A stretch of DNA of 64,000 nucleotides, from positions 3,348,001 to 3,412,000 of the forward strand of contig NZ_CP089848.1 of NCBI RefSeq assembly GCF_021266465.1, read 5' to 3'. The stretch comes from Paralcaligenes sp. KSB-10 (lineage in GTDB: Bacteria; Pseudomonadota; Gammaproteobacteria; Burkholderiales; Burkholderiaceae_B). Position 1 is the first letter of the stretch, and each line of letters begins with the position of its first letter. Positions 1-64,000 of this stretch are shown one piece after another. A program made the translations under genes and the position numbers. Under the pieces are notes generated by a model. That model did not search any database. It was not told the DNA's origin and was given only the letters and a program-made list of their open reading frames with translations.

Positions 1-608
1 GCGACGCCTACGCCGCCAACGCCACGAATTCGGAGCACATAGCCAACATTGTTGCCGAAACGCTGAGCAAGCACGGCCGTATCGATATACTGCACAACAA
101 CGTCGGCATGGCAAAAATGGGCAGCGTCACCGACCTGAGCGAATCCGACTGGGATCTCGCGCTGGCCGTGAACCTGAAAAGCGCTTTCCTGACCTGCAAG
201 CACGTGTTGCCGGCCATGCTTGCGCAAAAAAGCGGCTGCATCATCAATATATCGAGCCTGGCCGCCATTCGATACACCGGCTACCCTTATCCCGCCTATT
301 ACGCGGCCAAAGGAGGCCTGAATCAACTGACCGTCGGCCTGGCGCTGCAATATGCCGCCGCGGGCATACGTGTCAATGCCATCATGCCCGGGTATATCGA
401 TACCCCGCTCATCTACAAAGACATCTCTGGCCAATACGAAAGCAAAGAGGCCATGGTGGCCGCGCGCAATGCCCTCTGCCCCATGGGACGCATGGGCACG
501 GGCTGGGATATCGCCAAGGCAGCCGTATTCCTGGCGTCGGACGATGCGAACTACATCACCGGCGTTTGCCTGCCTGTGGACGGCGGTGTGCATATGGCGA
601 CGGCTTAA
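1..608 (+). CDS. SDR family NAD(P)-dependent oxidoreductase (5' end outside window)
   Basis: This is the C-terminal part of a short-chain dehydrogenase/reductase. The reading frame is open from base 3, so the start lies upstream of the window. Visible SDR landmarks are the NNVG version of the NNAG motif, the catalytic Ser in INISS, the catalytic YYAAK (Tyr-x3-Lys) and the post-catalytic stretch with PGYIDTPL. The C-terminus ends in the usual GxxLPVDGG. The cofactor-binding glycine motif is not visible. The substrate cannot be told from what is present. The stop codon is followed directly by the AT-rich border of repeat locus A. The family call is firm; the specificity is open. Confidence 0.9.
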   Translation, partial: DAYAANATNSEHIANIVAETLSKHGRIDILHNNVGMAKMGSVTDLSESDWDLALAVNLKSAFLTCKHVLPAMLAQKSGCIINISSLAAIRYTGYPYPAYYAAKGGLNQLTVGLALQYAAAGIRVNAIMPGYIDTPLIYKDISGQYESKEAMVAARNALCPMGRMGTGWDIAKAAVFLASDDANYITGVCLPVDGGVHMATA

Positions 609-685
609 GGTATTTTTGGTTCGAGTGGTTTTGCGGGATTCGATGTTTTGGTCGCTTTGGTATTTACGGTTTGGTATTTGAAGAC

Positions 686-887
686 GCCGTCTATCGGGGC
701 TTGGGGTCAGGGCCGGCACGGCGTGCTTGATCCGGATCTACCTCGTCCAGGCGGGCGTCGGGCCAAACTCGCTACGCCGCTGGCGCGGCTACGCTCAAAC
801 ATGGCCCGCCGAAAGCCCCCGCCTTCCCTACGGTAGCATCCGGCGCACGCCTTACGCCGGCCCTGACCCCAAGCCCCGATAGACGGC
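686..887 (+). repeat. Unit P, locus A (202 bp, 32-bp perfect terminal inverted arms)
   Basis: The left arm (686-717) and right arm (856-887) are perfect reverse complements over 32 bp. They begin GCCGTCTATCGGGG and end GGGCCGGC. The interior continues as an imperfect palindrome, so one strand could fold into a single long stem with a short GCCGC-TGGC-GCGGC apex. The core string TCGTCCAGGCGGGCGTCGGG (743-762) is shared with unit Q. In the strand read from the SDR gene the unit is in the orientation called sense here. Confidence 0.92.
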
Positions 888-1007
888 TCACATTGCGGCA
901 CGCCTGGAATGAACTTGCCGGCATCAATGTATACCTCGATGCATGACCTCACCGTTTCTCTCGGCGCACGACCCCAATGCCTTTTTCTATGCATTTCCTC
1001 AACGCAA

Positions 1008-1228
1008 GCCGCAGGGTGGGCGGTGCTGTGCAGTCCGGCGGTAGTCCAGCGCCGGGGGCTGACGAAGGGAAGGCGGGGGCTTTCGGCGGGCGCTGTCTGA
1101 GCCCGGCCTCGCGAGGCCGGGCGAGTTCGCCCGACGCCCGCCTGGACGAGGCAGACCCGGGCAGTCGGGGTGCGTAGCACCTCGACCGCTGGACGTGCCG
1201 GACTGCACAGCACCGCCCACCCTGCGGC
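1008..1228 (-). repeat. Unit Q, locus A (221 bp, 32-bp perfect terminal inverted arms)
   Basis: Arms at 1008-1039 and 1197-1228 are perfect reverse complements, beginning GCCGCAGGGTGGG and ending AGTCCGGC. The core string shared with P is found in reverse complement at 1130-1149, so Q faces P. It contains a lateral hairpin (1164-1186, ten-base arms with one G-U pair) and an apical 20-bp palindrome CCCGGCCTCGCGAGGCCGGG. Read-through from amn would transcribe it in sense. Confidence 0.92.
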
Positions 1229-1282
1229 GTCTTTATAGAAATAAAATCGCTCCAGCCAAAACAGTCCGGCCCAGCAAACGCC

Positions 1283-2782
1283 CTATTTGAACGCCGTTTC
1301 GATAAAACTGCGCAGCTTGCGCGAATGCAGCCGTTCGCGCGGCATTTCCCGCAGCAGCTCGAGCGCCCGTATGCCGATGTGCAAATGCTGGCCGACTTGC
1401 GTCCGATAGAAATCGCTGGCCATGCCAGGCAGTTTCAGCTCGCCATGCAGGGGTTTGTCGGACACGCACAGCAAAGTGCCATAGGGCACGCGAAACCGGA
1501 AACCGTTGGCGGCAATCGTGGCGGATTCCATATCCAGCGCAATAGCGCGCGACATGGAAAAACGCTGCACCAGTTCGCGGTGTTCCCGCAACTCCCAGTT
1601 GCGATTATCGATGGTCGCGACCGTGCCGGTACGCATGATTTTTTTCAGCTCCCAACCCGACAAGCCAGCCACCTCCGCCACCGCCTGCTCCAGCGCAATC
1701 TGGATTTCGGCCAAAGGCGGCACGGGCACCCAATTGGGCAAATCGGCATCCAGCACGTGGTCTTCGCGCACATAGCCATGCGCCAGCACATAATCGCCCA
1801 GGCGCTGCGTCGTACGCAGGCCGGCGCAGTGGCCCAGCATCAGCCACGCCGAAGGGCGCAAGACCGCCACGTGGTCGGTAATGGTCTTGGCATTCGAGGG
1901 GCCGATCCCGATATTGATCAGGGTAATGCCGGTATGGTTCTCGCGCACCAGGTGATACGAAGGCATTTGCGGCAGGCGCGCCGGAGCCTGGCCGCTGCGT
2001 TCGGCGTCAGGGCCGCTGCGTGTCGTGACGTTTCCCGGTTCGACCAGAGCGGTATAGCCGCCCTCGCCCTGCACCAGTATTTCGCGCGCCCACTGGCAAA
2101 ATTCGTCCACGTAAAACTGATAGTTGGTAAACAGCACAAAATTCTGAAAATGCGTGGGTGCCGTAGCCGTATAGTGCTGCAATCGATGCAGCGAATAATC
2201 GATCCGCGGCGCCGTGAACGGGGCCAGAGGCGCGGGTTCGCCATGCCTGGCCTGCCAGGTTCCGTTGACGATGGCGTCGTCGGTCACCGCCAGATTGGGC
2301 ACATCGAAATGGTCGCGCAGCGAATCGCCCAGCGTGTCGGAATACACGCCTTCCACATACTGCCCGTCCGAAAAAGCGAAATGCAATGGAATCGGCAGGT
2401 TCGACTCGCCGATCTCGAGCTGCACCCCGTGATTCTTGAGCAATAGGCCGAACTGTTCTTTCAGGTAGTCGAAATACAGGACCGGCTGCGTGATAGTGGT
2501 CATGTAGGCGCCGGGCTCCACCACATGCCCATACGACAGCCGGCTGTCAACGCCCTGATACGTATGCACCTTGATTCGCACAGCCGGGTAATAGGCCCGC
2601 ACTCGTTGCGCCTTGGAAAAACGGCCCGCGGCATAGTCCTGGAATGCATCGCGTATGAAGGCCGTATTGCGGGCGTAGATTTCCACCAGGCGTTCGACCG
2701 CGGCCTGGGCATCCGAAAAACCCGTGAACGGAATCAGTTCAGGCAAGATGGGAGGGCTATCGAAACTCGAAGAATCAAACAT
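1283..2782 (-). CDS. amn: AMP nucleosidase
   Basis: Cleaves AMP to adenine and ribose 5-phosphate, a purine-pool control step in the cytoplasm. The 499-residue product is close to the length of the E. coli enzyme. The N-terminal half is the AMP nucleosidase-specific domain. The C-terminal half is the PNP/UDP phosphorylase fold, with GIGPSNAKTITDHVAVLRP, the MLGHCAGLR stretch and DMESATIAANGFRFRVPYG. I chose the ATG at 2782 (MFDSSSFDSPP). The open frame runs 71 codons further upstream, but that part has no family character. The gene ends facing unit Q of repeat locus A. It fits loosely with the purine genes downstream but is a separate transcription unit. Confidence 0.93.
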   Translation of the reverse strand: MFDSSSFDSPPILPELIPFTGFSDAQAAVERLVEIYARNTAFIRDAFQDYAAGRFSKAQRVRAYYPAVRIKVHTYQGVDSRLSYGHVVEPGAYMTTITQPVLYFDYLKEQFGLLLKNHGVQLEIGESNLPIPLHFAFSDGQYVEGVYSDTLGDSLRDHFDVPNLAVTDDAIVNGTWQARHGEPAPLAPFTAPRIDYSLHRLQHYTATAPTHFQNFVLFTNYQFYVDEFCQWAREILVQGEGGYTALVEPGNVTTRSGPDAERSGQAPARLPQMPSYHLVRENHTGITLINIGIGPSNAKTITDHVAVLRPSAWLMLGHCAGLRTTQRLGDYVLAHGYVREDHVLDADLPNWVPVPPLAEIQIALEQAVAEVAGLSGWELKKIMRTGTVATIDNRNWELREHRELVQRFSMSRAIALDMESATIAANGFRFRVPYGTLLCVSDKPLHGELKLPGMASDFYRTQVGQHLHIGIRALELLREMPRERLHSRKLRSFIETAFK

Positions 2783-3028
2783 GCAGATCCGCTCAAAATT
2801 TTGAATGATAAAAACGCCCTGTGACAGGCATACGAGACATGCACTCACTTTACCCCAACTGAAAAACAAAAGTGGCATGCGCTGGCCTATTTCCGGCCTT
2901 TCGACTCTGGATCTTCCGAAAATCGCTACACTTCCAATTTCCGTATTTTCGGCTTTGCATCGCATCCAGATCCGGAACCACTCACACCCATTCACGCGCC
3001 GCGCCCGCTTCCGGCTTGAGGAATTGAA

Positions 3029-3967
3029 TTGAATCTCGTGGTGAACGCGGTCCTGCCGCTATTCGGCCTGATCGCAATAGGCTATCTATGCGCCCGCAAG
3101 CGCCTGCTGGGGCCGGGCGCCGTCGACAGCCTGAACAAATTCGTGGTTTGGCTGGCGCTTCCGGCGCTGCTGTTTCAGGCAATGGCGCAAATCACTTGGG
3201 ATCAACTCGATCATCCCGGCTATTTCTGGGGCTTCACGCTGGGCATCGCCATCGTGTTTGCGGTTTCGTACCTGCTCGACAAGAAGCGTTCCGGGCGCCT
3301 GGCCGATGCCAGCCTCGAGGGCCTGGCTGCCTCGTACTCAAATGCCGGCTTCATGGGCATCCCGCTATGCCTGATGGTATTTGGCGAGGCCAGCCTGCCC
3401 GCCGCCATTATCGCGGCCATACTGACCGCCTGCGCCCTGTTTGCGTTTTCCATTGTGCTGATTGAAATCGATCTGCAAGGGTCGCGCAGCCTGAAGCGGA
3501 CCTGCCGCAAAGTTGCAAGCTCCGTGCTGCGCAATCCGCTGGTGGTTGCGCCGGCGGCCGGCCTGTTCTTCCCCGCCACGCACCTGTCCCTGCCCGGCCC
3601 CTTGCTGCAATTCACCACTTTGCTGGGAGCGGCGGCCAGCCCCTGCGCGCTGGTCACAATAGGGCTGTTCCTGGCTCAGTCCCAGCCGGCCGAACACCGC
3701 GGTGCCGTGTGGCGCATTGTTACGCTCAAAATGTTCCTGCATCCCCTGGTCACCGCCGTGCTGGTGTACGGGGTGTTCGACATGCCTGCGCTGTGGGCGA
3801 ACACCGCCGTGCTGCTCAGCGCCTTGCCCATAGGTACCGGCCCCTTTATGCTGGCCAAGCTCTACGAGCGCGAGCCCGCCGTGACCTCGCAGGCCATCCT
3901 GATCTCGACGATTCTGTCGGTCTTGACTATTTCATTGCTGGTCGGCGTTTTCACGCCCGGCAGTTGA
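3029..3967 (+). CDS. AEC family transporter (auxin efflux carrier fold)
   Basis: An inner-membrane protein of 312 residues with about ten hydrophobic segments in the two-bundle arrangement of the AEC family. The N-terminus (NLVVNAVLPLFGLIAIGYL) is typical, as are SYSNAGFMGIPL and the C-terminal segments with LLSALPIGTGPFMLA. Bacterial members carry malate, malonate or other organic anions; the substrate here cannot be read from sequence. The start is TTG at 3029, preceded by GAGGAA at 3019-3024. It is divergent from amn across about 245 bp. Confidence 0.88.
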   Translation: MNLVVNAVLPLFGLIAIGYLCARKRLLGPGAVDSLNKFVVWLALPALLFQAMAQITWDQLDHPGYFWGFTLGIAIVFAVSYLLDKKRSGRLADASLEGLAASYSNAGFMGIPLCLMVFGEASLPAAIIAAILTACALFAFSIVLIEIDLQGSRSLKRTCRKVASSVLRNPLVVAPAAGLFFPATHLSLPGPLLQFTTLLGAAASPCALVTIGLFLAQSQPAEHRGAVWRIVTLKMFLHPLVTAVLVYGVFDMPALWANTAVLLSALPIGTGPFMLAKLYEREPAVTSQAILISTILSVLTISLLVGVFTPGS

Positions 3968-4147
3968 CGCCTGCGTCACGGTCGCAGGCCGTGGCCAGCC
4001 AGTTTGCGGAAAATCTTTACCAAGCTTGACTGGCGCGCAGCCGCAAATTGCGGCACACTTCAAGCTGGACGCCTGGCCTGTATCGTACCGACGGCGCTCA
4101 TTGCAATGCCCGCAGCTTTCGTTTTTTCATCACGCAAAGGAGACACC

Positions 4148-4483
4148 ATGTCCGGCTGGTTCGAATTACACAAAGCAAAAGATGGCCAATTCTATTTCTC
4201 GCTCAAGGCAGGCAATGCCCAGATTATTCTGTCCAGCGAAATGTATACCGCCAAGGCTTCTGCCGAAAACGGCATCGCATCCGTGCAAAAAAACTGCGCC
4301 GACGCCGCGCACTACTCCAAAGCCATAGCCACCAACGGGAAATTCTATTTCACCTTGAAGGCCGCCAACCACCAGGTCATAGGAAACAGCCAAATGTATG
4401 CCGATGAAGCATCGCGCGACAATGGCATCGCCTCGTGCCAGGCTAATGGCATCAGCAGGGAAGTCAAAGACCTGTCCGCCTGA
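4148..4483 (+). CDS. YegP-like DUF1508 protein
   Basis: A small cytoplasmic protein of 111 residues made of two repeats of the DUF1508/YegP motif. Repeat one has FELHKAKDGQFYFSLKAGN followed by ILSSEMYTAKASAENGIASV. Repeat two has NGKFYFTLKAANHQVIGNS followed by MYADEASRDNGIASC. The family has a known fold but no established biochemical role. The ATG at 4148 is chosen over upstream in-frame starts because AAAGGAGA sits just before it and the protein then begins at the first repeat. Confidence 0.9.
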   Translation: MSGWFELHKAKDGQFYFSLKAGNAQIILSSEMYTAKASAENGIASVQKNCADAAHYSKAIATNGKFYFTLKAANHQVIGNSQMYADEASRDNGIASCQANGISREVKDLSA

Positions 4484-4502
4484 CCCAATACCGGGGTCGA
4501 TC

Positions 4503-4526
4503 ATGCCGGGCACCTGCGCCCGGCAT
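4503..4526. terminator. Hairpin between convergent yegP-like and anti-sigma genes
   Basis: ATGCCGGGC (4503-4511) and GCCCGGCAT (4518-4526) form a perfect 9-bp stem with a six-base loop. It overlaps the stop codon of the converging anti-sigma gene. Neither side has a clear T-run, so bidirectional terminator is a reasonable but unproven reading. Confidence 0.5.
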
Positions 4527-5227
4527 CAGATCTTGCCGACTTTCCCCGCATACAGTACCGCTCCCGTGGGCTGACCGGTCGGAGACCCTCCTGTCGGCTC
4601 CAGACTGATTGCCAGCGTCACATCGGGGCTGAGGCGGGACTGCTTCAAGACAATCACTGTACTGGCTTGCGCGCCGATCAATCCCAGCGGCGCGGGTTTC
4701 TGATCTTTGGCAATCAGCCACAATTGCAAGCTATGCCCGGCTTGCAGCGCCGTGAAATTCAGCGGCGTCAGAACGAGTTGCCCAGTACGGGCATCGAAAC
4801 TGGCAACCACTTGCCCTGCAGAACCTTCCTGGGTGCTTGCCAGCACCGCAACTGGCAAGGGTGCCGTGTCTGCCCCGTTCGGCACGAGAAAACGCGGCCA
4901 TAACAACGCCGCAACCAGGCTGGCCGCCAGTGCAAAGCTGACAAGCTGCCACCGGCGATGCCCGGGAACATGATGACGAAAATCGCGGATCAAGCCCTGC
5001 TGCGGAGGCAGGCGCGATTGAATAGTGCGCCATACACGTGCCGGAGGATCGACCGGCGCATCGCCGGCATCCAGCGCGGTCAGGATATCCTGCCATTGAC
5101 GCACTTCGGCTGACAATGCGGGATCCCGCTCCATCAGAGCCTCGAAGCGGCGCCGGGCAGCACCTCGCAAGGTACCCAGAACGTACTCGCCTGCCAATAT
5201 ATTATCGTTACGCGCGCGCTCGTTCAT
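4526..5227 (-). CDS. Anti-sigma factor, RskA-like
   Basis: A probable membrane-anchored anti-sigma factor of 233 residues controlling the ECF sigma factor encoded just upstream. The N-terminal cytoplasmic part (MNERARNDNILAGEYVLGTL, then ERDPALSAEVRQWQDIL) resembles the zinc-free anti-sigma domain of RskA-type proteins. A single transmembrane stretch (WQLVSFALAASLVAALLW) follows near residue 95. The rest is an RskA C-terminal domain with FTALQAGHSLQLWLIA and a late SLEPTGGSPTG motif. The ATG at 5227 overlaps the sigma stop codon as ATGA, which points to translational coupling. An in-frame start four codons earlier is less convincing. Confidence 0.87.
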   Translation of the reverse strand: MNERARNDNILAGEYVLGTLRGAARRRFEALMERDPALSAEVRQWQDILTALDAGDAPVDPPARVWRTIQSRLPPQQGLIRDFRHHVPGHRRWQLVSFALAASLVAALLWPRFLVPNGADTAPLPVAVLASTQEGSAGQVVASFDARTGQLVLTPLNFTALQAGHSLQLWLIAKDQKPAPLGLIGAQASTVIVLKQSRLSPDVTLAISLEPTGGSPTGQPTGAVLYAGKVGKI

Positions 5228-5835
5228 AAGCCCAGGCACCCTTTCAATTGTCTCAAACCGCGACGTATCCAGCTTTTGGTGGTCCCCAGTGGGTGTTCGA
5301 GTTTTTTGGAAATCTCGTCATGCGACAAGCCATGGTAGTACGCCAACACAATACTTTGTCGCTGTTCGGCCGAAAGCTGGCCCAGGCAGTCGCCCAGACG
5401 ACCAGCGGCGTCGGCCTGCTCCAGATGTTCCAGCGGATTCTTGCCAGGATCGGGAAGCTGGTTCAGCGCCACATCGTCGAGTTCGTCCCAGCGGTTATCC
5501 GCGCCGCGCAGCCAATCGATGGCCCGATTGCGCACAATATGCGTCAGCCAGGTTAGCGGTGAGCTGCTGGAAGCGTCGTAGCTGGCGGCCTTGTTCCATA
5601 CCGTTATAAAACTGTCTTGCAAAACTTCTTCGGCCCACACGGGGCGTTTCAACAAACGCAGGGCAAGCGCATACAGACGCGGCGACAGGCCTTTATAAAG
5701 CGCCTCAAAGGCCCGTCGGTCGCCCTGCGATACCGCATTCAACAAATTCCGATATTCATCGTCGGAGAGTCCCGCCATCTGCCACGTTGCCTTTACGATT
5801 CGACTGGCCTTGCCGGAAAAGCCCGACAAGGCCAA
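5224..5835 (-). CDS. ECF RNA polymerase sigma factor, SigK-like
   Basis: Region 2 is seen in FEALYKGLSPRLYALALRL and AEEVLQDSFITVWNKA, ending in LTWLTHIVRNRAIDWLR. Region 4 is seen in LSAEQRQSIVLAYYHGLSHD followed by EISKKLEHPLGTTKSWIRRG. The product is at most 203 residues; an internal ATG at 5778 (MAGLSDDEY) would give 184 and is equally plausible. It is followed by its cognate anti-sigma gene with an ATGA overlap and preceded by a secreted fasciclin protein. The three probably form one operon, with the fasciclin gene a likely target or sensor partner. Confidence 0.9.
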   Translation of the reverse strand: MALSGFSGKASRIVKATWQMAGLSDDEYRNLLNAVSQGDRRAFEALYKGLSPRLYALALRLLKRPVWAEEVLQDSFITVWNKAASYDASSSSPLTWLTHIVRNRAIDWLRGADNRWDELDDVALNQLPDPGKNPLEHLEQADAAGRLGDCLGQLSAEQRQSIVLAYYHGLSHDEISKKLEHPLGTTKSWIRRGLRQLKGCLGL

Positions 5836-5847
5836 CCGGCAGACGCA

Positions 5848-6396
5848 CTATTTGGGAAGCAGCACTTTATCGACGACATCTATAACGCCATTCTTTTGCA
5901 TCACGTCGTAGGTACTGATGTTGGCGACACCGCCGGACGAGTCCTTTACCTGGACATTCCGCGGCCCATTCATCATAAAAGTCAGCGAACCACCCGATGC
6001 TGTTTTCAGCATGGCCTTGCCACCGCCTTTCTTGATCAGTCTTTCAAGATCACCCTTTGTATATTTGCCCGGAACCACGTGATAAGTCAACACCTTTGCC
6101 AACTGATTTTTGTTTTCCGGCTTCATCAGGGTTTCCACCGTGCCTGCAGGCAAGCCATTGAAAGCGGCATTGGTGGGAGCAAATACAGTAAAGGGCCCTT
6201 TGCTCTCCAGAGTATCCACGAGGCCCGCCGCTTTCACCGCCGCAACCAGTGTGGTGTGGTCTTTGGAATTGACGGCATTTTCGACAATATTCTTTTGCGG
6301 GAACATGGCGGCGCCCCCCACATCGACCGTTGCCGCGCCCGCCGCACCGGCCGCAAGGATCGACGCGAGCATTACCGATTGAATAGCTGTTTTCAT
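5848..6396 (-). CDS. Exported fasciclin-domain protein
   Basis: A 182-residue protein with an N-terminal signal peptide (MKTAIQSVMLASILAAGAAG) and one FAS1 domain. FAS1 landmarks are GPFTVFAPTNAAFNGLP, the LTYHVVPGKY box (the H box) and the C-terminal NGVIDVVDKVLLP. FAS1 proteins are cell-surface or periplasmic adhesion or binding modules; the ligand is unknown. The start at 6396 is chosen because AAAGGA lies at a suitable distance and the signal peptide then begins at Met-Lys; the ATG three bases earlier is possible. It is the first gene of a probable three-gene operon with the sigma/anti-sigma pair. Confidence 0.9.
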   Translation of the reverse strand: MKTAIQSVMLASILAAGAAGAATVDVGGAAMFPQKNIVENAVNSKDHTTLVAAVKAAGLVDTLESKGPFTVFAPTNAAFNGLPAGTVETLMKPENKNQLAKVLTYHVVPGKYTKGDLERLIKKGGGKAMLKTASGGSLTFMMNGPRNVQVKDSSGGVANISTYDVMQKNGVIDVVDKVLLPK

Positions 6397-6487
6397 CATT
6401 ATTCCTTTCAAGTGTATGTGCAGGATTGCCCTACATACACATATACGAAAGAAATGCAGATACGGATGCAGCAGATCGAAAAATTGT

Positions 6488-6775
6488 TCAGGTCAGCTGA
6501 TCAATGAATGCGGCCATAGAGACATCGAGTTGCGTCACACCCTTGGCATCGTGCGTCGTGAGAGTAATACCCACCCGGTTGTACACATTCGACCATTCAG
6601 GGTGATGATCGAGTTTTTCCGCCTGCAAAGCAATGCGCGTCATGAACCCGAATGCTTCGCTAAAGTTCTTGAACACAAAAGTTTTGTGTATGGCGTCGCG
6701 CGACTCCACTGCGGACCATCCGTCCAGCAACATCAACGCGGCGGGTGCGCCTATCAATTGGGGCTGCGTTCTCAT
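6488..6775 (-). CDS. phhB: Pterin-4a-carbinolamine dehydratase
   Basis: Dehydrates 4a-hydroxytetrahydrobiopterin to regenerate the cofactor used by aromatic amino acid hydroxylases. The 95-residue product carries the family signature around [20 protein letters not shown] followed by [16 protein letters not shown]. The ATG at 6775 (MRTQPQL) has AAGGAG upstream; the open frame continues further but without similarity. No phenylalanine hydroxylase gene is nearby, so the partner must be elsewhere if it has one. Confidence 0.92.
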
Positions 6776-6901
6776 GATGCACTCCTTGTGTCTGACCAGA
6801 CATGGCCTCGCTAACCCAGCGGCCATGTCTATGGTACTTTAAATAGCGCTTCTTTTTAGCTTAAGTATAGTTGCGCTATATGACAGGAACATGCAAGCGG
6901 A

Positions 6902-8137
6902 TTATTTTCCGCCCCAGGCCGCGATGGCTGCGCGTTCGCCATCCGTCATTTTCGTCATGTTGGCCAGGGGCATATATTTGCTGGCCACGACCTGCTTGAT
7001 CTGCGCCTCGTGCAACTGCACTTCTTCCGCAGTATCGAACATGATGCCCGCGGGCGCTGAAGGAAAGCCGGCCTGGGTTGGCTTGGCCGAGTGGCATTCG
7101 ACGCAGCGCGCCTGCACAATGGCCCGTACCTGCTCCAGGCCGGCACCCTCGGGCGCCGCCGCCTTGCCTTGCACGGAAGCCGTGGCGTGTTCCTGCACCG
7201 GAAGCGCCGGTGCAGGCGCGGCCAGCCAGCCTGCGGCCAGCAACAGCACGATTCCCGCAAGCGGATAGGCAAGCTGGTTCTTGCCCATGTGGCGCAGCAC
7301 GAAATACTGGCGAATCACGGCTCCGGCAAAAATGAACAGGCTCATGACGACCCAGGCGTACGGGCCGGTAAAGGTGAACGAGTAATGATTGCTCAGCATC
7401 AGGAACACGACCGGCAGCGTAAAGTAGGTGTTGTGCACCGACCGCTGCTTGCCGCGTTTTCCATCCAGCGGATCGGGGGCCCGGCCCGCCTTCAGGGCAT
7501 TGACCATGCGCCGCTGCCCGGGAATGATCCAGAACAGGACATTGGCCGACATGCAGGTCGCCATGAGCGCCCCGGTGATCAGGAAAGCGGCGCGGCCGGG
7601 AAAGATTTGCGTAGTCAGGTACGCCACGGCGACCATCATCGCGCCCACCGCCAGGCTAAGCAACCCGTCGCGCTCCATATTCGGGCTCACGCGGCGGCAC
7701 AACTGGGAGTAGATGATATAGCCCACCACCAGAAAGGCGATGGCCAGCAGACTGGCCTGCAAGCCGTTTAGGGAAGCCGCCCAGGCCCAGGGACTGGCCG
7801 GATTGACCAGATAGAAAGCCGGCTTGAGCAAATACAGGATGGTGAACAGGCCGAAACCCGACAACCAGGTGGTATAGGCCTTCCAGAACGACCAGTGCAG
7901 GTCTTCAGGCAATTCGGCGGGATTGGTCAGGTATTTCTGGTTATGGTAGAAGCCGCCGCCATGCACGGCCCACATTTCGCCAAATACGCCCAGTTTCTTG
8001 CTGTGCTCGCCGCGCGGCGCATGCAGGCTGTTGTCCAGCATGACGAAATAGATGGATTCGCCGATCCAGGCAATGGCGGCAATAACATGCAGCCAGCGCA
8101 ACAGCAAATTACCGAATTCAAGTGCAAAAGCTTCCAT
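6902..8137 (-). CDS. puuD: Membrane urate oxidase PuuD with C-terminal cytochrome c domain
   Basis: Oxidises urate to 5-hydroxyisourate and passes the electrons to the respiratory chain through its own heme. The 411-residue protein starts with WLHVIAAIAWIGESIYF, the first of roughly eight transmembrane segments. It ends in a class I cytochrome c domain with CVECH at residues 345-349 and a likely distal Met in the KYMPLANMTKM stretch. The urate-oxidase/cytochrome architecture and the adjacent uraH gene make the call secure. It follows uraH on the same strand with a 48-bp gap. The product of the reaction is the substrate of UraH. Confidence 0.94.
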   Translation of the reverse strand: MEAFALEFGNLLLRWLHVIAAIAWIGESIYFVMLDNSLHAPRGEHSKKLGVFGEMWAVHGGGFYHNQKYLTNPAELPEDLHWSFWKAYTTWLSGFGLFTILYLLKPAFYLVNPASPWAWAASLNGLQASLLAIAFLVVGYIIYSQLCRRVSPNMERDGLLSLAVGAMMVAVAYLTTQIFPGRAAFLITGALMATCMSANVLFWIIPGQRRMVNALKAGRAPDPLDGKRGKQRSVHNTYFTLPVVFLMLSNHYSFTFTGPYAWVVMSLFIFAGAVIRQYFVLRHMGKNQLAYPLAGIVLLLAAGWLAAPAPALPVQEHATASVQGKAAAPEGAGLEQVRAIVQARCVECHSAKPTQAGFPSAPAGIMFDTAEEVQLHEAQIKQVVASKYMPLANMTKMTDGERAAIAAWGGK

Positions 8138-8185
8138 GGGTATTCTCTTGATGCATTGGGGCTTGGGGCCGGCACAGCGGCCGAT

Positions 8186-8536
8186 TCAACTGCCGCGGTA
8201 AGTGGACCAGGCCCAGGGAGTGACCAGCAGCGGAACATGGTAGTTTTCGGCCGCATTGGCCACACCAAAGCGCAGGACGACCTGGTCCACAAAGCGAGGT
8301 TCGGGAACAGGCGTGCCTTTGCCCGCAAAATAATCGCCCGCATGGAAAACCAATTCATAGACGCCCTGTTGCAGGCTTGCGCCCTGCAGCAGGAATTCGC
8401 AACGGCCATCGGCATCGGTGGCGGCTTGCTTGAGCAGCGTCCGATCGGCCTCGCGGATGCGGTACAGATCGATGCGTACGCCTTGCGCCGGCACACCATG
8501 CATGGTGTCCAGCACATGGGTCGAGAGCTTTCCCAT
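8186..8536 (-). CDS. uraH: 5-hydroxyisourate hydrolase (transthyretin-like)
   Basis: Hydrolyses 5-hydroxyisourate to OHCU in ureide synthesis. At 116 residues it has the usual length. The N-terminal LSTHVLDTMHGVPA and the C-terminal YRGS (residues 113-116), the hallmark that separates these enzymes from true transthyretins, are both intact. GGAGAC precedes the ATG at 8536. It is the first gene of the uraH-puuD pair and is divergent from the GntR regulator gene. Confidence 0.96.
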   Translation of the reverse strand: MGKLSTHVLDTMHGVPAQGVRIDLYRIREADRTLLKQAATDADGRCEFLLQGASLQQGVYELVFHAGDYFAGKGTPVPEPRFVDQVVLRFGVANAAENYHVPLLVTPWAWSTYRGS

Positions 8537-8648
8537 GTATGTCTCCGATTAATCGTTTCAATAGCCTGGCCGTTTTTCCCGATTGAAACACAGGCCTGGA
8601 TTTGCGCGGCAACGGTGAGATTGAATGTGTTTCTGACCGATCACCAAT

Positions 8649-8698
8649 AATTGTTAACAATTTATGTTGACGATTCTCTTCCAGTCCACAATAATTGT
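8649..8698. promoter_or_regulatory. Two candidate operators between uraH and the GntR gene
   Basis: A perfect palindrome AATTGTTAACAATT (8649-8662) and a second, ACAATAATTGT (8688-8698), lie in the 190-bp divergent region. Both contain ATTGT/ACAAT half-sites, which suits a dimeric FCD-type GntR regulator. Binding by the neighbouring regulator is inferred from position. Confidence 0.55.
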
Positions 8699-8726
8699 CA
8701 ATACGTGAACTCAAGAAATTTTCCTC

Positions 8727-9485
8727 ATGCTCCATCTGAACCCGCATCGCGATGTTTCAACCGATCTTGCCGCGCCTCCGGCCTCGTCCCTGCGCGGGCC
8801 GCAAGGCAGCGGCGCGCGATCCGAGATCGACCGCGTCTATGACGATATTTTCGATGCCGTCATGGACCGCCGCCTGCTGCCCGGCGCCAAGCTGACAGAA
8901 GCGGCGCTATGCACGGTGTTCGCCTGCTCGCGCGCCACGGTGCGCACGGCGCTGTCGCAACTGGCCCACGACAAGATCGTTGTCATCGAGCCCAACCGCG
9001 GCGCCTTTGTGTGGCAACCCAGCACCAAAGAAACGCAAGACGTATTCGAAATGCGCCGCGCGCTGGAATGCATGACCATCGACATGCTGCTGGCGCTACC
9101 CGACGTCCGGGCGCGCCTTGCGCCTCTCTACGATATGGTGGACCGGGAACGCAAGGCGTTCGAAGGCGGGGACCGCATCAGCTGGATCCGCTTGTCCAAT
9201 GCCTTCCATGTCGAGATGGCGCATCTCCTGGGCAATCAGGTGCTGACCGAAATGCTGCACAGCCTGTGCGCGCGCACCTCGCTCATCATTGCCTACTACG
9301 ACACGCCGGGTGAAAGCGCATGCTCGTATTTCGAACACCAGGACATACTCGACAAGCTTGCCCGCCACGATGGCGAGGCCGCCAAGGCGGCCATGCACCA
9401 TCACCTTGAAGATTGCGAACATCGCATGAACGAACCTGAAAAAGGGCCGGTCGACCCTTGGTCCGCGTTCAGCGTCAAACGTTGA
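8727..9485 (+). CDS. GntR-family (FCD) transcriptional regulator
   Basis: A 252-residue repressor-type protein. The winged-helix domain at about residues 33-100 includes DRRLLPGAKLTEAALCTVFA and SRATVRTALSQLAHDKIV. A C-terminal FCD all-helical ligand domain follows, with metal-site type histidines in FHVEMAHLLGN, YFEHQDIL and the final HHHLEDC. It is the first gene of a probable GntR-puuE-alc operon, 17 bp before puuE, and divergent from uraH-puuD. A role in ureide control is therefore likely; the effector is unknown. Confidence 0.9.
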   Translation: MLHLNPHRDVSTDLAAPPASSLRGPQGSGARSEIDRVYDDIFDAVMDRRLLPGAKLTEAALCTVFACSRATVRTALSQLAHDKIVVIEPNRGAFVWQPSTKETQDVFEMRRALECMTIDMLLALPDVRARLAPLYDMVDRERKAFEGGDRISWIRLSNAFHVEMAHLLGNQVLTEMLHSLCARTSLIIAYYDTPGESACSYFEHQDILDKLARHDGEAAKAAMHHHLEDCEHRMNEPEKGPVDPWSAFSVKR

Positions 9486-9502
9486 TTTTTGGAATCCCGA
9501 CA

Positions 9503-10441
9503 ATGCAGCAAGAAAACTACCCTCGCGATCTGATCGGCTACGGCCGCAATCCGCTTCAGGCCAACTGGCCCGGCAAGGCACGCATCGCCGTCCAGTTCGT
9601 GCTGAATTATGAAGAGGGGGGAGAGAATTGCGTGCTTCACGGCGATCCGGCTTCGGAGCAGTTCCTGTCTGAAATCATAGGCGCCGACGCCTATCCGGCA
9701 CGCCACCTTTCCATGGAATCCATTTACGAATACGGCTCGCGTGCCGGCGTATGGCGCATATTGCGCGAATTCGAAAGGCGCGGCCTGCCCTTGACCATCT
9801 TCGCAGTCGGCATGGCGCTTGAACGCAACCCCGAAGTGGCGCGGGCGTTTGTCGAGCTGGGCCACGAGGTCGCCTGCCACGGATATCGCTGGATCCATTA
9901 TCAGTCGGTCGAGGAAAGCATCGAACGGGAACACATGCGGCGCTGCGTCGAAGTCGTCTCGACCCTGCTGGGGCGCCATCCCGAAGGCTGGTATACCGGC
10001 CGCGACAGTCCCAATACGCGCCGCCTCGTCATGGAAGAAGGCGGCTTCCTGTATGACTCGGACTACTACGGCGACGACCTGCCCTTCTGGACGCGGGTTG
10101 AAATGAAAGACAATACGAAAAAGCCCCAGCTCATCGTGCCTTACACGCTGGACACCAACGACATGCGTTTTGCGTCGCCCCAGGGCTTCAACAGCGGCGA
10201 ACAGTTCTTCAACTACCTGAAAGATGCGTTCAGCGTGCTGTATGCCGAAGGAGACATTGCGCCCAAAATGATGTCTGTGGGCCTGCATTGCAGGCTGACG
10301 GGCCGGCCTGGCCGCTTTGCCGCCCTGCAACGTTTCCTCGATTATGTACAGCAGCACGATCGCGTCTGGATCCCCACCCGCGCCGCCATCGCGCGCCACT
10401 GGATCGAACGCCATCCCTGGAACGAAAGCGAACATTCCTGA
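9503..10441 (+). CDS. puuE: Allantoinase PuuE (polysaccharide-deacetylase fold)
   Basis: Opens the hydantoin ring of allantoin to give allantoate. This is the metal-independent PuuE type rather than the amidohydrolase AllB type. The 312-residue product begins [19 protein letters not shown], the family start, and has [20 protein letters not shown] and [15 protein letters not shown]. The NodB-like core is visible, but the usual deacetylase metal triad is not complete, as expected for PuuE. The ATG at 9503 is the first fitting start after the GntR gene. The allantoicase gene follows. Confidence 0.94.
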
Positions 10442-10512
10442 CACCCTCTGTTCCCGCAAGCCGCGGCTGTTTGCCGCGCATACCTTGCACCCCCGCATCT
10501 GGAGCAAATAAA

Positions 10513-11559
10513 ATGGCTACGCCCAATCTTCCCGCCGGTACGATCGTGAATGCGCCGTTTGTCGAACCACCTGCGTTCGCCACCCGTTATGCCAACCTGG
10601 CCTCGGCCGATTTCGGCGCCAAGACACTGTCGTGTTCCGACGAGTTTTTCGCGGCTGCCGATCGCATGCTGCAATCCTCCGAGCCGGTATTCATCGTGGG
10701 CAAGTTCGACGATCACGGAAAGTGGATGGACGGCTGGGAAACCCGCCGCCGGCGCAACGGCGGCCACGACTCCGCCGTTATCCGCCTGGGCCTGCCGGGC
10801 GCCGTCAAAGGCCTGGACATCGACACCAGCCACTTTACCGGCAACTTTCCCCCGGCCGCTTCCGTGCAGGCCTGCCACAGCAAAGGCGACCCCGATGCCG
10901 GCACGCAATGGACCGAAATCGTCGCCGCGCGATCATTGTCCGGCGACTCGCACCATTTCATTGAAATCGTCGGCGACGACCGCGTCTGGACTCATCTGCG
11001 GCTGAACATGCTGCCCGACGGCGGCATCGCGCGCCTGCGGGTATATGGGCAGGCCGCCTGCGACTGGAATGCCAAAGACGCCAGCGCCTTGTATGAAGTC
11101 TCGGCGCTGGAAAACGGCGGGCGCATTGCCGCCTACAACAATGCCCATTTCGGCGCGCCCTTCCGCCTGATCATGCCGGGCCGCGGCATAAACATGGGAG
11201 ACGGCTGGGAAACCCGCCGCCGGCGCGAACCGGGTTCGGACTGGTGCCTGATCGAATTGGGTCATGCCGCCATCGTGGAAAAGATCGAAATCGATACCGC
11301 GCATTTCAAGGGCAACTACCCGGATCGGGTCTCCATCCAGGCCGCTCGCGTCGCCGAATCGACCGATGAATCCCTGGTCACCCAGGCCATGTTCTGGCCC
11401 GAGCTGCTTGGCGAGCAGAAAATGGAAATGGACAAGCAACATTTCTTCGACGGCGCGCAGATCGGCCGCATTGGCCCGGTCACGCACGTGCGCATCAATA
11501 TGTTTCCCGATGGCGGCATCAGCCGCGTACGCATCTGGGGCCGGCTGGCCGGGAACTGA
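10513..11559 (+). CDS. alc: Allantoicase
   Basis: Hydrolyses allantoate to ureidoglycolate and urea. The 348-residue product has the two tandem allantoicase repeats, each marked by DGWETRRRR (residues 73-81 and 230-238) followed by a jelly-roll segment with [11 protein letters not shown] or [11 protein letters not shown]. The start at 10513 gives the normal length; the open frame upstream overlaps puuE and is not coding. It lies 71 bp after puuE. A ureidoglycolate lyase, the next enzyme, is not in the window. The gene converges on guaD with only 24 bp between stops. Confidence 0.95.
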
Positions 11560-11583
11560 GCCAGGCAGCCAGAGCCCCTGTTA

Positions 11584-12945
11584 TCAGGAGTTTCGGGCCG
11601 GCCTGTCCTCACGCTGATGCAGTTTGCGGCCGGCCGCATAGCTTGCGGCAACGGCGCGATCGTCGCCCAGCATGGCCAGGGCGAACAGCAATTCTTCAAG
11701 TGATTCCGAAGCGGCGGTCCGGCGCGCCAGCAATGGCGTGGCCTGCGGATCCAGGACAATGAAGTCGGCCTCCGCGCCGGCGGCCAGGGTACCGATCTGC
11801 CCGCCCAGATCGAGGGATTGCGCGGCGCCTTCCGTGGCGAGGTAGAACATGGTCGTGGCGCTTAAATGATAGCCCGACAACCTCGCCACCTTGTGCGCTT
11901 CGTTCATGGTCTGCAGCATCGAAAACGACGAGCCGCCGCCAACGTCGGTGGCCAGGGAAACCGGCTGGCCGGTGGCCTGGGCGGCAGCGAAATCAAACAG
12001 GCCGCTGCCCAGGAATTGGTTCGATGTAGGGCAATGCGCCGCCAGGGCTCCCGTTTCATGCATGCGGCGCCGATCTACATCGTCGAGCCAGATGCAATGC
12101 CCGTAGACGGAACGGCGGCGCAGCAAGCCAAAATGATCGTAGACATCAAGATAGCTGCGATGGCCCGGAAACAGCTCGCCAACCCACTTTACCTCGGCCT
12201 GATTTTCCGCCACATGGCTTTGAATGAACACATCGCTGTAGCGTTGCGCAAGCTCGCCGCACACCGCCAGTTGCGCTTCGCTGGAGGTAGGGGCAAAGCG
12301 CGGCGCAAGGGCATACATCTGGCGGCCCTTGCCATGCCAGCGCTGAATCAGCGTCTCGCTGTCGCGCGCCCCCGATTCGGCGGTATCGCGAAGAAACTCG
12401 GGGCAGTTCCGGTCCATCATGACCTTGCCGGCCGCCATGCGCAGATTGCGCGCATGGCTTTCGGTGAAAAAGGCCTCAGCCGACCCAGCATGGACCGTGC
12501 AATACACCAGCGCGGTCGTCGTACCGCAGCGCTGCAGCTCATCGAGGAAAAAACGCGCCACCTCGGCCGCATAATCGGGGTTCTCGAAACGCCGCTCGGT
12601 GGGGAAAGTGTATTTCTCCAGCCAGGGAAGCAAACCCGGCGCCGGCGAGGCGATCATATCGGTCTGCGGATAATGGATGTGCGTATCGATAAAGCCCGGG
12701 ACGATCAGCTTGCCGCGCCAATCCACCACCGGCACGTCGGCGCCCAGGGAGGGCGCCAACTGACGATAATCGCCGACTTGCGCAATGCGCCCGCCTTCGA
12801 CGACCAACAGGCCATCGGACAGCCACACCGTCGAGCCGTCCTCGGGCGTATCGCCGGGCCGAGCCCTGAAATACAACAATTGGGCGCGATAGGCGCATGG
12901 CTTTTCAGGGATGGCTGTATCGCCGGCTTGGTGAGTCGGGCTCAT
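11584..12945 (-). CDS. guaD: Guanine deaminase
   Basis: Deaminates guanine to xanthine. The 453-residue amidohydrolase has metal-binding PGFIDTHIHYPQTDMIAS near residue 85, then FIQSHVAENQAEV, YGHCIWLDD, AHCPTSNQFLGSGLFD and the metal-site LATDVGGGSSFSM. These are the guanine deaminase versions of the motifs. It follows xdhC on the same strand with a four-base gap, so it is the last gene of an xdhA-xdhB-xdhC-guaD operon. Its product feeds xanthine dehydrogenase directly. Confidence 0.95.
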   Translation of the reverse strand: MSPTHQAGDTAIPEKPCAYRAQLLYFRARPGDTPEDGSTVWLSDGLLVVEGGRIAQVGDYRQLAPSLGADVPVVDWRGKLIVPGFIDTHIHYPQTDMIASPAPGLLPWLEKYTFPTERRFENPDYAAEVARFFLDELQRCGTTTALVYCTVHAGSAEAFFTESHARNLRMAAGKVMMDRNCPEFLRDTAESGARDSETLIQRWHGKGRQMYALAPRFAPTSSEAQLAVCGELAQRYSDVFIQSHVAENQAEVKWVGELFPGHRSYLDVYDHFGLLRRRSVYGHCIWLDDVDRRRMHETGALAAHCPTSNQFLGSGLFDFAAAQATGQPVSLATDVGGGSSFSMLQTMNEAHKVARLSGYHLSATTMFYLATEGAAQSLDLGGQIGTLAAGAEADFIVLDPQATPLLARRTAASESLEELLFALAMLGDDRAVAASYAAGRKLHQREDRPARNS

Positions 12946-12949
12946 AAAT

Positions 12950-14008
12950 TCATTCTATGGTGGCATCCTGTCGGGATGGGATCGTTCGAATTTGCCGGAC
13001 CAAGGCATCGAGATGACTTGCCGGCGTCGTTTCCTGCTGTTCATGCACGCGCAACAACTGCGCGGCGACCGCAATGGCGATCACCTCGGGCCTCTTGTCC
13101 GCCAGGCCTTCCACGCCTATCGGACAGATCATTTGCGCAAGACGCTCGGCGGGAACGCCGCGCTCTTGCAGACGGCGTTCGAACTTGCGCCGCTTGGTGC
13201 GCGAACCGATAAGGCCAAAATAGGCAAAATCGCGACGCAGGAATATATGCTGACACAAATGCTGGTCGAGCGCATGGCTATGCGTCATGACCAGGAAATA
13301 GCTGCGCGGCGGAGCCTGGGCAATAAGGACCTCGGGCGTATCCGTGGCTTCAATCGAGACATTGGCAGGCAGTACCGAAGGGAATTGCGCGTCGCGCTCG
13401 TCAACCCAGCTTACCGTGCACGGCAGCGTTGCAAGTATTCGCACCAGCGCCTGCCCTACATGGCCCGCGCCAAACAGCACAATGTGAAAATCGGGCGGGG
13501 CTATGATCTCGCTGAAGCCGCTGCGCCCCTGTTCATGCCATAGAAGGCATGCTTCACGCGGCGAGCCGGGCATGGCATTTGCATTGGCTTTCGGATCGCC
13601 CAGCACCACAGGGCCGGCATCGGTGAGCATCACAGTGCGCGTACAGGCCTGGCCAGCCTGTACGCGTTGCGCCAGAGTCGACACCCATTCCAGATCGGAG
13701 GGCACCAACCGTTCGAACACCAGCGTGGCCGCGCCGCCGCAGCACTGCCCCAGGCTCGGGCCCAGCGACAGTCGTTCGACATGGCGAACGTGGCCGACCG
13801 ATTCACTCCGCAGCATTTCCCGGGCAATTTCGGCAGCCCGCCACTCCAGATGCCCACCCCCTATGGTTTGCCACTGCTGCCGATCCGTCACCAGCAGCTT
13901 GGCGCCGGCCTCGCGCGGCGTAGAGCCTTCCGCCCTGGCAATCGTCACCAGTACGACCGGCACGCCGGACGCCAGGAGGCGCTGGGTTTCGGTAATCCAG
14001 TCATGCAT
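12950..14008 (-). CDS. xdhC: Xanthine dehydrogenase accessory protein XdhC
   Basis: A chaperone that binds the molybdenum cofactor, supports its sulfuration and inserts it into XdhB. The 352-residue protein has the N-terminal XdhC/CoxI domain (VVLVTIARAEGSTPREAGAK, and QCCGGAATLVFERL) and a C-terminal Rossmann domain (VLFGAGHVGQALVRIL). Its ATG shares one base with the xdhB stop codon (TGATG), so translation is probably coupled. Confidence 0.94.
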   Translation of the reverse strand: MHDWITETQRLLASGVPVVLVTIARAEGSTPREAGAKLLVTDRQQWQTIGGGHLEWRAAEIAREMLRSESVGHVRHVERLSLGPSLGQCCGGAATLVFERLVPSDLEWVSTLAQRVQAGQACTRTVMLTDAGPVVLGDPKANANAMPGSPREACLLWHEQGRSGFSEIIAPPDFHIVLFGAGHVGQALVRILATLPCTVSWVDERDAQFPSVLPANVSIEATDTPEVLIAQAPPRSYFLVMTHSHALDQHLCQHIFLRRDFAYFGLIGSRTKRRKFERRLQERGVPAERLAQMICPIGVEGLADKRPEVIAIAVAAQLLRVHEQQETTPASHLDALVRQIRTIPSRQDATIE

Positions 14009-16353
14009 CAGCTCGCATCCCGTCCGGACAGTTCCATGATCGCGTTGAGTATGGCCTCCGGTGTAGCGGGTGCATTAAGCACCGGCTCGTCGCGATAATC
14101 GCCTAGGCTGGCCACCGCATCGCGAATGGCATTGAATACGCTGAACGGCAGCAGCAGCGGCGGTTCGCCCACCGCCTTGGAGCGGTGGATGGTGTCCTTG
14201 ACATTGCGATTGTCGAACAGCTTGACCCTGAAATCGGCGGGACAGTCGCTGACGGCTGGAATCTTGTAGGTGGACGGAGCATGAGTCGTCAGCCGGCCGT
14301 CCTGGTTCCAGCACAGCTCTTCGGTCGTCAGCCAGCCCATGCCCTGGATGAACGCCCCTTCGACCTGGCCGATATCGATGGCCGGATTGATGGACTGGCC
14401 GACATCGTGCAACAAATCGGCGCGCAGCAATTTCCATTCGCCGGTCAGGGTGTCGACCAGCACTTCCGATACGGCCGCGCCATAGGCGAAGTAATAAAAG
14501 GGCTTGCCCGACATCGTCTGCTTGTCCCAGCGTATTCCCGGCGTGGCGTAAAAGCCTTCCGACCACAGCTGTACCTGCGACCAGTAAGCGGCGTCCACGA
14601 CCTCCGGAAAAGGAAGCCGATGGCCGTTGACCAACACGACATTGTCGGCGAACACGATGGATTCGGCCGACCCGCCCCAACGCTTGGCCGCAAACTTCGC
14701 CAGGCGCCGGCGAATCTTCAGGGCGGCATCCTGCGCCGCCTTGCCGTTCAGGTCGGAGCCTGTCGAAGCCGCCGTCGCCGAGGTATTGGCAATTTTGCTG
14801 GTATCGGTGGCCGTGACGCGAACATGGTGAAGATCGATCCCCAACTCCATGGCTGTCACTTGCGCAACCTTGGTATTGAGCCCCTGCCCCATTTCGGTGC
14901 CGCCATGATTCACCAGGACCGAACCGTCCCGATATACATGGACCAGGGCCCCGGCCTGGTTGAAGGCCGGCACATTGAAGGAGATGCCGAATTTGACCGG
15001 CGTAAGCGCCAGGCCCTTCTTGAGTATTGCACTGGACCGGTTGAAGGCGTGCACTTCTTTGCGGCGAGCCCGATAGTCGCTGCTGGCCTCGAGTTCATCG
15101 ACCAGCGGGTCCAGGATATTGTCGACCACCAGCTGTCCGTAGGGAGTCGTGTTGCGCTCGCCGATTCCGTAGAAATTGACTCGCCGTATATCGAGCGCAT
15201 CACGCCCCAGCTTGCGGCCTATCATATCCATGAGGACTTCCATCATCAGCGCCCCCTGGGGGCCGCCGAAGCCGCGGAACGCCGTATTCGACTGGGTATT
15301 GGTTTTGCCGCACATCGCGGCGATTTCAACGTCCGGCACATAATAGGCATTGTCGAAATGACAGACCGCGCGCGTCGCCACGGCCTCGGACAGATCGGCC
15401 GAAAAGCCGGCGCGCAATGTCATGTCGAGCTTTACGCCCAGAATCCGTCCCGCATCGTCAAAACCGGCTTCATATTCGTAATAAAACCCATGCCGCTTGC
15501 CGGTGATCAGGAAGTCGTCATCGCGATCCAGGCGCAGCTTGACGGGACGATTCAGGCGCGTTGCGCAAATCGCCGAGACGCAGGCAAACAGCGCCGACTG
15601 TGACTCCTTGCCGCCAAAGCCGCCACCCATGCGGCGGCATTCGACCAGGACCTGATGCGAATGCCAGCCCAGGGCATGCGCGATAAGCGCCTGCATTTCA
15701 CTGGGATGCTGGGTCGAGCACCAGACATGCACGCCATGCCCTTCCTTGGGCACGGCATAAGAGATCTGCCCTTCCAGATAGAACTGTTCCTGGCCATTGC
15801 ATTCGAACGTCCCGGCTACCCGGTGCGGCGCCGCGGCAATCGCCGCGGCGGGATCGCCGCGCTGCAGGCGCATGGGAGGAAGCACCGCGGCCTGCTCGGC
15901 CTTGGCTTGTTGCGGTGTAAGAACCGCAGGCCGGTCCTCGTACTGTATGACCGCCATGCGCGCCGCACGCCGGGCGGCATCATGGCTTTCAGCCACCACG
16001 GCGAATACGGGCTGGCCTATGTACTGCACCAACTGATCGGCCAGCAGCGGATCATCGTGAAGCACCGGGCCGCAGTTGTTTTCGCCGGGAATATCGTCGG
16101 CCGTCAGTATCGCCACGACGCCTGGGGCTTTGCGCACCGGATCCAGATCGATGGAGACGATGCGCGCATGCGCCTTTTGCGAAAGCCCCAATGCGCAGTG
16201 CAAGGTGCCTTGCAGTTCGGGAATATCGTCGGTATACGTCGCTTCGCCGCTGACATGCAGGGCGGCCGACTCATGCGGAGGGGATATGCCGGTTTTTTTA
16301 CCCGCAACGGCCTGTTCCGGGATGCCCATGAAGGCTTCGACCTGAGTGTTCAT
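14008..16353 (-). CDS. xdhB: Xanthine dehydrogenase, molybdopterin-binding subunit XdhB
   Basis: The large catalytic subunit oxidising hypoxanthine and xanthine to urate. At 781 residues it matches bacterial XdhB. Visible landmarks are the N-terminal aldehyde-oxidase hammerhead domain (GEATYTDDIPELQGTLHCAL), GGGFGGKES and RGFGGPQGALMMEVLMD at the Moco site, and VGEPPLLLPFSV near the C-terminus, which holds the catalytic glutamate. It lies eight bases after xdhA and overlaps xdhC by one base. Confidence 0.96.
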   Translation of the reverse strand: MNTQVEAFMGIPEQAVAGKKTGISPPHESAALHVSGEATYTDDIPELQGTLHCALGLSQKAHARIVSIDLDPVRKAPGVVAILTADDIPGENNCGPVLHDDPLLADQLVQYIGQPVFAVVAESHDAARRAARMAVIQYEDRPAVLTPQQAKAEQAAVLPPMRLQRGDPAAAIAAAPHRVAGTFECNGQEQFYLEGQISYAVPKEGHGVHVWCSTQHPSEMQALIAHALGWHSHQVLVECRRMGGGFGGKESQSALFACVSAICATRLNRPVKLRLDRDDDFLITGKRHGFYYEYEAGFDDAGRILGVKLDMTLRAGFSADLSEAVATRAVCHFDNAYYVPDVEIAAMCGKTNTQSNTAFRGFGGPQGALMMEVLMDMIGRKLGRDALDIRRVNFYGIGERNTTPYGQLVVDNILDPLVDELEASSDYRARRKEVHAFNRSSAILKKGLALTPVKFGISFNVPAFNQAGALVHVYRDGSVLVNHGGTEMGQGLNTKVAQVTAMELGIDLHHVRVTATDTSKIANTSATAASTGSDLNGKAAQDAALKIRRRLAKFAAKRWGGSAESIVFADNVVLVNGHRLPFPEVVDAAYWSQVQLWSEGFYATPGIRWDKQTMSGKPFYYFAYGAAVSEVLVDTLTGEWKLLRADLLHDVGQSINPAIDIGQVEGAFIQGMGWLTTEELCWNQDGRLTTHAPSTYKIPAVSDCPADFRVKLFDNRNVKDTIHRSKAVGEPPLLLPFSVFNAIRDAVASLGDYRDEPVLNAPATPEAILNAIMELSGRDAS

Positions 16354-16361
16354 GCTGCCCC

Positions 16362-17843
16362 CTATGCCTCGACGCCGGCGGCGAACACGCTGAGCCGCGA
16401 CAGATCAAGCGGCGCCTCCGGACGTGTTTCAAGAAAGAAACGGTACAACAGATTTTGCGCCGCTGTCGCCCGATAGACGCTGCTGGCGCGCATATCGGAC
16501 AAGGGCGCGTAATCGCTCTTGAGCGCATCCATCGCCAGCCTGGCACTGGCTTCGTTCCAGGGCTTGCCTTCCAGCGCGCGTTCGGCCTGCGCGGCACGCT
16601 TCGGGGTCGCGGCAAGCCCCCCGAAGGCAATGCGCGCGCTGCGCACCGTATCGCCATCGAGCAACAGGGCAAAAGCCGCGCACACAGCGGAAATGTCCTG
16701 ATCGAATCGCTTCGACAGTTTGTAGGTGCGAAAGCGCCGTTCGGGAGCAGGCAGCGGGACGCGAATTCCCTGGACGAACTCGCCGGGCTCCAGGGCGTTC
16801 TTCTGGTAGGCCAGGTAAAAATCTTCCAGCGCCATCTCGCGCAGCCGCTCACCCCGGCGCAGCACAATGCGTGTGCCCAGGACGATCAGGGCGGGCATGG
16901 AGTCCCCAATAGGCGAGCCATTGGCGACGTTTCCGCCCAGGGTTCCGGCATTGCGGATGGGGAGCGAGGCAAAGCGCCGGTGCATTTCATCCAGCTCGCC
17001 GTAATGTTCGGTCAGTGCCACGAAAGCTTCATTAAGCAGCGCCCCGGCGCCAATGTTCAGGTACTTGCCGTCGTTGGAAATTTCACGCAGTTCAGCCACC
17101 TGGCCGATATGGATCAAGTGCGGAAGATCGCGCATTTGCTTGGTTACCCACAGACCGATATCCGTGCTGCCGGCCAGTATCCGGGCATCCGGGTACTGGA
17201 TGCGCAAGCCGGCAAGCTGCGCCAGCGTGCGCGGCGCATGGAATACCTGGCCGCCGGACTGATAGCTGAAGGTCTCTGTGCGCCGCAGCTTCTTGAGCGA
17301 CTCGGCCAGCGCCTGGCGATCGAACTCGACGCGAGGCAAGTCGAACATGGCCAGGGAGGCATCGATAATGGGCCGATAGCCCGTGCAGCGGCACAGATTG
17401 CCCGATAGCGCGTCGTTGATTTCCTGGCGCGCGGGCTTGGGGCCGGTCCAGTCGTGATCAAGATACATGCCCCACATCGACATGACGAACCCGGGCGTGC
17501 AGAAACCGCACTGCGAGCCATGGCAGTCGACCAGCGCCTGCTGCACCGGATGCAGCGCGCCGCCTGGCTGGCGCAAATCTTCCACGGTAAAAAGCGCCTT
17601 GCCGTCGAGTGCGGGCAGAAACTGGATACAGGCATTGACCGCCCGCAGCTCGACCACGCCCTGGCGATTCAATTCCCCTACCACCACCGTGCAGGCGCCG
17701 CAGTCGCCCTCGGCGCACCCTTCCTTGGTACCCGTGCAATGCAGGTCTTCGCGCAGGAACTGCAGGAGGGTCCGCGTCGTGGCCTGGCCGGCTATTTCAC
17801 GCACCTGGCCACGATAGTAAAAGCGGATGTTTTGTGTCTCCAT
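16362..17843 (-). CDS. xdhA: Xanthine dehydrogenase, iron-sulfur/FAD subunit XdhA
   Basis: The electron-transfer subunit carrying two 2Fe-2S clusters and FAD, which passes electrons to NAD. The 493-residue protein has the plant-type ferredoxin cysteines in GCAEGDCGACTVVVG and the second cluster in CGFCTPGFVMSMWG and NLCRCTGYRPI. The FAD domain has ILAGSTDIGLW and GGNVANGSPIGDSMPALI. It is the first gene of the xdhABC-guaD operon and is divergent from a LysR-type regulator gene, which probably controls it. Confidence 0.96.
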   Translation of the reverse strand: METQNIRFYYRGQVREIAGQATTRTLLQFLREDLHCTGTKEGCAEGDCGACTVVVGELNRQGVVELRAVNACIQFLPALDGKALFTVEDLRQPGGALHPVQQALVDCHGSQCGFCTPGFVMSMWGMYLDHDWTGPKPARQEINDALSGNLCRCTGYRPIIDASLAMFDLPRVEFDRQALAESLKKLRRTETFSYQSGGQVFHAPRTLAQLAGLRIQYPDARILAGSTDIGLWVTKQMRDLPHLIHIGQVAELREISNDGKYLNIGAGALLNEAFVALTEHYGELDEMHRRFASLPIRNAGTLGGNVANGSPIGDSMPALIVLGTRIVLRRGERLREMALEDFYLAYQKNALEPGEFVQGIRVPLPAPERRFRTYKLSKRFDQDISAVCAAFALLLDGDTVRSARIAFGGLAATPKRAAQAERALEGKPWNEASARLAMDALKSDYAPLSDMRASSVYRATAAQNLLYRFFLETRPEAPLDLSRLSVFAAGVEA

Positions 17844-17910
17844 GAGTCTGCCTTGTTCTATGAAAAGTCGTACTCACGATAGCATCGGCCCAGGCCGGCG
17901 GTATTTGCAT

Positions 17911-17933
17911 GGCATGATGATGACTATCATGCC
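17911..17933. promoter_or_regulatory. Candidate LysR operator upstream of xdhA
   Basis: GGCATGAT (17911-17918) and ATCATGCC (17926-17933) form a perfect inverted repeat around a seven-base spacer, and flanking bases extend the symmetry imperfectly. It lies in the 145-bp divergent region between xdhA and the LysR gene. The layout suits a LysR-type site; binding is inferred. Confidence 0.5.
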
Positions 17934-17988
17934 CCATGCGGGAGGACGCCAATAGACAAGCGCCGCATCTGCCTATGATAATACTCCG

Positions 17989-18927
17989 ATGGAACGACAT
18001 CGTGAACAGCTCGAAACCTCTTTGCTGCGCGTGCTGCATGTCTTGCTGACCGAGCAAAGCGTATCGCGCGCGGCAATCAAGCTGGGCCTGTCCCAACCCG
18101 CCATCAGCAATTCCTTGCGGCGCTTGCGCGACATCACCGCAGACCCCCTGCTGGTGCGCGGCAAATCGGGCATGGTGGCCACCGAACGCGGCCGGGAACT
18201 TCTGGCGCACGCCACCGAGGCGCTGGCGGCGATCGACCACATCACCCAGCCGGCGGCGGGTTTTTCCCCGCAAACATCGACCCGCACATTCAGGCTTGGC
18301 GCCCCCGACTATCTCGATGCCATGTTCCTGCCCAATATCGCCGAGATGCTGTGCCGCGTCGCGCCTCAGGCCAAGTTGATCGTGCACCCCATCAATGCCG
18401 ACTTCAATTACCAGGATGCGCTCGAAAACGGCACCCTGGACGTAGTGGTCGGAAACTGGCTGGAACCGCCTCCGCAACTGCATATGTCGCGCCTCTTCGA
18501 CGACGAAGTGATATGCATGCTGGGCAACCAGCACCCCTTGGCGTCCAGGGGAATTTCGTTGCAGCACTACCTTGAATTGCGGCACCTGGCGCCCACGCCC
18601 TATGTGTCGGAACGCACCAGCTTCATCGACGGCTGCCTTGCCGAACATGGCTTGCGGCGCAAAATCCACATGACCGTGCCGTATTTCGGGCTGGTTCCCT
18701 ATATCTTGATGTCCACCGACCTTGTATTCACCACCGGGCGCCAGTTTGCCCAGAACTACGCCCGCTACCTGCCTGTCAAGGTCCTGCCTTCGCCATTCAA
18801 GTTCCCAACCATGCGTTTCTACCAGCTCTGGCACAAGCGGGCGAACACCGCGGCGGAAGTCACCTGGCTCAGGCGGCTCATCGCCCAGGTGGCCGCCGGA
18901 TTCTCCAGCGCTGCGGACAAGCCTTGA
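17989..18927 (+). CDS. LysR-family regulator next to xdhABC
   Basis: A 312-residue LysR-type regulator. The N-terminal winged helix has LLRVLHVLLTEQSVSRAAIK and LGLSQPAISNSLRRLRDI, followed by the linker helix and a periplasmic-binding-protein-like effector domain (FRLGAPDYLDAMFLPNIAEM). It is divergent from xdhA and upstream of the purine permease gene, so control of purine uptake and oxidation is the best guess. The effector, perhaps a purine or urate, is not shown by the sequence. Confidence 0.9.
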   Translation: MERHREQLETSLLRVLHVLLTEQSVSRAAIKLGLSQPAISNSLRRLRDITADPLLVRGKSGMVATERGRELLAHATEALAAIDHITQPAAGFSPQTSTRTFRLGAPDYLDAMFLPNIAEMLCRVAPQAKLIVHPINADFNYQDALENGTLDVVVGNWLEPPPQLHMSRLFDDEVICMLGNQHPLASRGISLQHYLELRHLAPTPYVSERTSFIDGCLAEHGLRRKIHMTVPYFGLVPYILMSTDLVFTTGRQFAQNYARYLPVKVLPSPFKFPTMRFYQLWHKRANTAAEVTWLRRLIAQVAAGFSSAADKP

Positions 18928-19227
18928 GTCCGGGCGCGGCGCGCGCATGGCGTGGAACACACGCCCGCGGGCGGTGACGATTATCAGAAACTTTTGATAA
19001 TCATCATCACGCCCATGAAAATTTCACGGCGATTCCCGCTCCTAAAATAAGCTCGACCCAAACGCGTCCTTTGTACAGGAAGATGCAGCGGCCCATGAAG
19101 CAGCTGCCAGAAAACGTGAGGAGACACATCGCGGTTTTTTCCTTTGTTCCCGGAACGCATAAGCAAAAGCACACCTGACGACGGCGCGGACAGCCCGTTT
19201 CAACCGGTTGATAAAGGAGCTCGATTC
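18928..19227. promoter_or_regulatory. Leader region of the purine permease gene
   Basis: A 300-bp stretch without a convincing gene. It contains a perfect inverted repeat GATTATCA-N8-TGATAATC (18979-19002), a candidate operator. The last bases hold the AAAGGAGC ribosome binding site of the permease gene. I see no riboswitch fold that I can name, although a leader of this length before a purine transporter makes one worth testing. Confidence 0.4.
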
Positions 19228-20613
19228 ATGACGGACCAGGAATATGTACTGACCCCCGGAGAACGCGCGCAGGCCGCGCCCAGCCTCACAGACAGGCTGG
19301 AAGCCTATTTCGGAGTTATCGAACGCGGCAGCTCGCTGCGCCAGGAAACATTGGCGGGCCTGACCACTTTTCTAACCATGGCTTATTCGGTGTTTGTCGT
19401 GCCCGGCATGTTTGGCAAGGCCGGCTTCGATACCAGCGCCGTATTCGTCGCGGTATGCCTCACCAGCGCTTTCGGCTCGCTTTTGATGGGCCTGTGGGCC
19501 AATCTGCCGATAGCGATCGGCTGCGCCATCTCGCTGACTGCCTTCACCGCCTTCGATCTCGTGCTCGGCAAAGGTCTGTCGCCATCGGTGGCATTGGGCG
19601 CCATATTCCTGATGGGGGTCGTATTCACCACCATTTCAGTCACGGGAGTGCGTTCCTGGATTCTGCGCAACTTGCCGGCCGGGGTCGCGCACGGCACGGG
19701 AGTGGGCATAGGCCTGTTCCTGCTGCTGATTGCCTCGAACGGAGTCGGCCTGGTCGTCAAGAACCCGGGGCCCGGGCTGCCGGTGGCTCTGGGCAATCTG
19801 GCCAGCCTGCCGGCTTTGCTGTCGATCGGCGGGCTGGCGGCCATCTTCGGGCTGGAACGGCGCCGCGTACCGGGCAGCATCCTGATCGTGATTGTCGTCC
19901 TCTCCCTGGTTGGACTGGCCGTCGATCCCAATGTCACGTTCAGCGGCATCATGGCCCTGCCATCCCTGGGCACGGCCGGCCACGCTACGCTGATCGGTTC
20001 GATGGATCTCAAGGGCGCGCTCACCGCCGCCGTCATCCCCAGCGTACTGGCCCTGGTCATGACGGCGGTATTCGATGCCACCGGCACGATACGCGCCGTG
20101 GCCGCCCAGGCCGGGCAACTGGATCAAAGCGGCCGCATCATCAATGGCGGACGAGCCCTGACGGCCGATTCGGTAAGCTCGGTCGTCTCGGCATTCCTGG
20201 GGGGAGCGCCGGCGGCGGCGTATATCGAATCGGCGGCCGGCGTGGCCGCCGGGGCCAAGACCGGCCTGACCGCAACCATAGTCGGCCTGATGTTCCTGGC
20301 GCTGATTTTCCTTTCTCCGCTGGCGGCGCTGGTGCCAGCCTATGCAACCGCTCCGGCGCTCATGTATGTGGGCCTGCTGATGCTGGGCAGCATCCGGAAA
20401 CTGGATATGGACGACATGGTCGATGCCATGGCCGGCCTGCTGTGCGCCGTTTTCATCGTGCTGACCTGCAATATCGTGACCGGCATCATGCTGGGGTTCT
20501 GCACGCTGGTGATCGGCCGCATCGTGGCCTGCGAATTCAACAAGCTGAATGCAGGCACGGTAGCCATTGCCGTCGTTCTGGCGGTATTCTACCTGGGCGG
20601 CTGGGCCATCTGA
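19228..20613 (+). CDS. NCS2 purine permease, AzgA-like
   Basis: An inner-membrane proton symporter, probably for guanine, hypoxanthine or adenine. The 461-residue protein has the AzgA-subfamily N-terminus ([20 protein letters not shown], then [17 protein letters not shown]), about twelve to fourteen hydrophobic segments, and [14 protein letters not shown] and [20 protein letters not shown] in the substrate-site helices. The ATG at 19228 has AAAGGAGC at the right distance. It stands between the LysR regulator and uraD, within the purine cluster. Substrate range inside the family is an inference. Confidence 0.92.
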
Positions 20614-20671
20614 CCGGCCCGAACCCACCATGCGACACCATACCCCTTCTTGCACGGAAAAATCCGACACC

Positions 20672-21199
20672 ATGATGCAAACCGAGACGCCGACGCTATC
20701 GCTGGCCAGTGTGGCCGGGCTTTCCCAGGCCGAATTCGCGGCCTGCCTGGGAGATATCTTCGAACACTCGCCCTGGATCGCCGAACAAGCCTGGCACGCC
20801 CGCCCCTACGCCGATATCCAGGCGCTGCACGCCGCCATGATGGCCGCGGTCCACGCCGCCAGCGAAGCCGATCGACTGGCGCTGATCGCGGCCCACCCGG
20901 AGCTGGCCGGAAAAGAGGCGGCCGGCGGCACACTGACGCAAGCCTCCACGCAGGAGCAGAAAGGCGCCGGGCTGGATCAATGCAGCGCCGAAGAACTTGC
21001 GCGCCTGCGTACACTGAACCGCGCCTATCGGGAACGCTTCGGCTTCCCTTTCGTAATCGCCGTCAAAGGCCTGAGCCGCTACCAGATCATGGACGCGATC
21101 GAAGCGCGGCTGCAGGGCGATCGCGCCACCGAACTCTCCGCATGCCTGCGGGAAATCGGCAAAATAGCGCGCCTGCGCCTCGAGGCGCGGCTCGTCTGA
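20672..21199 (+). CDS. uraD: OHCU decarboxylase
   Basis: Decarboxylates OHCU, the UraH product, to S-allantoin. The 175-residue product carries LSQAEFAACLGDIFEHSPWI, the catalytic His in LIAAHPELAGK and the C-terminal GFPFVIAVKGLSRYQIM. The start is uncertain: Met at 20672 or 20675 gives the family N-terminus, while an earlier ATG at 20630 would add 14 residues. It follows the permease gene by about 58 bp and is probably cotranscribed. It is physically apart from uraH-puuD. Confidence 0.93.
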   Translation: MMQTETPTLSLASVAGLSQAEFAACLGDIFEHSPWIAEQAWHARPYADIQALHAAMMAAVHAASEADRLALIAAHPELAGKEAAGGTLTQASTQEQKGAGLDQCSAEELARLRTLNRAYRERFGFPFVIAVKGLSRYQIMDAIEARLQGDRATELSACLREIGKIARLRLEARLV

Positions 21200-21277
21200 C
21201 AGCAACGGGAGGCCAACCGTCGTCGCACGGAACACTGTCACGACCTGGCACATATCGAACTCCGGGCAACAAACCGC

Positions 21278-22195
21278 TTATGCCGTTTGTTGCTTCTCCC
21301 AGTACCCGGCCTGGTTGTAGATGGATCTTAGATAATCAATGAAATGGCGCACCTTGGCGGGCAGGTAGCGCTGCTGGGGGTACACGGCCTGTATGTCGTA
21401 GCCGGGCAAGGCGAACTCGTCCAACACGGTCACGAGCTCGCCGCGCTTGAGTTCGGCCTGTATTTCCCAGGTGGAGCGCCAGCCTACACCCAATCCCTGC
21501 TTGACCCAGCCATACAGCAGCTCGCCATCATTGCACGCCAGGTCGCCATCGACCCGCACGGCAAAAGGCCTTGCATCGCGCAGGAAGATCCAGCCGCGCT
21601 GCTGGCCGCCTTGCAGATTGAACGCCAGGCAATTGTGCCGCGCCAGATCCTCGGGGATGCGCGGCATGCCATGACGCTCGAAATAAGCGGGCGTGCCGCA
21701 AACCACCCGGCGGTTGGGAAACAAGCGCACCGCCACATAATTGGGATCCCTGACCTCGCCGATGCGTATGGCGACATCGTAGCCCTCGCGAACCAGGTCG
21801 ACCACACTGTCGGTGAAATTGAACGACAGGCGCAATTCAGGGTATTGGGCGCGAAATGCGGCGGCATGCGGCGCAACATGGCGGCGACCGAACGCAGCCG
21901 GCGCCGACACCACCAGATGTCCACGCACGGCGCTGCGCCCGGCACTGACGCTGCCTTCGGCCGCATCAAAATCATGGATCAGTTGCTGGCAGCTTTCAAG
22001 AAATCGCTCCCCCAGATCGGTCAACGCCAGTCCCCGGGTGGAACGGTGCATCAATTGCACGCCCAGCCTGCGCTCCAGGGCGTTGAGGCGGCGCCCCATG
22101 ACGACGGGCGTAACTCCTTCGATCAGCGCCGCCGCCGCGAAGCTGCCTTTTTCCGCCACCAGGACAAAGCTGCGTATTGCAGTATACCGATCCAT
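21278..22195 (-). CDS. LysR-family regulator next to gcl
   Basis: A 305-residue LysR-type regulator of the CrgA/DsdC-like group. The HTH has SFVLVAEKGSFAAAALIEGV and the linker helix includes LNALERRLGVQLMHRSTRGL. The effector domain includes FNFTDSVVDLVREGYDVAIR, and the C-terminus has the family pattern LPAKVRHFIDYLRSIY. It is divergent from gcl across 332 bp, so regulation of glyoxylate assimilation is likely. It converges on uraD. Confidence 0.9.
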   Translation of the reverse strand: MDRYTAIRSFVLVAEKGSFAAAALIEGVTPVVMGRRLNALERRLGVQLMHRSTRGLALTDLGERFLESCQQLIHDFDAAEGSVSAGRSAVRGHLVVSAPAAFGRRHVAPHAAAFRAQYPELRLSFNFTDSVVDLVREGYDVAIRIGEVRDPNYVAVRLFPNRRVVCGTPAYFERHGMPRIPEDLARHNCLAFNLQGGQQRGWIFLRDARPFAVRVDGDLACNDGELLYGWVKQGLGVGWRSTWEIQAELKRGELVTVLDEFALPGYDIQAVYPQQRYLPAKVRHFIDYLRSIYNQAGYWEKQQTA

Positions 22196-22527
22196 TCCAT
22201 ACCTTTGATAAGGGGCTATGCGGAAATTATAACGGGAACCCCATGCCCGCCAGGATGTTCCTTTTCATTTTTCCAGGCCAAAGCCAGCTAAAGCCGCGCC
22301 TGGAAATCAATACACATCTACAGCCCGGCAACAAAGCCAAAACCTCAATAAATACTAGAAGTATCGGCAGAAACTATAGTTCCTGCCATTCAAATCAACA
22401 CCGTTTTTCTCTATTCTGGACTCCATACAGAAAACTCACGCCGGTTCGCAGGGGCCGGCCTTGCCGCCACCCCTGCGTCACCATCCGTTGATATTCAAGA
22501 CCGCATCCACGCAATAGAGGAACCATC
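22196..22527. promoter_or_regulatory. Divergent control region of LysR and gcl, with a 22-bp near-perfect palindrome
   Basis: A 332-bp region without a gene. It holds a 22-base palindrome (22366-22387) of the form GGCAG-x-AACTATAGTT-x-CTGCC with one mismatched pair, about 140 bp before the gcl ATG. This is the best operator candidate here. The stretch from about 22240 to 22400 is richer in A and T than its surroundings. I see no clear consensus promoter. Confidence 0.45.
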
Positions 22528-24309
<1,782 letters not shown>

Positions 24310-24337
24310 GCGCCCGGCACCTGAAAGGAGACCATCC

Positions 24338-25117
24338 ATGCCGAAATTTGCCGCCAACCTGTCGATGCTGTTCAACGAATTCGACTTTATGGACCGCTTC
24401 AAAGCCGCCGCACAGGCCGGCTTCAAAGGGGTCGAATACCTATTCCCATACGCCTTCGACCATGACGCGCTGGCTGAACAATTACGCGCCAATGGCTTGA
24501 CGCAGGTCCTGCACAACCTGCCCGCCGGCGACTGGGAAAAAGGCGAGCGCGGGATCGCCTGCCATCCCGACCGGGTCGGCGAGTTCCAGGAAGGCGTGGG
24601 AAAGGCCATCGAGTACGCGACCGCCCTGGGCTGCAAGCAGGTCAATTGCCTGGCGGGCATTGCCCCCGCACATATCGATCCGGACACAATACGCTCGACC
24701 TTCGTCGACAACCTGCGATTCGCCGCCCGGAAACTCAAGGACGCCCGCATCCGCCTGCTGATCGAGCCCATCAATACCTTCGACATACCAGGCTTCTTCC
24801 TTAGCCGCACCGACCAGGCCCTGAACATCATCCGCGACACCGGCTCGGACAATCTTTTCGTGCAGTACGACCTCTATCACGCCCAGCGCATGGAAGGCGA
24901 ACTGGCCAACACACTGGCCGCGAATCTGCGGCAGATTGCCCATATCCAGTTGGCCGACAACCCGGGGCGCCACGAACCCGGCTCAGGCGAAATCAACTAT
25001 GCGTGGCTGTTTCGGTATATGGACAGCCTGGGCTACGACGGCTGGGTCGGCTGCGAATACAAGCCGGCCGGCACCACGCAAGACGGGCTGGGCTGGATCA
25101 GCGCCCTGGCCTCCTGA
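24338..25117 (+). CDS. hyi: Hydroxypyruvate isomerase
   Basis: Interconverts tartronate semialdehyde and hydroxypyruvate. The 259-residue TIM barrel has MPKFAANLSMLFNEFDFMDR, FKGVEYLFPYAFD, NCLAGIAP and the metal-site IEPINTFDIPGFFLSRTDQ. The C-terminus has GCEYKPAGTTQDGLGW. The ATG at 24338 is preceded by AAAGGAGA and lies 28 bp after gcl. Gene order gcl-hyi-glxR matches enteric allantoin/glyoxylate clusters. Confidence 0.95.
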   Translation: MPKFAANLSMLFNEFDFMDRFKAAAQAGFKGVEYLFPYAFDHDALAEQLRANGLTQVLHNLPAGDWEKGERGIACHPDRVGEFQEGVGKAIEYATALGCKQVNCLAGIAPAHIDPDTIRSTFVDNLRFAARKLKDARIRLLIEPINTFDIPGFFLSRTDQALNIIRDTGSDNLFVQYDLYHAQRMEGELANTLAANLRQIAHIQLADNPGRHEPGSGEINYAWLFRYMDSLGYDGWVGCEYKPAGTTQDGLGWISALAS

Positions 25118-25154
25118 ACACGCCTCTCTTTTATCTACAACCTGGAAATCAAAC

Positions 25155-26039
25155 ATGGCTAATATCGGCTTTATCGGACTCGGCATCATGGGCGCACCCA
25201 TGGCCGCCAACCTGGTCAAGGGCGGCCACACCCTGTATACCCACACGCTTGGGGAGACCCCACCAACCCTGATCGATGCCGGCGCAACGCCATGCGCCAA
25301 CGGCGCCGAAGTGGCGCACCGCGGCGATATCATCATTACCATGGTGCCCGATACGCCCCACGTGGAGGCCGCCCTGTTCGACGAGAACGGCGTTGCCCAG
25401 GGTCTGAGCAAAGGGAAGACCGTTCTCGACATGAGCTCGATCTCGCCCGTCGCCACCAAGCAGTTCGCACGCCGCATCAACGAACTGGGCTGCGAGTACC
25501 TGGATGCGCCCGTGTCCGGCGGCGAGGTTGGCGCCAAGGCCGCGAGCCTGACCATCATGGTCGGCGGCAACGAGGCGGCGTTCAATACCGTCAAGCCCTT
25601 GCTCGACCTGATGGGCAAGAACATAACGCTGGTCGGAGGCAATGGCGACGGCCAGATCACCAAGGTCGCCAACCAGATTATTGTGGCGCTCACTATCGAA
25701 GCCGTCGGCGAAGCGCTGCTGCTTGCCTCCAAGGCCGGCGCCGATGCGGCCAAGGTGCGTCAGGCATTGATGGGCGGCTTCGCCAACTCGCGCATTCTTG
25801 AAGTGCATGGCGAACGCATGGTCAAACGTTCTTTCGATCCGGGCTTTCGTATTGAACTGCACCAGAAAGACCTCAACCTGGCCCTGGGCACGGCCCGGCA
25901 GATCGGCGTATCGCTGCCCTGCACTGCCCTTGCACAGGAACTGTTCAACACCTGCGCCGCGCAGGGCGGGTCTGGCTGGGATCACTCGGGCATGGTGCGG
26001 GCCCTGGAAATCATGGCCAATTTCGAAATCGGCCAGTAA
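25155..26039 (+). CDS. glxR: Tartronate semialdehyde reductase (2-hydroxy-3-oxopropionate reductase)
   Basis: Reduces tartronate semialdehyde to D-glycerate with NAD(P)H. The 294-residue beta-hydroxyacid dehydrogenase begins with the dinucleotide motif GFIGLGIMGAPMAANL. It carries the substrate-binding DAPVSGGEVGAKAASLTIM and the catalytic Lys in GQITKVANQIIVALTIEA. It lies 37 bp after hyi. The normal next gene, glycerate kinase, is reduced to a remnant immediately downstream. Confidence 0.95.
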   Translation: MANIGFIGLGIMGAPMAANLVKGGHTLYTHTLGETPPTLIDAGATPCANGAEVAHRGDIIITMVPDTPHVEAALFDENGVAQGLSKGKTVLDMSSISPVATKQFARRINELGCEYLDAPVSGGEVGAKAASLTIMVGGNEAAFNTVKPLLDLMGKNITLVGGNGDGQITKVANQIIVALTIEAVGEALLLASKAGADAAKVRQALMGGFANSRILEVHGERMVKRSFDPGFRIELHQKDLNLALGTARQIGVSLPCTALAQELFNTCAAQGGSGWDHSGMVRALEIMANFEIGQ

Positions 26040-26069
26040 GCCAAAGCACAGACCCGAGGGAGCCCGCTC

Positions 26070-26402
26070 ATGACGACTCCGCCCCGCACGCTGCTGGCCA
26101 GGATGTTTGCGGCCGCCGTCGAAGCGGCACAACCCGGACATTGCATGGCAGGCATGCTGCCGCCGCCGGCAGCCGGGCGTACCCTGGTCATCGGCGCGGG
26201 CAAGGCATCGGCGGCCATGGCGCGCGCAATCGCGCAAGGAATGCGGCCCCGCGACCATCTTGACGACAACAACGGGCACGGCTTTTTCGAAGCCCTCGGA
26301 GATTCGCTCATTACCGGCCCCACCTTGACGAACGTCAACGATTTCCGCGCCATTCTGATCGCCGGACCAGACCCGCACACCCTCAAGAGAGACCCGCCAT
26401 GA
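26070..26402 (+). pseudogene. Glycerate 2-kinase (MOFRL/TtuD type) with large internal in-frame deletion
   Basis: The frame encodes only 110 residues, against roughly 420 in intact enzymes. Residues 1 to about 57 are a normal N-terminus (LLARMFAAAVEAAQP, then RTLVIGAGKASAAMARAIAQ). The text then jumps directly to the extreme C-terminus (NGHGFFEALGDSLITGPTLT, then NVNDFRAILI). The fusion falls near AIAQGMRPRDHL. Some 300 codons, including most of the active site, are missing without loss of frame. The stop codon overlaps the pyk ATG (ATGA), so the remnant may still couple translation to pyk. The enzyme is almost certainly inactive. Family lengths are from general knowledge. Confidence 0.88.
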
Positions 26403-27835
26403 ACACGCCGCGCCGCGCCCGCATACTCGCCACACTCGGCCCCTCCAGCTCCAGCCCTGAATGCATCCGCGCACTGATCGACGCCGGGGCCAACGTATTC
26501 CGCCTGAATTTCAGCCACGGCACCCACGCAGATCACGCGCAGCGCCTGCGCATCATTCGTGAAGCCGAACGCGAGGCCGGGCGCCCGATAGGCATCCTGA
26601 TGGATCTTCAAGGCCCCAAACTGCGGGTGGGGCGCATCGCGGGAGGGCGAACCACCCTTGAAGCCGGCCGGCGGTTCCGGCTGGATCTCGATCCTGCCGA
26701 AGGAAACTCCACACGAGCCAGCCTGCCTCATCCCGAAATTTTTGCAGCGCTTGAAAAAAACACCGACCTGCTGCTGGACGACGGCAAGCTGCGGCTGCGC
26801 GTAGACGAATTTGGGCCCGATTTTGCGGAAACCACCGTCCTGGTGGGCGGATCCTTATCGGACCGCAAAGGCGTCAACGTCCCGAGCGTGGTCCTGCCCA
26901 TTTCGCCACTGACCGCCAAAGACCGTGCCGATCTCGATTTCGGCCTCGACCTGGGCGTGGACTGGGTCGCGCTGTCTTTCGTGCAACGCGCCGAAGATAT
27001 TGCGGAAGCCCGGGCCATTATCGGCAAGCGGGCCTGGATCATGGCCAAGCTGGAAAAGCCCGCCGCCATCGAGCATCTGAACGCCATCATTGAATTATCC
27101 GACGGCGTCATGGTGGCACGCGGCGACCTTGGCGTGGAAATGCCGCCGCAACAAGTGCCTATCCTGCAGCAGCGCATTGTGCGGGCCGCCCGCGCAGCCG
27201 GCCGCCCCGTGGTCGTTGCCACGCAGATGCTGGAGTCCATGATCGGCTCGCCCGTGCCGACGCGGGCCGAAGCCTCGGATGTCGCCACCGCCATCTACAG
27301 CGGGGCCGACGCCGTCATGCTGTCGGCCGAGTCGGCATCCGGCCAGTATCCGGTCGAGGCAGTGACCATCATGGAAAGCATCATCCGCGAAGTTGAACAG
27401 GACCCCGCCTGGCGCGCAGGCCTGGAAGCCAGCCACAGCCCGGCCAAGGCCAACCCTCCCGACGCCGTCTGTTGCGCCTTGCGCCGCGTGGCCGATCTAC
27501 TCGAGCCCGCCGCCACAGTCGCCTACACCGCCTCGGGTTTCAGCGCCCTGCGAGCCAGCCGGGAACGTCCCATGACGCCTATTCTGGCCTTGACGCCCAA
27601 CCTGAGCACAGCAAGACAGCTTGCCCTGGCATGGGGCCTGCACCCGATTCGATTCAACGCGCAGATGGATAATGTCGGCGACATGATCCGGCATGCCACC
27701 GCCCTTGCAACGCAACACGGGATGGCGGGCGAGCACGATACCGTCATTGTGATTGCCGGCCTGCCTTTCGGGCGCAGCGGCAGCACCAATCTGCTGCATA
27801 TAGCCACGGTCGAGGCCAAAAACACGGGCCATTAG
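26399..27835 (+). CDS. pyk: Pyruvate kinase
   Basis: Converts phosphoenolpyruvate and ADP to pyruvate and ATP. The 478-residue protein has RILATLGPSSSS, FRLNFSHGTHADH, ILMDLQGPKLRVG, the catalytic-Lys segment IMAKLEKPAAIEHL, the metal-site GVMVARGDLGVEMP and the active-site MLSAESASGQYPVEAV. A glxR-glycerate kinase-pyk order is known from tartrate and glyoxylate operons (TtuD-TtuE), so this is probably a pathway-linked second pyruvate kinase. Its start overlaps the kinase remnant by four bases. Confidence 0.95.
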   Translation: MNTPRRARILATLGPSSSSPECIRALIDAGANVFRLNFSHGTHADHAQRLRIIREAEREAGRPIGILMDLQGPKLRVGRIAGGRTTLEAGRRFRLDLDPAEGNSTRASLPHPEIFAALEKNTDLLLDDGKLRLRVDEFGPDFAETTVLVGGSLSDRKGVNVPSVVLPISPLTAKDRADLDFGLDLGVDWVALSFVQRAEDIAEARAIIGKRAWIMAKLEKPAAIEHLNAIIELSDGVMVARGDLGVEMPPQQVPILQQRIVRAARAAGRPVVVATQMLESMIGSPVPTRAEASDVATAIYSGADAVMLSAESASGQYPVEAVTIMESIIREVEQDPAWRAGLEASHSPAKANPPDAVCCALRRVADLLEPAATVAYTASGFSALRASRERPMTPILALTPNLSTARQLALAWGLHPIRFNAQMDNVGDMIRHATALATQHGMAGEHDTVIVIAGLPFGRSGSTNLLHIATVEAKNTGH

Positions 27836-27890
27836 CCTATAAGCAGCCTTTCCTTTGGCCCGGCCCCCCGCCGCGCCAAAGGCCGATCAG

Positions 27891-27929
27891 CGCCAAGCGC
27901 CTGTCTCGAATAAAGACAGGCGCTTGGCG
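27891..27929. terminator. Strong hairpin after pyk
   Basis: CGCCAAGCGCCTGTCT (27891-27906) pairs perfectly over 16 bp with 27914-27929 around a seven-base loop. It lies 55 bp after the pyk stop and about 150 bp before glcB. The bases that follow are not T-rich, so it may stop or stabilise the pyk transcript rather than act as a textbook intrinsic terminator. Confidence 0.6.
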
Positions 27930-28078
27930 TATCGGTCCGGCTGTTTCAAACACGTCCTATAATCAGGTACAACGAAAAACAGCAGCCCATTGCACGAGCG
28001 CGCAAGCGCCGTGCCGGCTTGTTGCAAGCTGCGGCGGCCATCTTAAAGACTATTTAACTTATCTGATCAAGGAAAACC

Positions 28079-30241
28079 ATGAGCGAGCGAACCTCTTGCA
28101 AACGGCTGCAAGTTGCCAATGTGCTGCATCAATTCATCGAACAGGAAGCATTGCCCGGCACAGGCCTTGATTCAGAAGCCTTCTGGTCGGGCTTCGACCA
28201 GCTCGTCCACGATCTGGCGCCGAAAAACCGCGCTCTCCTGGCCGAACGCGATCGCCTGCAGGCTGAACTGGACAACTGGTACCGGCAGAATCCCGGCGCC
28301 GTCAAGGATGCAGCCGCCTACCGCGGCTTCCTGCGCCAGATCGGCTACCTGAACGATGCGCCCGCCAGCGTCGCCGTCAAAACCAGCAAGGTCGATCTCG
28401 AAATCACCCGCCAGGCCGGGCCGCAGCTGGTGGTACCCGTCATGAATGCGCGCTACGCACTGAACGCGGCCAATGCCCGCTGGGGCAGTCTTTACGACGC
28501 CTTGTACGGCACCGACGCCATTTCCGAAGACGGCGGCGCGACACGCGCCGGCGGCTATAACCCGGTACGCGGCGCCAAGGTCGTTGCCTATGCACGTCAC
28601 TTTCTCGACCAGAACGCAGCCCTGGCGCAAGGTTCGCATGCCGACGTCGTCTCGTACAGCGTCAAGCAGGGCACGCTCAGCGCGGGACTCAAGGGCGGCG
28701 GCACGACCGGCCTGGCGGACACCAGCCTGTTCGCGGGCTATCGCGGCGATGCCGGCGCGCCCGAGGCGATTGTCCTCAAACACCATGGCCTGCACTTCGA
28801 AATCCAGATCGACAAAAACAACCCCATAGGCAAACAGGATCCCGCAGGCGTCAAAGACATCCTGATGGAAGCGGCCATCACCACCATCATGGATTGCGAG
28901 GATTCCATCGCCGCCGTCGATGCCGACGACAAGGTGCTGGCCTATCGCAACTGGCTGGGCCTGATGCAAGGCAATCTGACCGAAACAGTCACAAAGGGCG
29001 GGAAAACCTTTACCCGCGCCCTGAACCCCGATCGCGGCTATACCGATGCCGGCGGCCAGGCCCGGACTCTTCCGGGGCGTTCGCTGATGTTCATCCGCAA
29101 CGTCGGGCACCTGATGACCAATCCAGCCATCCTCGACGAACAGGGGCAGGAAATTCCCGAAGGCATACTCGACGCCCTCCTTACCAGTTTGATCGCCATG
29201 CACGACCTCAAGCGCGAAGGCGGCAACTCGCGCACCGGCTCGATCTACATCGTCAAGCCGAAAATGCATGGCCCAGACGAAGTTGCCTTCGCCAGCGAAA
29301 TATTCACGCGTGTCGAAGGCGTGCTGGGCCTGGAACCCAACACCATAAAAATGGGCATCATGGACGAAGAGCGCCGCACCAGCGCCAACCTGAAGGCCAG
29401 CATTGCACAGGCCGCCCAGCGCGTGGTGTTCATCAACACCGGCTTCCTTGACCGCACCGGCGACGAAATGCATACGTCCATGGAGGCCGGGGCCATGGTG
29501 CGCAAGGGCGAAATGAAGCGCAGCGCCTGGATCGACGCGTACGAACGCAACAACGTGCAGGTAGGCCTGGAATGCGGCCTGCGCGGCCACGCACAGATCG
29601 GCAAGGGCATGTGGGCCATGCCCGACCTGATGGCCGACATGCTGGTCCAGAAAGTCGGCCAGCTCAAGGCGGGCGGCAATACGGCATGGGTCCCCTCGCC
29701 CACCGCCGCCACCCTGCATGCCCTGCACTATCACCAGATCGACGTACAAGCCGTGCAACAGTCCATGGAAGGCAAGTCCGAACCCCTGCTCGACAAGCTG
29801 CTTACCGTTCCAGTCGCCGCCAATACCAACTGGTCGGAACAGGAAATCCAGGAAGAACTCGACAACAACGCCCAGGGCATACTCGGCTATGTGGTGCGCT
29901 GGGTCGATCAGGGCATAGGCTGCTCGAAAGTCCCCGACATCCATAATGTCGGCCTGATGGAAGACCGCGCCACCCTGCGCATATCCAGCCAGCACATGGC
30001 CAACTGGCTACGCCACAAAATCGTGACGCCCGCGCAGATTACCGAAACCATGCGGCGCATGGCCGCCGTGGTCGACGGCCAGAACGCGGGCGACCCGGCC
30101 TACCGCCCCATGGCGCCCGACTTCGAAGGCTCGATTGCCTTCAAGGCCGCGTGCGACCTGGTGTTCAAGGGGCTGGAACAACCCAATGGCTATACCGAGC
30201 CGCTGCTGCATCGCGCACGCCAGGCAGTCAAGGCACGCTAA
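28079..30241 (+). CDS. glcB: Malate synthase G
   Basis: Condenses glyoxylate with acetyl-CoA to malate. The 720-residue length is that of the monomeric G isoform, not the shorter A isoform. Landmarks include [20 protein letters not shown], the metal-site region [38 protein letters not shown] and [17 protein letters not shown]. An AAGGA precedes the ATG. It stands apart from gcl-pyk by a strong hairpin, but it drains the same metabolite and offers a route for glyoxylate that does not need glycerate kinase. It converges on repeat locus B. Confidence 0.96.
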
Positions 30242-30266
30242 CGTTCGTCGGGACGAGCCCTGTTCA

Positions 30267-30287
30267 GGGCGGGTCTTATGCCCGCCC
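30267..30287 (+). terminator. Hairpin after glcB
   Basis: GGGCGGG (30267-30273) and CCCGCCC (30281-30287) form a GC-rich stem with a seven-base loop, 25 bases after the glcB stop. A T-rich stretch (GTTTTTTGG) follows some 25 bases later. Terminator is likely but not certain. Confidence 0.45.
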
Positions 30288-30340
30288 ACCGTGAAACCAT
30301 TCAGTGACTTTCGTTTTTTGGACGGTAGTTCTATAAAGAC

Positions 30341-30561
30341 GCCGCAGGGTGGGCGGTGCTGTGTAGTCCGGCACGTCCAGCGGTCGTGGTGCTGCGCACC
30401 CCGACTGCCCGGGTCTGCCTCGTCCAGGCGGGCGTCGGGCGAACTCGCCCGGCCTCGCGAGGCCGGGCTCAGACAGCGCCCGCCGACACCCCCCGCCTTC
30501 CCTTCGTCAGCACCCGGCGCTGGACTACCGCCGGACTACACAGCACCGCCCACCCTGCGGC
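30341..30561 (+). repeat. Unit Q, locus B (both arms carry the same substitution)
   Basis: This 221-bp unit has perfect arms at 30341-30372 and 30530-30561. Where copies A and D read TGTGCAGT, this copy reads TGTGTAGT, and the opposite arm has the matching change, so the pair is conserved (C-G to T-A). The lateral hairpin (30383-30405) has one mismatch. Sense orientation follows from glcB. Confidence 0.9.
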
Positions 30562-30719
30562 TTGCGTTGAGGCAATGCATCGAGGTATACGTTGGGGAGC
30601 CCGTGTTTAGTCAATCGAGTCGTACATTGAGGTATACGTGACCACGTGATGGAGGCATGGGTGCGTGCACGTTAATTCCAGACATCCCGTAATGTAATTC
30701 CAGGCATACCCTAACGCGA

Positions 30720-30921
30720 GCCGTCTATCGGGGCTTGGGGTCAGGGCCGGCGTAAGGCGTGCGCCGGATGCTACCGTAGGGAAGGCGGGGGCTTTCGGCG
30801 GGCCATGTTTGAGCGTAGCCGCGCCAGCGGCGTAGCGAGTTTGGCCCGACGCCCGCCTGGACGAGGTAGATCCGGATCAAGCACGCCGTGCCGGCCCTGA
30901 CCCCAAGCCCCGATAGACGGC
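30720..30921 (-). repeat. Unit P, locus B
   Basis: A 202-bp copy whose 32-bp arms (30720-30751 and 30890-30921) are identical to those of locus A, and perfect. Read-through from the MFS gene would transcribe it in sense. Confidence 0.9.
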
Positions 30922-30982
30922 GTCTTCAAATACCAAAGCGACCAAAACATCGAATCCCGTAAACACTCGAACCAAAAATACG

Positions 30983-32299
30983 TTAAGCGGCCTGCGCCCG
31001 CACTGTGGCGCGCCCTTCCCGCGCCGGCAACAGCAGAACACCCGCTATACCGATCAGCACGCTGATCAGCACATAATAAATAGGAGCGATGTTGCTGCCG
31101 GTCGCCTGCACCAGCCAGGTATTGAAAAACGGCGCCAAGCCGCCGAACAGCAGCACGGCAAGGTTGTATGTGATTGCGGCTCCCGTCGAACGCACCCCGA
31201 CCGGAAAGACTTCCGTGAACACAATGGGAGTGGGGCCCCAGAAAAAACTCATGAAAAACGATACACCCATCTGCGCCGTCAGCAAGGCGGCGAACGAAGG
31301 CGCCGCGACAAGATGATGGAACAGGAAGTAGCTCGCTATGCCATACGCAATAATCCCCGGCAAGAGCACATTCTTGCGCCCATACTTGTCCGACAGATAG
31401 CCGGCGAGCGGGCAAAACACCAGTATCACCGCCGTACCGATAAATGTGGTCAGGTTGACGTCGGCCGCCGCCATGCCCAGCTGTTTCTTCGCAAAAATCG
31501 GCATGAAGAAAATGAATACATAAGCCGATACCGTACCCACCACCCCTATGCAAAGCGTAGCCAGCATCTCGCGCGGATAGTCTTTGAAAAGGCGAGCAAA
31601 CGATGTCTTGGCGGATTTTTGGCGACTCTTCGACGCTTCGTTGATATAGGCCAGGAACTCCGGCGATTCGTCGACGCGCGAGCGGATCAGCCAGCCTACC
31701 GGCCCAACCAGAATGCCGAACAAGAATGGAATGCGCCAGCCCCAGGATTCCAGGGCATGAGTCGACAGGTTCACCGTCAGCAGATACGCCACCAGCGCAC
31801 CGCAAGAGAATGCCAGGGCTTGCGAGCACATCTGGAAACTGCCATAAAAGCCGCGGCGATTCTTTGGCGCGAACTCGATCAGCATGGTCGTCGCACCGCT
31901 GAATTCCCCGCCCGCCGAAAAACCTTGTATCAGGCGCGCCAGCACCATGAGTATGGGCGCCGCAATGCCGATGGACGCGTAAGTAGGCAACAAGCCTATC
32001 ATGCCCGTGCCTACCGCCATTAAAACGATGGTAAACGACAAAGCCTTCTTGCGGCCCATGCGATCGCCGTACATGCCCAGCAGCAGGCCGCCCAGCGGCC
32101 GCACGGCAAAGCCCACGCCAAAGGTGGCCAGGGCCAGCAGCAATGAAGAATAATCGCTGTGCGCCGGGAAAAACAGCTTGGAAATCACCACGGCGAACAG
32201 CCCGTAGATGGCAAAATCGAACCATTCGAAAGCATTGCCTATGACCGATGCCACGATGGCGCGCCGCACCATCTGCGGTGAAGGTTGTCTCACATCCAT
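30983..32299 (-). CDS. MFS transporter, metabolite:H+ symporter (MHS) type
   Basis: A 438-residue inner-membrane protein with twelve predicted segments. The MHS-subfamily start (FEWFDFAIYGLFAVVISKLF) and the GDRMGRKKAL loop after helix two are clear, as is RLIQGFSAGGEFSGATTML. MHS members carry dicarboxylates, citrate, betaine or shikimate-like acids. It lies 22 bp after an M20 amidohydrolase gene, so it probably imports the substrate, or exports a product, of that enzyme. The stop codon lies at the edge of repeat locus B. Confidence 0.91.
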   Translation of the reverse strand: MDVRQPSPQMVRRAIVASVIGNAFEWFDFAIYGLFAVVISKLFFPAHSDYSSLLLALATFGVGFAVRPLGGLLLGMYGDRMGRKKALSFTIVLMAVGTGMIGLLPTYASIGIAAPILMVLARLIQGFSAGGEFSGATTMLIEFAPKNRRGFYGSFQMCSQALAFSCGALVAYLLTVNLSTHALESWGWRIPFLFGILVGPVGWLIRSRVDESPEFLAYINEASKSRQKSAKTSFARLFKDYPREMLATLCIGVVGTVSAYVFIFFMPIFAKKQLGMAAADVNLTTFIGTAVILVFCPLAGYLSDKYGRKNVLLPGIIAYGIASYFLFHHLVAAPSFAALLTAQMGVSFFMSFFWGPTPIVFTEVFPVGVRSTGAAITYNLAVLLFGGLAPFFNTWLVQATGSNIAPIYYVLISVLIGIAGVLLLPAREGRATVRAQAA

Positions 32300-32321
32300 G
32301 CCCGTCTCCTTTTGGACTTGT

Positions 32322-33479
32322 TCAGCCTAATCTCTGGCGAACTATTTGAATGAAAACGCCAGCACCTATCGATGAAGAACTATCGTCGAAATCGAATTCG
32401 GGGTGATGGCAGGTCAGGCCGTCATGGCCCAGGAAAAAATACGAGCCCGGCCGCTGCTCGAGCATGAAGGCAAAATCTTCGGAAGCCATGAGTGCGTCGG
32501 CATTGACGATCACATTGCCTTTGCCCACCACGCACTCGGCGGCGCGCCTCACCACGTCGGTTTCGGCTTCGGTATTGATAGTGGGAGGAGAAGACTGCAG
32601 ATGCTCGAACGTCACTTCGCAGCCGAAAGTCTGCGCCGCCCCCTCGCAAACCGCGCGCAAACGCGCCAGCATCAATGCCTGGGCCGCCTTGGAAAGCGTG
32701 CGGACCGTACCTTCAAGCTGGGCGGTCTCGGCGATGACATTGATTGCCGTGCCGGCATGAAACTTGCAGATGCTGAGCACTGCCGCATCGAACGGATCGA
32801 CATTGCGGCTGACGACGCTTTGCAGCGACTGCACGATCGACGAGCCAATGATGATCGGATCCACGGATTTATGCGGCATGGCGGCATGGCTGCCCACACC
32901 CTTGATGCGGATGCGGAACAGATCGCAAGCCGACAAAATAGCCCCCGCCCTCACACCCACCTTGCCGGCGGGCACGCAATTATTATTATGCAAAGCGTAA
33001 ATTTCGTCGCAGGGGAACTGCTCGAACAAACCGTGACGAATCATTTCCGAACCGCCGCGCAGCGTTTCTTCGGCCGGCTGGAAAATGAAATGCACCGTGC
33101 CCCGGAAGTCCTTGTGTGAAGACAGGTACTTGGCCACGCCCAGCAAAATGGCGGTATGGCCATCGTGGCCGCAGCCATGAAACACATTATCGTGAATCGA
33201 ACGGTACTCGGCATGACCATTTTCCTGCATGGGCAGGGCGTCCATGTCGGCCCGCAGGCCAAGCGAGACACCGGTGCCTCGCGTACCGCGCAGCGTTCCT
33301 ATCACTCCAGTCGTACCGCCAAAATCGGCCACCACCTCGATGCCCCATGACTCCAGCAGAGCCGCAACCTTTTCCGCGGTCCGATGTTCCTTGAAACCCA
33401 ATTCCGGATGCCTGTGTATGTCGCGGCGCCAGCCCTGCATATCGGCAGCAAGGGCAAGCAGTTCGGATTCCTGGATCAC
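32322..33479 (-). CDS. M20 family amidohydrolase (hippurate/N-acyl amino acid hydrolase-like)
   Basis: A 385-residue zinc amidohydrolase. The metal-binding motifs are GLRADMDALPMQE, FHGCGHDGHTAILLG and FQPAEET, then MASEDFAFML near the end. The lid domain lies between them. Members cleave N-acyl, N-benzoyl or N-carbamoyl amino acids or indole conjugates; the true substrate is not visible. It heads a two-gene operon with the MHS transporter and is divergent from a MarR regulator gene. Confidence 0.9.
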   Translation of the reverse strand: MIQESELLALAADMQGWRRDIHRHPELGFKEHRTAEKVAALLESWGIEVVADFGGTTGVIGTLRGTRGTGVSLGLRADMDALPMQENGHAEYRSIHDNVFHGCGHDGHTAILLGVAKYLSSHKDFRGTVHFIFQPAEETLRGGSEMIRHGLFEQFPCDEIYALHNNNCVPAGKVGVRAGAILSACDLFRIRIKGVGSHAAMPHKSVDPIIIGSSIVQSLQSVVSRNVDPFDAAVLSICKFHAGTAINVIAETAQLEGTVRTLSKAAQALMLARLRAVCEGAAQTFGCEVTFEHLQSSPPTINTEAETDVVRRAAECVVGKGNVIVNADALMASEDFAFMLEQRPGSYFFLGHDGLTCHHPEFDFDDSSSSIGAGVFIQIVRQRLG

Positions 33480-33559
33480 GCTTCAGCTCCTTGAAAGCAA
33501 TCAAACCTCTGCCGCATTCATTATTCGTACGGCACGGAAAAATCGTAGAATATCTCAAA

Positions 33560-33576
33560 AGTTGAAATTATCAACT
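33560..33576. promoter_or_regulatory. Candidate MarR operator
   Basis: AGTTGA-AATTA-TCAACT (33560-33576) is a perfect inverted repeat of the size MarR dimers bind. It sits about 80 bp upstream of the M20 gene start and 115 bp before the MarR gene, in the shared control region. Binding is inferred. Confidence 0.55.
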
Positions 33577-33691
33577 AATTTTCTTATGCTCGGTTTCCCT
33601 AGGTCAGGGGGTGCCCGATCCCAATGTTCATGGGGTTTTCGGCCCTTGAGATAGAATGAGGGCTGGCATAAAAACCGGGACCATCAGGCGC

Positions 33692-34174
33692 ATGGCAAAA
33701 ACACCTATCCAGGTCACACAGCATCGCTCCGAATTCGCCGCCTACCTGACTTTCAAGCTCGATCTCGTCAAATCGGAAATGCTGCGCCAGGCTAATCTGG
33801 TCTACCGAAAGGAATTCGGGCTTGACGTGCGCTCGTTGCGCCTGTTGCGTGCCATCTGCGATAACCCGGGCGTGACCGCCACAGGCCTGAGGGAATTGAC
33901 GCTGGTCGAAAAAACCATACTGTCAAAAGTCGTGGCCGAGTTGATCGCGCTGAAACTGATCCGGCGCTCGATACATCCGGACGACGCCCGCCACCATCAG
34001 CTTTGGCCGACCAAACGCGGAACGGAGCTGCGGATTGCCAGCGACGATCTCGGCCATACGATGGAATCGGCCATGCTGTCGGTGCTCTCGTCCGACGAAC
34101 AGAATAATTTGAATCGCCTGCTCGACAAGCTGGCCAAAGAATTTTTAGCCAATGCCGGCCAGAAAGAAGACTGA
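33692..34174 (+). CDS. MarR-family regulator
   Basis: A 160-residue winged-helix regulator. The recognition region is VRSLRLLRAICDNPGVTATG followed by LRELTLVEKTILSKVVAELI, with the wing in RRSIHPDDARHHQLWPTKRG. Helices at both ends would form the dimer interface. I chose the ATG at 33692; an earlier in-frame start twelve codons upstream has no better ribosome binding site. It is divergent from the M20-MHS operon. Confidence 0.88.
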   Translation: MAKTPIQVTQHRSEFAAYLTFKLDLVKSEMLRQANLVYRKEFGLDVRSLRLLRAICDNPGVTATGLRELTLVEKTILSKVVAELIALKLIRRSIHPDDARHHQLWPTKRGTELRIASDDLGHTMESAMLSVLSSDEQNNLNRLLDKLAKEFLANAGQKED

Positions 34175-34263
34175 ATCGGGCCAAGTCTGGAGATACACCG
34201 ATCCCGACGGGCGGCCGCAAAGGCCACTCCCACGTTGCCGCCCCTTGACTTCCAGGGCGGTAT

Positions 34264-34950
34264 CTACGCTTGCGTGAAAAACTGAGGATGGCTGGCGCGG
34301 ATTTGTTCCATGGATTCCAGAGTCCCCGACAAGTGCGTGCGCAAATGCTGTTGCGCGGCCAGGGGATCGCCGCGCACAATGGCCGCAAGGATCTGGCTAT
34401 GGTCACTGACGATACGTGTGATCTTGCCCGCGGCGGGCAAATGCAATCGCCGCAAGCGATCGATATGGCCGCTGCGGCTGCGCACCAGCTTCCATAGCGC
34501 CTCTTTACCCGCGGCACTGTACATGCAGCGATGAAATTCCTGATCGGTCTCGGCAAAACCGCCGAAATCCTGTTTTTCCTGCAGCGATACCTGCCTGTCC
34601 AGCAGCGACTTCAAGGTTGCCAGCAATTCGGGAGTGCTGTTCAGGGCCAGGTCACGCACGATTTCAAGCTCGATCGCGCGGCGTAGAAAATGAGTTTCTT
34701 CGGCATGGCGGGTATCGATCAGGCTGACCTTTGTGGCCGCCTGCGGAAATACATCGATCAGTTGCTCTTCGGCCAGCCTCAGCAGGGCCTCTCGAACCGG
34801 CGTCTGGCTGACGCGGTAATCCGCCGAGAGCTGAACACGCGACAGCGGCGCCCCCGGCAGTAGCTCCAGGGAAATGATTTTATGCCGCAGCAACTCGTAC
34901 AACTGCGGAGCCGCCTGTCTGTACCGATCCAATTCTGCTGTCGATGCCAT
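34264..34950 (-). CDS. GntR-family (FCD) regulator of the ABC/dehydratase operon
   Basis: A 228-residue regulator with the GntR winged helix (LLRHKIISLELLPGAPLSRV, then SQTPVREALLRLAEEQL) and an FCD ligand domain (RRAIELEIVRDLALNS, EFHRCMYSAAGKEALW, DHSQILAAIVRGD). The ATG at 34950 (MASTAEL) is preferred to a TTG four codons upstream. It is divergent from the SBP-ATPase-permease-dehydratase-aldolase operon and very probably controls it. Confidence 0.9.
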   Translation of the reverse strand: MASTAELDRYRQAAPQLYELLRHKIISLELLPGAPLSRVQLSADYRVSQTPVREALLRLAEEQLIDVFPQAATKVSLIDTRHAEETHFLRRAIELEIVRDLALNSTPELLATLKSLLDRQVSLQEKQDFGGFAETDQEFHRCMYSAAGKEALWKLVRSRSGHIDRLRRLHLPAAGKITRIVSDHSQILAAIVRGDPLAAQQHLRTHLSGTLESMEQIRASHPQFFTQA

Positions 34951-35004
34951 AGTTAAAACCAATCGAAAGGATTTAGTTTATATAAAATTAATACTTTTTG
35001 TTAA

Positions 35005-35024
35005 TATACTAATATATTAGTATA
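35005..35024. promoter_or_regulatory. 20-bp perfect palindrome before the ABC operon
   Basis: TATACTAATATATTAGTATA (35005-35024) is perfectly symmetric and lies in a very AT-rich 120-bp divergent region between the GntR gene and the ABC operon, 46 bp before the SBP start. It may be the GntR operator overlapping the promoter. Confidence 0.6.
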
Positions 35025-35070
35025 GTTTTCCGCAATGACTAACAAATTTTTTTCGATCAATGGAGACAAT

Positions 35071-36081
35071 ATGAAAATCGTCAAACACATCAGTTCCATT
35101 TTAATGGCTGCGCTCACCGCGGCCGGGGCAACAGCCTATGCCCAGGGGCAAAATGAAATAACCATTACCAAGCAGCCCAGCATTCTGTATTTGCCGGCGC
35201 TGGTCATGGAAAAGCAAGGCCTGATCGAAAAAGCCGCCGCGGCCGACGGCATCAAGGACCTGAAAGTGAACTGGCGCTCATTCAGCAGCGGCGGCGCATC
35301 GACCGATGCCCTGCTGTCGGGCAATGTGCAGATCGTCAATAGCGGCCTGGGCAATTTGCTGCTGCTGTGGGACCGCACCAAAGGCCAGGTCAAGGGCATT
35401 ACGACCAACTCGGCGCTGCCCCTGACGCTGGTCAGCCGCGATCCGAAAATCAAGACATTGAAAGACTTCGGCCCTAAAGACAAAATAGCCGTGCCGACGG
35501 TACGCATCTCGACCCAGGCCATCTTGCTGCAAATGGCGTGTGAAAAGGCATTTGGCAAAGACAACTGGGCCAAGCTCGACGTCAATACAGTGCAATTGGG
35601 CCATCCCGATGCGGCCGCCATGCTGGCCAATCCAAAAGGCGAAATCTCCTCGCATTTCGCCGCGCCTCCTTATGACTACAAAGAACTCAAGACTGTCCCC
35701 AACGCGCACGTCATCCTGCGCTCGAACGACGTCATCGACGGCGGCCTGTCCCAATCGACGCTGTTCACCACCACCAAGTTTGCGGACGCCAATCCCAAAA
35801 TCATCAAGGCTGTGCTGACCGCATCCAAAGAGGCTATCGATTACATCAAGGCCAATACCGAAAAGTCGGTCGAAATCTACCGCGAGATCAGCGGCGACAA
35901 GACCAGCGTGCCTGAGCTGCTGGACATGCTCAAACAACCCGGCATGATGGACTTCCAGATGGCTCCGGCCGGTTCCATGAAGTTCGCCGAACACATGCAC
36001 AAAGTCGGCATCCTGAAAACCATGCCCAAGAAATGGACCGATTACTTCCTGCCCGCCTCCGCGTCGCTCAATGGTAATTAA
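35071..36081 (+). CDS. ABC transporter substrate-binding protein (NMT1/SsuA-like)
   Basis: A periplasmic binding protein of 336 residues. The signal peptide is MKIVKHISSILMAALTAAG with a likely cleavage after AYA. The mature part begins NEITITKQPSILYLPALVM, with the ALLSGNVQIVNSGLGNLLLL segment typical of the SsuA/ThiY group. Ligands in this group include sulfonates, nitrate, pyrimidines and aromatic acids. The ATG at 35071 has a TGGAGAC site; the open frame starts 12 codons earlier. It is the first gene of a five-gene operon whose enzymes suggest a hydroxylated acid as ligand. Confidence 0.9.
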   Translation: MKIVKHISSILMAALTAAGATAYAQGQNEITITKQPSILYLPALVMEKQGLIEKAAAADGIKDLKVNWRSFSSGGASTDALLSGNVQIVNSGLGNLLLLWDRTKGQVKGITTNSALPLTLVSRDPKIKTLKDFGPKDKIAVPTVRISTQAILLQMACEKAFGKDNWAKLDVNTVQLGHPDAAAMLANPKGEISSHFAAPPYDYKELKTVPNAHVILRSNDVIDGGLSQSTLFTTTKFADANPKIIKAVLTASKEAIDYIKANTEKSVEIYREISGDKTSVPELLDMLKQPGMMDFQMAPAGSMKFAEHMHKVGILKTMPKKWTDYFLPASASLNGN

Positions 36082-36106
36082 GTAAGGCGGAGATCTGGAG
36101 ATCAGA

Positions 36107-36871
36107 ATGTCGTATTTGCTTGAAGTAGACACCGTAACCCTGCGGTATAAAACACCCGATAGTATTGTCACGGCCACCGACAAGGTCAGTTTTAACGTCA
36201 ATAGCGGAGACCGGTTCGTATTGCTCGGCCCTTCCGGTTGCGGCAAATCCACCTTGCTCAAGGCCGTGGGCGGCTATCTGGCTCCAGAAGAAGGCGAGAT
36301 CCGGATCAAGGGCAAGCCGGTCAAACGGCCAGGTTCGGATCGGATGATGGTGTTCCAGGAGTTCGATCAGCTTTTGCCCTGGAAAACAGTGCTCGACAAT
36401 GTCATGTTCCCCTTGCTGGTAGCGCGCAAGATGCCCAGAAAGCAGGCTGAAGAGCGCGCCAGGGCTTATGTCGAGAAGGTCCATCTGGACAAGTTCGCCG
36501 ACAGCTACACCCACACCCTGTCGGGCGGCATGAAGCAGCGCGTGGCCATCGCCCGCGGCATGGCCATGGAGCCGGACATCCTGCTGATGGATGAACCTTT
36601 CGCCGCGCTCGATGCTCTGACACGACGCCAGATGCAGGACGAGCTTCTGCAGCTCTGGGAAGGCACCCGCTTCACCGTCATGTTTGTGACCCACTCGATT
36701 GCCGAAGCCATACGCATCGGCAATCGCATCCTCCTGCTCTCGCCCCACCCCGGCGAAGTCAAGGCCGAAGTCAGCAATGTCGAGGCCGTTTCGTTCGAAG
36801 ACGGCTCGGCCGCGGCGCTCGAACAGGAAATACACGAGTTGTTATTCAATCAAAAAGAAGGGGCGCATTAA
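36107..36871 (+). CDS. ABC transporter ATP-binding protein
   Basis: A 254-residue ATPase of the NitT/TauT-type importer. Walker A is LLGPSGCGKSTLLK, the Q-loop is MVFQEFDQLLPWKTV, the signature is LSGGMKQRVAIARGMAMEPD, Walker B is ILLMDEPFAALD and the switch His is in VMFVTHSIAEAIRIG. Its stop codon shares one base with the permease ATG (TAATG). Confidence 0.95.
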   Translation: MSYLLEVDTVTLRYKTPDSIVTATDKVSFNVNSGDRFVLLGPSGCGKSTLLKAVGGYLAPEEGEIRIKGKPVKRPGSDRMMVFQEFDQLLPWKTVLDNVMFPLLVARKMPRKQAEERARAYVEKVHLDKFADSYTHTLSGGMKQRVAIARGMAMEPDILLMDEPFAALDALTRRQMQDELLQLWEGTRFTVMFVTHSIAEAIRIGNRILLLSPHPGEVKAEVSNVEAVSFEDGSAAALEQEIHELLFNQKEGAH

Positions 36872-37734
36872 TGGGCCAGGCAACTATCACCATGAAACAG
36901 GCGGCCGACACCTCGGCCACCAAGAATGTCGTGCTGGTACGCCAGCTGTCGGCCTGGCAAAAACTCTGGAACAATAATTTTTTCCGCAAGACCGCCATCA
37001 TTATCGTGCTGGCCCTGGCCTGGGAAATTTACGGACGCCTGCTCAATAACCCTTTGCTGTTTCCCACGCTTTCCGACACGGTCCAGTCTTTCATCGACCG
37101 CATCGGCGATGGAGTCCTGCTGGCGCGCGCCTGGACCTCGATCAAGGTGCTGCTGATCGGATACGTCATAGGCATAACGCTGGCGGCCATCATTACCGTG
37201 CTGGCCATCAGCACCCGCATCGGCACGGACTTCCTGGAAGTCATGACCGCCATGTTCAACCCGCTGCCCGCCATAGCGCTGCTGCCGCTGGCCCTGATCT
37301 GGTTCGGCCTGGGCACCACCAGCATCGTCTTCGTTCTGCTGCACTCGGTGGTATGGGTGGTGGCGCTCAATACGCAGGCCGGCTTTCTTGCGGTCTCGCA
37401 TACCTTGCGCATGGTGGGCAGGAATTATGAGCTGCGCGGCCTGAGCTATGTGGCCAGAATCCTGATTCCCGCAGCCTTTCCCTCGATATTGACCGGCCTG
37501 AAAATAGGCTGGGCATTTGCCTGGCGTACCCTGATCGCCGCCGAACTGGTGTTCGGGGTCGCATCCGGCAAAGGCGGCCTGGGCTGGTTCATTTTCGAAA
37601 ATCGCAATCTGCTCGACATACCGGCGGTGTTTGCCGGCCTGCTGACCGTTATCATTATCGGATTGATCGTGGAAAACTTGGTCTTTCGCCTGATCGAAAA
37701 GAAAACCGTCAGGCGTTGGGGCATGCAAAGCTAA
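36871..37734 (+). CDS. ABC transporter permease (NitT/TauT type)
   Basis: A 287-residue inner-membrane permease with about six segments. The coupling loop is MVGRNYELRGLSYVARILIP, followed by AAFPSILTGLKIGWAFAWRT. It is translationally coupled to the ATPase gene and lies 18 bp before the dehydratase gene, which ties transport to the enzymes. Confidence 0.93.
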   Translation: MGQATITMKQAADTSATKNVVLVRQLSAWQKLWNNNFFRKTAIIIVLALAWEIYGRLLNNPLLFPTLSDTVQSFIDRIGDGVLLARAWTSIKVLLIGYVIGITLAAIITVLAISTRIGTDFLEVMTAMFNPLPAIALLPLALIWFGLGTTSIVFVLLHSVVWVVALNTQAGFLAVSHTLRMVGRNYELRGLSYVARILIPAAFPSILTGLKIGWAFAWRTLIAAELVFGVASGKGGLGWFIFENRNLLDIPAVFAGLLTVIIIGLIVENLVFRLIEKKTVRRWGMQS

Positions 37735-37752
37735 CTCATACCAGGAAAACAA

Positions 37753-39480
37753 ATGAAAACCCCGGATTCATTACGCAGCGCACGCTGGTTTGCTCCCGAC
37801 GACCTGAGAGGTTTCGGACACCGGTCCAGAATCATGCAAATGGGCTACGGCCCTGACGACTGGGCCGGTAAACCGGTAATCGGCATCATCAATACCTGGT
37901 CGGATATCAATCCCTGTCACGCCCACTTCAAGCAGCGCGTCGAAGACGTCAAGCGCGGCGTGCTGCAGACGGGCGGCTTTCCCCTCGAATTGCCGGCCCT
38001 GTCGCTCGCGGAACAATACGTCAAGCCGTCCACCATGCTGTATCGCAATATGCTGGCCATGGATGTCGAAGAACTCATCCGCTGCCACCCTATCGACGGC
38101 GTGGTGCTGATGGGCGGTTGCGACAAGACTACGCCGGCATTGCTCATGGGAGCAAGCAGCGCCGGCGTGCCGGCTATTTATATACCCGCCGGCCCCATGC
38201 TGCGCGGCAATTGGGAAGGCAAGGTGCTGGGTTCGGGCTCGGATGCCTGGAAGTTCTGGGACGAGCGCCGCGCCGGCAATATCACGCCGGTGCAATGGCT
38301 GGGCATCGAAGGCGGCATCGCACGCAGCCACGGGCACTGCATGACCATGGGCACGGCCAGCACCATGACGGCCATTGCCGATGCGCTGGGCATGACTTTG
38401 CCGGGCGCATCGTCGATTCCGGCCGCCGATGTCAACCATATCCGCATGTGCGCCGAAGCCGGTCGCCGCATTGTCGATATGGTCTGGGAAGATCTGACTC
38501 CGGAAAAAATCCAGACGGTTGCCGCGTTCAAGAACGCCATTACCGTTGCCATGGCCATGGGCTGTTCCACCAATGCGATCATCCATGTCATCGCCCAGGC
38601 CCGTCGCGCGGGCTGCGATATCAGCCTGGACGATTTCGAGGCGGCAAGCCGCAAGGTGCCCGTGATTGCCAATGTGCGGCCGAGCGGCGACAAATACCTG
38701 ATGGAAGATTTCTACTATGCCGGCGGCCTGCGCGCGCTCATGGGCGAGCTCAAGTCGCACCTGGATCTGAGCGTCATGACCGTCACGGGCAAGACGCTGG
38801 GGGAAAATCTGGAGGGCGCCGAAGTCTACAACCACGATGTCATCCGCAGCCTCGACAACCCCATTTACGCGGAAGGCTCGCTGGCGGTGCTCAAAGGCAA
38901 CCTGGCTCCCGACGGCTGCGTAATCAAGCCGGCCGCCGCCGAAAAACGCTTCCTGAAGCACACCGGCAAGGCGCTGGTATTCAATAGCTACCCCGAAATG
39001 AAAGAACAGATCAACCGGCCCGATCTCGATGTCACGGCCGACCATGTTCTGATCTTGCGCAATGTCGGCCCGCAGGGCGGCCCTGGCATGCCGGAATGGG
39101 GCATGATTCCAATTCCGCAAAAACTGGTCGAACAAGGGGTGCGCGACATGGTCCGCATCTCCGACGCGCGCATGAGCGGCACAAGCTACGGTGCCTGTGT
39201 GCTGCATGTGGCCCCCGAAGCGTATATTGGCGGCCCGCTTGGACTGGTCGAGAACGGCGATGAAATCTCGGTGGATGTGGCGGCACGCCGTATTCACCTG
39301 AATGTTTCCGACAGCGAACTGGAGCGTCGCAAGGCCGCGCGCAGCGCACCCGAACCCCGCTATGAACGCGGCTACGGGTGGATGTTCACGCGCCATATCC
39401 AGCAAGCCGATCTCGGCTGTGATTTCGACTTTTTACAAACCGGATTTGGCAAGCCCGTCGGTGAACCGGACATCTTCTAG
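37753..39480 (+). CDS. IlvD/Edd family dehydratase (sugar-acid dehydratase-like)
   Basis: A 575-residue iron-sulfur dehydratase. Conserved motifs are GIINTWSDINPCHAHFK, MGGCDKTTPALLMGA and SHGHCMTMGTASTMTAIADA, with the cluster or metal ligands, and RISDARMSGTSYGACVLHVA near the C-terminus. The N-terminus (RSARWFAPDDLRGFGHRSRI) resembles the L-arabinonate dehydratase group rather than biosynthetic IlvD. In this ABC-transporter operon it probably dehydrates an aldonate or similar hydroxy acid to a 2-keto-3-deoxy acid. The exact substrate is unknown. Confidence 0.9.
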   Translation: MKTPDSLRSARWFAPDDLRGFGHRSRIMQMGYGPDDWAGKPVIGIINTWSDINPCHAHFKQRVEDVKRGVLQTGGFPLELPALSLAEQYVKPSTMLYRNMLAMDVEELIRCHPIDGVVLMGGCDKTTPALLMGASSAGVPAIYIPAGPMLRGNWEGKVLGSGSDAWKFWDERRAGNITPVQWLGIEGGIARSHGHCMTMGTASTMTAIADALGMTLPGASSIPAADVNHIRMCAEAGRRIVDMVWEDLTPEKIQTVAAFKNAITVAMAMGCSTNAIIHVIAQARRAGCDISLDDFEAASRKVPVIANVRPSGDKYLMEDFYYAGGLRALMGELKSHLDLSVMTVTGKTLGENLEGAEVYNHDVIRSLDNPIYAEGSLAVLKGNLAPDGCVIKPAAAEKRFLKHTGKALVFNSYPEMKEQINRPDLDVTADHVLILRNVGPQGGPGMPEWGMIPIPQKLVEQGVRDMVRISDARMSGTSYGACVLHVAPEAYIGGPLGLVENGDEISVDVAARRIHLNVSDSELERRKAARSAPEPRYERGYGWMFTRHIQQADLGCDFDFLQTGFGKPVGEPDIF

Positions 39481-39491
39481 GAGAACATCTC

Positions 39492-40214
39492 ATGGCAGTA
39501 CTCAGCGCAGTCATCATGAACCAGCTCAAGCAAGTCAGTGTGGCCACCGTCACTACGGCCTTGTACAAGCGCGGCTTCAGAAACCAGATGATTCAGGACG
39601 TCTACCCTGTCGGCGCCGGCAAGAAAGAACGCTTGATCGGGCCAGCCTACACACTGCGCTATATGCCGGCGCGTGAAGACCTCAATAAACTCGAGGTCTT
39701 CCGCGACCACGAGCACCCGCAGCGCAAGGCGGTGGAAGAATGCCCGCCGGGATATGTGCTGGTGATGGACAGCCGCAAGGATGCACGGGCCGCCTCGGCG
39801 GGCGGAATATTGGTCACGCGCCTGCAGCAGCGCGGCGTGGCCGGCGTCATTACCGATGGCGGTTTTCGCGACTCAATGGAAATCGCCAGCCTGACGATGC
39901 CCGCCTATCATCACCGCCCTTCGTCGCCGACCAATCTTACGCATCATCAAGCCATCGATATCAATGTGCCGATAGGCTGCGGCGACGCGCCTGTATTTCC
40001 GGGCGACATTATTTTCGGCGATGAGGAAGGCGTGGTCGTGATCCCGGCGCATGTGGTCGAAGATCTGGCTGAAGAAGCGGTCCAGATGACGGCCTTCGAA
40101 GACTTCGTGACGGAAAAAGTAAAGGAAGGCCGTTCGATTCTGGGCCTGTATCCGGCCACCGACCCTAAAACCCTGGACGATTTCGCTGTCTGGAGGAAGG
40201 CCAATAATCGATAG
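39492..40214 (+). CDS. RraA-like / HMG aldolase family protein
   Basis: A 240-residue member of the RraA/class II pyruvate aldolase family. The active-site segment is GVITDGGFRDSMEIA, followed by INVPIGCGDAPVFPGDIIFG and DEEGVVVIPAHVVEDLAEEA. The family includes 4-hydroxy-4-methyl-2-oxoglutarate aldolases and decarboxylases as well as the RNase E inhibitor RraA. In an operon with a sugar-acid dehydratase, a retro-aldol or decarboxylase role on the keto acid fits best. TAGGAGAA precedes the ATG, 11 bp after the dehydratase stop. Confidence 0.87.
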   Translation: MAVLSAVIMNQLKQVSVATVTTALYKRGFRNQMIQDVYPVGAGKKERLIGPAYTLRYMPAREDLNKLEVFRDHEHPQRKAVEECPPGYVLVMDSRKDARAASAGGILVTRLQQRGVAGVITDGGFRDSMEIASLTMPAYHHRPSSPTNLTHHQAIDINVPIGCGDAPVFPGDIIFGDEEGVVVIPAHVVEDLAEEAVQMTAFEDFVTEKVKEGRSILGLYPATDPKTLDDFAVWRKANNR

Positions 40215-40351
40215 GTAATCCGCTGTTTCGTGGTGGGGTACTTATTGCGGGCGTTTTGCGTACTTAAACCGCTGCGCCTGTGGCCTAGCGCATTTTTTGG
40301 TTTGAGTTGCTTACGGAATTCGATGTTTTGGTAGCTTTGGTATTTAAAGAC

Positions 40352-40550
40352 GCCGTCTATCGGGGATAGGGTCAGGACCGGCACGGCGTGCTTGATCCGG
40401 ATCTACCTCGTCCAGGCGGGCGTCGGGCCAACTCACTACGCCGCTGGCGCGGCTCCGTTCAAACAGGGCCCGACGACTTCCCCCGCCTTCCCTACGGTAG
40501 CATCCGGCGCACGCCTTACGCCGGTCCTGACCCTATCCCCGATAGACGGC
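40352..40550 (+). repeat. Unit P, locus C (both arms changed in step)
   Basis: This 199-bp unit has 31-bp perfect arms (40352-40382 and 40520-40550). Relative to the other loci both arms read GGGGATAGGGTCAGGACC instead of GGGGCTTGGGGTCAGGGCC, so one deletion and several substitutions occur symmetrically. The interior is also diverged. Confidence 0.92.
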
Positions 40551-40686
40551 TCGCGTAATGGCATGCCTGGAATGAACTTGCCCGCCTCAACGTATACCTC
40601 GATGCATGATTTCAACGTTTCTCTCGGTGCATGTTTCTCTCGGTGCACGACCCCAATGCCTCTCTCTATGCATTGCCTCAACGCAA

Positions 40687-40907
40687 GCCGCAGGGTGGGC
40701 GGTGCTGTGCAGGCCGGCGGTAGTCCAGCGCCGGGTGCTGACGAAGGGAAGGCGGGGGCCTTCGGCGGGCGCTGTCTGAGCCCGGCCTCGCGAGGCCGGG
40801 CGAGTTCGCCCGACGCCCGCCTGGACGAGGCAGACCCGGGTAGTCGGCTAGCGCAGCTAGCCGACCGCTGGACGTGCCGGACTGCACAGCACCGCCCACC
40901 CTGCGGC
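40687..40907 (-). repeat. Unit Q, locus C
   Basis: A 221-bp copy. The arms (40687-40718 and 40876-40907) match except for one base (CAGGCC against CAGTCC). The lateral hairpin (40843-40865) is GTCGGCTAGC-GCA-GCTAGCCGAC, a different but fully paired stem compared with loci A and B. Confidence 0.92.
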
Positions 40908-41116
40908 GTCCTTATAGAATTAACCGCCGCCTACACAGCAACGCTCACTCCAAAGTCACTACCCAAGCCAAAAAGCGGCTCAAAAAACAAAGTGACTGAA
41001 ACACACCCAGTGCCATAAAACACTCGAACCAAAAATGCCCCAGGCGAGTCGAGCTCGCATCGCCCAGCCTTGACCTTGCCGAGACTGCCCGTGTCCAAGC
41101 CACCGGCGCCGCTCAC

Positions 41117-41884
41117 TCACGCAAGCTGCTCAATGCGCTGCGACAATTGCCTGGCGTTCTGCACCACGAGTTCGATTAGCGCTGTTTCCGGCAATTGCAA
41201 AGGCGTGCGCTCGTCGGTCACCAGCACCAGGCTGCCCAGAATTTCCTGGTGCTCGCCAAACACGGGAGCGGCAATACCCACCACCCCTTTATCCAGCTCG
41301 CCGCGCGAAATGTAATAGCCCTGGCTGCGGATTTGCCTCAACGAACGGCTGAACGCCTTCCAGTCGCCCCCCAAGGCCATCGCATCGTCGCGCGTGAGCG
41401 GATCGAGCAGCGAAGCCTCGTACAGGCGCTTGAGCCGACGCCGCTCCATATGCGCCACGACCACATGCGCCTGCGAACCCCGGAACAGCGGCATGGGCAA
41501 ACCTTTCGTATACCGCAGCCGTATGGCTTGTACCCCGGTCACATGCGCGACGTTCACCAGCGTGTGATCATACATATTGCACAGCAGCACATTGGCTCCG
41601 GTAGCGCGGGCCAACGCATCCATAAGATCATGCGCCGCCGCGATGATCGGATCGCAAGTGCTGATCAGGTATTCGAGCTCGATCAGCTTCAGGCCAAGCC
41701 GATAGCGACCGAACAGCCGCGACAAAAGTCCAGCCTCGACCAGATCGGCCGCATAGCGGTAGGCCGAGGCCGGGCTCGCATCCAGGGCCTGTGCGATTTC
41801 ATCGATGGTAATCAGCGGCTTGTGCTCGCCAAACAGGTTCAGGATGGTCGACACGCGGCTGATGACTGAACGCTCATTGGCCAT
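41117..41884 (-). CDS. IclR-family regulator
   Basis: A 255-residue regulator with the IclR winged helix (VISRVSTILNLFGEHKPLIT, then IDEIAQALDASPASAYRYAA) and a C-terminal effector domain (RLGLKLIELEYLIST, GANVLLCNMYD, ISRGELDKGVVGIAAPVFG). The start at 41884 (MANERSV) is chosen; the frame is open seven codons further. It is divergent from the FAD monooxygenase gene and likely controls it. The ligand is unknown. Confidence 0.9.
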   Translation of the reverse strand: MANERSVISRVSTILNLFGEHKPLITIDEIAQALDASPASAYRYAADLVEAGLLSRLFGRYRLGLKLIELEYLISTCDPIIAAAHDLMDALARATGANVLLCNMYDHTLVNVAHVTGVQAIRLRYTKGLPMPLFRGSQAHVVVAHMERRRLKRLYEASLLDPLTRDDAMALGGDWKAFSRSLRQIRSQGYYISRGELDKGVVGIAAPVFGEHQEILGSLVLVTDERTPLQLPETALIELVVQNARQLSQRIEQLA

Positions 41885-42042
41885 GGCAAACCCTCCGGGC
41901 GACAAAAGCTGGATTCACACGCAACACTCCCTTATCGGTTGGCCCATTTCCAGATCGCGACTGGCGGCAGGATGGAGGCTTACTTCGCGCTGACACCATG
42001 CCTGGAAATAGAACTCGGCAATTATCTCATTTAAAAAGAATA

Positions 42043-42098
42043 TTGACATATTTTTGAATAAAAATTATGCTTTATTATCAATAAACAAGAATATTGTT
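42043..42098 (+). promoter_or_regulatory. Sigma-70-like promoter and candidate IclR operator before the monooxygenase
   Basis: TTGACA (42043-42048), a 17-bp spacer and TATGCT (42066-42071) form a near-consensus promoter. AACAA-GAATA-TTGTT (42084-42098), a perfect inverted repeat, lies just downstream of the expected start and about 40 bp before the gene. Its position would suit repression by the divergent IclR protein. Confidence 0.65.
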
Positions 42099-42139
42099 AT
42101 TTAATAGCCGTTATGCAGCACCTCCTGCCAAGGACTCCC

Positions 42140-43867
42140 ATGCCCATCGAACTTAAAGCCTACCCCTTTGACTTCACCAAACGACAGTCAAGTCATTCCA
42201 GTCTGCCGAACAACACCCGGCACCCGGTGGTCATCGTCGGGGGCGGTGTGGCCGGCCTTACCGCCGCGGTCGCCCTGGCCCGGCAAGGCATACCTTCGGT
42301 CGTGATCGAAGCCGACGATACAGTCTGCTACGGTAGCCGGGCCATCTGCATTTCACGCCGCAGCCTGGAGATCTTCGAGCGCATCGGCGCTGTCGATGCG
42401 ATTCTGGCCAAGGGCCTGGCCTGGACGGGGGGCCGGTCCTACTACCGCGACACCGAGGTGCTGCACTTCACCATGCCCCATGATGAAAACCAGAAACTGC
42501 CGCCCATGATCAATATCCAGCAATACTATCTGGAAGAATTCCTGGTCCAGGCGGCCGAACGCTACCCCGAACTGATCGATATCCGCTGGGGCGCCAAAGT
42601 AACGGGCGTACAAAACGAAGCCGATGGCGTGCGGTTGAATATCGTCGAGGCCGAACAAACCTACCGCCTGGAAGCCGACTGGGTGCTGGCCAGCGACGGC
42701 GGCCGCAGCCTCATGCGCGAGGCCTTGGGCCTGCAACTGGAAGGCACGGCCTACGAAGGCCGCTACGTCATTGCCGATATCGCGCTGGAATCCGCCCTGC
42801 CCACCGAACGCCTGGCCTGGTTCGATCCTCCATCCAATCCCGGATCAACCCTGCTCATGCACAAGCAGCCGGACAATATCTGGCGCATCGATTACCAGTT
42901 GCGCGACGATGAAGACCCCGAAGAAGCGGTAAAACCCGAAAACGTATTGCCGCGGGTCCAGGCCCACCTGGAAATGATAGGCGAAACAGGCCGCTGGGAA
43001 CCGCTCTGGATCACGGTCTACAAGGCCAACGCCCTGACGCTGGGCAAGTATCGCCACGGGCGCGTCCTGTTCGCCGGCGATGCCGCCCATCTGGTCCCTA
43101 TTTTTGGGGTCCGCGGCGCCAACTCTTCCATCGATGACGCCGACAATCTGAGCTGGAAGCTGGCCAGCGTCATCAAGGGCCACGCACACGAATCCCTGCT
43201 CGACTCCTATTCCGGGGAACGTGTCTTCGCCGCCCGCGAAAACTTGAAGAGCGGCATGAAAAGCACCGAATTCATGGCTCCGCCCACTTTCGCCTTCAAG
43301 CTCATGCGCGAAGCCGTGCTGAATCTCTCGGTGGATACTCCGGCCATACGCAGCCTGATCAATCCGCGACAAACCAGCGCCATTGCGTATACCGGCTCAA
43401 GCCTGAATGCACCAGGCAGCGAAGACTCCGCATTTATCGGCGGGCCGCCGGCTGGCACCGTACTCAGCAATGTTCCGCTCACGCTTTGGCGCAAAGGGCT
43501 GGACGGCACACCCACTCATCTGGGCGACCAGATCAAGGCTGGCCAGTTCCTCGTCCTGCATTTTTGCACCGAAGGCCGGGCGGCGGCCGGCCTCGCCGCT
43601 GCCGTCGCCAAGCTCCAATCCTGCCAGTTGCCGGTGCGATTGGCATTGCTCAGCCGCGAGCCGGCCGCCGAGGCAAGCGACTGCGATTTTCTTCTGGATG
43701 CACAGGGTACGGCTTTCGGGCTGTACGACGCCACCCCGGGCACCAGCTACATCCTGCGGCCCGACGGCTACGTGCTGGGGCGCTGGCGCACCACGTCAGG
43801 CAACACCCTCGAACAGGCTATCCGCGCTTGCCTGAAAGGCGCTTCGAATCAACAGGAGCTCGCATGA
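42140..43867 (+). CDS. FAD-dependent aromatic monooxygenase (MhpA/PheA-like)
   Basis: A 575-residue class A flavoprotein hydroxylase. The FAD fold begins HPVVIVGGGVAGLTAAVALA near residue 26. It has the motif DWVLASDGGRSLMREALGL and the second FAD motif GRVLFAGDAAHLVPIFGVRG. A C-terminal thioredoxin-like domain ends with TSYILRPDGYVLGRWR. The whole resembles 3-(3-hydroxyphenyl)propionate-type hydroxylases, so a phenolic acid is the probable substrate. AAGGA precedes the ATG. It is followed, with an ATGA overlap, by a DUF2783 gene. Confidence 0.9.
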   Translation: MPIELKAYPFDFTKRQSSHSSLPNNTRHPVVIVGGGVAGLTAAVALARQGIPSVVIEADDTVCYGSRAICISRRSLEIFERIGAVDAILAKGLAWTGGRSYYRDTEVLHFTMPHDENQKLPPMINIQQYYLEEFLVQAAERYPELIDIRWGAKVTGVQNEADGVRLNIVEAEQTYRLEADWVLASDGGRSLMREALGLQLEGTAYEGRYVIADIALESALPTERLAWFDPPSNPGSTLLMHKQPDNIWRIDYQLRDDEDPEEAVKPENVLPRVQAHLEMIGETGRWEPLWITVYKANALTLGKYRHGRVLFAGDAAHLVPIFGVRGANSSIDDADNLSWKLASVIKGHAHESLLDSYSGERVFAARENLKSGMKSTEFMAPPTFAFKLMREAVLNLSVDTPAIRSLINPRQTSAIAYTGSSLNAPGSEDSAFIGGPPAGTVLSNVPLTLWRKGLDGTPTHLGDQIKAGQFLVLHFCTEGRAAAGLAAAVAKLQSCQLPVRLALLSREPAAEASDCDFLLDAQGTAFGLYDATPGTSYILRPDGYVLGRWRTTSGNTLEQAIRACLKGASNQQELA

Positions 43868-44034
43868 ACGAACTCGACCTGGACCGTGTCTACACCCATC
43901 TGTGCAAATCGCTAAGTGAAGTCGGCGAATCCCAGGCCAATCAGGCGCTTGCCCGGTTCGCCCTGCTGGCCATGCTTGAAATCGACAATGCGGACAAAAT
44001 TGAAGTGCTGATCGAACGCGCCATGAAATGCTGA
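43864..44034 (+). CDS. DUF2783 small protein
   Basis: A 56-residue acidic helical protein (MNELDLDRVYTHLCKSLSEV, then NQALARFALLAMLEIDNAD). It matches what I know of DUF2783, a family usually encoded right after FAD monooxygenases of this type. Its ATG overlaps the monooxygenase stop codon and AGGAGCTCGC stands before it, so coupled translation is likely. The role is unknown; an accessory part for the monooxygenase is a guess from context. Confidence 0.82.
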   Translation: MNELDLDRVYTHLCKSLSEVGESQANQALARFALLAMLEIDNADKIEVLIERAMKC

Positions 44035-44101
44035 TGGAGCGCGTTATTCCATAGCGACAGCCCTTGTGCCGCCCGGTTACGGCGGATTCATCGGCATGGG
44101 G

Positions 44102-44160
44102 GCGGGCCTTGTGCCCGCCTGTTCGGCCGACGCGTTGCCGCGGGCGGGCACAAGGCCCGC
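44102..44160. terminator. REP-like inverted repeat between convergent genes
   Basis: GCGGGCCTTGTGCCCGCC (44102-44119) pairs perfectly with 44143-44160 over 18 bp around a 23-base loop. It lies between the DUF2783 gene and the converging aminotransferase gene. It could be a bidirectional terminator or a REP-type dispersed repeat; no second full copy is in the window. Confidence 0.6.
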
Positions 44161-44198
44161 GCTTACGATACCGCCTTAGCGGCGGTATTTGCGGCGGC

Positions 44199-45389
44199 TC
44201 AGGCGCGAACCTGTTGAATCACATCATCGAGGCGCCGCAGCATCAGGTCGATTTCCTCGGCGGTGACATTGAGCGACGGCATGAAGCGCAGCAAGTTCGG
44301 GCGCGGCGAATTGAGCAACATGCCCTCTGGACTGCTGTTACGGGCCGTTTCCACAATGGCGGCGCCATCATTGCGATCCATGATGAGCGCGCGCAGCAGG
44401 CCCACGCCCCGCTCTCCCTTCATGCCCCACTTGGCCGACAGCCTTGCGAGGCCTTCCGACAATTGCTGGCTGCGGTCGTTGACGGCCTCCATGAAGCCCG
44501 GCGCGGTCAGCTCGTCGAACACAGCCACACCCACCGCCGTCATCAGTGGGTTGCCATTGTAGGTGCCGCCCTGGTCGCCATGCGAGAAGCACGACACGGC
44601 TTCCCGCGCGCACAAAGCCGCCAGCGGCACGCCGGCGCCTATGCCTTTGCCCAGGGTCATGATGTCGGGCGTAATGCCGGCATGCTCGTACGCAAACAGC
44701 TTGCCGGTGCGGCCCATCCCGGTTTGCACTTCGTCGACAATCAGCAGCAGGCCATGCTCATCGGCCAGCTTGCGCAAAGCCTGCATGAATTCGGCTGTAG
44801 CCGGGATCACCCCGCCTTCGCCCTGCACGGGTTCGAGCATGATGGCGACCGTCTGCGCATCGATCAGGGCCCGCACCGAAGCTATATCGTTCAGGTCGGC
44901 TTTCGGGAAGCCGTCGACCTGAGGTGCGAAAATGGTATCCCAGCCCGGCTTGCCCGACGCCGACATGGTGGCTATCGTGCGCCCATGGAAGCTGTGGTCG
45001 AAAGTAATGATCTTGTAGGCGCCCTTGCGGTTCAATTGGCCCCACTTTCGAGCCAGCTTGATTGCCCCTTCATTGGCCTCGGCGCCGCTATTGGCAAAAA
45101 AGATGCGATCGAAGCACGACGCGCCGGTCAGGCGCATGGCCAGCTTGATCGACGGCTCGTTGTAAAAGGCCGGCGAGGGATTCAGCAACTTTGCCGACTG
45201 TTCGTTGATGGCCTTGACCACGGACGCGGGGCAATGGCCCAGACAATTCACCGCCCACCCCTGCACGAAATCCAGATATCGCTTGCCGTTGTGATCCTCG
45301 AGCCAGGAACCATTGCCACGGACAAACACCAGCTCTGGACGTGAAGTGATTTCCATGAGTGCGTTCACGTCCGACTGATTAAATTTCAT
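44199..45389 (-). CDS. Class III aminotransferase, acetylornithine aminotransferase-like
   Basis: A 396-residue PLP enzyme. Landmarks are [73 protein letters not shown] and the PLP lysine in [19 protein letters not shown]. Length and motifs fit ArgD (N-acetylornithine or succinyldiaminopimelate aminotransferase). No other arginine genes are near, so a catabolic member is possible. The start at 45389 (MKFNQSD) is preferred to the longer open frame, with AAGGATG upstream. Confidence 0.88.
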
Positions 45390-45612
45390 TTTGACATCCT
45401 TGAGGAAAGGGAGGGTGATGAACAAAAGATCCCAGGCAACTGCAGGCTTTCCAGGACACACGGCGCCCTGAAAACAGGAGATTTTAACAATCCCGCTGCA
45501 GAAGATTACTTCGGAATTATAAAGATCAAATTGGCACGCAACCAATCAGGCCTGTAAAACGAGCCAACATCGATCGTGCGCACCGGTGATGGGGGTACGA
45601 GGCCCGCCCACA

Positions 45613-46512
45613 TCAATTGCGGGCTTTGCCGCTGAATATCTTCTGCGCAAACTGCAGTCCGAAGACATTGAGCGCCAGCCCAAGCATGACCACCGCCCCG
45701 CCCACCCATTGGATCAGGCTCAGATGCTCGCCCAGCAGCAGCCACGACGAAACCAGGCCAATAACCGGTATCAGCAGGCTCAGAGGGGCAATCTTGCTGA
45801 CGGGGTGCCTGCCCAGCAGGCGCCCCCACAACACATAACCGACAATCGTTGCCACCAGCGCCAGGTAGATGACCGAGGCCACGCCAACAGCGCTGATACT
45901 CAGGAGGCTGTGCCGAATCCGCGCCGGACCCTCGATTACCCAGGACAGCACGAAAAACGGGATGGGCGGAATCAGTGCGGCCCATACCACCAGCCCAAGC
46001 ATATCCACCTTGCCGATGCGCTTGACGACGATATTCCCGCAGGCCCAGGACAACGCCGCGCACAGGGTCAGGATAAAGCCCAGCACCGAAACGCTGCCAG
46101 GCAGCGCCCCCTGTTCAATCAGCACCAGCCCCAGGACCGCAACCACTATGCCAAGCACATTGGGCCAGCGCACACGCTCGCCCAGGAACAGGGCGGCTAT
46201 CAGCACAGTGAAAAAAGCCTGCGACTGCAACACCAGCGAGGCCAGGCCCGCCGGCATACCAACGTATATCGCCGTGAACAGAAAGACAAACTGTCCAAAG
46301 CTCAGCGTCAGGGCATACAAGAGCAGCGAGCGCCATGCAAGCAAAGGGCGCTTGATGAAAAAGACGGCGGGAAACGCCACCAGGCCAAACCGCAATCCTC
46401 CCAGCAACAGAGGGGGAATCTCGTGCAGGCCTACCTTGATCACCACGAAATTGATGCCCCAGGCGCTTATCACGGCCAAAGCAGCCAGCCAGTCACGAAC
46501 GGGCATTTCCAA
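45613..46512 (-). CDS. EamA/DMT family transporter
   Basis: A 299-residue inner-membrane protein of two EamA repeats with ten hydrophobic segments. Repeat one starts WLAALAVISAWGINFVVIKV and includes FFTVLIAALFLGERV. Repeat two ends SKIAPLSLLIPVIGLVSSWL and LLGEHLSLIQWVGG. Such proteins usually export amino acids or other metabolites; the substrate is not evident. The first Met may be residue 1 or 3. Confidence 0.9.
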   Translation of the reverse strand: MEMPVRDWLAALAVISAWGINFVVIKVGLHEIPPLLLGGLRFGLVAFPAVFFIKRPLLAWRSLLLYALTLSFGQFVFLFTAIYVGMPAGLASLVLQSQAFFTVLIAALFLGERVRWPNVLGIVVAVLGLVLIEQGALPGSVSVLGFILTLCAALSWACGNIVVKRIGKVDMLGLVVWAALIPPIPFFVLSWVIEGPARIRHSLLSISAVGVASVIYLALVATIVGYVLWGRLLGRHPVSKIAPLSLLIPVIGLVSSWLLLGEHLSLIQWVGGAVVMLGLALNVFGLQFAQKIFSGKARN

Positions 46513-46693
46513 TCCTCAAGGTGTTATGCGCGACTATTTTGCCTGAAGCCGAAAAAATATGTTCGACCTATCTTTGTCGCAATTGTCCAGCTAGGGCCCG
46601 CGCGACCTTGTATAGTTAGCAAAGCAGGCCGAGTCATGCAAGCACATGGGCTCGGCCCGATTTTTCCGATACAGCAAGAAAATCAGGTTCAAT

Positions 46694-47560
46694 ATGTCAA
46701 TCTCCGTCTTGAGTTTGCACAGCTACCCCGTCAAATCATGCGCGGGCCTTGCGCACGAAACCGCGCCCATCACCGCCGCCGGCATGCCCTTCGATCGGAA
46801 CTGGGTCATCGTGGACCAGCACGGAATCTTCATGACCCAGCGCAGTTACGCCAGGATGGCTTTGATCCAGCCTGGGCTCGATGCCGATTGCCTGAGCCTG
46901 AGCGCGCCCGGCATGCCCGCCATCGCCATCCCCTTGCGCAGCACCGACCCTGTTCCCACGCAGGTTCCCGTACGCATCTGGAGCTCCGATACCCTAGGCT
47001 ACGACGAAGGCGATTCGCCAGCGCAATGGCTAAGTCAATTCTTGAATCTGCCTTGCCGCCTGTTGCGCGTGCACCCGCAAGCCACCCGGATCGCCAGCAA
47101 AAAGCATGTCGATGCCTGGCTCGGGAAACACAAACACTGGGAGCCCGATTTCCCGGCCCGTCACCAGTTCGCCTTTGCCGACGGCTTCCCCTTTCTTGTT
47201 GCCAACCAGGCCTCGCTGGACGAACTGAACCAACAACTGCAGGAAAAAGGACAAGCGCCTGTACCCATGAACCGCTTTCGCCCGAATATCGTCGTGCAGG
47301 GACTCGCTCCCTTCGAGGAAGACTATCTCGGCGGAATGCGCATCGGCTCGCTGGCCTTTGCCTTCGTTAAAGCCTGCGCCCGCTGCCCCATCCCCAATAT
47401 CGATCAGGCAACGGCCCTATCGGCGGCCGAACCCGGCCTTACTCTGGCCGCGCACCGCAGCTTCGAGGAAGGGGTATTGTTTGGTGTCAATGCCGTAGTG
47501 GCGGGACCCAGCTCGCAGTTGAGCACGGGCGACTACGTAGAGCCCGAATTCGACCTTTAA
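46694..47560 (+). CDS. MOSC domain protein
   Basis: A 288-residue protein with the MOSC N-terminal beta-barrel (VLSLHSYPVKSCAGLA, then GMPFDRNWVIVDQHGIFMTQ) and a C-terminal MOSC domain (NRFRPNIVVQGLAPFEEDYL, VKACARCPIPNIDQAT). The cysteine in ARCP is the residue thought to handle sulfur in this family, which includes the amidoxime-reducing YcbX/mARC-like proteins. No ferredoxin domain is fused. The ATG at 46694 gives the usual N-terminus. Its stop codon overlaps that of the converging ABC permease gene. Confidence 0.9.
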   Translation: MSISVLSLHSYPVKSCAGLAHETAPITAAGMPFDRNWVIVDQHGIFMTQRSYARMALIQPGLDADCLSLSAPGMPAIAIPLRSTDPVPTQVPVRIWSSDTLGYDEGDSPAQWLSQFLNLPCRLLRVHPQATRIASKKHVDAWLGKHKHWEPDFPARHQFAFADGFPFLVANQASLDELNQQLQEKGQAPVPMNRFRPNIVVQGLAPFEEDYLGGMRIGSLAFAFVKACARCPIPNIDQATALSAAEPGLTLAAHRSFEEGVLFGVNAVVAGPSSQLSTGDYVEPEFDL

Positions 47561-48219
47561 GCTGCCTGGCTGCTGCGCCCGAAATACTTTTCCAGGCGTC
47601 CCTGTACGCGTTCGAGGCACAGACTCAGCACCCAGTAGATGCCAGCGGCGGCCAGATACAAGGGCAGCGGCTGGAAGGTGGTTGCAATCACATCCTTGGT
47701 GGCCAGCAGCAACTCGGTCACGGTAATGACCGACACCAGCGACGTATCCTTGATCAGGCTGATCAAGGTATTGCTCATGGATGGCACCGCAAGGCGCAAA
47801 GCCTGAGGCAGGACCACATAATAAAGGTTCTGCCAGTAAGTCAGGCCCAGGCTGTAGCCTGCGGACCACTGCCCACGCGCAATACCTAGAATGGCCCCAC
47901 GCAGGCTTTCGGAAATATAGGCTCCCGCATTCAGACTCAAGGCAAGGATGCCCGCAGTCAGCGGATCGAACGAAATGCCTATGCCCGGCAAGCCGTAGTA
48001 AATAATAAACACCTGCACCAATAATGGGGTGCCCCGCATAAGGCTCACATACACGGAAGCCGGCCATCGGCTCAGACGGCTTGGCACAATGCGCGCCACG
48101 GCGATCGCGAACCCGATCAGCAAACCGCCCAGCATGGCCGCAAAGGCAAAGATAAGCGTATAGCCGGTTCCCTTCAAAAGAATCGGCGCCGCTACCTTCA
48201 TCAATTCCAAAAAATTCAT
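47557..48219 (-). CDS. Polar amino-acid ABC transporter permease
   Basis: A 220-residue HisM/GlnP-type permease with five segments. The N-terminus (KVAAPILLKGTGYTLIFAFA), LMRGTPLLVQVFIIYYGLP, the coupling loop SLGLTYWQNLYYVVLPQALR and SMSNTLISLIKDTSLVSVIT are diagnostic. It is downstream of its binding-protein gene after a 326-bp gap with hairpins. No ATPase gene follows; the next gene converges on it. Confidence 0.92.
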   Translation of the reverse strand: MNFLELMKVAAPILLKGTGYTLIFAFAAMLGGLLIGFAIAVARIVPSRLSRWPASVYVSLMRGTPLLVQVFIIYYGLPGIGISFDPLTAGILALSLNAGAYISESLRGAILGIARGQWSAGYSLGLTYWQNLYYVVLPQALRLAVPSMSNTLISLIKDTSLVSVITVTELLLATKDVIATTFQPLPLYLAAAGIYWVLSLCLERVQGRLEKYFGRSSQAA

Positions 48220-48545
48220 ACTTGATCCATAAGCCGGCTTGCAGACAAAACGGCATTTCAAAGCGCCGTACCTACCGCGGCACTGACGGCGAACGCGTGT
48301 GAAATGGCGCTGCCGCTCGACAAAATGCCGCGCAAACGCGCGGCATGCCATCGCCGCCGAATAATGCAAAGTCCCCGCAAACGCTTTATACGCCTGCGGG
48401 GACGAGTCATCCAGCTATTTTTTAATAGCGCCCGCCAGACATACCGCGTGGTCCTGTTCCACGGAAACCGTCTTGCACGGCAAGAAATGACTTTGAAAGC
48501 GCGGGGGCAGGCACAAGGGCCGCCCCTGCGAAACACAGAGCCAGC
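48220..48545 (-). promoter_or_regulatory. Inter-cistronic gap with two hairpins between binding protein and permease
   Basis: No gene is supported in these 326 bp. Two strong hairpins occur: ATGCCGCGC-AAAC-GCGCGGCAT (48325-48346, 9 bp) and GTCCCCGCA with TGCGGGGAC (48371-48403, 9 bp, 15-base loop). In the transcript of the minus strand they follow the binding-protein cistron. They may stop part of transcription or protect the upstream message, giving more binding protein than permease. Confidence 0.55.
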
Positions 48546-49355
48546 CTAATCAGCCTTGCGAACCTTGCTGACGTCGATGCCGAACCATTTATTGGAGATC
48601 TTGGCAAACTCGCCGTCTTTGAACGAATCTTCCAGCGCCTTGTTCACGGCCGCCTCGAACTTCGGATTACCCTTCTTGAAAGGAATGCCGTTGAACTTTG
48701 GATCGCCCACAATCGCGCCGCCCTTGATCGGGATATTGGACGTCTTGACCAGATAAGCCGTCATCAGTTGATCGTTAAGCGCCGCATCGACTCGCTTCCC
48801 AACCAGGTCGGACAGGTATTCGGGGGCACCCGGATAACTCTTGACAACAACGCCGGCCTGCGCCTTGGCAAGCGCCTCGTAATTGCTGCCCTGGGACACT
48901 CCCAGCTTCTTGCCCTTCAGGTCGGCGAAACTCTTGTACTGGCTGGTGTCGTCCTTGCGCAATATCAGTTGCGGGCTGGACGCGACATAAGGAACCGAAA
49001 AATCGAAGGTCTTTTTGCGTTCGGGCGTAATGCCCACCTGGTTGACAATCACATCGAATTTGCCTGACTCGAGGCCGGCCAGAATCCCGCTCCATTCCGT
49101 TTTGACGAACTGAACCTTCACGCCCAATTTGCCGGCAACCAGTTTCGCCACATCCACATCGAAACCATCGAGTTGCTGTGTTTTGGTGTCGACAAAGTTA
49201 AACGGAGGGTAGGTCCCTTCAAGGCCCACAATCAGTGTGCCGCGCGCCTTGACGGTGTCGAGCAAATCCGCGGCATGCGCGGAAACCGTCATCAACGTTG
49301 CAAAAGCCATGGTTCCGGCAGCCAGCGCACTACGTACGTACTTTGTCAATTTCAT
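48546..49355 (-). CDS. Amino-acid ABC transporter substrate-binding protein (cystine/FliY-like)
   Basis: A 269-residue periplasmic protein. The signal peptide MKLTKYVRSALAAGTMAFAT ends near SAHA. The mature protein has RGTLIVGLEGTYPPFNFVD, GFDVDVAKLVAGKLGVKVQF and VNQVGITPERKKTFDFSVPY, the pattern of cystine-binding FliY/TcyA proteins. Cystine or a related amino acid is the likely ligand. The permease gene lies 326 bp downstream on the same strand. Confidence 0.91.
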   Translation of the reverse strand: MKLTKYVRSALAAGTMAFATLMTVSAHAADLLDTVKARGTLIVGLEGTYPPFNFVDTKTQQLDGFDVDVAKLVAGKLGVKVQFVKTEWSGILAGLESGKFDVIVNQVGITPERKKTFDFSVPYVASSPQLILRKDDTSQYKSFADLKGKKLGVSQGSNYEALAKAQAGVVVKSYPGAPEYLSDLVGKRVDAALNDQLMTAYLVKTSNIPIKGGAIVGDPKFNGIPFKKGNPKFEAAVNKALEDSFKDGEFAKISNKWFGIDVSKVRKAD

Positions 49356-49539
49356 TTGATTTCCTGCTGAATAAGATGCGGAGCACCCAACGCGCCCGCG
49401 CCAGATATTCCCCCTGCATATATGCTCATGCTAACAATATTGAAGCGGCTTGATAACGATTTCATAATTACTTATATATATCTAAAATGAATATAAAAGC
49501 AATGACATGGCCGTTTCCGTTATTTAATTGACTGCGCCC

Positions 49540-50916
49540 TTATGCCAACCATTGCGCCGGGCTGCTGCCCAAGGCGTTGGCGGGATAATCCCATCGCATG
49601 GGCGCGCCCTGCACGTCGCAGGGTGGCCTGAGCCGGTGCGCGGGCCCCCAGGAGGTAAGTTCGATTTCGGGGCCGCAGTCATCCGCGATCTCCGGCTCCA
49701 ATGCCGCCATCGCCCGCGAGGCCGGGCGGGACGCCAGCAACACGGCCGTGCGCGCCAGCGACAAGCGCGTCGTCGACCCCAGTCCCGTGACCAGGCGCCC
49801 GGTCAGGGCACGCACTACCGCGGCCGCCATTAAATAACCGCTGGCCTGGTCCAGCGCCTGCACCGGCAAGGGTGTCGGCTTATCCTTGCCGTAATGCCGC
49901 ATGCCGGCATGGGCAAAGCCATTGCTCATCTGCACCAGGCTATCGAAACCGCGCCGGGTGTTCCAGGGCCCCGTCCAACCATACGCATCCAGGCACACAT
50001 CCACCAGGCCCGGCCGTATCAGTTGCCGGACTTCCGCCCCCAGGCCCATGCGCTCCAGAGCGTCGGCCCGATAGCCGTGCACCAGAATGTCGGCGCCGCC
50101 CAGCAGGGCCTTGAACTGTTCCAGCTGCGCCAGGTCGCGAAAATCCAGTTGCGCGCAGCGCTTGCCCAAGGTGACTTCGGGCACCAGGCCCGGTTCGACC
50201 CAGAACGGCGGATCCACGCGCAACACCTGCGCCCCATAAGCGGCCAGAAATCGCGTACACACCGGCCCCGCCAGCACACGCGTGAGATCCAGCACCTTCA
50301 GCCCCGCCAAAGGCCGAGCTGGCGCCCCCCGCAAATCGCCCGGGGGGCCGGCACTGGCCTCTTGATAATGAAAGAGCGGCTCGGCAGCCACCGCCTGGCC
50401 TTGAGGGTGATGCGCCCATTCGTCTTGCGAGCGCATCATCGCCGCGCAGCCGCCGGCCTGGACAATAGCCGTTTCAAGTTCCAGGGCATCCCAGGACGCC
50501 ACCGCCCGCGCTACCGCCTCGTGGTCGGCCTCCACTCCCAGTACCCGCAGCTCCGCGGCGCGATGGTGTGGCATATTGGCATGCAGGCGAACCCAGCCGT
50601 CCCTGCTTCTGTAGTCGCCCGTAACGGGATCCCTGACATCGGGGGGACTCCAGCCCTGAGGCCGCAACGACGCGCCAAACCAGAAAGAAGCCAGGCGGCG
50701 ATCCACCGTAACGGAGGGGCGGCTGCCAAAGCGATGCCCTATGTACTCGGCCACCGCCAGGCCGGCCGAGCCAACCGCGGCAACCGCCAGTTCGGTAACG
50801 GCGAACGCCGAGGGCAAGGAACCCGCACCTGTCGCATCAAAGCCGCTGGCCTCGAACACAGACGGCTCCGCTGACATGGCCTGCAGGAACGTGTGTATTA
50901 CAGAAGAATTGTCCAT
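49540..50916 (-). CDS. CaiB/BaiF family III CoA transferase-like protein
   Basis: A 458-residue protein with a C-terminal family III CoA-transferase domain: LKVLDLTRVLAGPVCTRFLA, YGAQVLRVDPPFW, DFRDLAQLEQFKALLGGADI and LVQMSNGFAHAG. The N-terminal half is a diverged duplicate of the same fold, as in some two-domain members. I do not see a clear catalytic aspartate in its usual context and cannot assign a substrate. It is 28 bp after dinB. The ATG at 50916 follows CGGGAGC. Confidence 0.8.
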   Translation of the reverse strand: MDNSSVIHTFLQAMSAEPSVFEASGFDATGAGSLPSAFAVTELAVAAVGSAGLAVAEYIGHRFGSRPSVTVDRRLASFWFGASLRPQGWSPPDVRDPVTGDYRSRDGWVRLHANMPHHRAAELRVLGVEADHEAVARAVASWDALELETAIVQAGGCAAMMRSQDEWAHHPQGQAVAAEPLFHYQEASAGPPGDLRGAPARPLAGLKVLDLTRVLAGPVCTRFLAAYGAQVLRVDPPFWVEPGLVPEVTLGKRCAQLDFRDLAQLEQFKALLGGADILVHGYRADALERMGLGAEVRQLIRPGLVDVCLDAYGWTGPWNTRRGFDSLVQMSNGFAHAGMRHYGKDKPTPLPVQALDQASGYLMAAAVVRALTGRLVTGLGSTTRLSLARTAVLLASRPASRAMAALEPEIADDCGPEIELTSWGPAHRLRPPCDVQGAPMRWDYPANALGSSPAQWLA

Positions 50917-50944
50917 GGCTGCTCCCGGCAAGACTAAAGCTGCA

Positions 50945-52120
50945 TCAGCAAAGCGTCAGCTGCACTCCCTGGTGAACCAGGTCATCGGCCTGCGCGTCGC
51001 GCGCCGACAGGCTGCCGACTCGCACCCCCAGAAGGCGGATCCGGTGATCCAGAGTGATGCGCTTCAAGCAGGCGCCCGCGGCGCGATGTATGACAGCCGC
51101 GTCGGCCGTGGCCTCAGGCAAGGTAATGTCGCGCGTGACAGTACGAAAATCATCGAAGCGCAGCTTTATGCCTATAGTACGTCCAAGGTACGCTTTGCGC
51201 TGCAGGTCGCCAGCCAGTTGCGCGCACAGGCGCCGAAACACTTCGGACAGCGCCGCGCGATCGCGCACCACGTGCAGATCGCGCTCGAAAGTCGTTTCGC
51301 GGCTCAGCGATTTCGGTTCGGAATGGGTCACGACCGGCCTCTCGTCCGTGCCATGAGCCACCTCGACCAGCCAGCGCGCGTAGCTAAGTCCGAAATGTTC
51401 CTGCAGCAAGGCCGGAGCCGCCCGCGCCAGCTCCGCCACCGTGTTGATTCCCAAGCCGGCCAGGCGGGCGCCTGCCTTGGGCCCAATGCCATTGATCTTG
51501 CGCACCGACAAAGGCCAGATGCGCTGTTCCAGATCGTCCAGGCTCAAAATCGTCAGGCCATCGGGCTTTTCCAGATCCGAGCCGATTTTCGACAGCAGCT
51601 TGTTGGGGGAGATGCCGATCGAACAGGACAAGCCGGTAGCCGTCTTGACGGCATCCTTGATTCGTTGCCCCAACTCGCGAGACGGCTCGGAGTGAGAGCT
51701 CAGATCGATATAAATCTCGTCGATGCCGCGATCTTCGATCGCAGGCGCCACGGCGGCCACCGCGTCTTTGAAAAGCCTTGAATATCGACGATACGCCGCG
51801 AAATCCACCGGCAGCAACACCGCATCGGGGGCCAGTTGCGCAGCCTTCATCATGCCCATGGCCGAAAATACCCCCAGGGCTCGGGCTTCGTAAGTCGAAG
51901 TCGTAATCACGCCGCGGCCGGTGTAGTCGCGCAGGCACGCAAAAATGTGCGTGCCATCGGCCTGCTTGCGGGGCTGTGTGTTGCTTCCGGCGCCTATCAC
52001 CACCGGCAGGCCCCGCAGCTCGGGGTAGCGCAACAATTCGACCGACGCGTAAAACGCATCCATATCCAGATGTGCGATACGGCGTAGAGCTTCTTGAGAG
52101 GGTGAATTCTTTAATTCCAT
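50945..52120 (-). CDS. dinB: DNA polymerase IV (Y family)
   Basis: An error-prone lesion-bypass polymerase. The 391-residue protein has the catalytic HLDMDAFYASVE, the second metal motif in RGIDEIYIDLS, GLSCSIGISPNKLLSKIGSD and the helix-hairpin-helix INGIGPKAGARLAGLGI. The little-finger domain follows. A segment after VVIGAGSN (about 15 residues, TQPRKQADGTH) is longer than in E. coli DinB. No LexA box is evident next to it. It sits between a LysR gene and a CoA-transferase gene on the same strand. Confidence 0.95.
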   Translation of the reverse strand: MELKNSPSQEALRRIAHLDMDAFYASVELLRYPELRGLPVVIGAGSNTQPRKQADGTHIFACLRDYTGRGVITTSTYEARALGVFSAMGMMKAAQLAPDAVLLPVDFAAYRRYSRLFKDAVAAVAPAIEDRGIDEIYIDLSSHSEPSRELGQRIKDAVKTATGLSCSIGISPNKLLSKIGSDLEKPDGLTILSLDDLEQRIWPLSVRKINGIGPKAGARLAGLGINTVAELARAAPALLQEHFGLSYARWLVEVAHGTDERPVVTHSEPKSLSRETTFERDLHVVRDRAALSEVFRRLCAQLAGDLQRKAYLGRTIGIKLRFDDFRTVTRDITLPEATADAAVIHRAAGACLKRITLDHRIRLLGVRVGSLSARDAQADDLVHQGVQLTLC

Positions 52121-52135
52121 GATCAATCAGAATAC

Positions 52136-53080
52136 TCAGCGAGGCGGGTCGAAGTTTACAGATTGCCGCAATGCCGCCAACACGGCAGCCAGCGCGGGAC
52201 TCTCTTCCGCCTCCGCCCATACCATGCCGATCGGGCCTACATCATATTTTAATTGCAACGGCAAAACCGCAAGAGCGCCTAAACCCGAATAGAGGCCCGC
52301 AGCGCTTTTAGAAATCACATTCAGGCTTTCAGTCTTGCTTAAAAGTACCAGATTGACGGTGGGCGAGGCCGATTCCACCCACGGAGTCCGGGGGCCCAGG
52401 TTCTCGTCCAGAAAAGTGGCATCGATGGCGCGCCGCAACGCTGTATTCCTTGGCGGCAGTATCCACGGATAGGCTACCGTATCGCGCCAGGCCAGGCTTT
52501 TTTTCTTCAAAAGCGGGTGCCTCTTGTTCACGACGACACAATGCGGATCCTGATACAGCGCCTCTACCCGCACGTTGCCCGCGAATGCCCGCTCATCCAG
52601 CCGCCCCACGATCAAATCGAGCTCGTGCCTTTCGAAGCGCGCCCACAATCCGGCCGCGATATCCTCGACGACTTCCATCTGTATCAATTCCGATTGCTGG
52701 CGCAGGCGAATAACGGCATCGGGCAATAACTCCGTTCCAGTAACCAGCATCGTTCCAACCCGCACCATGCTTTGCCCGCCCAGCGCAAGAGTTTCGAGTT
52801 CGCTTTGCAATTGCCGTGAATCATTTATGACGCGGCGCACATACCTCAGGACGGCGGGTAAATACGGAGTGGGCTTGATCTGCCGGCCTCGGGAAAACAA
52901 GGCGACGCCCAGGGCATCCTCTGTTTCCGCCAATTGTTGCGATACCGCCGGCTGGCTGCTTCCGAGCGCGGCCGCCGCAGCTGTCAGGCTGCCATGCTCC
53001 GCAATCGCCAGCAGCACTTCAAAATGCCGCAATTTCAGGCGCCGCAAGCGCAGCGCCATTTGATGCGCACTCTCATCCAT
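52136..53080 (-). CDS. LysR-family regulator (GbpR-like)
   Basis: A 314-residue LysR regulator. The HTH is HFEVLLAIAEHGSLTAAAAA followed by LGSSQPAVSQQLAETEDALG, and the effector domain has VRVGTMLVTGTELLPDAVIR and IVGRLDERAFAGNVRVEAL. It is divergent from a Bug receptor gene with 93 bp between, the common layout for regulators of tripartite-type uptake. The dinB gene follows 15 bp after its stop. Confidence 0.9.
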   Translation of the reverse strand: MDESAHQMALRLRRLKLRHFEVLLAIAEHGSLTAAAAALGSSQPAVSQQLAETEDALGVALFSRGRQIKPTPYLPAVLRYVRRVINDSRQLQSELETLALGGQSMVRVGTMLVTGTELLPDAVIRLRQQSELIQMEVVEDIAAGLWARFERHELDLIVGRLDERAFAGNVRVEALYQDPHCVVVNKRHPLLKKKSLAWRDTVAYPWILPPRNTALRRAIDATFLDENLGPRTPWVESASPTVNLVLLSKTESLNVISKSAAGLYSGLGALAVLPLQLKYDVGPIGMVWAEAEESPALAAVLAALRQSVNFDPPR

Positions 53081-53173
53081 GGTATTTCCTTATGGATCCA
53101 TAGCTTCTTGCCCGTATATCTTTATAACAAACAGGTTCACTATTGTCTCACCAATACCATGAAGGAAGAGACA

Positions 53174-54148
53174 ATGAACTGGTTTCATAAATTATTGCTG
53201 GGCATCGGCATCGCCTCCGCCGGAATAATGTCCACAGCCAGCGCCGCCACTTACCCGGACAAACCCATCAAGCTGCTGGTTCCATTTCCGGCCGGTGGCG
53301 GCACGGATATCGTGGCGCGCAAGCTGGCCCAGAAGCTGACCGCCGATCTCAAACAAACCGTTTATGTGGAAAACCGCGGCGGTGCCAGCGGCAATATTGG
53401 CGCCGCCGCGGTTGCGCACGCCCCGGCCGACGGCTATACGCTGATGATGACCGCCGCCCCATTTGCCATCGCCCCGGCCTTGTTCAAGGGCCTGTCTTTC
53501 CATCCGGTCAAGGACTTCACCGCCATCACCGAAATCGCCACCGTCCCCTTGCTGATTGTCACGCGCAACGATTCCCCACTCAACACAGTCGCAGACCTCC
53601 TCGCCGCGGCCAGGAAAAAAGGGGCCGATATCACCTATGCCACATTCGGAGTCGGCTCCCCGCCTCATCTGGTCGGCGAAAAGATCCAGCAACTGGCCCG
53701 GATAAAAATGCGGCAGATACCCTATAAAGGAGGGCAGGCCGCCTTGTCCGAAATCCTGTCCGGGCAAATCAGCATTGGCATTCTGGATGTGGTCTCCATG
53801 GCTCCGCTGGTTAAAAGCGGCCGCTTGAAGGCCCTGGCCATTACCGGCCCAATCCGTGCGCCGGAATTGCCGAATATTCCCACATTGAGCGAGCAGGGCG
53901 TGCACTTCGACGCGGTCGGCTGGTACGGGCTGTTCGCACCGGCAGGCCTGCCGCCCGCCGTTACCCATACCCTCAATGCCGCCGTCAACAAAGTGCTGGC
54001 AACACCCGATATGCGCAAATTGATCGTCACAAGCGGCTCCATTCCCATCTCACCGCCGACCAGCGCGAGTCAATGGCAGGCCACCTTCAACAACGACGTC
54101 CAGGTGTGGGGGCAAATCGCCCATGACTCCGGCGCAACGGTCAACTGA
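53174..54148 (+). CDS. Bug/TctC-type periplasmic solute receptor
   Basis: A 324-residue extracytoplasmic receptor. The signal peptide is MNWFHKLLLGIGIASAGIMS, cleaved near ASA. YPDKPIKLLVPFPAGGGTD is the family start, followed by VENRGGASGNIGAAAVAHAP and YKGGQAALSEILSGQISIGI. Ligands are usually carboxylates. No TctA/TctB genes are in the window. GAAGGAAGAG precedes the ATG at 53174; a start five codons earlier is possible. An esterase gene follows 16 bp later, so the substrate may be an ester or its acid. Confidence 0.92.
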   Translation: MNWFHKLLLGIGIASAGIMSTASAATYPDKPIKLLVPFPAGGGTDIVARKLAQKLTADLKQTVYVENRGGASGNIGAAAVAHAPADGYTLMMTAAPFAIAPALFKGLSFHPVKDFTAITEIATVPLLIVTRNDSPLNTVADLLAAARKKGADITYATFGVGSPPHLVGEKIQQLARIKMRQIPYKGGQAALSEILSGQISIGILDVVSMAPLVKSGRLKALAITGPIRAPELPNIPTLSEQGVHFDAVGWYGLFAPAGLPPAVTHTLNAAVNKVLATPDMRKLIVTSGSIPISPPTSASQWQATFNNDVQVWGQIAHDSGATVN

Positions 54149-54164
54149 GGATTCAGCCTTGAAC

Positions 54165-55082
54165 ATGAACCCAGATACTCCATTGAGCGCGTCGAAACCC
54201 TACCGCGTGCAAGTCACCAGAAATATCGTGTACGGCGCGGGCGACATCGGCCTCCATAACGGCCATGAAAGAACGCAGCGCGACCTGAAGCTGGACCTGT
54301 ACCAGCCGGTGCTTGAAGCCCAGGCCCGAAGCCTGCCGGCGTTGATACTGGCCTTTGGCGGCGCCTTTCATCGCGGCAGCAAGGAAGACGACACTTATGG
54401 AGATATCCCGCATCGAAACAACTCCGTCGCCTGGTATTGCCATGAGTTTGCACGACGAGGCTATGTGGCTTGTTCGATCGATTACCGCCTGGTGCCGGAA
54501 GATCCCCTGCCCGGCGCCACCCCCGTGGTCGCCGACGCCGGCCGCATCCCGCGCTCGCGGGTCGACATGGTGCGTGAAATCATGGGGCTGCCCAAAGCCA
54601 GCGACGATCTGCTTTGGCGCGGCATTGAAGCCGCCAGCGACGACATGGCCGTGGCGGTGCGCTACGTCAAGGGTCGCGCCAAAGAGTGGGGCGTGGATCC
54701 AGACAGGCTGGCGATCGGCGGATTTTCCGCCGGCGCCCGAACCGCCCTCAATGTCGCACTGGGCGAACGCGAACCGGTTGCCGCCGTCGTCGCGCTGTCC
54801 GGATACATGGACCCGGAAGATATGGAACGGCACACCGCCGTGGGTTCAAGCTTCCCGGCCTTGCTTTTCATCAGCGCGGAACATGATCTGGACTACGTCG
54901 CCAGCCACACTCCCGGAACCGTGAAACGCCTGCGCGAGCTGGGCCTTCAATGCGAACATATTCATGTGCCCGAGGCCACTCATTTTTACCCGGCGAACGC
55001 ACCGGCCACGCATGAGTTTCACGGCATGACAACGGTCGAAGAAGGAATGGCGGCGTTTCTGGCGCGTACCTTGAAGGGCTAA
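54165..55082 (+). CDS. Alpha/beta hydrolase (HSL-like esterase)
   Basis: A 305-residue hydrolase. The oxyanion region is LILAFGGAFHRGSKEDD, the nucleophile elbow is GGFSAGARTALN, and the likely acid and His are in AEHDLDYV and EATHFYP. A candidate start at TTG 54159 is two codons upstream. It probably forms an operon with the Bug receptor gene, which suggests hydrolysis of an imported ester. Confidence 0.87.
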   Translation: MNPDTPLSASKPYRVQVTRNIVYGAGDIGLHNGHERTQRDLKLDLYQPVLEAQARSLPALILAFGGAFHRGSKEDDTYGDIPHRNNSVAWYCHEFARRGYVACSIDYRLVPEDPLPGATPVVADAGRIPRSRVDMVREIMGLPKASDDLLWRGIEAASDDMAVAVRYVKGRAKEWGVDPDRLAIGGFSAGARTALNVALGEREPVAAVVALSGYMDPEDMERHTAVGSSFPALLFISAEHDLDYVASHTPGTVKRLRELGLQCEHIHVPEATHFYPANAPATHEFHGMTTVEEGMAAFLARTLKG

Positions 55083-55157
55083 GCCACACACATTCACCAT
55101 CCCGGGGAAGCCCAGCCCGTTTTATACTGAAGCCACGCCCATTATGCGAGTGCCATC

Positions 55158-55343
55158 GTGCGTGAGCCACCCAACAGGGAAGACCCCAAACCAACGCCGC
55201 CGACACGGCCGGACAATGACGAATGCTGTCACAGCTCATGCGAGCCTTGCATCTTCGATCTCTACGAAGACGCGCTCGATCGGTACCGGGCTCAACTAAG
55301 CGCATGGATCGAGCGCCACCCGCAACAAAAGCCGCGGCCCTGA
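55158..55343 (+). CDS. Small oxidoreductase-like domain protein
   Basis: A 61-residue protein with the cysteine-rich oxidoreductase-like (OXLD1-type) motif DECCHSSCEPCIFDLYEDAL and an aromatic/Arg tail. The proline-rich N-terminus is typical. The start is GTG at 55158; no in-frame ATG precedes the motif. Biochemical function is unknown, although the CC-x3-C-x2-C pattern could bind a metal. Confidence 0.8.
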   Translation: MREPPNREDPKPTPPTRPDNDECCHSSCEPCIFDLYEDALDRYRAQLSAWIERHPQQKPRP

Positions 55344-55386
55344 CCCCCTGGCTTTATCATCATGGCCTAATAAGGTGATCGACACC

Positions 55387-55447
55387 GCCTCGCCCGAGCC
55401 AGGCGCCGGCCGCGGGCAGTCCTGGCGCAGCCAGGACCGGACGAGGC
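55387..55447. repeat. Nested inverted repeat between convergent genes
   Basis: GTCCTGGC-GCA-GCCAGGAC (55419-55437) is an 8-bp perfect stem. It sits inside an outer CGCCTCG/CGAGGCG pair near 55387 and 55441. The 240-bp gap between the small oxidoreductase-like gene and the Bug gene has no other feature I can support. It may be a terminator or a decayed dispersed repeat. Confidence 0.45.
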
Positions 55448-55583
55448 GAGCGCCACCCTGCCTGGGCCGCCACCCCCGCGCCTTAAGAACTCGAATAACG
55501 AACGGCCACCAGGGATGCTACACCGCACCGAGGCAGCCTCCACACACAGCCGACGGCCGTGGAAACACCCCGGATCTGCTCGA

Positions 55584-56558
55584 TCAGTTCTTCTTCATGC
55601 CAACAGCATTGGCAATTTCACCCCATTTGCGGGTCTGATCGGCAATAAAGGTCTTGAATTCCGCAGGCTTCATCCCGCCTGGATCGGCACCCAGCGTGTC
55701 GAAGACCTGAACGAGCTTCGGATTTTTCAACGCTTCCACAGTATCTTTATAGAGCGTATCGCGAATTTCGGCGGGAGTGCCGGCCGGAACCAGGAGCCCA
55801 TACCAAGTCTGGAAGTTATAGCCCGGCACACCCGACGCGGCAATCGTAGGCAGCTTCGGAAAAAACTTGGACGGCTTGTCGGTGCTGACGGCAATACCCT
55901 TGACCGTACCCGCCTTGATTTGCGCCCCCGCCGAACCGCTGGTTTCGATAGCCATCTGTATCTGGCCCGAAATCAGGTCCGCCATCATCGGGGCGCCACC
56001 CTTGTAGGGGACATGAACCAGATCCGTCTTGGTCATCGACTTGAACATTTCACCGGCCATATCTTCCGTGCTGCCGATGCCCGCCGATCCGAAATTGACC
56101 AGGCCAGGATTCTTCTTGGCGTAATCGACCAATTCCTGCACCGAGTTGACCGGCAACTTCTTGTTCACGATCAGGATATTGGGCACCGAAGCCACTACAG
56201 TGACCGGATCGAAATCCTTTTCGAAGTTATAAGGCAAATGCTGATAAATGGCGGGAGCAATCGTGTGGGCGATGGTCGCGAGGAAAAGCGTGTAGCCATC
56301 CGGATGGGCGCGCGCGGCATAACCCGCCCCCAAAGTTCCGCCCGCTCCGGCGCGGTTATCCACAATCACCGACTGGCCCAGCTTTTCGCTCAGCAACTGA
56401 GCCAGAGGGCGCGCCACCATATCGGTAGTCCCGCCCGGAGTAAAGGGCACCACCAGGGTAATGGGACGGTCCGGCCACTTGGCGGCATAGGCTGTCGCGC
56501 AGAACGTACCGGCCACCAGAGCCAGGGCTCCGGTCTTCATCAAAGAAGCTAATTTCAT
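55584..56558 (-). CDS. Bug/TctC-type receptor of the tcu locus
   Basis: A 324-residue periplasmic receptor with signal peptide MKLASLMKTGALALVAGTFC. The mature start is KWPDRPITLVVPFTPGGTTD, then VDNRAGAGGTLGAGYAARAH and VPYKGGAPMMADLISGQIQM. It lies 140 bp after tcuB on the same strand, in the place where Salmonella has the tcuC permease gene. It probably delivers tricarballylate, citrate or a related acid. The partner membrane proteins are not in the window. Confidence 0.92.
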   Translation of the reverse strand: MKLASLMKTGALALVAGTFCATAYAAKWPDRPITLVVPFTPGGTTDMVARPLAQLLSEKLGQSVIVDNRAGAGGTLGAGYAARAHPDGYTLFLATIAHTIAPAIYQHLPYNFEKDFDPVTVVASVPNILIVNKKLPVNSVQELVDYAKKNPGLVNFGSAGIGSTEDMAGEMFKSMTKTDLVHVPYKGGAPMMADLISGQIQMAIETSGSAGAQIKAGTVKGIAVSTDKPSKFFPKLPTIAASGVPGYNFQTWYGLLVPAGTPAEIRDTLYKDTVEALKNPKLVQVFDTLGADPGGMKPAEFKTFIADQTRKWGEIANAVGMKKN

Positions 56559-56698
56559 TGTCTCGATTCCTTTTCGTGTCAAAGTGATTTTTAAAATGAC
56601 GCCGACTCAAGGAGCCTCTCAGACGACGCAGAAAGCGCCATGGCCTCGACAACAAGCCATAGCGCCTGCCCATTTTTACATGCAGCTTTTGCAGTTGC

Positions 56699-57865
56699 TT
56701 AATCCGATCCCAAACGAAGACGGCTGGGCAGCCTTTTTTCGATTGAGTTTTTCAGCAAGGCAGCGCACCTGAATACCCCGTGCGAGAACTTGCTGTAGGG
56801 CATGGTCAGGAAAAATGCCATGACAGACCCTAAATGTACCGCCAACAGCAGCGCCATGGCGGATGTATCGCGCAAGGCCAGCAACAGCAAGCCCGTCAGG
56901 CTGACCAGAAGCAGCAACACGATAAAACCCCGATCCATGGGTTTTTGAGCGGCATCGCCCTGCTGGGGATGCCGGTGCATATTCAGGTACAGCAGGCCCG
57001 CCGGCCCGATCAACAGGCCAATGCCGCCCAAGGTTCCCAATACGACAGGCAAACTCAGGTAAGGATATGGCGCAGGCCAATCCAGGAAAAAATGGTACAG
57101 GGTTGCGACACAGGTTGCCGCGAAACAAAGCAGGAAGCCATAAAAAGTCAGGTGGTGAAAACGCCGTCGCGCCAGCGAATACCGGTCGTCTTCATTATTG
57201 CAACCCTCACCGTGGCCGCCGTCCAGATATTTCAGGCTCAGCGCATCGCCCGCCGCCTCGGCAAATGCCGGCCCTTTGCCCGTTTGCAAGGCTTCGGCCG
57301 GCGACACATCGCGCCAGAACCGCCGTACGCCTATACCCAGCGACAGCACGGCACAGACAAAAACCACGCCGAACATCGCGGCCAGCAGGTTATGCGGAAA
57401 AATCGCATAAAAATTGCCGGCCATGGGCTCGTGCAGCAAAGTCCCGGTCATGGCCAGGGCCAGCACCAGGAACAAGGCCAGGCCCGCTGCCACCGCTATC
57501 GCCAGGGTGGCGCCAGCGCTCTTGTATAGCACCCCTACCGCACGCGGCCACGCGTATTCGGTATAGGTATCGAGCCGGACCCTGGCCATGGCTTGCGGCA
57601 CATTCACCCCGAATTCGTGCGGCGGCGCGTATTGACAGGCATGCAGGCATGCGCCGCAGTTATGGCACAGGTTGGCCAGGTAATTCACATCGGCCTTGGT
57701 GAAATCCAGGCGCCGGGTCATGGCCGGAAAGACCGCGCAAAACCCTTCGCAGTAGCGGCAGGCATTGCATATCTGCATCACGCGGGAAACCTCTTCCTCG
57801 TTGCGAGTCAGCTGTATGGGCTGCCAGGTCTGGGCCTCGCTGGTCAGGCTCTGTAAAGTTTGCAT
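56699..57865 (-). CDS. tcuB: Tricarballylate utilisation protein TcuB
   Basis: A membrane iron-sulfur and heme protein that reoxidises the FAD of TcuA. The 388-residue product has two 4Fe-4S type motifs, [15 protein letters not shown] and [16 protein letters not shown], in its first 85 residues, and about six membrane segments after residue 120 with histidines suitable for heme. It lies 12 bp after tcuA. Confidence 0.93.
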
Positions 57866-57877
57866 GTTCGGTTCCGA

Positions 57878-59272
57878 TTAAACGTGAGCGGCGGTGTGCT
57901 GCGCGGCAGAGGCGGCCTGAGTGCCCGCGATGCGGCCAAACGCCATGCCGATCGACATGCCGACACCGGCGGTATAGCCCTTGCCCAGCACATTGCCGGC
58001 CATGATCTCGCCGGCCGCAAACAGATTGGCGCTGGGCTTGCCGCCAAAGTGCACCCGGGCCCGGTCGTCCACCTTGACGCCCAGATAGGTAAACGTGATG
58101 CCCGGCCGCAATGCATAGGCGTAATAAGGGGGGGTGTCCAACGGGCGGGCCCAATGCGTTTTTACGGGCGCAATGCCTTCGGTATGGCAGTCGTCCAGCA
58201 CTTCATGATCGAAAGTGCCGAGGCGGCAGGCTGCGTTATAGGATTGCACCGTCTCCAGGAATTTTTGCTCCGGCAGGCCCAACTGACGAACCAGATCAGG
58301 CAAGGTGTTGGCAACAATGCCGGGAAATACCGGCGGCATGAATCGACCGATGGCCTTGGCGTCGATAATCGAATAGGCAATCTGGCCGGGCTGGTGCGCC
58401 ACCAGGCGCCCCCAGATGGCATAGCGCTTGGGCCAGAAATCTTCGCCTTCATCATAGAAACGCTCGGCCTTGCCGTTCACGACGATACCCAGGGATACAC
58501 AATCGATCCGGGTACAGATGCCGCCGTCGTACAGGGGCGCCCGGGCATCTATCGCCACCGAATGGGATTGTGTGGGATCGCCTATGGAGTCGGCCCCGGA
58601 CTGGAGCAAATCCTTGAGAACGACCCCCATGTTGAAGCGGGTGCCGCGTATCAGGAAGTTGTCGGCTACCCACTCGCCATTGACCTGGCCCCACGCTTCA
58701 CGCAGCCACTCCCGGTTCGATTCGAATCCGCCGCAAGCCACGACACAAGCTCTGGCCTCGATCCGTTCGTCGCCGATACGGGCGGCCACAAAGCGATCGC
58801 CATCCAGTTCAAGGGAATCGACCGGTGCGTCATAGCGAATCTGTATGCCCAGGTTTTCCGCGCTGCGGAAATACGCATTGATCAGGGCCTTGCCCCCGCC
58901 CATGAAAAAGGCATTGGTGCGGGCCACATGCAAGGTCCCGGACAAGGATGGCTGGAACCGCACGCCATGCTTGCGCATCCAGTCCCGGCAGTTCGATGAA
59001 GCGCGTATCACCAGGCGAGCCAGATGTTCGTCGGTCTGGCCTCCTGTTACCTTGAGCAGATCCTGCCAGTATTCTTCTTCGGGATAGGCCTCGACCAGGA
59101 CGTCTTGCGGCGCATCGTGCATGCAGCGCAAATTTCGAGTGTGCTGGGAATTGCCGCCGCGCCACTCGCGCGGCGCCGACTCGAGCAGCAGCACGCTGGC
59201 CCCGGCTTCGCGCGCCATCAGCGCGGCACAAAGAGCGGCATTGCCTCCGCCTATTACCAATACATCGACCAT
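57878..59272 (-). CDS. tcuA: FAD-dependent tricarballylate dehydrogenase TcuA
   Basis: Oxidises tricarballylate to cis-aconitate with FAD. The 464-residue protein starts MVDVLVIGGGNAALCAALMA, the FAD-binding fold, and has GGNSQHTRNLRCMHDAP, AFFMGGGKALINAYF and the C-terminal NLFAAGEIMAGNVLGKGYTA characteristic of the fumarate-reductase-like flavoproteins. GGGAG stands before two adjacent ATGs; I used the second. It is followed by tcuB and preceded by tcuR on the same strand. Confidence 0.93.
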   Translation of the reverse strand: MVDVLVIGGGNAALCAALMAREAGASVLLLESAPREWRGGNSQHTRNLRCMHDAPQDVLVEAYPEEEYWQDLLKVTGGQTDEHLARLVIRASSNCRDWMRKHGVRFQPSLSGTLHVARTNAFFMGGGKALINAYFRSAENLGIQIRYDAPVDSLELDGDRFVAARIGDERIEARACVVACGGFESNREWLREAWGQVNGEWVADNFLIRGTRFNMGVVLKDLLQSGADSIGDPTQSHSVAIDARAPLYDGGICTRIDCVSLGIVVNGKAERFYDEGEDFWPKRYAIWGRLVAHQPGQIAYSIIDAKAIGRFMPPVFPGIVANTLPDLVRQLGLPEQKFLETVQSYNAACRLGTFDHEVLDDCHTEGIAPVKTHWARPLDTPPYYAYALRPGITFTYLGVKVDDRARVHFGGKPSANLFAAGEIMAGNVLGKGYTAGVGMSIGMAFGRIAGTQAASAAQHTAAHV

Positions 59273-59351
59273 CATTCGACTCCCGGATACCAACCGATAA
59301 CTCTATCCGACAATCCCATCGGCCACTAGACAGCTAAGACTGATGGGGCCT

Positions 59352-60278
59352 TCACGATTTGTGAAGAGTTGCTCCCATCCAGCACCCCTCGGCAACCAGG
59401 GATTTGACCGTGCTCAGCAAGACGACGCGCGCGGCCAGTGCGGCCGGCGACAGCTCGTCCTCGCTCAGACTGGCCAGAATATTCTGGCGCCCCACTTGCA
59501 GATCGGAGATTTCCACCAGGCGCATGGCATCGCCGCTTAAGCGCGCGATAGCCGCGCCCGGCTGTATGGTGGCCCCGTACCCGGCGCGCACCGCATCCAT
59601 CAGCATGGCCAGGGAGTCGATTTCCATCACAATATTAGGGGCAACCTTGTTCCGGGCAAACGCCGCATTCAGCGTGGATCGCAAGCCGTGCGAGCCCGTC
59701 GGCAAAATCAGGGGCAAAGCGCCCACCTGGTCGAGACGAATGCGTTTGGCCCTGGGCATCTTGGGCAGGGCCGGCGAAAAAATCACAAACAGGCGCTCAC
59801 TCAGCAATGGCGTGGTACTCCAGCGCTGCGCCATCTCGGTCTGAAATACCACAGCCAGATCCAGCTGGCGGGTATTGAGCATGGCGGACAAATGGCCCGA
59901 CAAGGTTTCCACCATATGCAGGCGCACATCGGGATAGCGTTCGCGCATGGCCTGCATGAATGGCAGTCCCAGTATCGACGCCGTGGTGGGCGCCATTCCC
60001 ACGCTCACATGCCCCGACAATCGCGCCTGCTGGGCGGCCTGGCTGGCATGCTCGACATGCCGCAGGGCCAGTTGCGCCTGCCTGAAAAAAGCCAGCCCGG
60101 CATCGGTGGGAATCACGCCGCTCGAAGTGCGCTGCAACAAGCGCGTGGCCAGCTCGCCTTCCAGGCGGCTGATTTGCTGGCTCAGCGCGGAGGTCACGAC
60201 CCCCAGCTCGAGCGCGGCGCGGCCCAGGCTGCCCGCCTCGACCGCACACACAAAGTAACGCAACTGGCGCAATTCCAT
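59352..60278 (-). CDS. tcuR: LysR-family regulator TcuR
   Basis: A 308-residue LysR protein. The HTH is MELRQLRYFVCAVEAGSLGR followed by LGVVTSALSQQISRLEGELA. The effector domain starts GHVSVGMAPTTASILGLPF. It lies 79 bp upstream of tcuA on the same strand and matches the tcuR position in tricarballylate loci. The ligand is probably tricarballylate. Confidence 0.88.
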   Translation of the reverse strand: MELRQLRYFVCAVEAGSLGRAALELGVVTSALSQQISRLEGELATRLLQRTSSGVIPTDAGLAFFRQAQLALRHVEHASQAAQQARLSGHVSVGMAPTTASILGLPFMQAMRERYPDVRLHMVETLSGHLSAMLNTRQLDLAVVFQTEMAQRWSTTPLLSERLFVIFSPALPKMPRAKRIRLDQVGALPLILPTGSHGLRSTLNAAFARNKVAPNIVMEIDSLAMLMDAVRAGYGATIQPGAAIARLSGDAMRLVEISDLQVGRQNILASLSEDELSPAALAARVVLLSTVKSLVAEGCWMGATLHKS

Positions 60279-60481
60279 TTCAAATCCTCTGAAGCAGGGA
60301 CAGTGTAGCCAGTTTCATGGCCCTGGCCCAGCGCCGGCAATGGCCAGAACACGGCCGACCGCTTGCCAACCGGCCTGGAGCCGGCGTAGGATGACTTGCA
60401 TGGTGGCATTGCTTGATCGTTGGAAGCAATAAAAGGTAGGCCCGAATTTATTCCCATGAATTTAGCCCAGGAGCCAGAACC

Positions 60482-61054
60482 ATGATTCAATTTTCCCTGC
60501 ATCCGGCCATTGATCACTGCATCAAGCCAGCCGACCCGTCTTTTGCCGGCGGTACGCTGCAATGCCTCTGTCCCGACAACAAGGTGGAAGTCCGGGTTTC
60601 CTCGCAAACGGCACACAACCATTTGTGCGGCTGCTCCAAATGCTGGAAGCCCGAAGGCGCATTATTCTCGCAAGTGGCGGTCGTCTCGCGCGATAAGGTC
60701 ACAGTCACTGCTCATCCCGAAAAGCTTGCCGTGGTCGACTCCGGCGCCACTATCAAGCGCTATGCCTGCAAGGGCTGTGGAGCCTATATGTACGGGCGCA
60801 TCGATAACGAAAACCACCCTTTTTTCGGGCTGGATTTTGTTCATACTGAATTATCCCCCGACGGCGGCTGGTCGCCGCCCGAATTTGCCGCGTTTGTATC
60901 GTCCATTATTGAAAGCGGTACCGATCCTGGCAACATGGCATCCATCCGCCGAAGCCTCAGGGAAAAAGGGCTGGAACCCTACGATTGTCTGTCGCCGGCA
61001 CTCATGGATGCCATTGCCACGCACGTGGCCAAGGCCTCGGGGGTGCTGCATTAG
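60482..61054 (+). CDS. gfa: Gfa, S-(hydroxymethyl)glutathione synthase-like
   Basis: A 190-residue zinc protein of the glutathione-dependent formaldehyde-activating family. The zinc cysteines are in [17 protein letters not shown] and [11 protein letters not shown], and the C-terminal part ([40 protein letters not shown]) belongs to the Gfa subgroup proper. It promotes or traps the formaldehyde-glutathione adduct. No adjacent formaldehyde dehydrogenase is seen. It converges on repeat locus D. Confidence 0.92.
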
Positions 61055-61102
61055 GCTTGGGGCATTGGGCTGTGTGGGCGGTGGTGGTATTTCTATAAAG
61101 AC

Positions 61103-61323
61103 GCCGCAGGGTGGGCGGTGCTGTGCAGTCCGGCACGTCCAGCGGTCGGCTAGCTGCGCTAGCCGACTACCCGGGTCTGCCTCGTCCAGGCGGGCGTCGG
61201 GCGAACTCGCCCGGCCTCGCGAGGCCGGGCTCAGACAGCGCCCGCCGAAAGCCCCCGCCTTCCCTTCGTCAGCACCCGGCGCTGGACTACCGCCGGACTG
61301 CACAGCACCGCCCACCCTGCGGC
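61103..61323 (+). repeat. Unit Q, locus D
   Basis: A 221-bp copy with perfect 32-bp arms (61103-61134 and 61292-61323). The lateral hairpin (61145-61167) is GTCGGCTAGC-TGC-GCTAGCCGAC and the apical palindrome CCCGGCCTCGCGAGGCCGGG is at 61210-61229. Sense orientation follows from gfa. Confidence 0.92.
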
Positions 61324-61418
61324 TTGCGTTGAGGCAATGCATAGAGAAGAAGCATTGAGGTCATGCATCGAGGTATACGCTGGGTCGGCAAGCTCATTCC
61401 AGGCATGCCACAACGCGA

Positions 61419-61620
61419 GCCGTCTATCGGGGCTTGGGGTCAGGACCGGCGTAAGGCGTGCGCCGGATGCTACCGTAGGGAAGGCGGGGGCTTTCGGCGG
61501 GCCATGTTTGAGCGTAGCCGCGCCAGCGGCGTAGCGAGTTTGGCCCGACGCCCGCCTGGACGAGGTAGATCCGGATCAAGCACGCCGTGCCGGGCCTGAC
61601 CCCAAGCCCCGATAGACGGC
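61419..61620 (-). repeat. Unit P, locus D
   Basis: A 202-bp copy. The arms (61419-61450 and 61589-61620) pair except at one base near the inner end (TCAGGACC against TCAGGCCC when both are read inward). Read-through from the GT39 gene would transcribe it in sense. Confidence 0.91.
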
Positions 61621-61697
61621 GTCTTAAAATACCAAAACGTAAATACCAAAGCGACCAAAACACTCGAGTGCCATAAACAACTCAACCCAAAAATACC

Positions 61698-63254
61698 CTA
61701 ATGTCCCGCCACATGGAGGCATGCCGCCTCGGGCGGAATAATGCCCCAATTGATCACAATCAAGGGACTTTTTGCCGACGACCAGCGCTGCTCCACCACA
61801 CCCTTGAATCTTGCCTGATCGTACAGTTTCCGTATACCCGGATTGGGCGCATTGCTATCGGTGGTGGTGCTGTAGGCAACCAGCATGCCGCATGTCATGA
61901 CATCGACAGATTTCAACCAGGGCGATTCCTGCTTGCTGCCGTCGATGAACACATTGGCGCTGGGCTTGATGTGCACGGCAATATTACCGCCCAACCAGGT
62001 GTCGCTTGCCACCAGCGTCAGGGGGACACCGGGTACATGCTGACGCCAGACATCCTGCATTTCCCGGGATATGGCCAGGCCTGGAAACGTTGAATCGGTT
62101 TTGCGGCCCGTGTAGTAGGCCAAAGGCCCCCGTCCAACCGCATAGCCCACGGCCATCAGGACCTGAATGGCAATAACCGTAATGGCCGCGCGCCGCAAAA
62201 CGGTATTTTCATTACCACGCAACCACCAGAATGCATAAAACCCGAACAACACAAAAAAGGTACTGGCCCAGGAACTTCCCAACCTGGTGCCAAGAATGCC
62301 CGATACCAGCACAGTCAGCACAACAGGGCTCAGGCCCACTATCAATAAAAATGAACGATCCCAGGCGCTCAGGGCAGCCGCGTACCGCTGCACACTTGAA
62401 GAGTCCGGCTCTTGCGCCGCAGCCGCATTGCGGCTACGGCGATCCCAGAAAAACAGGACCAGCCACGCCACCAGCATGGGGCTTAGCCGGCCCAGCTGAG
62501 TGGTGCTGAAACCCCAGATATCGCCAAGCACGCTGAACGGAACCTGCCCAGGCTCTATGGATTCATTAGCGTAGTACAGCGGCTCGAACGAATGCTGGAA
62601 AAGCCAATAGACATGCGGTGAAATAACGATCAGAAACGTCAGCAGTGCCAGCAATACGCCTTTTCTGGCAGCCGCCTGCAGATAGTGCTTCTGCCAGACC
62701 ACAAATACAAAAAATGCCGCGAACTGGATCAGCGCGCTGTATTTGGTGATGAACGCCATGCCGCAAGCCGCCCCCAGCCAAAGCCAGTCGGACATCTTCT
62801 GATAGCGCAGCGCCCGATAAAACAGCCATGTCGAGGCAACAATCGACCACAACTGCACCGAGTTGTGGTTGTACATGGTGGCCCTGACCGAGAAATACGA
62901 GGTAATCGACACCAGCAGCATGGCGATGAAAGCCCGCCTGGGCGTGGTGAATTCGCAGCCCAGCAACCAGACAAACCACAGGGCTATGGCCGAAAACAGC
63001 TGCCCGGCCAGAAACGTCAGCCAAATGGGCTTGCCAAACAGCGACGTCAAGCCGTACATGAACCACGCCGGTACAGGTGGATGTTTGTAATATCCCCATT
63101 CGAAGCTCGACGCCCAGACGAGCTCTTCCATATTGTCCAGGTCGGGCGACTTGTGGCTGATGCCGCATAACAGCGACCACAAAGCCACCATGCCCAACAA
63201 AAACAATAGGACGTAAAACCGTGCAGAGAAGCTTTTCTTGGTAGACGCAATCAT
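61698..63254 (-). CDS. GT39-type glycosyltransferase (ArnT-like membrane protein)
   Basis: A 518-residue membrane protein with about eleven segments. The first periplasmic loop has the acidic pair LDNMEELVWASSFEWGYYKH, then PPVPAWFMYGL, the GT39/PMT pattern. FSVRATMYNHNSVQLWSIV and FITKYSALIQ follow. A soluble C-terminal domain (TLVASDTWLGGNIAVHIKP) ends the protein. It likely transfers a sugar from a polyprenyl phosphate to a lipid or glycan at the periplasmic face. The start at 63254 (MIASTKK) is uncertain; an ATG 11 codons earlier exists. Confidence 0.87.
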   Translation of the reverse strand: MIASTKKSFSARFYVLLFLLGMVALWSLLCGISHKSPDLDNMEELVWASSFEWGYYKHPPVPAWFMYGLTSLFGKPIWLTFLAGQLFSAIALWFVWLLGCEFTTPRRAFIAMLLVSITSYFSVRATMYNHNSVQLWSIVASTWLFYRALRYQKMSDWLWLGAACGMAFITKYSALIQFAAFFVFVVWQKHYLQAAARKGVLLALLTFLIVISPHVYWLFQHSFEPLYYANESIEPGQVPFSVLGDIWGFSTTQLGRLSPMLVAWLVLFFWDRRSRNAAAAQEPDSSSVQRYAAALSAWDRSFLLIVGLSPVVLTVLVSGILGTRLGSSWASTFFVLFGFYAFWWLRGNENTVLRRAAITVIAIQVLMAVGYAVGRGPLAYYTGRKTDSTFPGLAISREMQDVWRQHVPGVPLTLVASDTWLGGNIAVHIKPSANVFIDGSKQESPWLKSVDVMTCGMLVAYSTTTDSNAPNPGIRKLYDQARFKGVVEQRWSSAKSPLIVINWGIIPPEAACLHVAGH

Positions 63255-63342
63255 GATGCGCCATAGTACCAAGCCGCGACGGGCCATGGAAATCCGGTGC
63301 GGCTAGTCCAGGAGGATCCAGCCGTGCCAGGGGGGGATTGGC

Positions 63343-64000
63343 CTATAAATCCACTTTAAGCCTGCCTTGCTTGATCAAAGCCGAAACTTTTTTCATTTCG
63401 GCACGCAAGGTATCTTCCAACTGCCGAGCCGAGCCGCCCGTGGTGATGAATCCCTGCACCGTCAGGTTTTTACTGACAACATCTTTCTTCAGGGCTTCGT
63501 TGACGCCTTTGTTCAAGGTTTCGACAACGGCCGGCGAGGTTCCAGCCGGAGCGTAGGTGGCATAACTGATTTCAGCGGTAAAGCCCGGATACCCGCTTTC
63601 AGCCACGGTGGGAAATTGGGGGAAATCCTTCAGCCGCTCAAGACTTGTAACCGCCAGCACTTTCAAGCGGCCACCCTTCAGATAAGGCTCCACGGCAGCG
63701 ACCGTGGCAACGACAACTTGTATTTGCGCTCCCATCAAATCCGTCATCATGGGGCCCGTTCCCCGATAAGGCACATGCATCATGCTTATACCGGTTTCGA
63801 CTTGCAGCAGCTCAGTCGCTATATGCTGCGGAGTGGCGTTGCCGGGCGTTCCATACGACAACTGATTTGGGGTTTTTTTGGCCAAAGCAACGAGATCCTG
63901 CAGCGTCTCCACTTTCAACTCGGAATTTACCGCGATCATATAGAACGACCGCGCTATGGAACACACGGGCGTGAGCCGTTTCAACAGATCGTCGGCCGAT
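63343..64000 (-). CDS. Bug/TctC-type receptor (5' end outside window)
   Basis: The C-terminal part of a third Bug receptor, open to the window edge. It includes FYMIAVNSELKVETLQDLVA, LSYGTPGNATPQHIATELL and MMHVPYRGTGPMMTDLMGAQ, then VLAVTSLERLKDFPQFPTVA. The signal peptide and ligand motif lie outside. It is downstream of nothing visible, and no TctA/TctB partner is seen. Confidence 0.9.
   Translation of the reverse strand, partial: SADDLLKRLTPVCSIARSFYMIAVNSELKVETLQDLVALAKKTPNQLSYGTPGNATPQHIATELLQVETGISMMHVPYRGTGPMMTDLMGAQIQVVVATVAAVEPYLKGGRLKVLAVTSLERLKDFPQFPTVAESGYPGFTAEISYATYAPAGTSPAVVETLNKGVNEALKKDVVSKNLTVQGFITTGGSARQLEDTLRAEMKKVSALIKQGRLKVDL

Follow-up and report, generated by a model that had tools for sequence, protein, structure and literature searches.

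In-step changes in the hairpin arms of a dispersed Burkholderiales element are probably the product of template switching

The window considered here, a stretch of 64,000 nucleotides from Paralcaligenes sp. KSB-10 (contig NZ_CP089848.1, positions 3,348,001 to 3,412,000), harbors copies of a composite inverted-repeat element at loci that we term A to D. At locus C the element lies between two genes that converge on it, namely an upstream plus-strand ORF (39492-40214) that is RraA-like by eye and a downstream minus-strand ORF (41117-41905) that by eye resembles an IclR-like regulator. The composite, of about 760 bp, is made up of a unit P, a linker, a unit Q and terminal inverted repeats, and its extent at locus C is approximately 40286 to 41042. 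Unit P (40352-40550, minus strand), as delineated by pairing and folding, is a long imperfect hairpin whose left arm (40352-40382, plus strand) and right arm (40520-40550, minus strand) are perfect partners, complementary over all 31 nt; the RNA fold predicted for the plus strand from 40340 to 40560 reaches -143.8 kcal/mol (z -14.3). Between these arms is a conserved core (40395-40510, minus strand) that scores 109.7 bits against R1, a covariance model of the core comprising 37 sequences, 107 positions and 30 pairs. A linker (40551-40686), defined from the sequence, separates P from unit Q (40687-40907, plus strand), the arms of which (40687-40718 and 40876-40907) are 97% paired and the core of which (40728-40841, plus strand, 99.2 bits against R1) is inverted with respect to that of P; both core sequences are themselves in the R1 alignment. 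The Q interior at this locus is homologous to the P interior in the opposite orientation; the interspersed element thus carries a pair of related units, each a long hairpin, set head to head. Beyond them come further conserved stretches, ending in a common terminal inverted repeat (about GYATTTTTGGTTYRAGTGTTTA), which motif matches place approximately at 40286-40310 (plus strand, P side) and 41019-41042 (minus strand, Q side).

The sister loci have the same constituents: locus A (686-1228) has P at 686-887 (arms 686-717 and 856-887) and Q at 1008-1228; locus B (30341-30921) has Q at 30341-30561 and P at 30720-30921 (arms 30720-30751 and 30890-30921); and locus D (61103-61620) has Q at 61103-61323 and P at 61419-61620 (arms 61419-61450 and 61589-61620), the P arms of the last being 97% paired, with GGACC on one arm and GGGCC on the other. 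The arm motif occurs eight times in the window against an expectation of 0.11. A lone match to GGGTCAGGGCC on the minus strand at 55336-55346, which has no accompanying R1 match, is possibly a remnant or a chance occurrence. An earlier sequence-only reading of this DNA had claimed that both P arms of locus C depart from those of loci A and B in the same manner, and the sequence bears this out: both arms contain GGGGATAGGG where the common type is GGGGCTTGGGG, and both have the same one-base deletion, being 31 nt long against the 32 nt of the arms of loci A and B, which contain GGGGCTTGGGGTCAGGGCC and are likewise 100% paired. While the symmetric change is thus real, the accompanying claim that it represents several independent events need not hold, because the changes at C constitute a single shared haplotype, ATAGGG, which recurs on both arms of two other host copies and on one arm of a third.

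Across the closed 4.45-Mb host genome there are at least 171 core matches (91 stretches plus the window) in at least 87 groups; the copies were listed by pattern, which makes these totals lower bounds, and 168 core matches with up to three mismatches come close to the 171 found. Among the 87 listed groups, 76 have two units, seven have one, and four have three, the latter being a P plus a Q split by an insertion; the head-to-head orientation is identical in all 76 of the 76 two-unit groups listed. At least 82 P units (191-206 nt) and at least 80 complete Q units (221-227 nt) were extracted in full, the extraction leaving out five partial core matches (one partial Q and four fragments of insertion-split Q units) and four Q units without a right arm. 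The terminal inverted repeat motif, with up to two mismatches, has 65 matches in the genome against none for the reversed pattern, and fuzzy matches to it lie at both ends of 60 of the 87 unit groups, a count made without a control and plainly including some chance matches. In the four split Q units an insert of about 1.45 kb breaks the core, at one and the same position in each (L042, 1743869-1745313; L054, 2135235-2136679; L058, 2285675-2287119; L071, 2881879-2883323), and the insert of L042 encodes a protein that by eye resembles IS110/IS1111-type transposases. Collapsed composites also occur: in L024 (986958) and L026 (1102526) the end of Q is joined to the left arm of P, and in L243 (4406867-4407509) P is reduced to one arm end with Q intact, these being deletions of the kind expected from long hairpins. 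The small inner hairpin of Q (e.g. 40840-40870) exists in two unrelated self-complementary versions, GGTGCTACGCACC and GGCTAGCTGCGCTAGCC, which alternate between copies with both sides changing together.

In-step change of the arms extends to the host copies as a whole. Over the outer 25 nt, 29 of the 82 extracted P units have a non-consensus arm, and 11 of these 29 display the identical variant on both arms; shuffling the arm pairing gives a mean of 0.33 symmetric units with a maximum of three, none of 10,000 shuffles reaching 11. Likewise, 24 of 80 Q units are symmetric over 31 nt against 9.2 expected, none of 10,000 shuffles reaching 24, with the caveat that the shuffles of both units ignore the relatedness of the copies. 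The 11 symmetric P variants represent eight distinct haplotypes, among which are both-arm T>A, C>A and T>G substitutions as well as the loss of one base from each arm. Other copies display single-arm counterparts of some of these changes, namely TATT, position-22 T>G and T>C, CTAGGGG, and a chimera at 2460038 that has the ATAGGG haplotype on one arm only. The remaining 18 variant P units, of the 29, lack such symmetry, implying that any copying between arms is not fast. Moreover, the letter at position 27 of the P arms (GGNCC) is free to vary and frequently mismatched between paired neighbors, only about 10 nt from the symmetric changes, which would require that copy tracts be short or that this position be special. 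That the arms match by chance, or because a few copies share an ancestor, and that nothing maintains the match, is a notion to which we accord almost no credence: the three ATAGGG copies could indeed descend from a single changed ancestor, but eight symmetric haplotypes in one genome, with the shuffles as above, speak against it, as does the pairing of arms in other genomes described below.

Compared with locus C, the two other host copies with ATAGGG on both arms have 10 and 18 differing letters in their interiors, and a copy at 788034 shares the locus C interior exactly (133/133) yet has CTTGGGG and TTTGGGG arms; arms and interiors have therefore been reshuffled. Exchange between genome copies can thus also move arm haplotypes or interiors, and one might ask if ectopic gene conversion alone accounts for locus C, which would have taken its arms or its interior from a dispersed copy with no arm-to-arm copying at all. 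Consistent with this are the roughly 80 similar copies in the host, the presence of the ATA haplotype on interiors 0, 10 and 18 letters from that of C, and the existence of one one-arm chimera. Nevertheless, this explanation leaves the origin of the symmetric haplotypes themselves unaccounted for; further, in relatives, pairing is seen even in units whose arms match none of the other copies that were examined from the genome concerned (e.g. G010 and G020), and at an orthologous locus, detailed below, both arms have changed and the interior has inverted without the unit moving. We hence hold it improbable that conversion between dispersed copies is the whole explanation.

A search with the core query recovered matches in 52 of 268 genomes of the family (host included), representing 20 of 43 genera, with 18 of the 52 matching genomes having only weak matches (best E above 1e-5). 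The arms are paired (score of at least 15) in 75 of 88 distinct units from 29 other genomes, 27 of which have such units; these 75 paired units have a median of 31 Watson-Crick pairs, and 19 of them are perfect. When arms are swapped between units of different genomes the median score falls to 7, and three of 500 such combinations reach 15. The core is kept while the arm sequences differ from copy to copy within a single genome (e.g. G020 and G010), and copies with the same arms exist in some genomes (e.g. G214 and G033). As the arms vary and still pair, they are constrained to match each other and not to keep a particular sequence. In some relatives (G236:C44 near 77679, L116, and similarly in copies of G235 and G237) the final stretch of the unit, some 20 bases, is tandemly repeated downstream of the right arm (e.g. 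GTCATAAGAACCCGGACAAC).

To judge how the arms diverge we compared closely related units, using the outer 24 bp of the arms, leaving out units scoring below 18 and skipping 18 gapped pair evaluations. In 11 disjoint close pairs there are 27 symmetric changes versus 17 single-arm changes, so that unpaired changes, which the sequence-only reading had held to speak against its proposal, do not predominate in relatives. The symmetric changes comprise 17 transitions and 10 transversions, and the single-arm ones comprise nine resulting in G.U, two in A.C and six of transversion type, in addition to one double change without pairing. Transversions thus make up comparable parts of the two classes (10 of 27 and 6 of 17), as expected if each symmetric change is one mutation that has been copied, the numbers being small. 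The full set of close pairs, which are non-independent, include some misaligned arms and again leave out units below 18, gives 89 symmetric changes (50 transitions and 39 transversions) alongside 97 single changes.

Inversion of the interior between the arms can be read from the assemblies in two cases, which belong to different genera. At an orthologous locus of G168 and G167 (L126/L127), for which the G168 genome is a single contig, the flanks are 97-100% identical for up to 1 kb on each side, and the interior is 100% identical but inverted, with no other interior change; the 27-nt arms differ by two symmetric G-C/T-A transversions. Similarly, the interiors of two G027 paralogues align in inverse orientation with 96% identity across 142 nt, one flank being collinear (80% over 173 nt) and the other without clear similarity. 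These observations bear directly on the conventional explanation, i.e., that the arms form the stem of a functional RNA or single DNA strand in which a harmful mutation on one arm is rescued by a second, independent one on the other. For the 10 symmetric changes of the disjoint pairs that are transversions there is no G.U intermediate through which such rescue might proceed, and the symmetric deletion and multi-base haplotypes of the host are equally awkward for it. So are the absence of interior changes beside two double transversions in G167/G168, and the interior inversions in this locus and in G027.

In light of the above, we propose that the arms change in step by template switching at the hairpin, whereby one arm is copied onto the other, with selection subsequently acting on the product, and we consider this the probable explanation. 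Homogenization of arms, inversion of the spacer and the introduction of several changes at once are described as marks of template switching between inverted repeats, or quasipalindrome mutation, in the accessible portions of prior work (PMC8604942; PMC8794818), and the latter, in the part available, proposes that the process creates and maintains RNA hairpins. The arm matching and interior inversion seen here correspond to this published signature. Under this proposal, the DNA polymerase would occasionally switch template at the hairpin during replication; a mutation on one arm, or a variant gained there from another copy, would be copied to the other arm in a single step, and a switch spanning the loop would invert the interior. 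Locus C would then be a copy with the ATAGGG haplotype fixed on both arms, and the one-arm copy at 2460038 looks like an intermediate. Selection on the product would conserve the core in sequence and structure and, within the family at least, favor a folded strand that stays paired. Of the two options that the sequence-only reading had put forward, arm-to-arm copying is accordingly the one upheld by the symmetric transversions and deletion, the one-arm ATA copy and the two interior inversions. The other, in which independent mutations are sorted by selection for pairing, explains the data less well, but strand-specific selection may add to copying, as the residual mismatches suggest.

When the paired units of relatives (the 13 of 88 units with arm scores below 15 being left out) are read on the strand that presents GGCTTCCGTAGGGAAGGCGGGGG first across the core, the arm mismatches comprise 63 G.U against 18 A.C, with G.U in excess in 34 units against five (36 ties) and in 20 genomes against one (six ties). 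This bias is not predicted by copying alone and counts in favor of compensatory evolution, as do the core stems of a 37-sequence family alignment (A1), which have 32 G.U against 3 A.C. In contrast, the order-wide core stems (alignment A2) have no bias (44 G.U against 36 A.C), although the order-wide units with arm scores of at least 10 (n=11) have seven against two (p 0.18). In the host the arms display 36 G.U against 10 A.C without P position 27, and 43 against 26 with it, since that position has 16 A.C against seven G.U, a tally that, like the order-wide one, runs counter to a purely compensatory account; the host count leaves out Q positions 33-40, which are constant and mostly unpaired. 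The share of G.U among core-stem cells is low (32 of 1106 in A1 and 44 of 2240 in A2) despite the many symmetric-change cells of A2, a combination that counts in favor of copying between arms. Mutation bias was considered as the cause of the G.U excess and set aside, the host core changes on the core strand being three C>T and five G>A, which are small numbers. The replication strand is an unlikely cause in the host, as P and Q of one composite are oppositely oriented; in relatives the 75 units fall 40 and 35 on the two contig strands. Thus, selection on a single-stranded form of the core strand, within the family, is a possibility suggested by these sequence comparisons, perhaps added to copying.

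The core itself is found well beyond the family. Of 300 genomes drawn from the order, with the host among them, R1 matches at least 58, which represent at least 28 of 135 genera, and in a phylum-wide draw at least two of 299 genomes, namely the host and one other genome of the same order; strict filters, with 12 candidates per genome scored, make these genome counts lower bounds. In other families we collected 78 R1 matches in 40 loci, chosen partly for showing pairs, and 77 of these matches form 48 groups, comprising 27 head-to-head pairs, 19 single units and two other pairs, a sampling that favors pairs. Alignment A2 of the 78 matches, which was fitted to the model structure, has 91.8% of its cells paired, and its 532 double-change cells against 133 when shuffled, with a covariation score of 0.579 against 0.134, are a further point in favor of compensatory evolution. 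Template switching can also yield covariation. On the arguments above, we judge compensatory evolution acting by itself to be unlikely, if less so than conversion alone; on sequence data it retains some probability provided that its intermediates are rare. Among these other families, long paired outer arms are confined to that of G366 and G441: of the 77 units scored (one 63-nt partial match being left out), the nine with arm scores of at least 15 are all in L200-L203; the self-matching arm is therefore not universal in the order. In most of L204-L239, from other families, the core is followed by a flank that is GTCGCCTTTTCTTTGG or similar, GTCGCCTTTTCTTTGGTTACTTTC-like. The conserved core has invariant loop letters. 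Rfam has no match in the window at the gathering threshold, and a search of 14 loci gave two weak matches (E 0.43 and 1.9), neither of them on a core; nor did we find a description of the core in the open-access literature, in which two elements discussed below, BRE and Bor-1, are comparable by description only.

Gene contexts obtained with a home-made gene caller provide some indication of function. Among the 84 host groups with both neighbors called, 57 lie between convergent genes, 17 and seven in the two tandem contexts and three between divergent genes, and none of 87 lies inside a called gene; by a rough baseline (all pairs minus groups) about 16 of 207 other neighboring gene pairs in the same stretches are convergent. 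This preference for convergent ends, together with the avoidance of genes, the conserved core with its invariant loop letters and the strong covariation, suggests that the composite works as a structured element where genes end, chiefly at the 3' ends of convergent pairs, an inference from sequence of which we are less sure. A classical intrinsic terminator is not supported at locus C, for the hairpin feet of P and Q are not followed by a T run; elsewhere in 40200-41150, in a scan of this locus alone, there are three terminator-like sites against 1.1 expected. A simple sense-strand 3'-UTR element was also rejected, the core strand in tandem contexts of relatives being co-directional in 16 cases and opposite in 15 according to the same kind of home-made caller. 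By eye, no shared gene was seen near the units among the ORFs of L139, L165 and part of L042.

Comparison with known repeats yields partial parallels. The GTAG/CGTC REP elements (PMC3733652) are palindromic and often paired in opposite orientation, and some CGTC dimers sit inside longer palindromes, as the available part of that account relates; those REPs are 20-40 bp in all according to the same portion, which does not fit P and Q with their lengths and arms of about 31 bp, and the CGTC at P arm positions 3-6 lies inside the paired stem instead of forming an unpaired tag, which sets it apart from the CGTC class. As in a MITE, the composite has terminal inverted repeats and some 85 dispersed host copies, and it may also spread as one; unlike a MITE, its units in relatives also occur singly and with other arms. 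YTRG is found at many composite ends, with no clear target duplication by eye. BRE (PMC3110155) is a betaproteobacterial repeat, including in Alcaligenaceae, which the consulted section describes as usually intergenic, of 69% GC, and present in a transcribed region of B. pertussis; it differs, by this description, in being 75-91 bp and often tandem. Bor-1 of Bordetella (PMC2267715), compared by what is accessible of its description, is likewise intergenic with a predicted structure, and both BRE and Bor-1 could be relatives of the present core. Rfam RF02278 (Betaproteobacteria toxic sRNA) resembles it in being a betaproteobacterial RNA family, and was rejected as its single host match, at 4219589, falls outside every listed unit. 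With respect to template switching, the published cases differ in that here the outcome is seen, from sequences alone, in dozens of elements scattered through bacterial genomes, with arms that have been rewritten around a conserved core. The mechanism as such is known; as far as our searches of the open-access literature show, what is new is that it acts on a widespread family, rewriting arms and inverting interiors.

When both sides of a stem change in a compensatory manner, this is usually taken to prove that a functional RNA is involved, and a natural set of dispersed hairpins such as this one shows how far the mutation process itself yields matching arms, with spacer inversion serving as an independent mark of the template-switch process. 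As the same data hint at strand-specific selection, the two causes become separable in one system. More tentatively, we posit that the composite could be an undescribed element present in much of the order Burkholderiales, in which two head-to-head invertible hairpins each have a conserved core of about 107 nt, with long outer arms that, in the host family and one other, would be free in sequence by virtue of template switching, and in which the folded core strand, as RNA or single-stranded DNA, might work at convergent 3' ends. If the core family, which is apparently unnamed, truly is so, it would also add a structured element that is common in a large order of bacteria.
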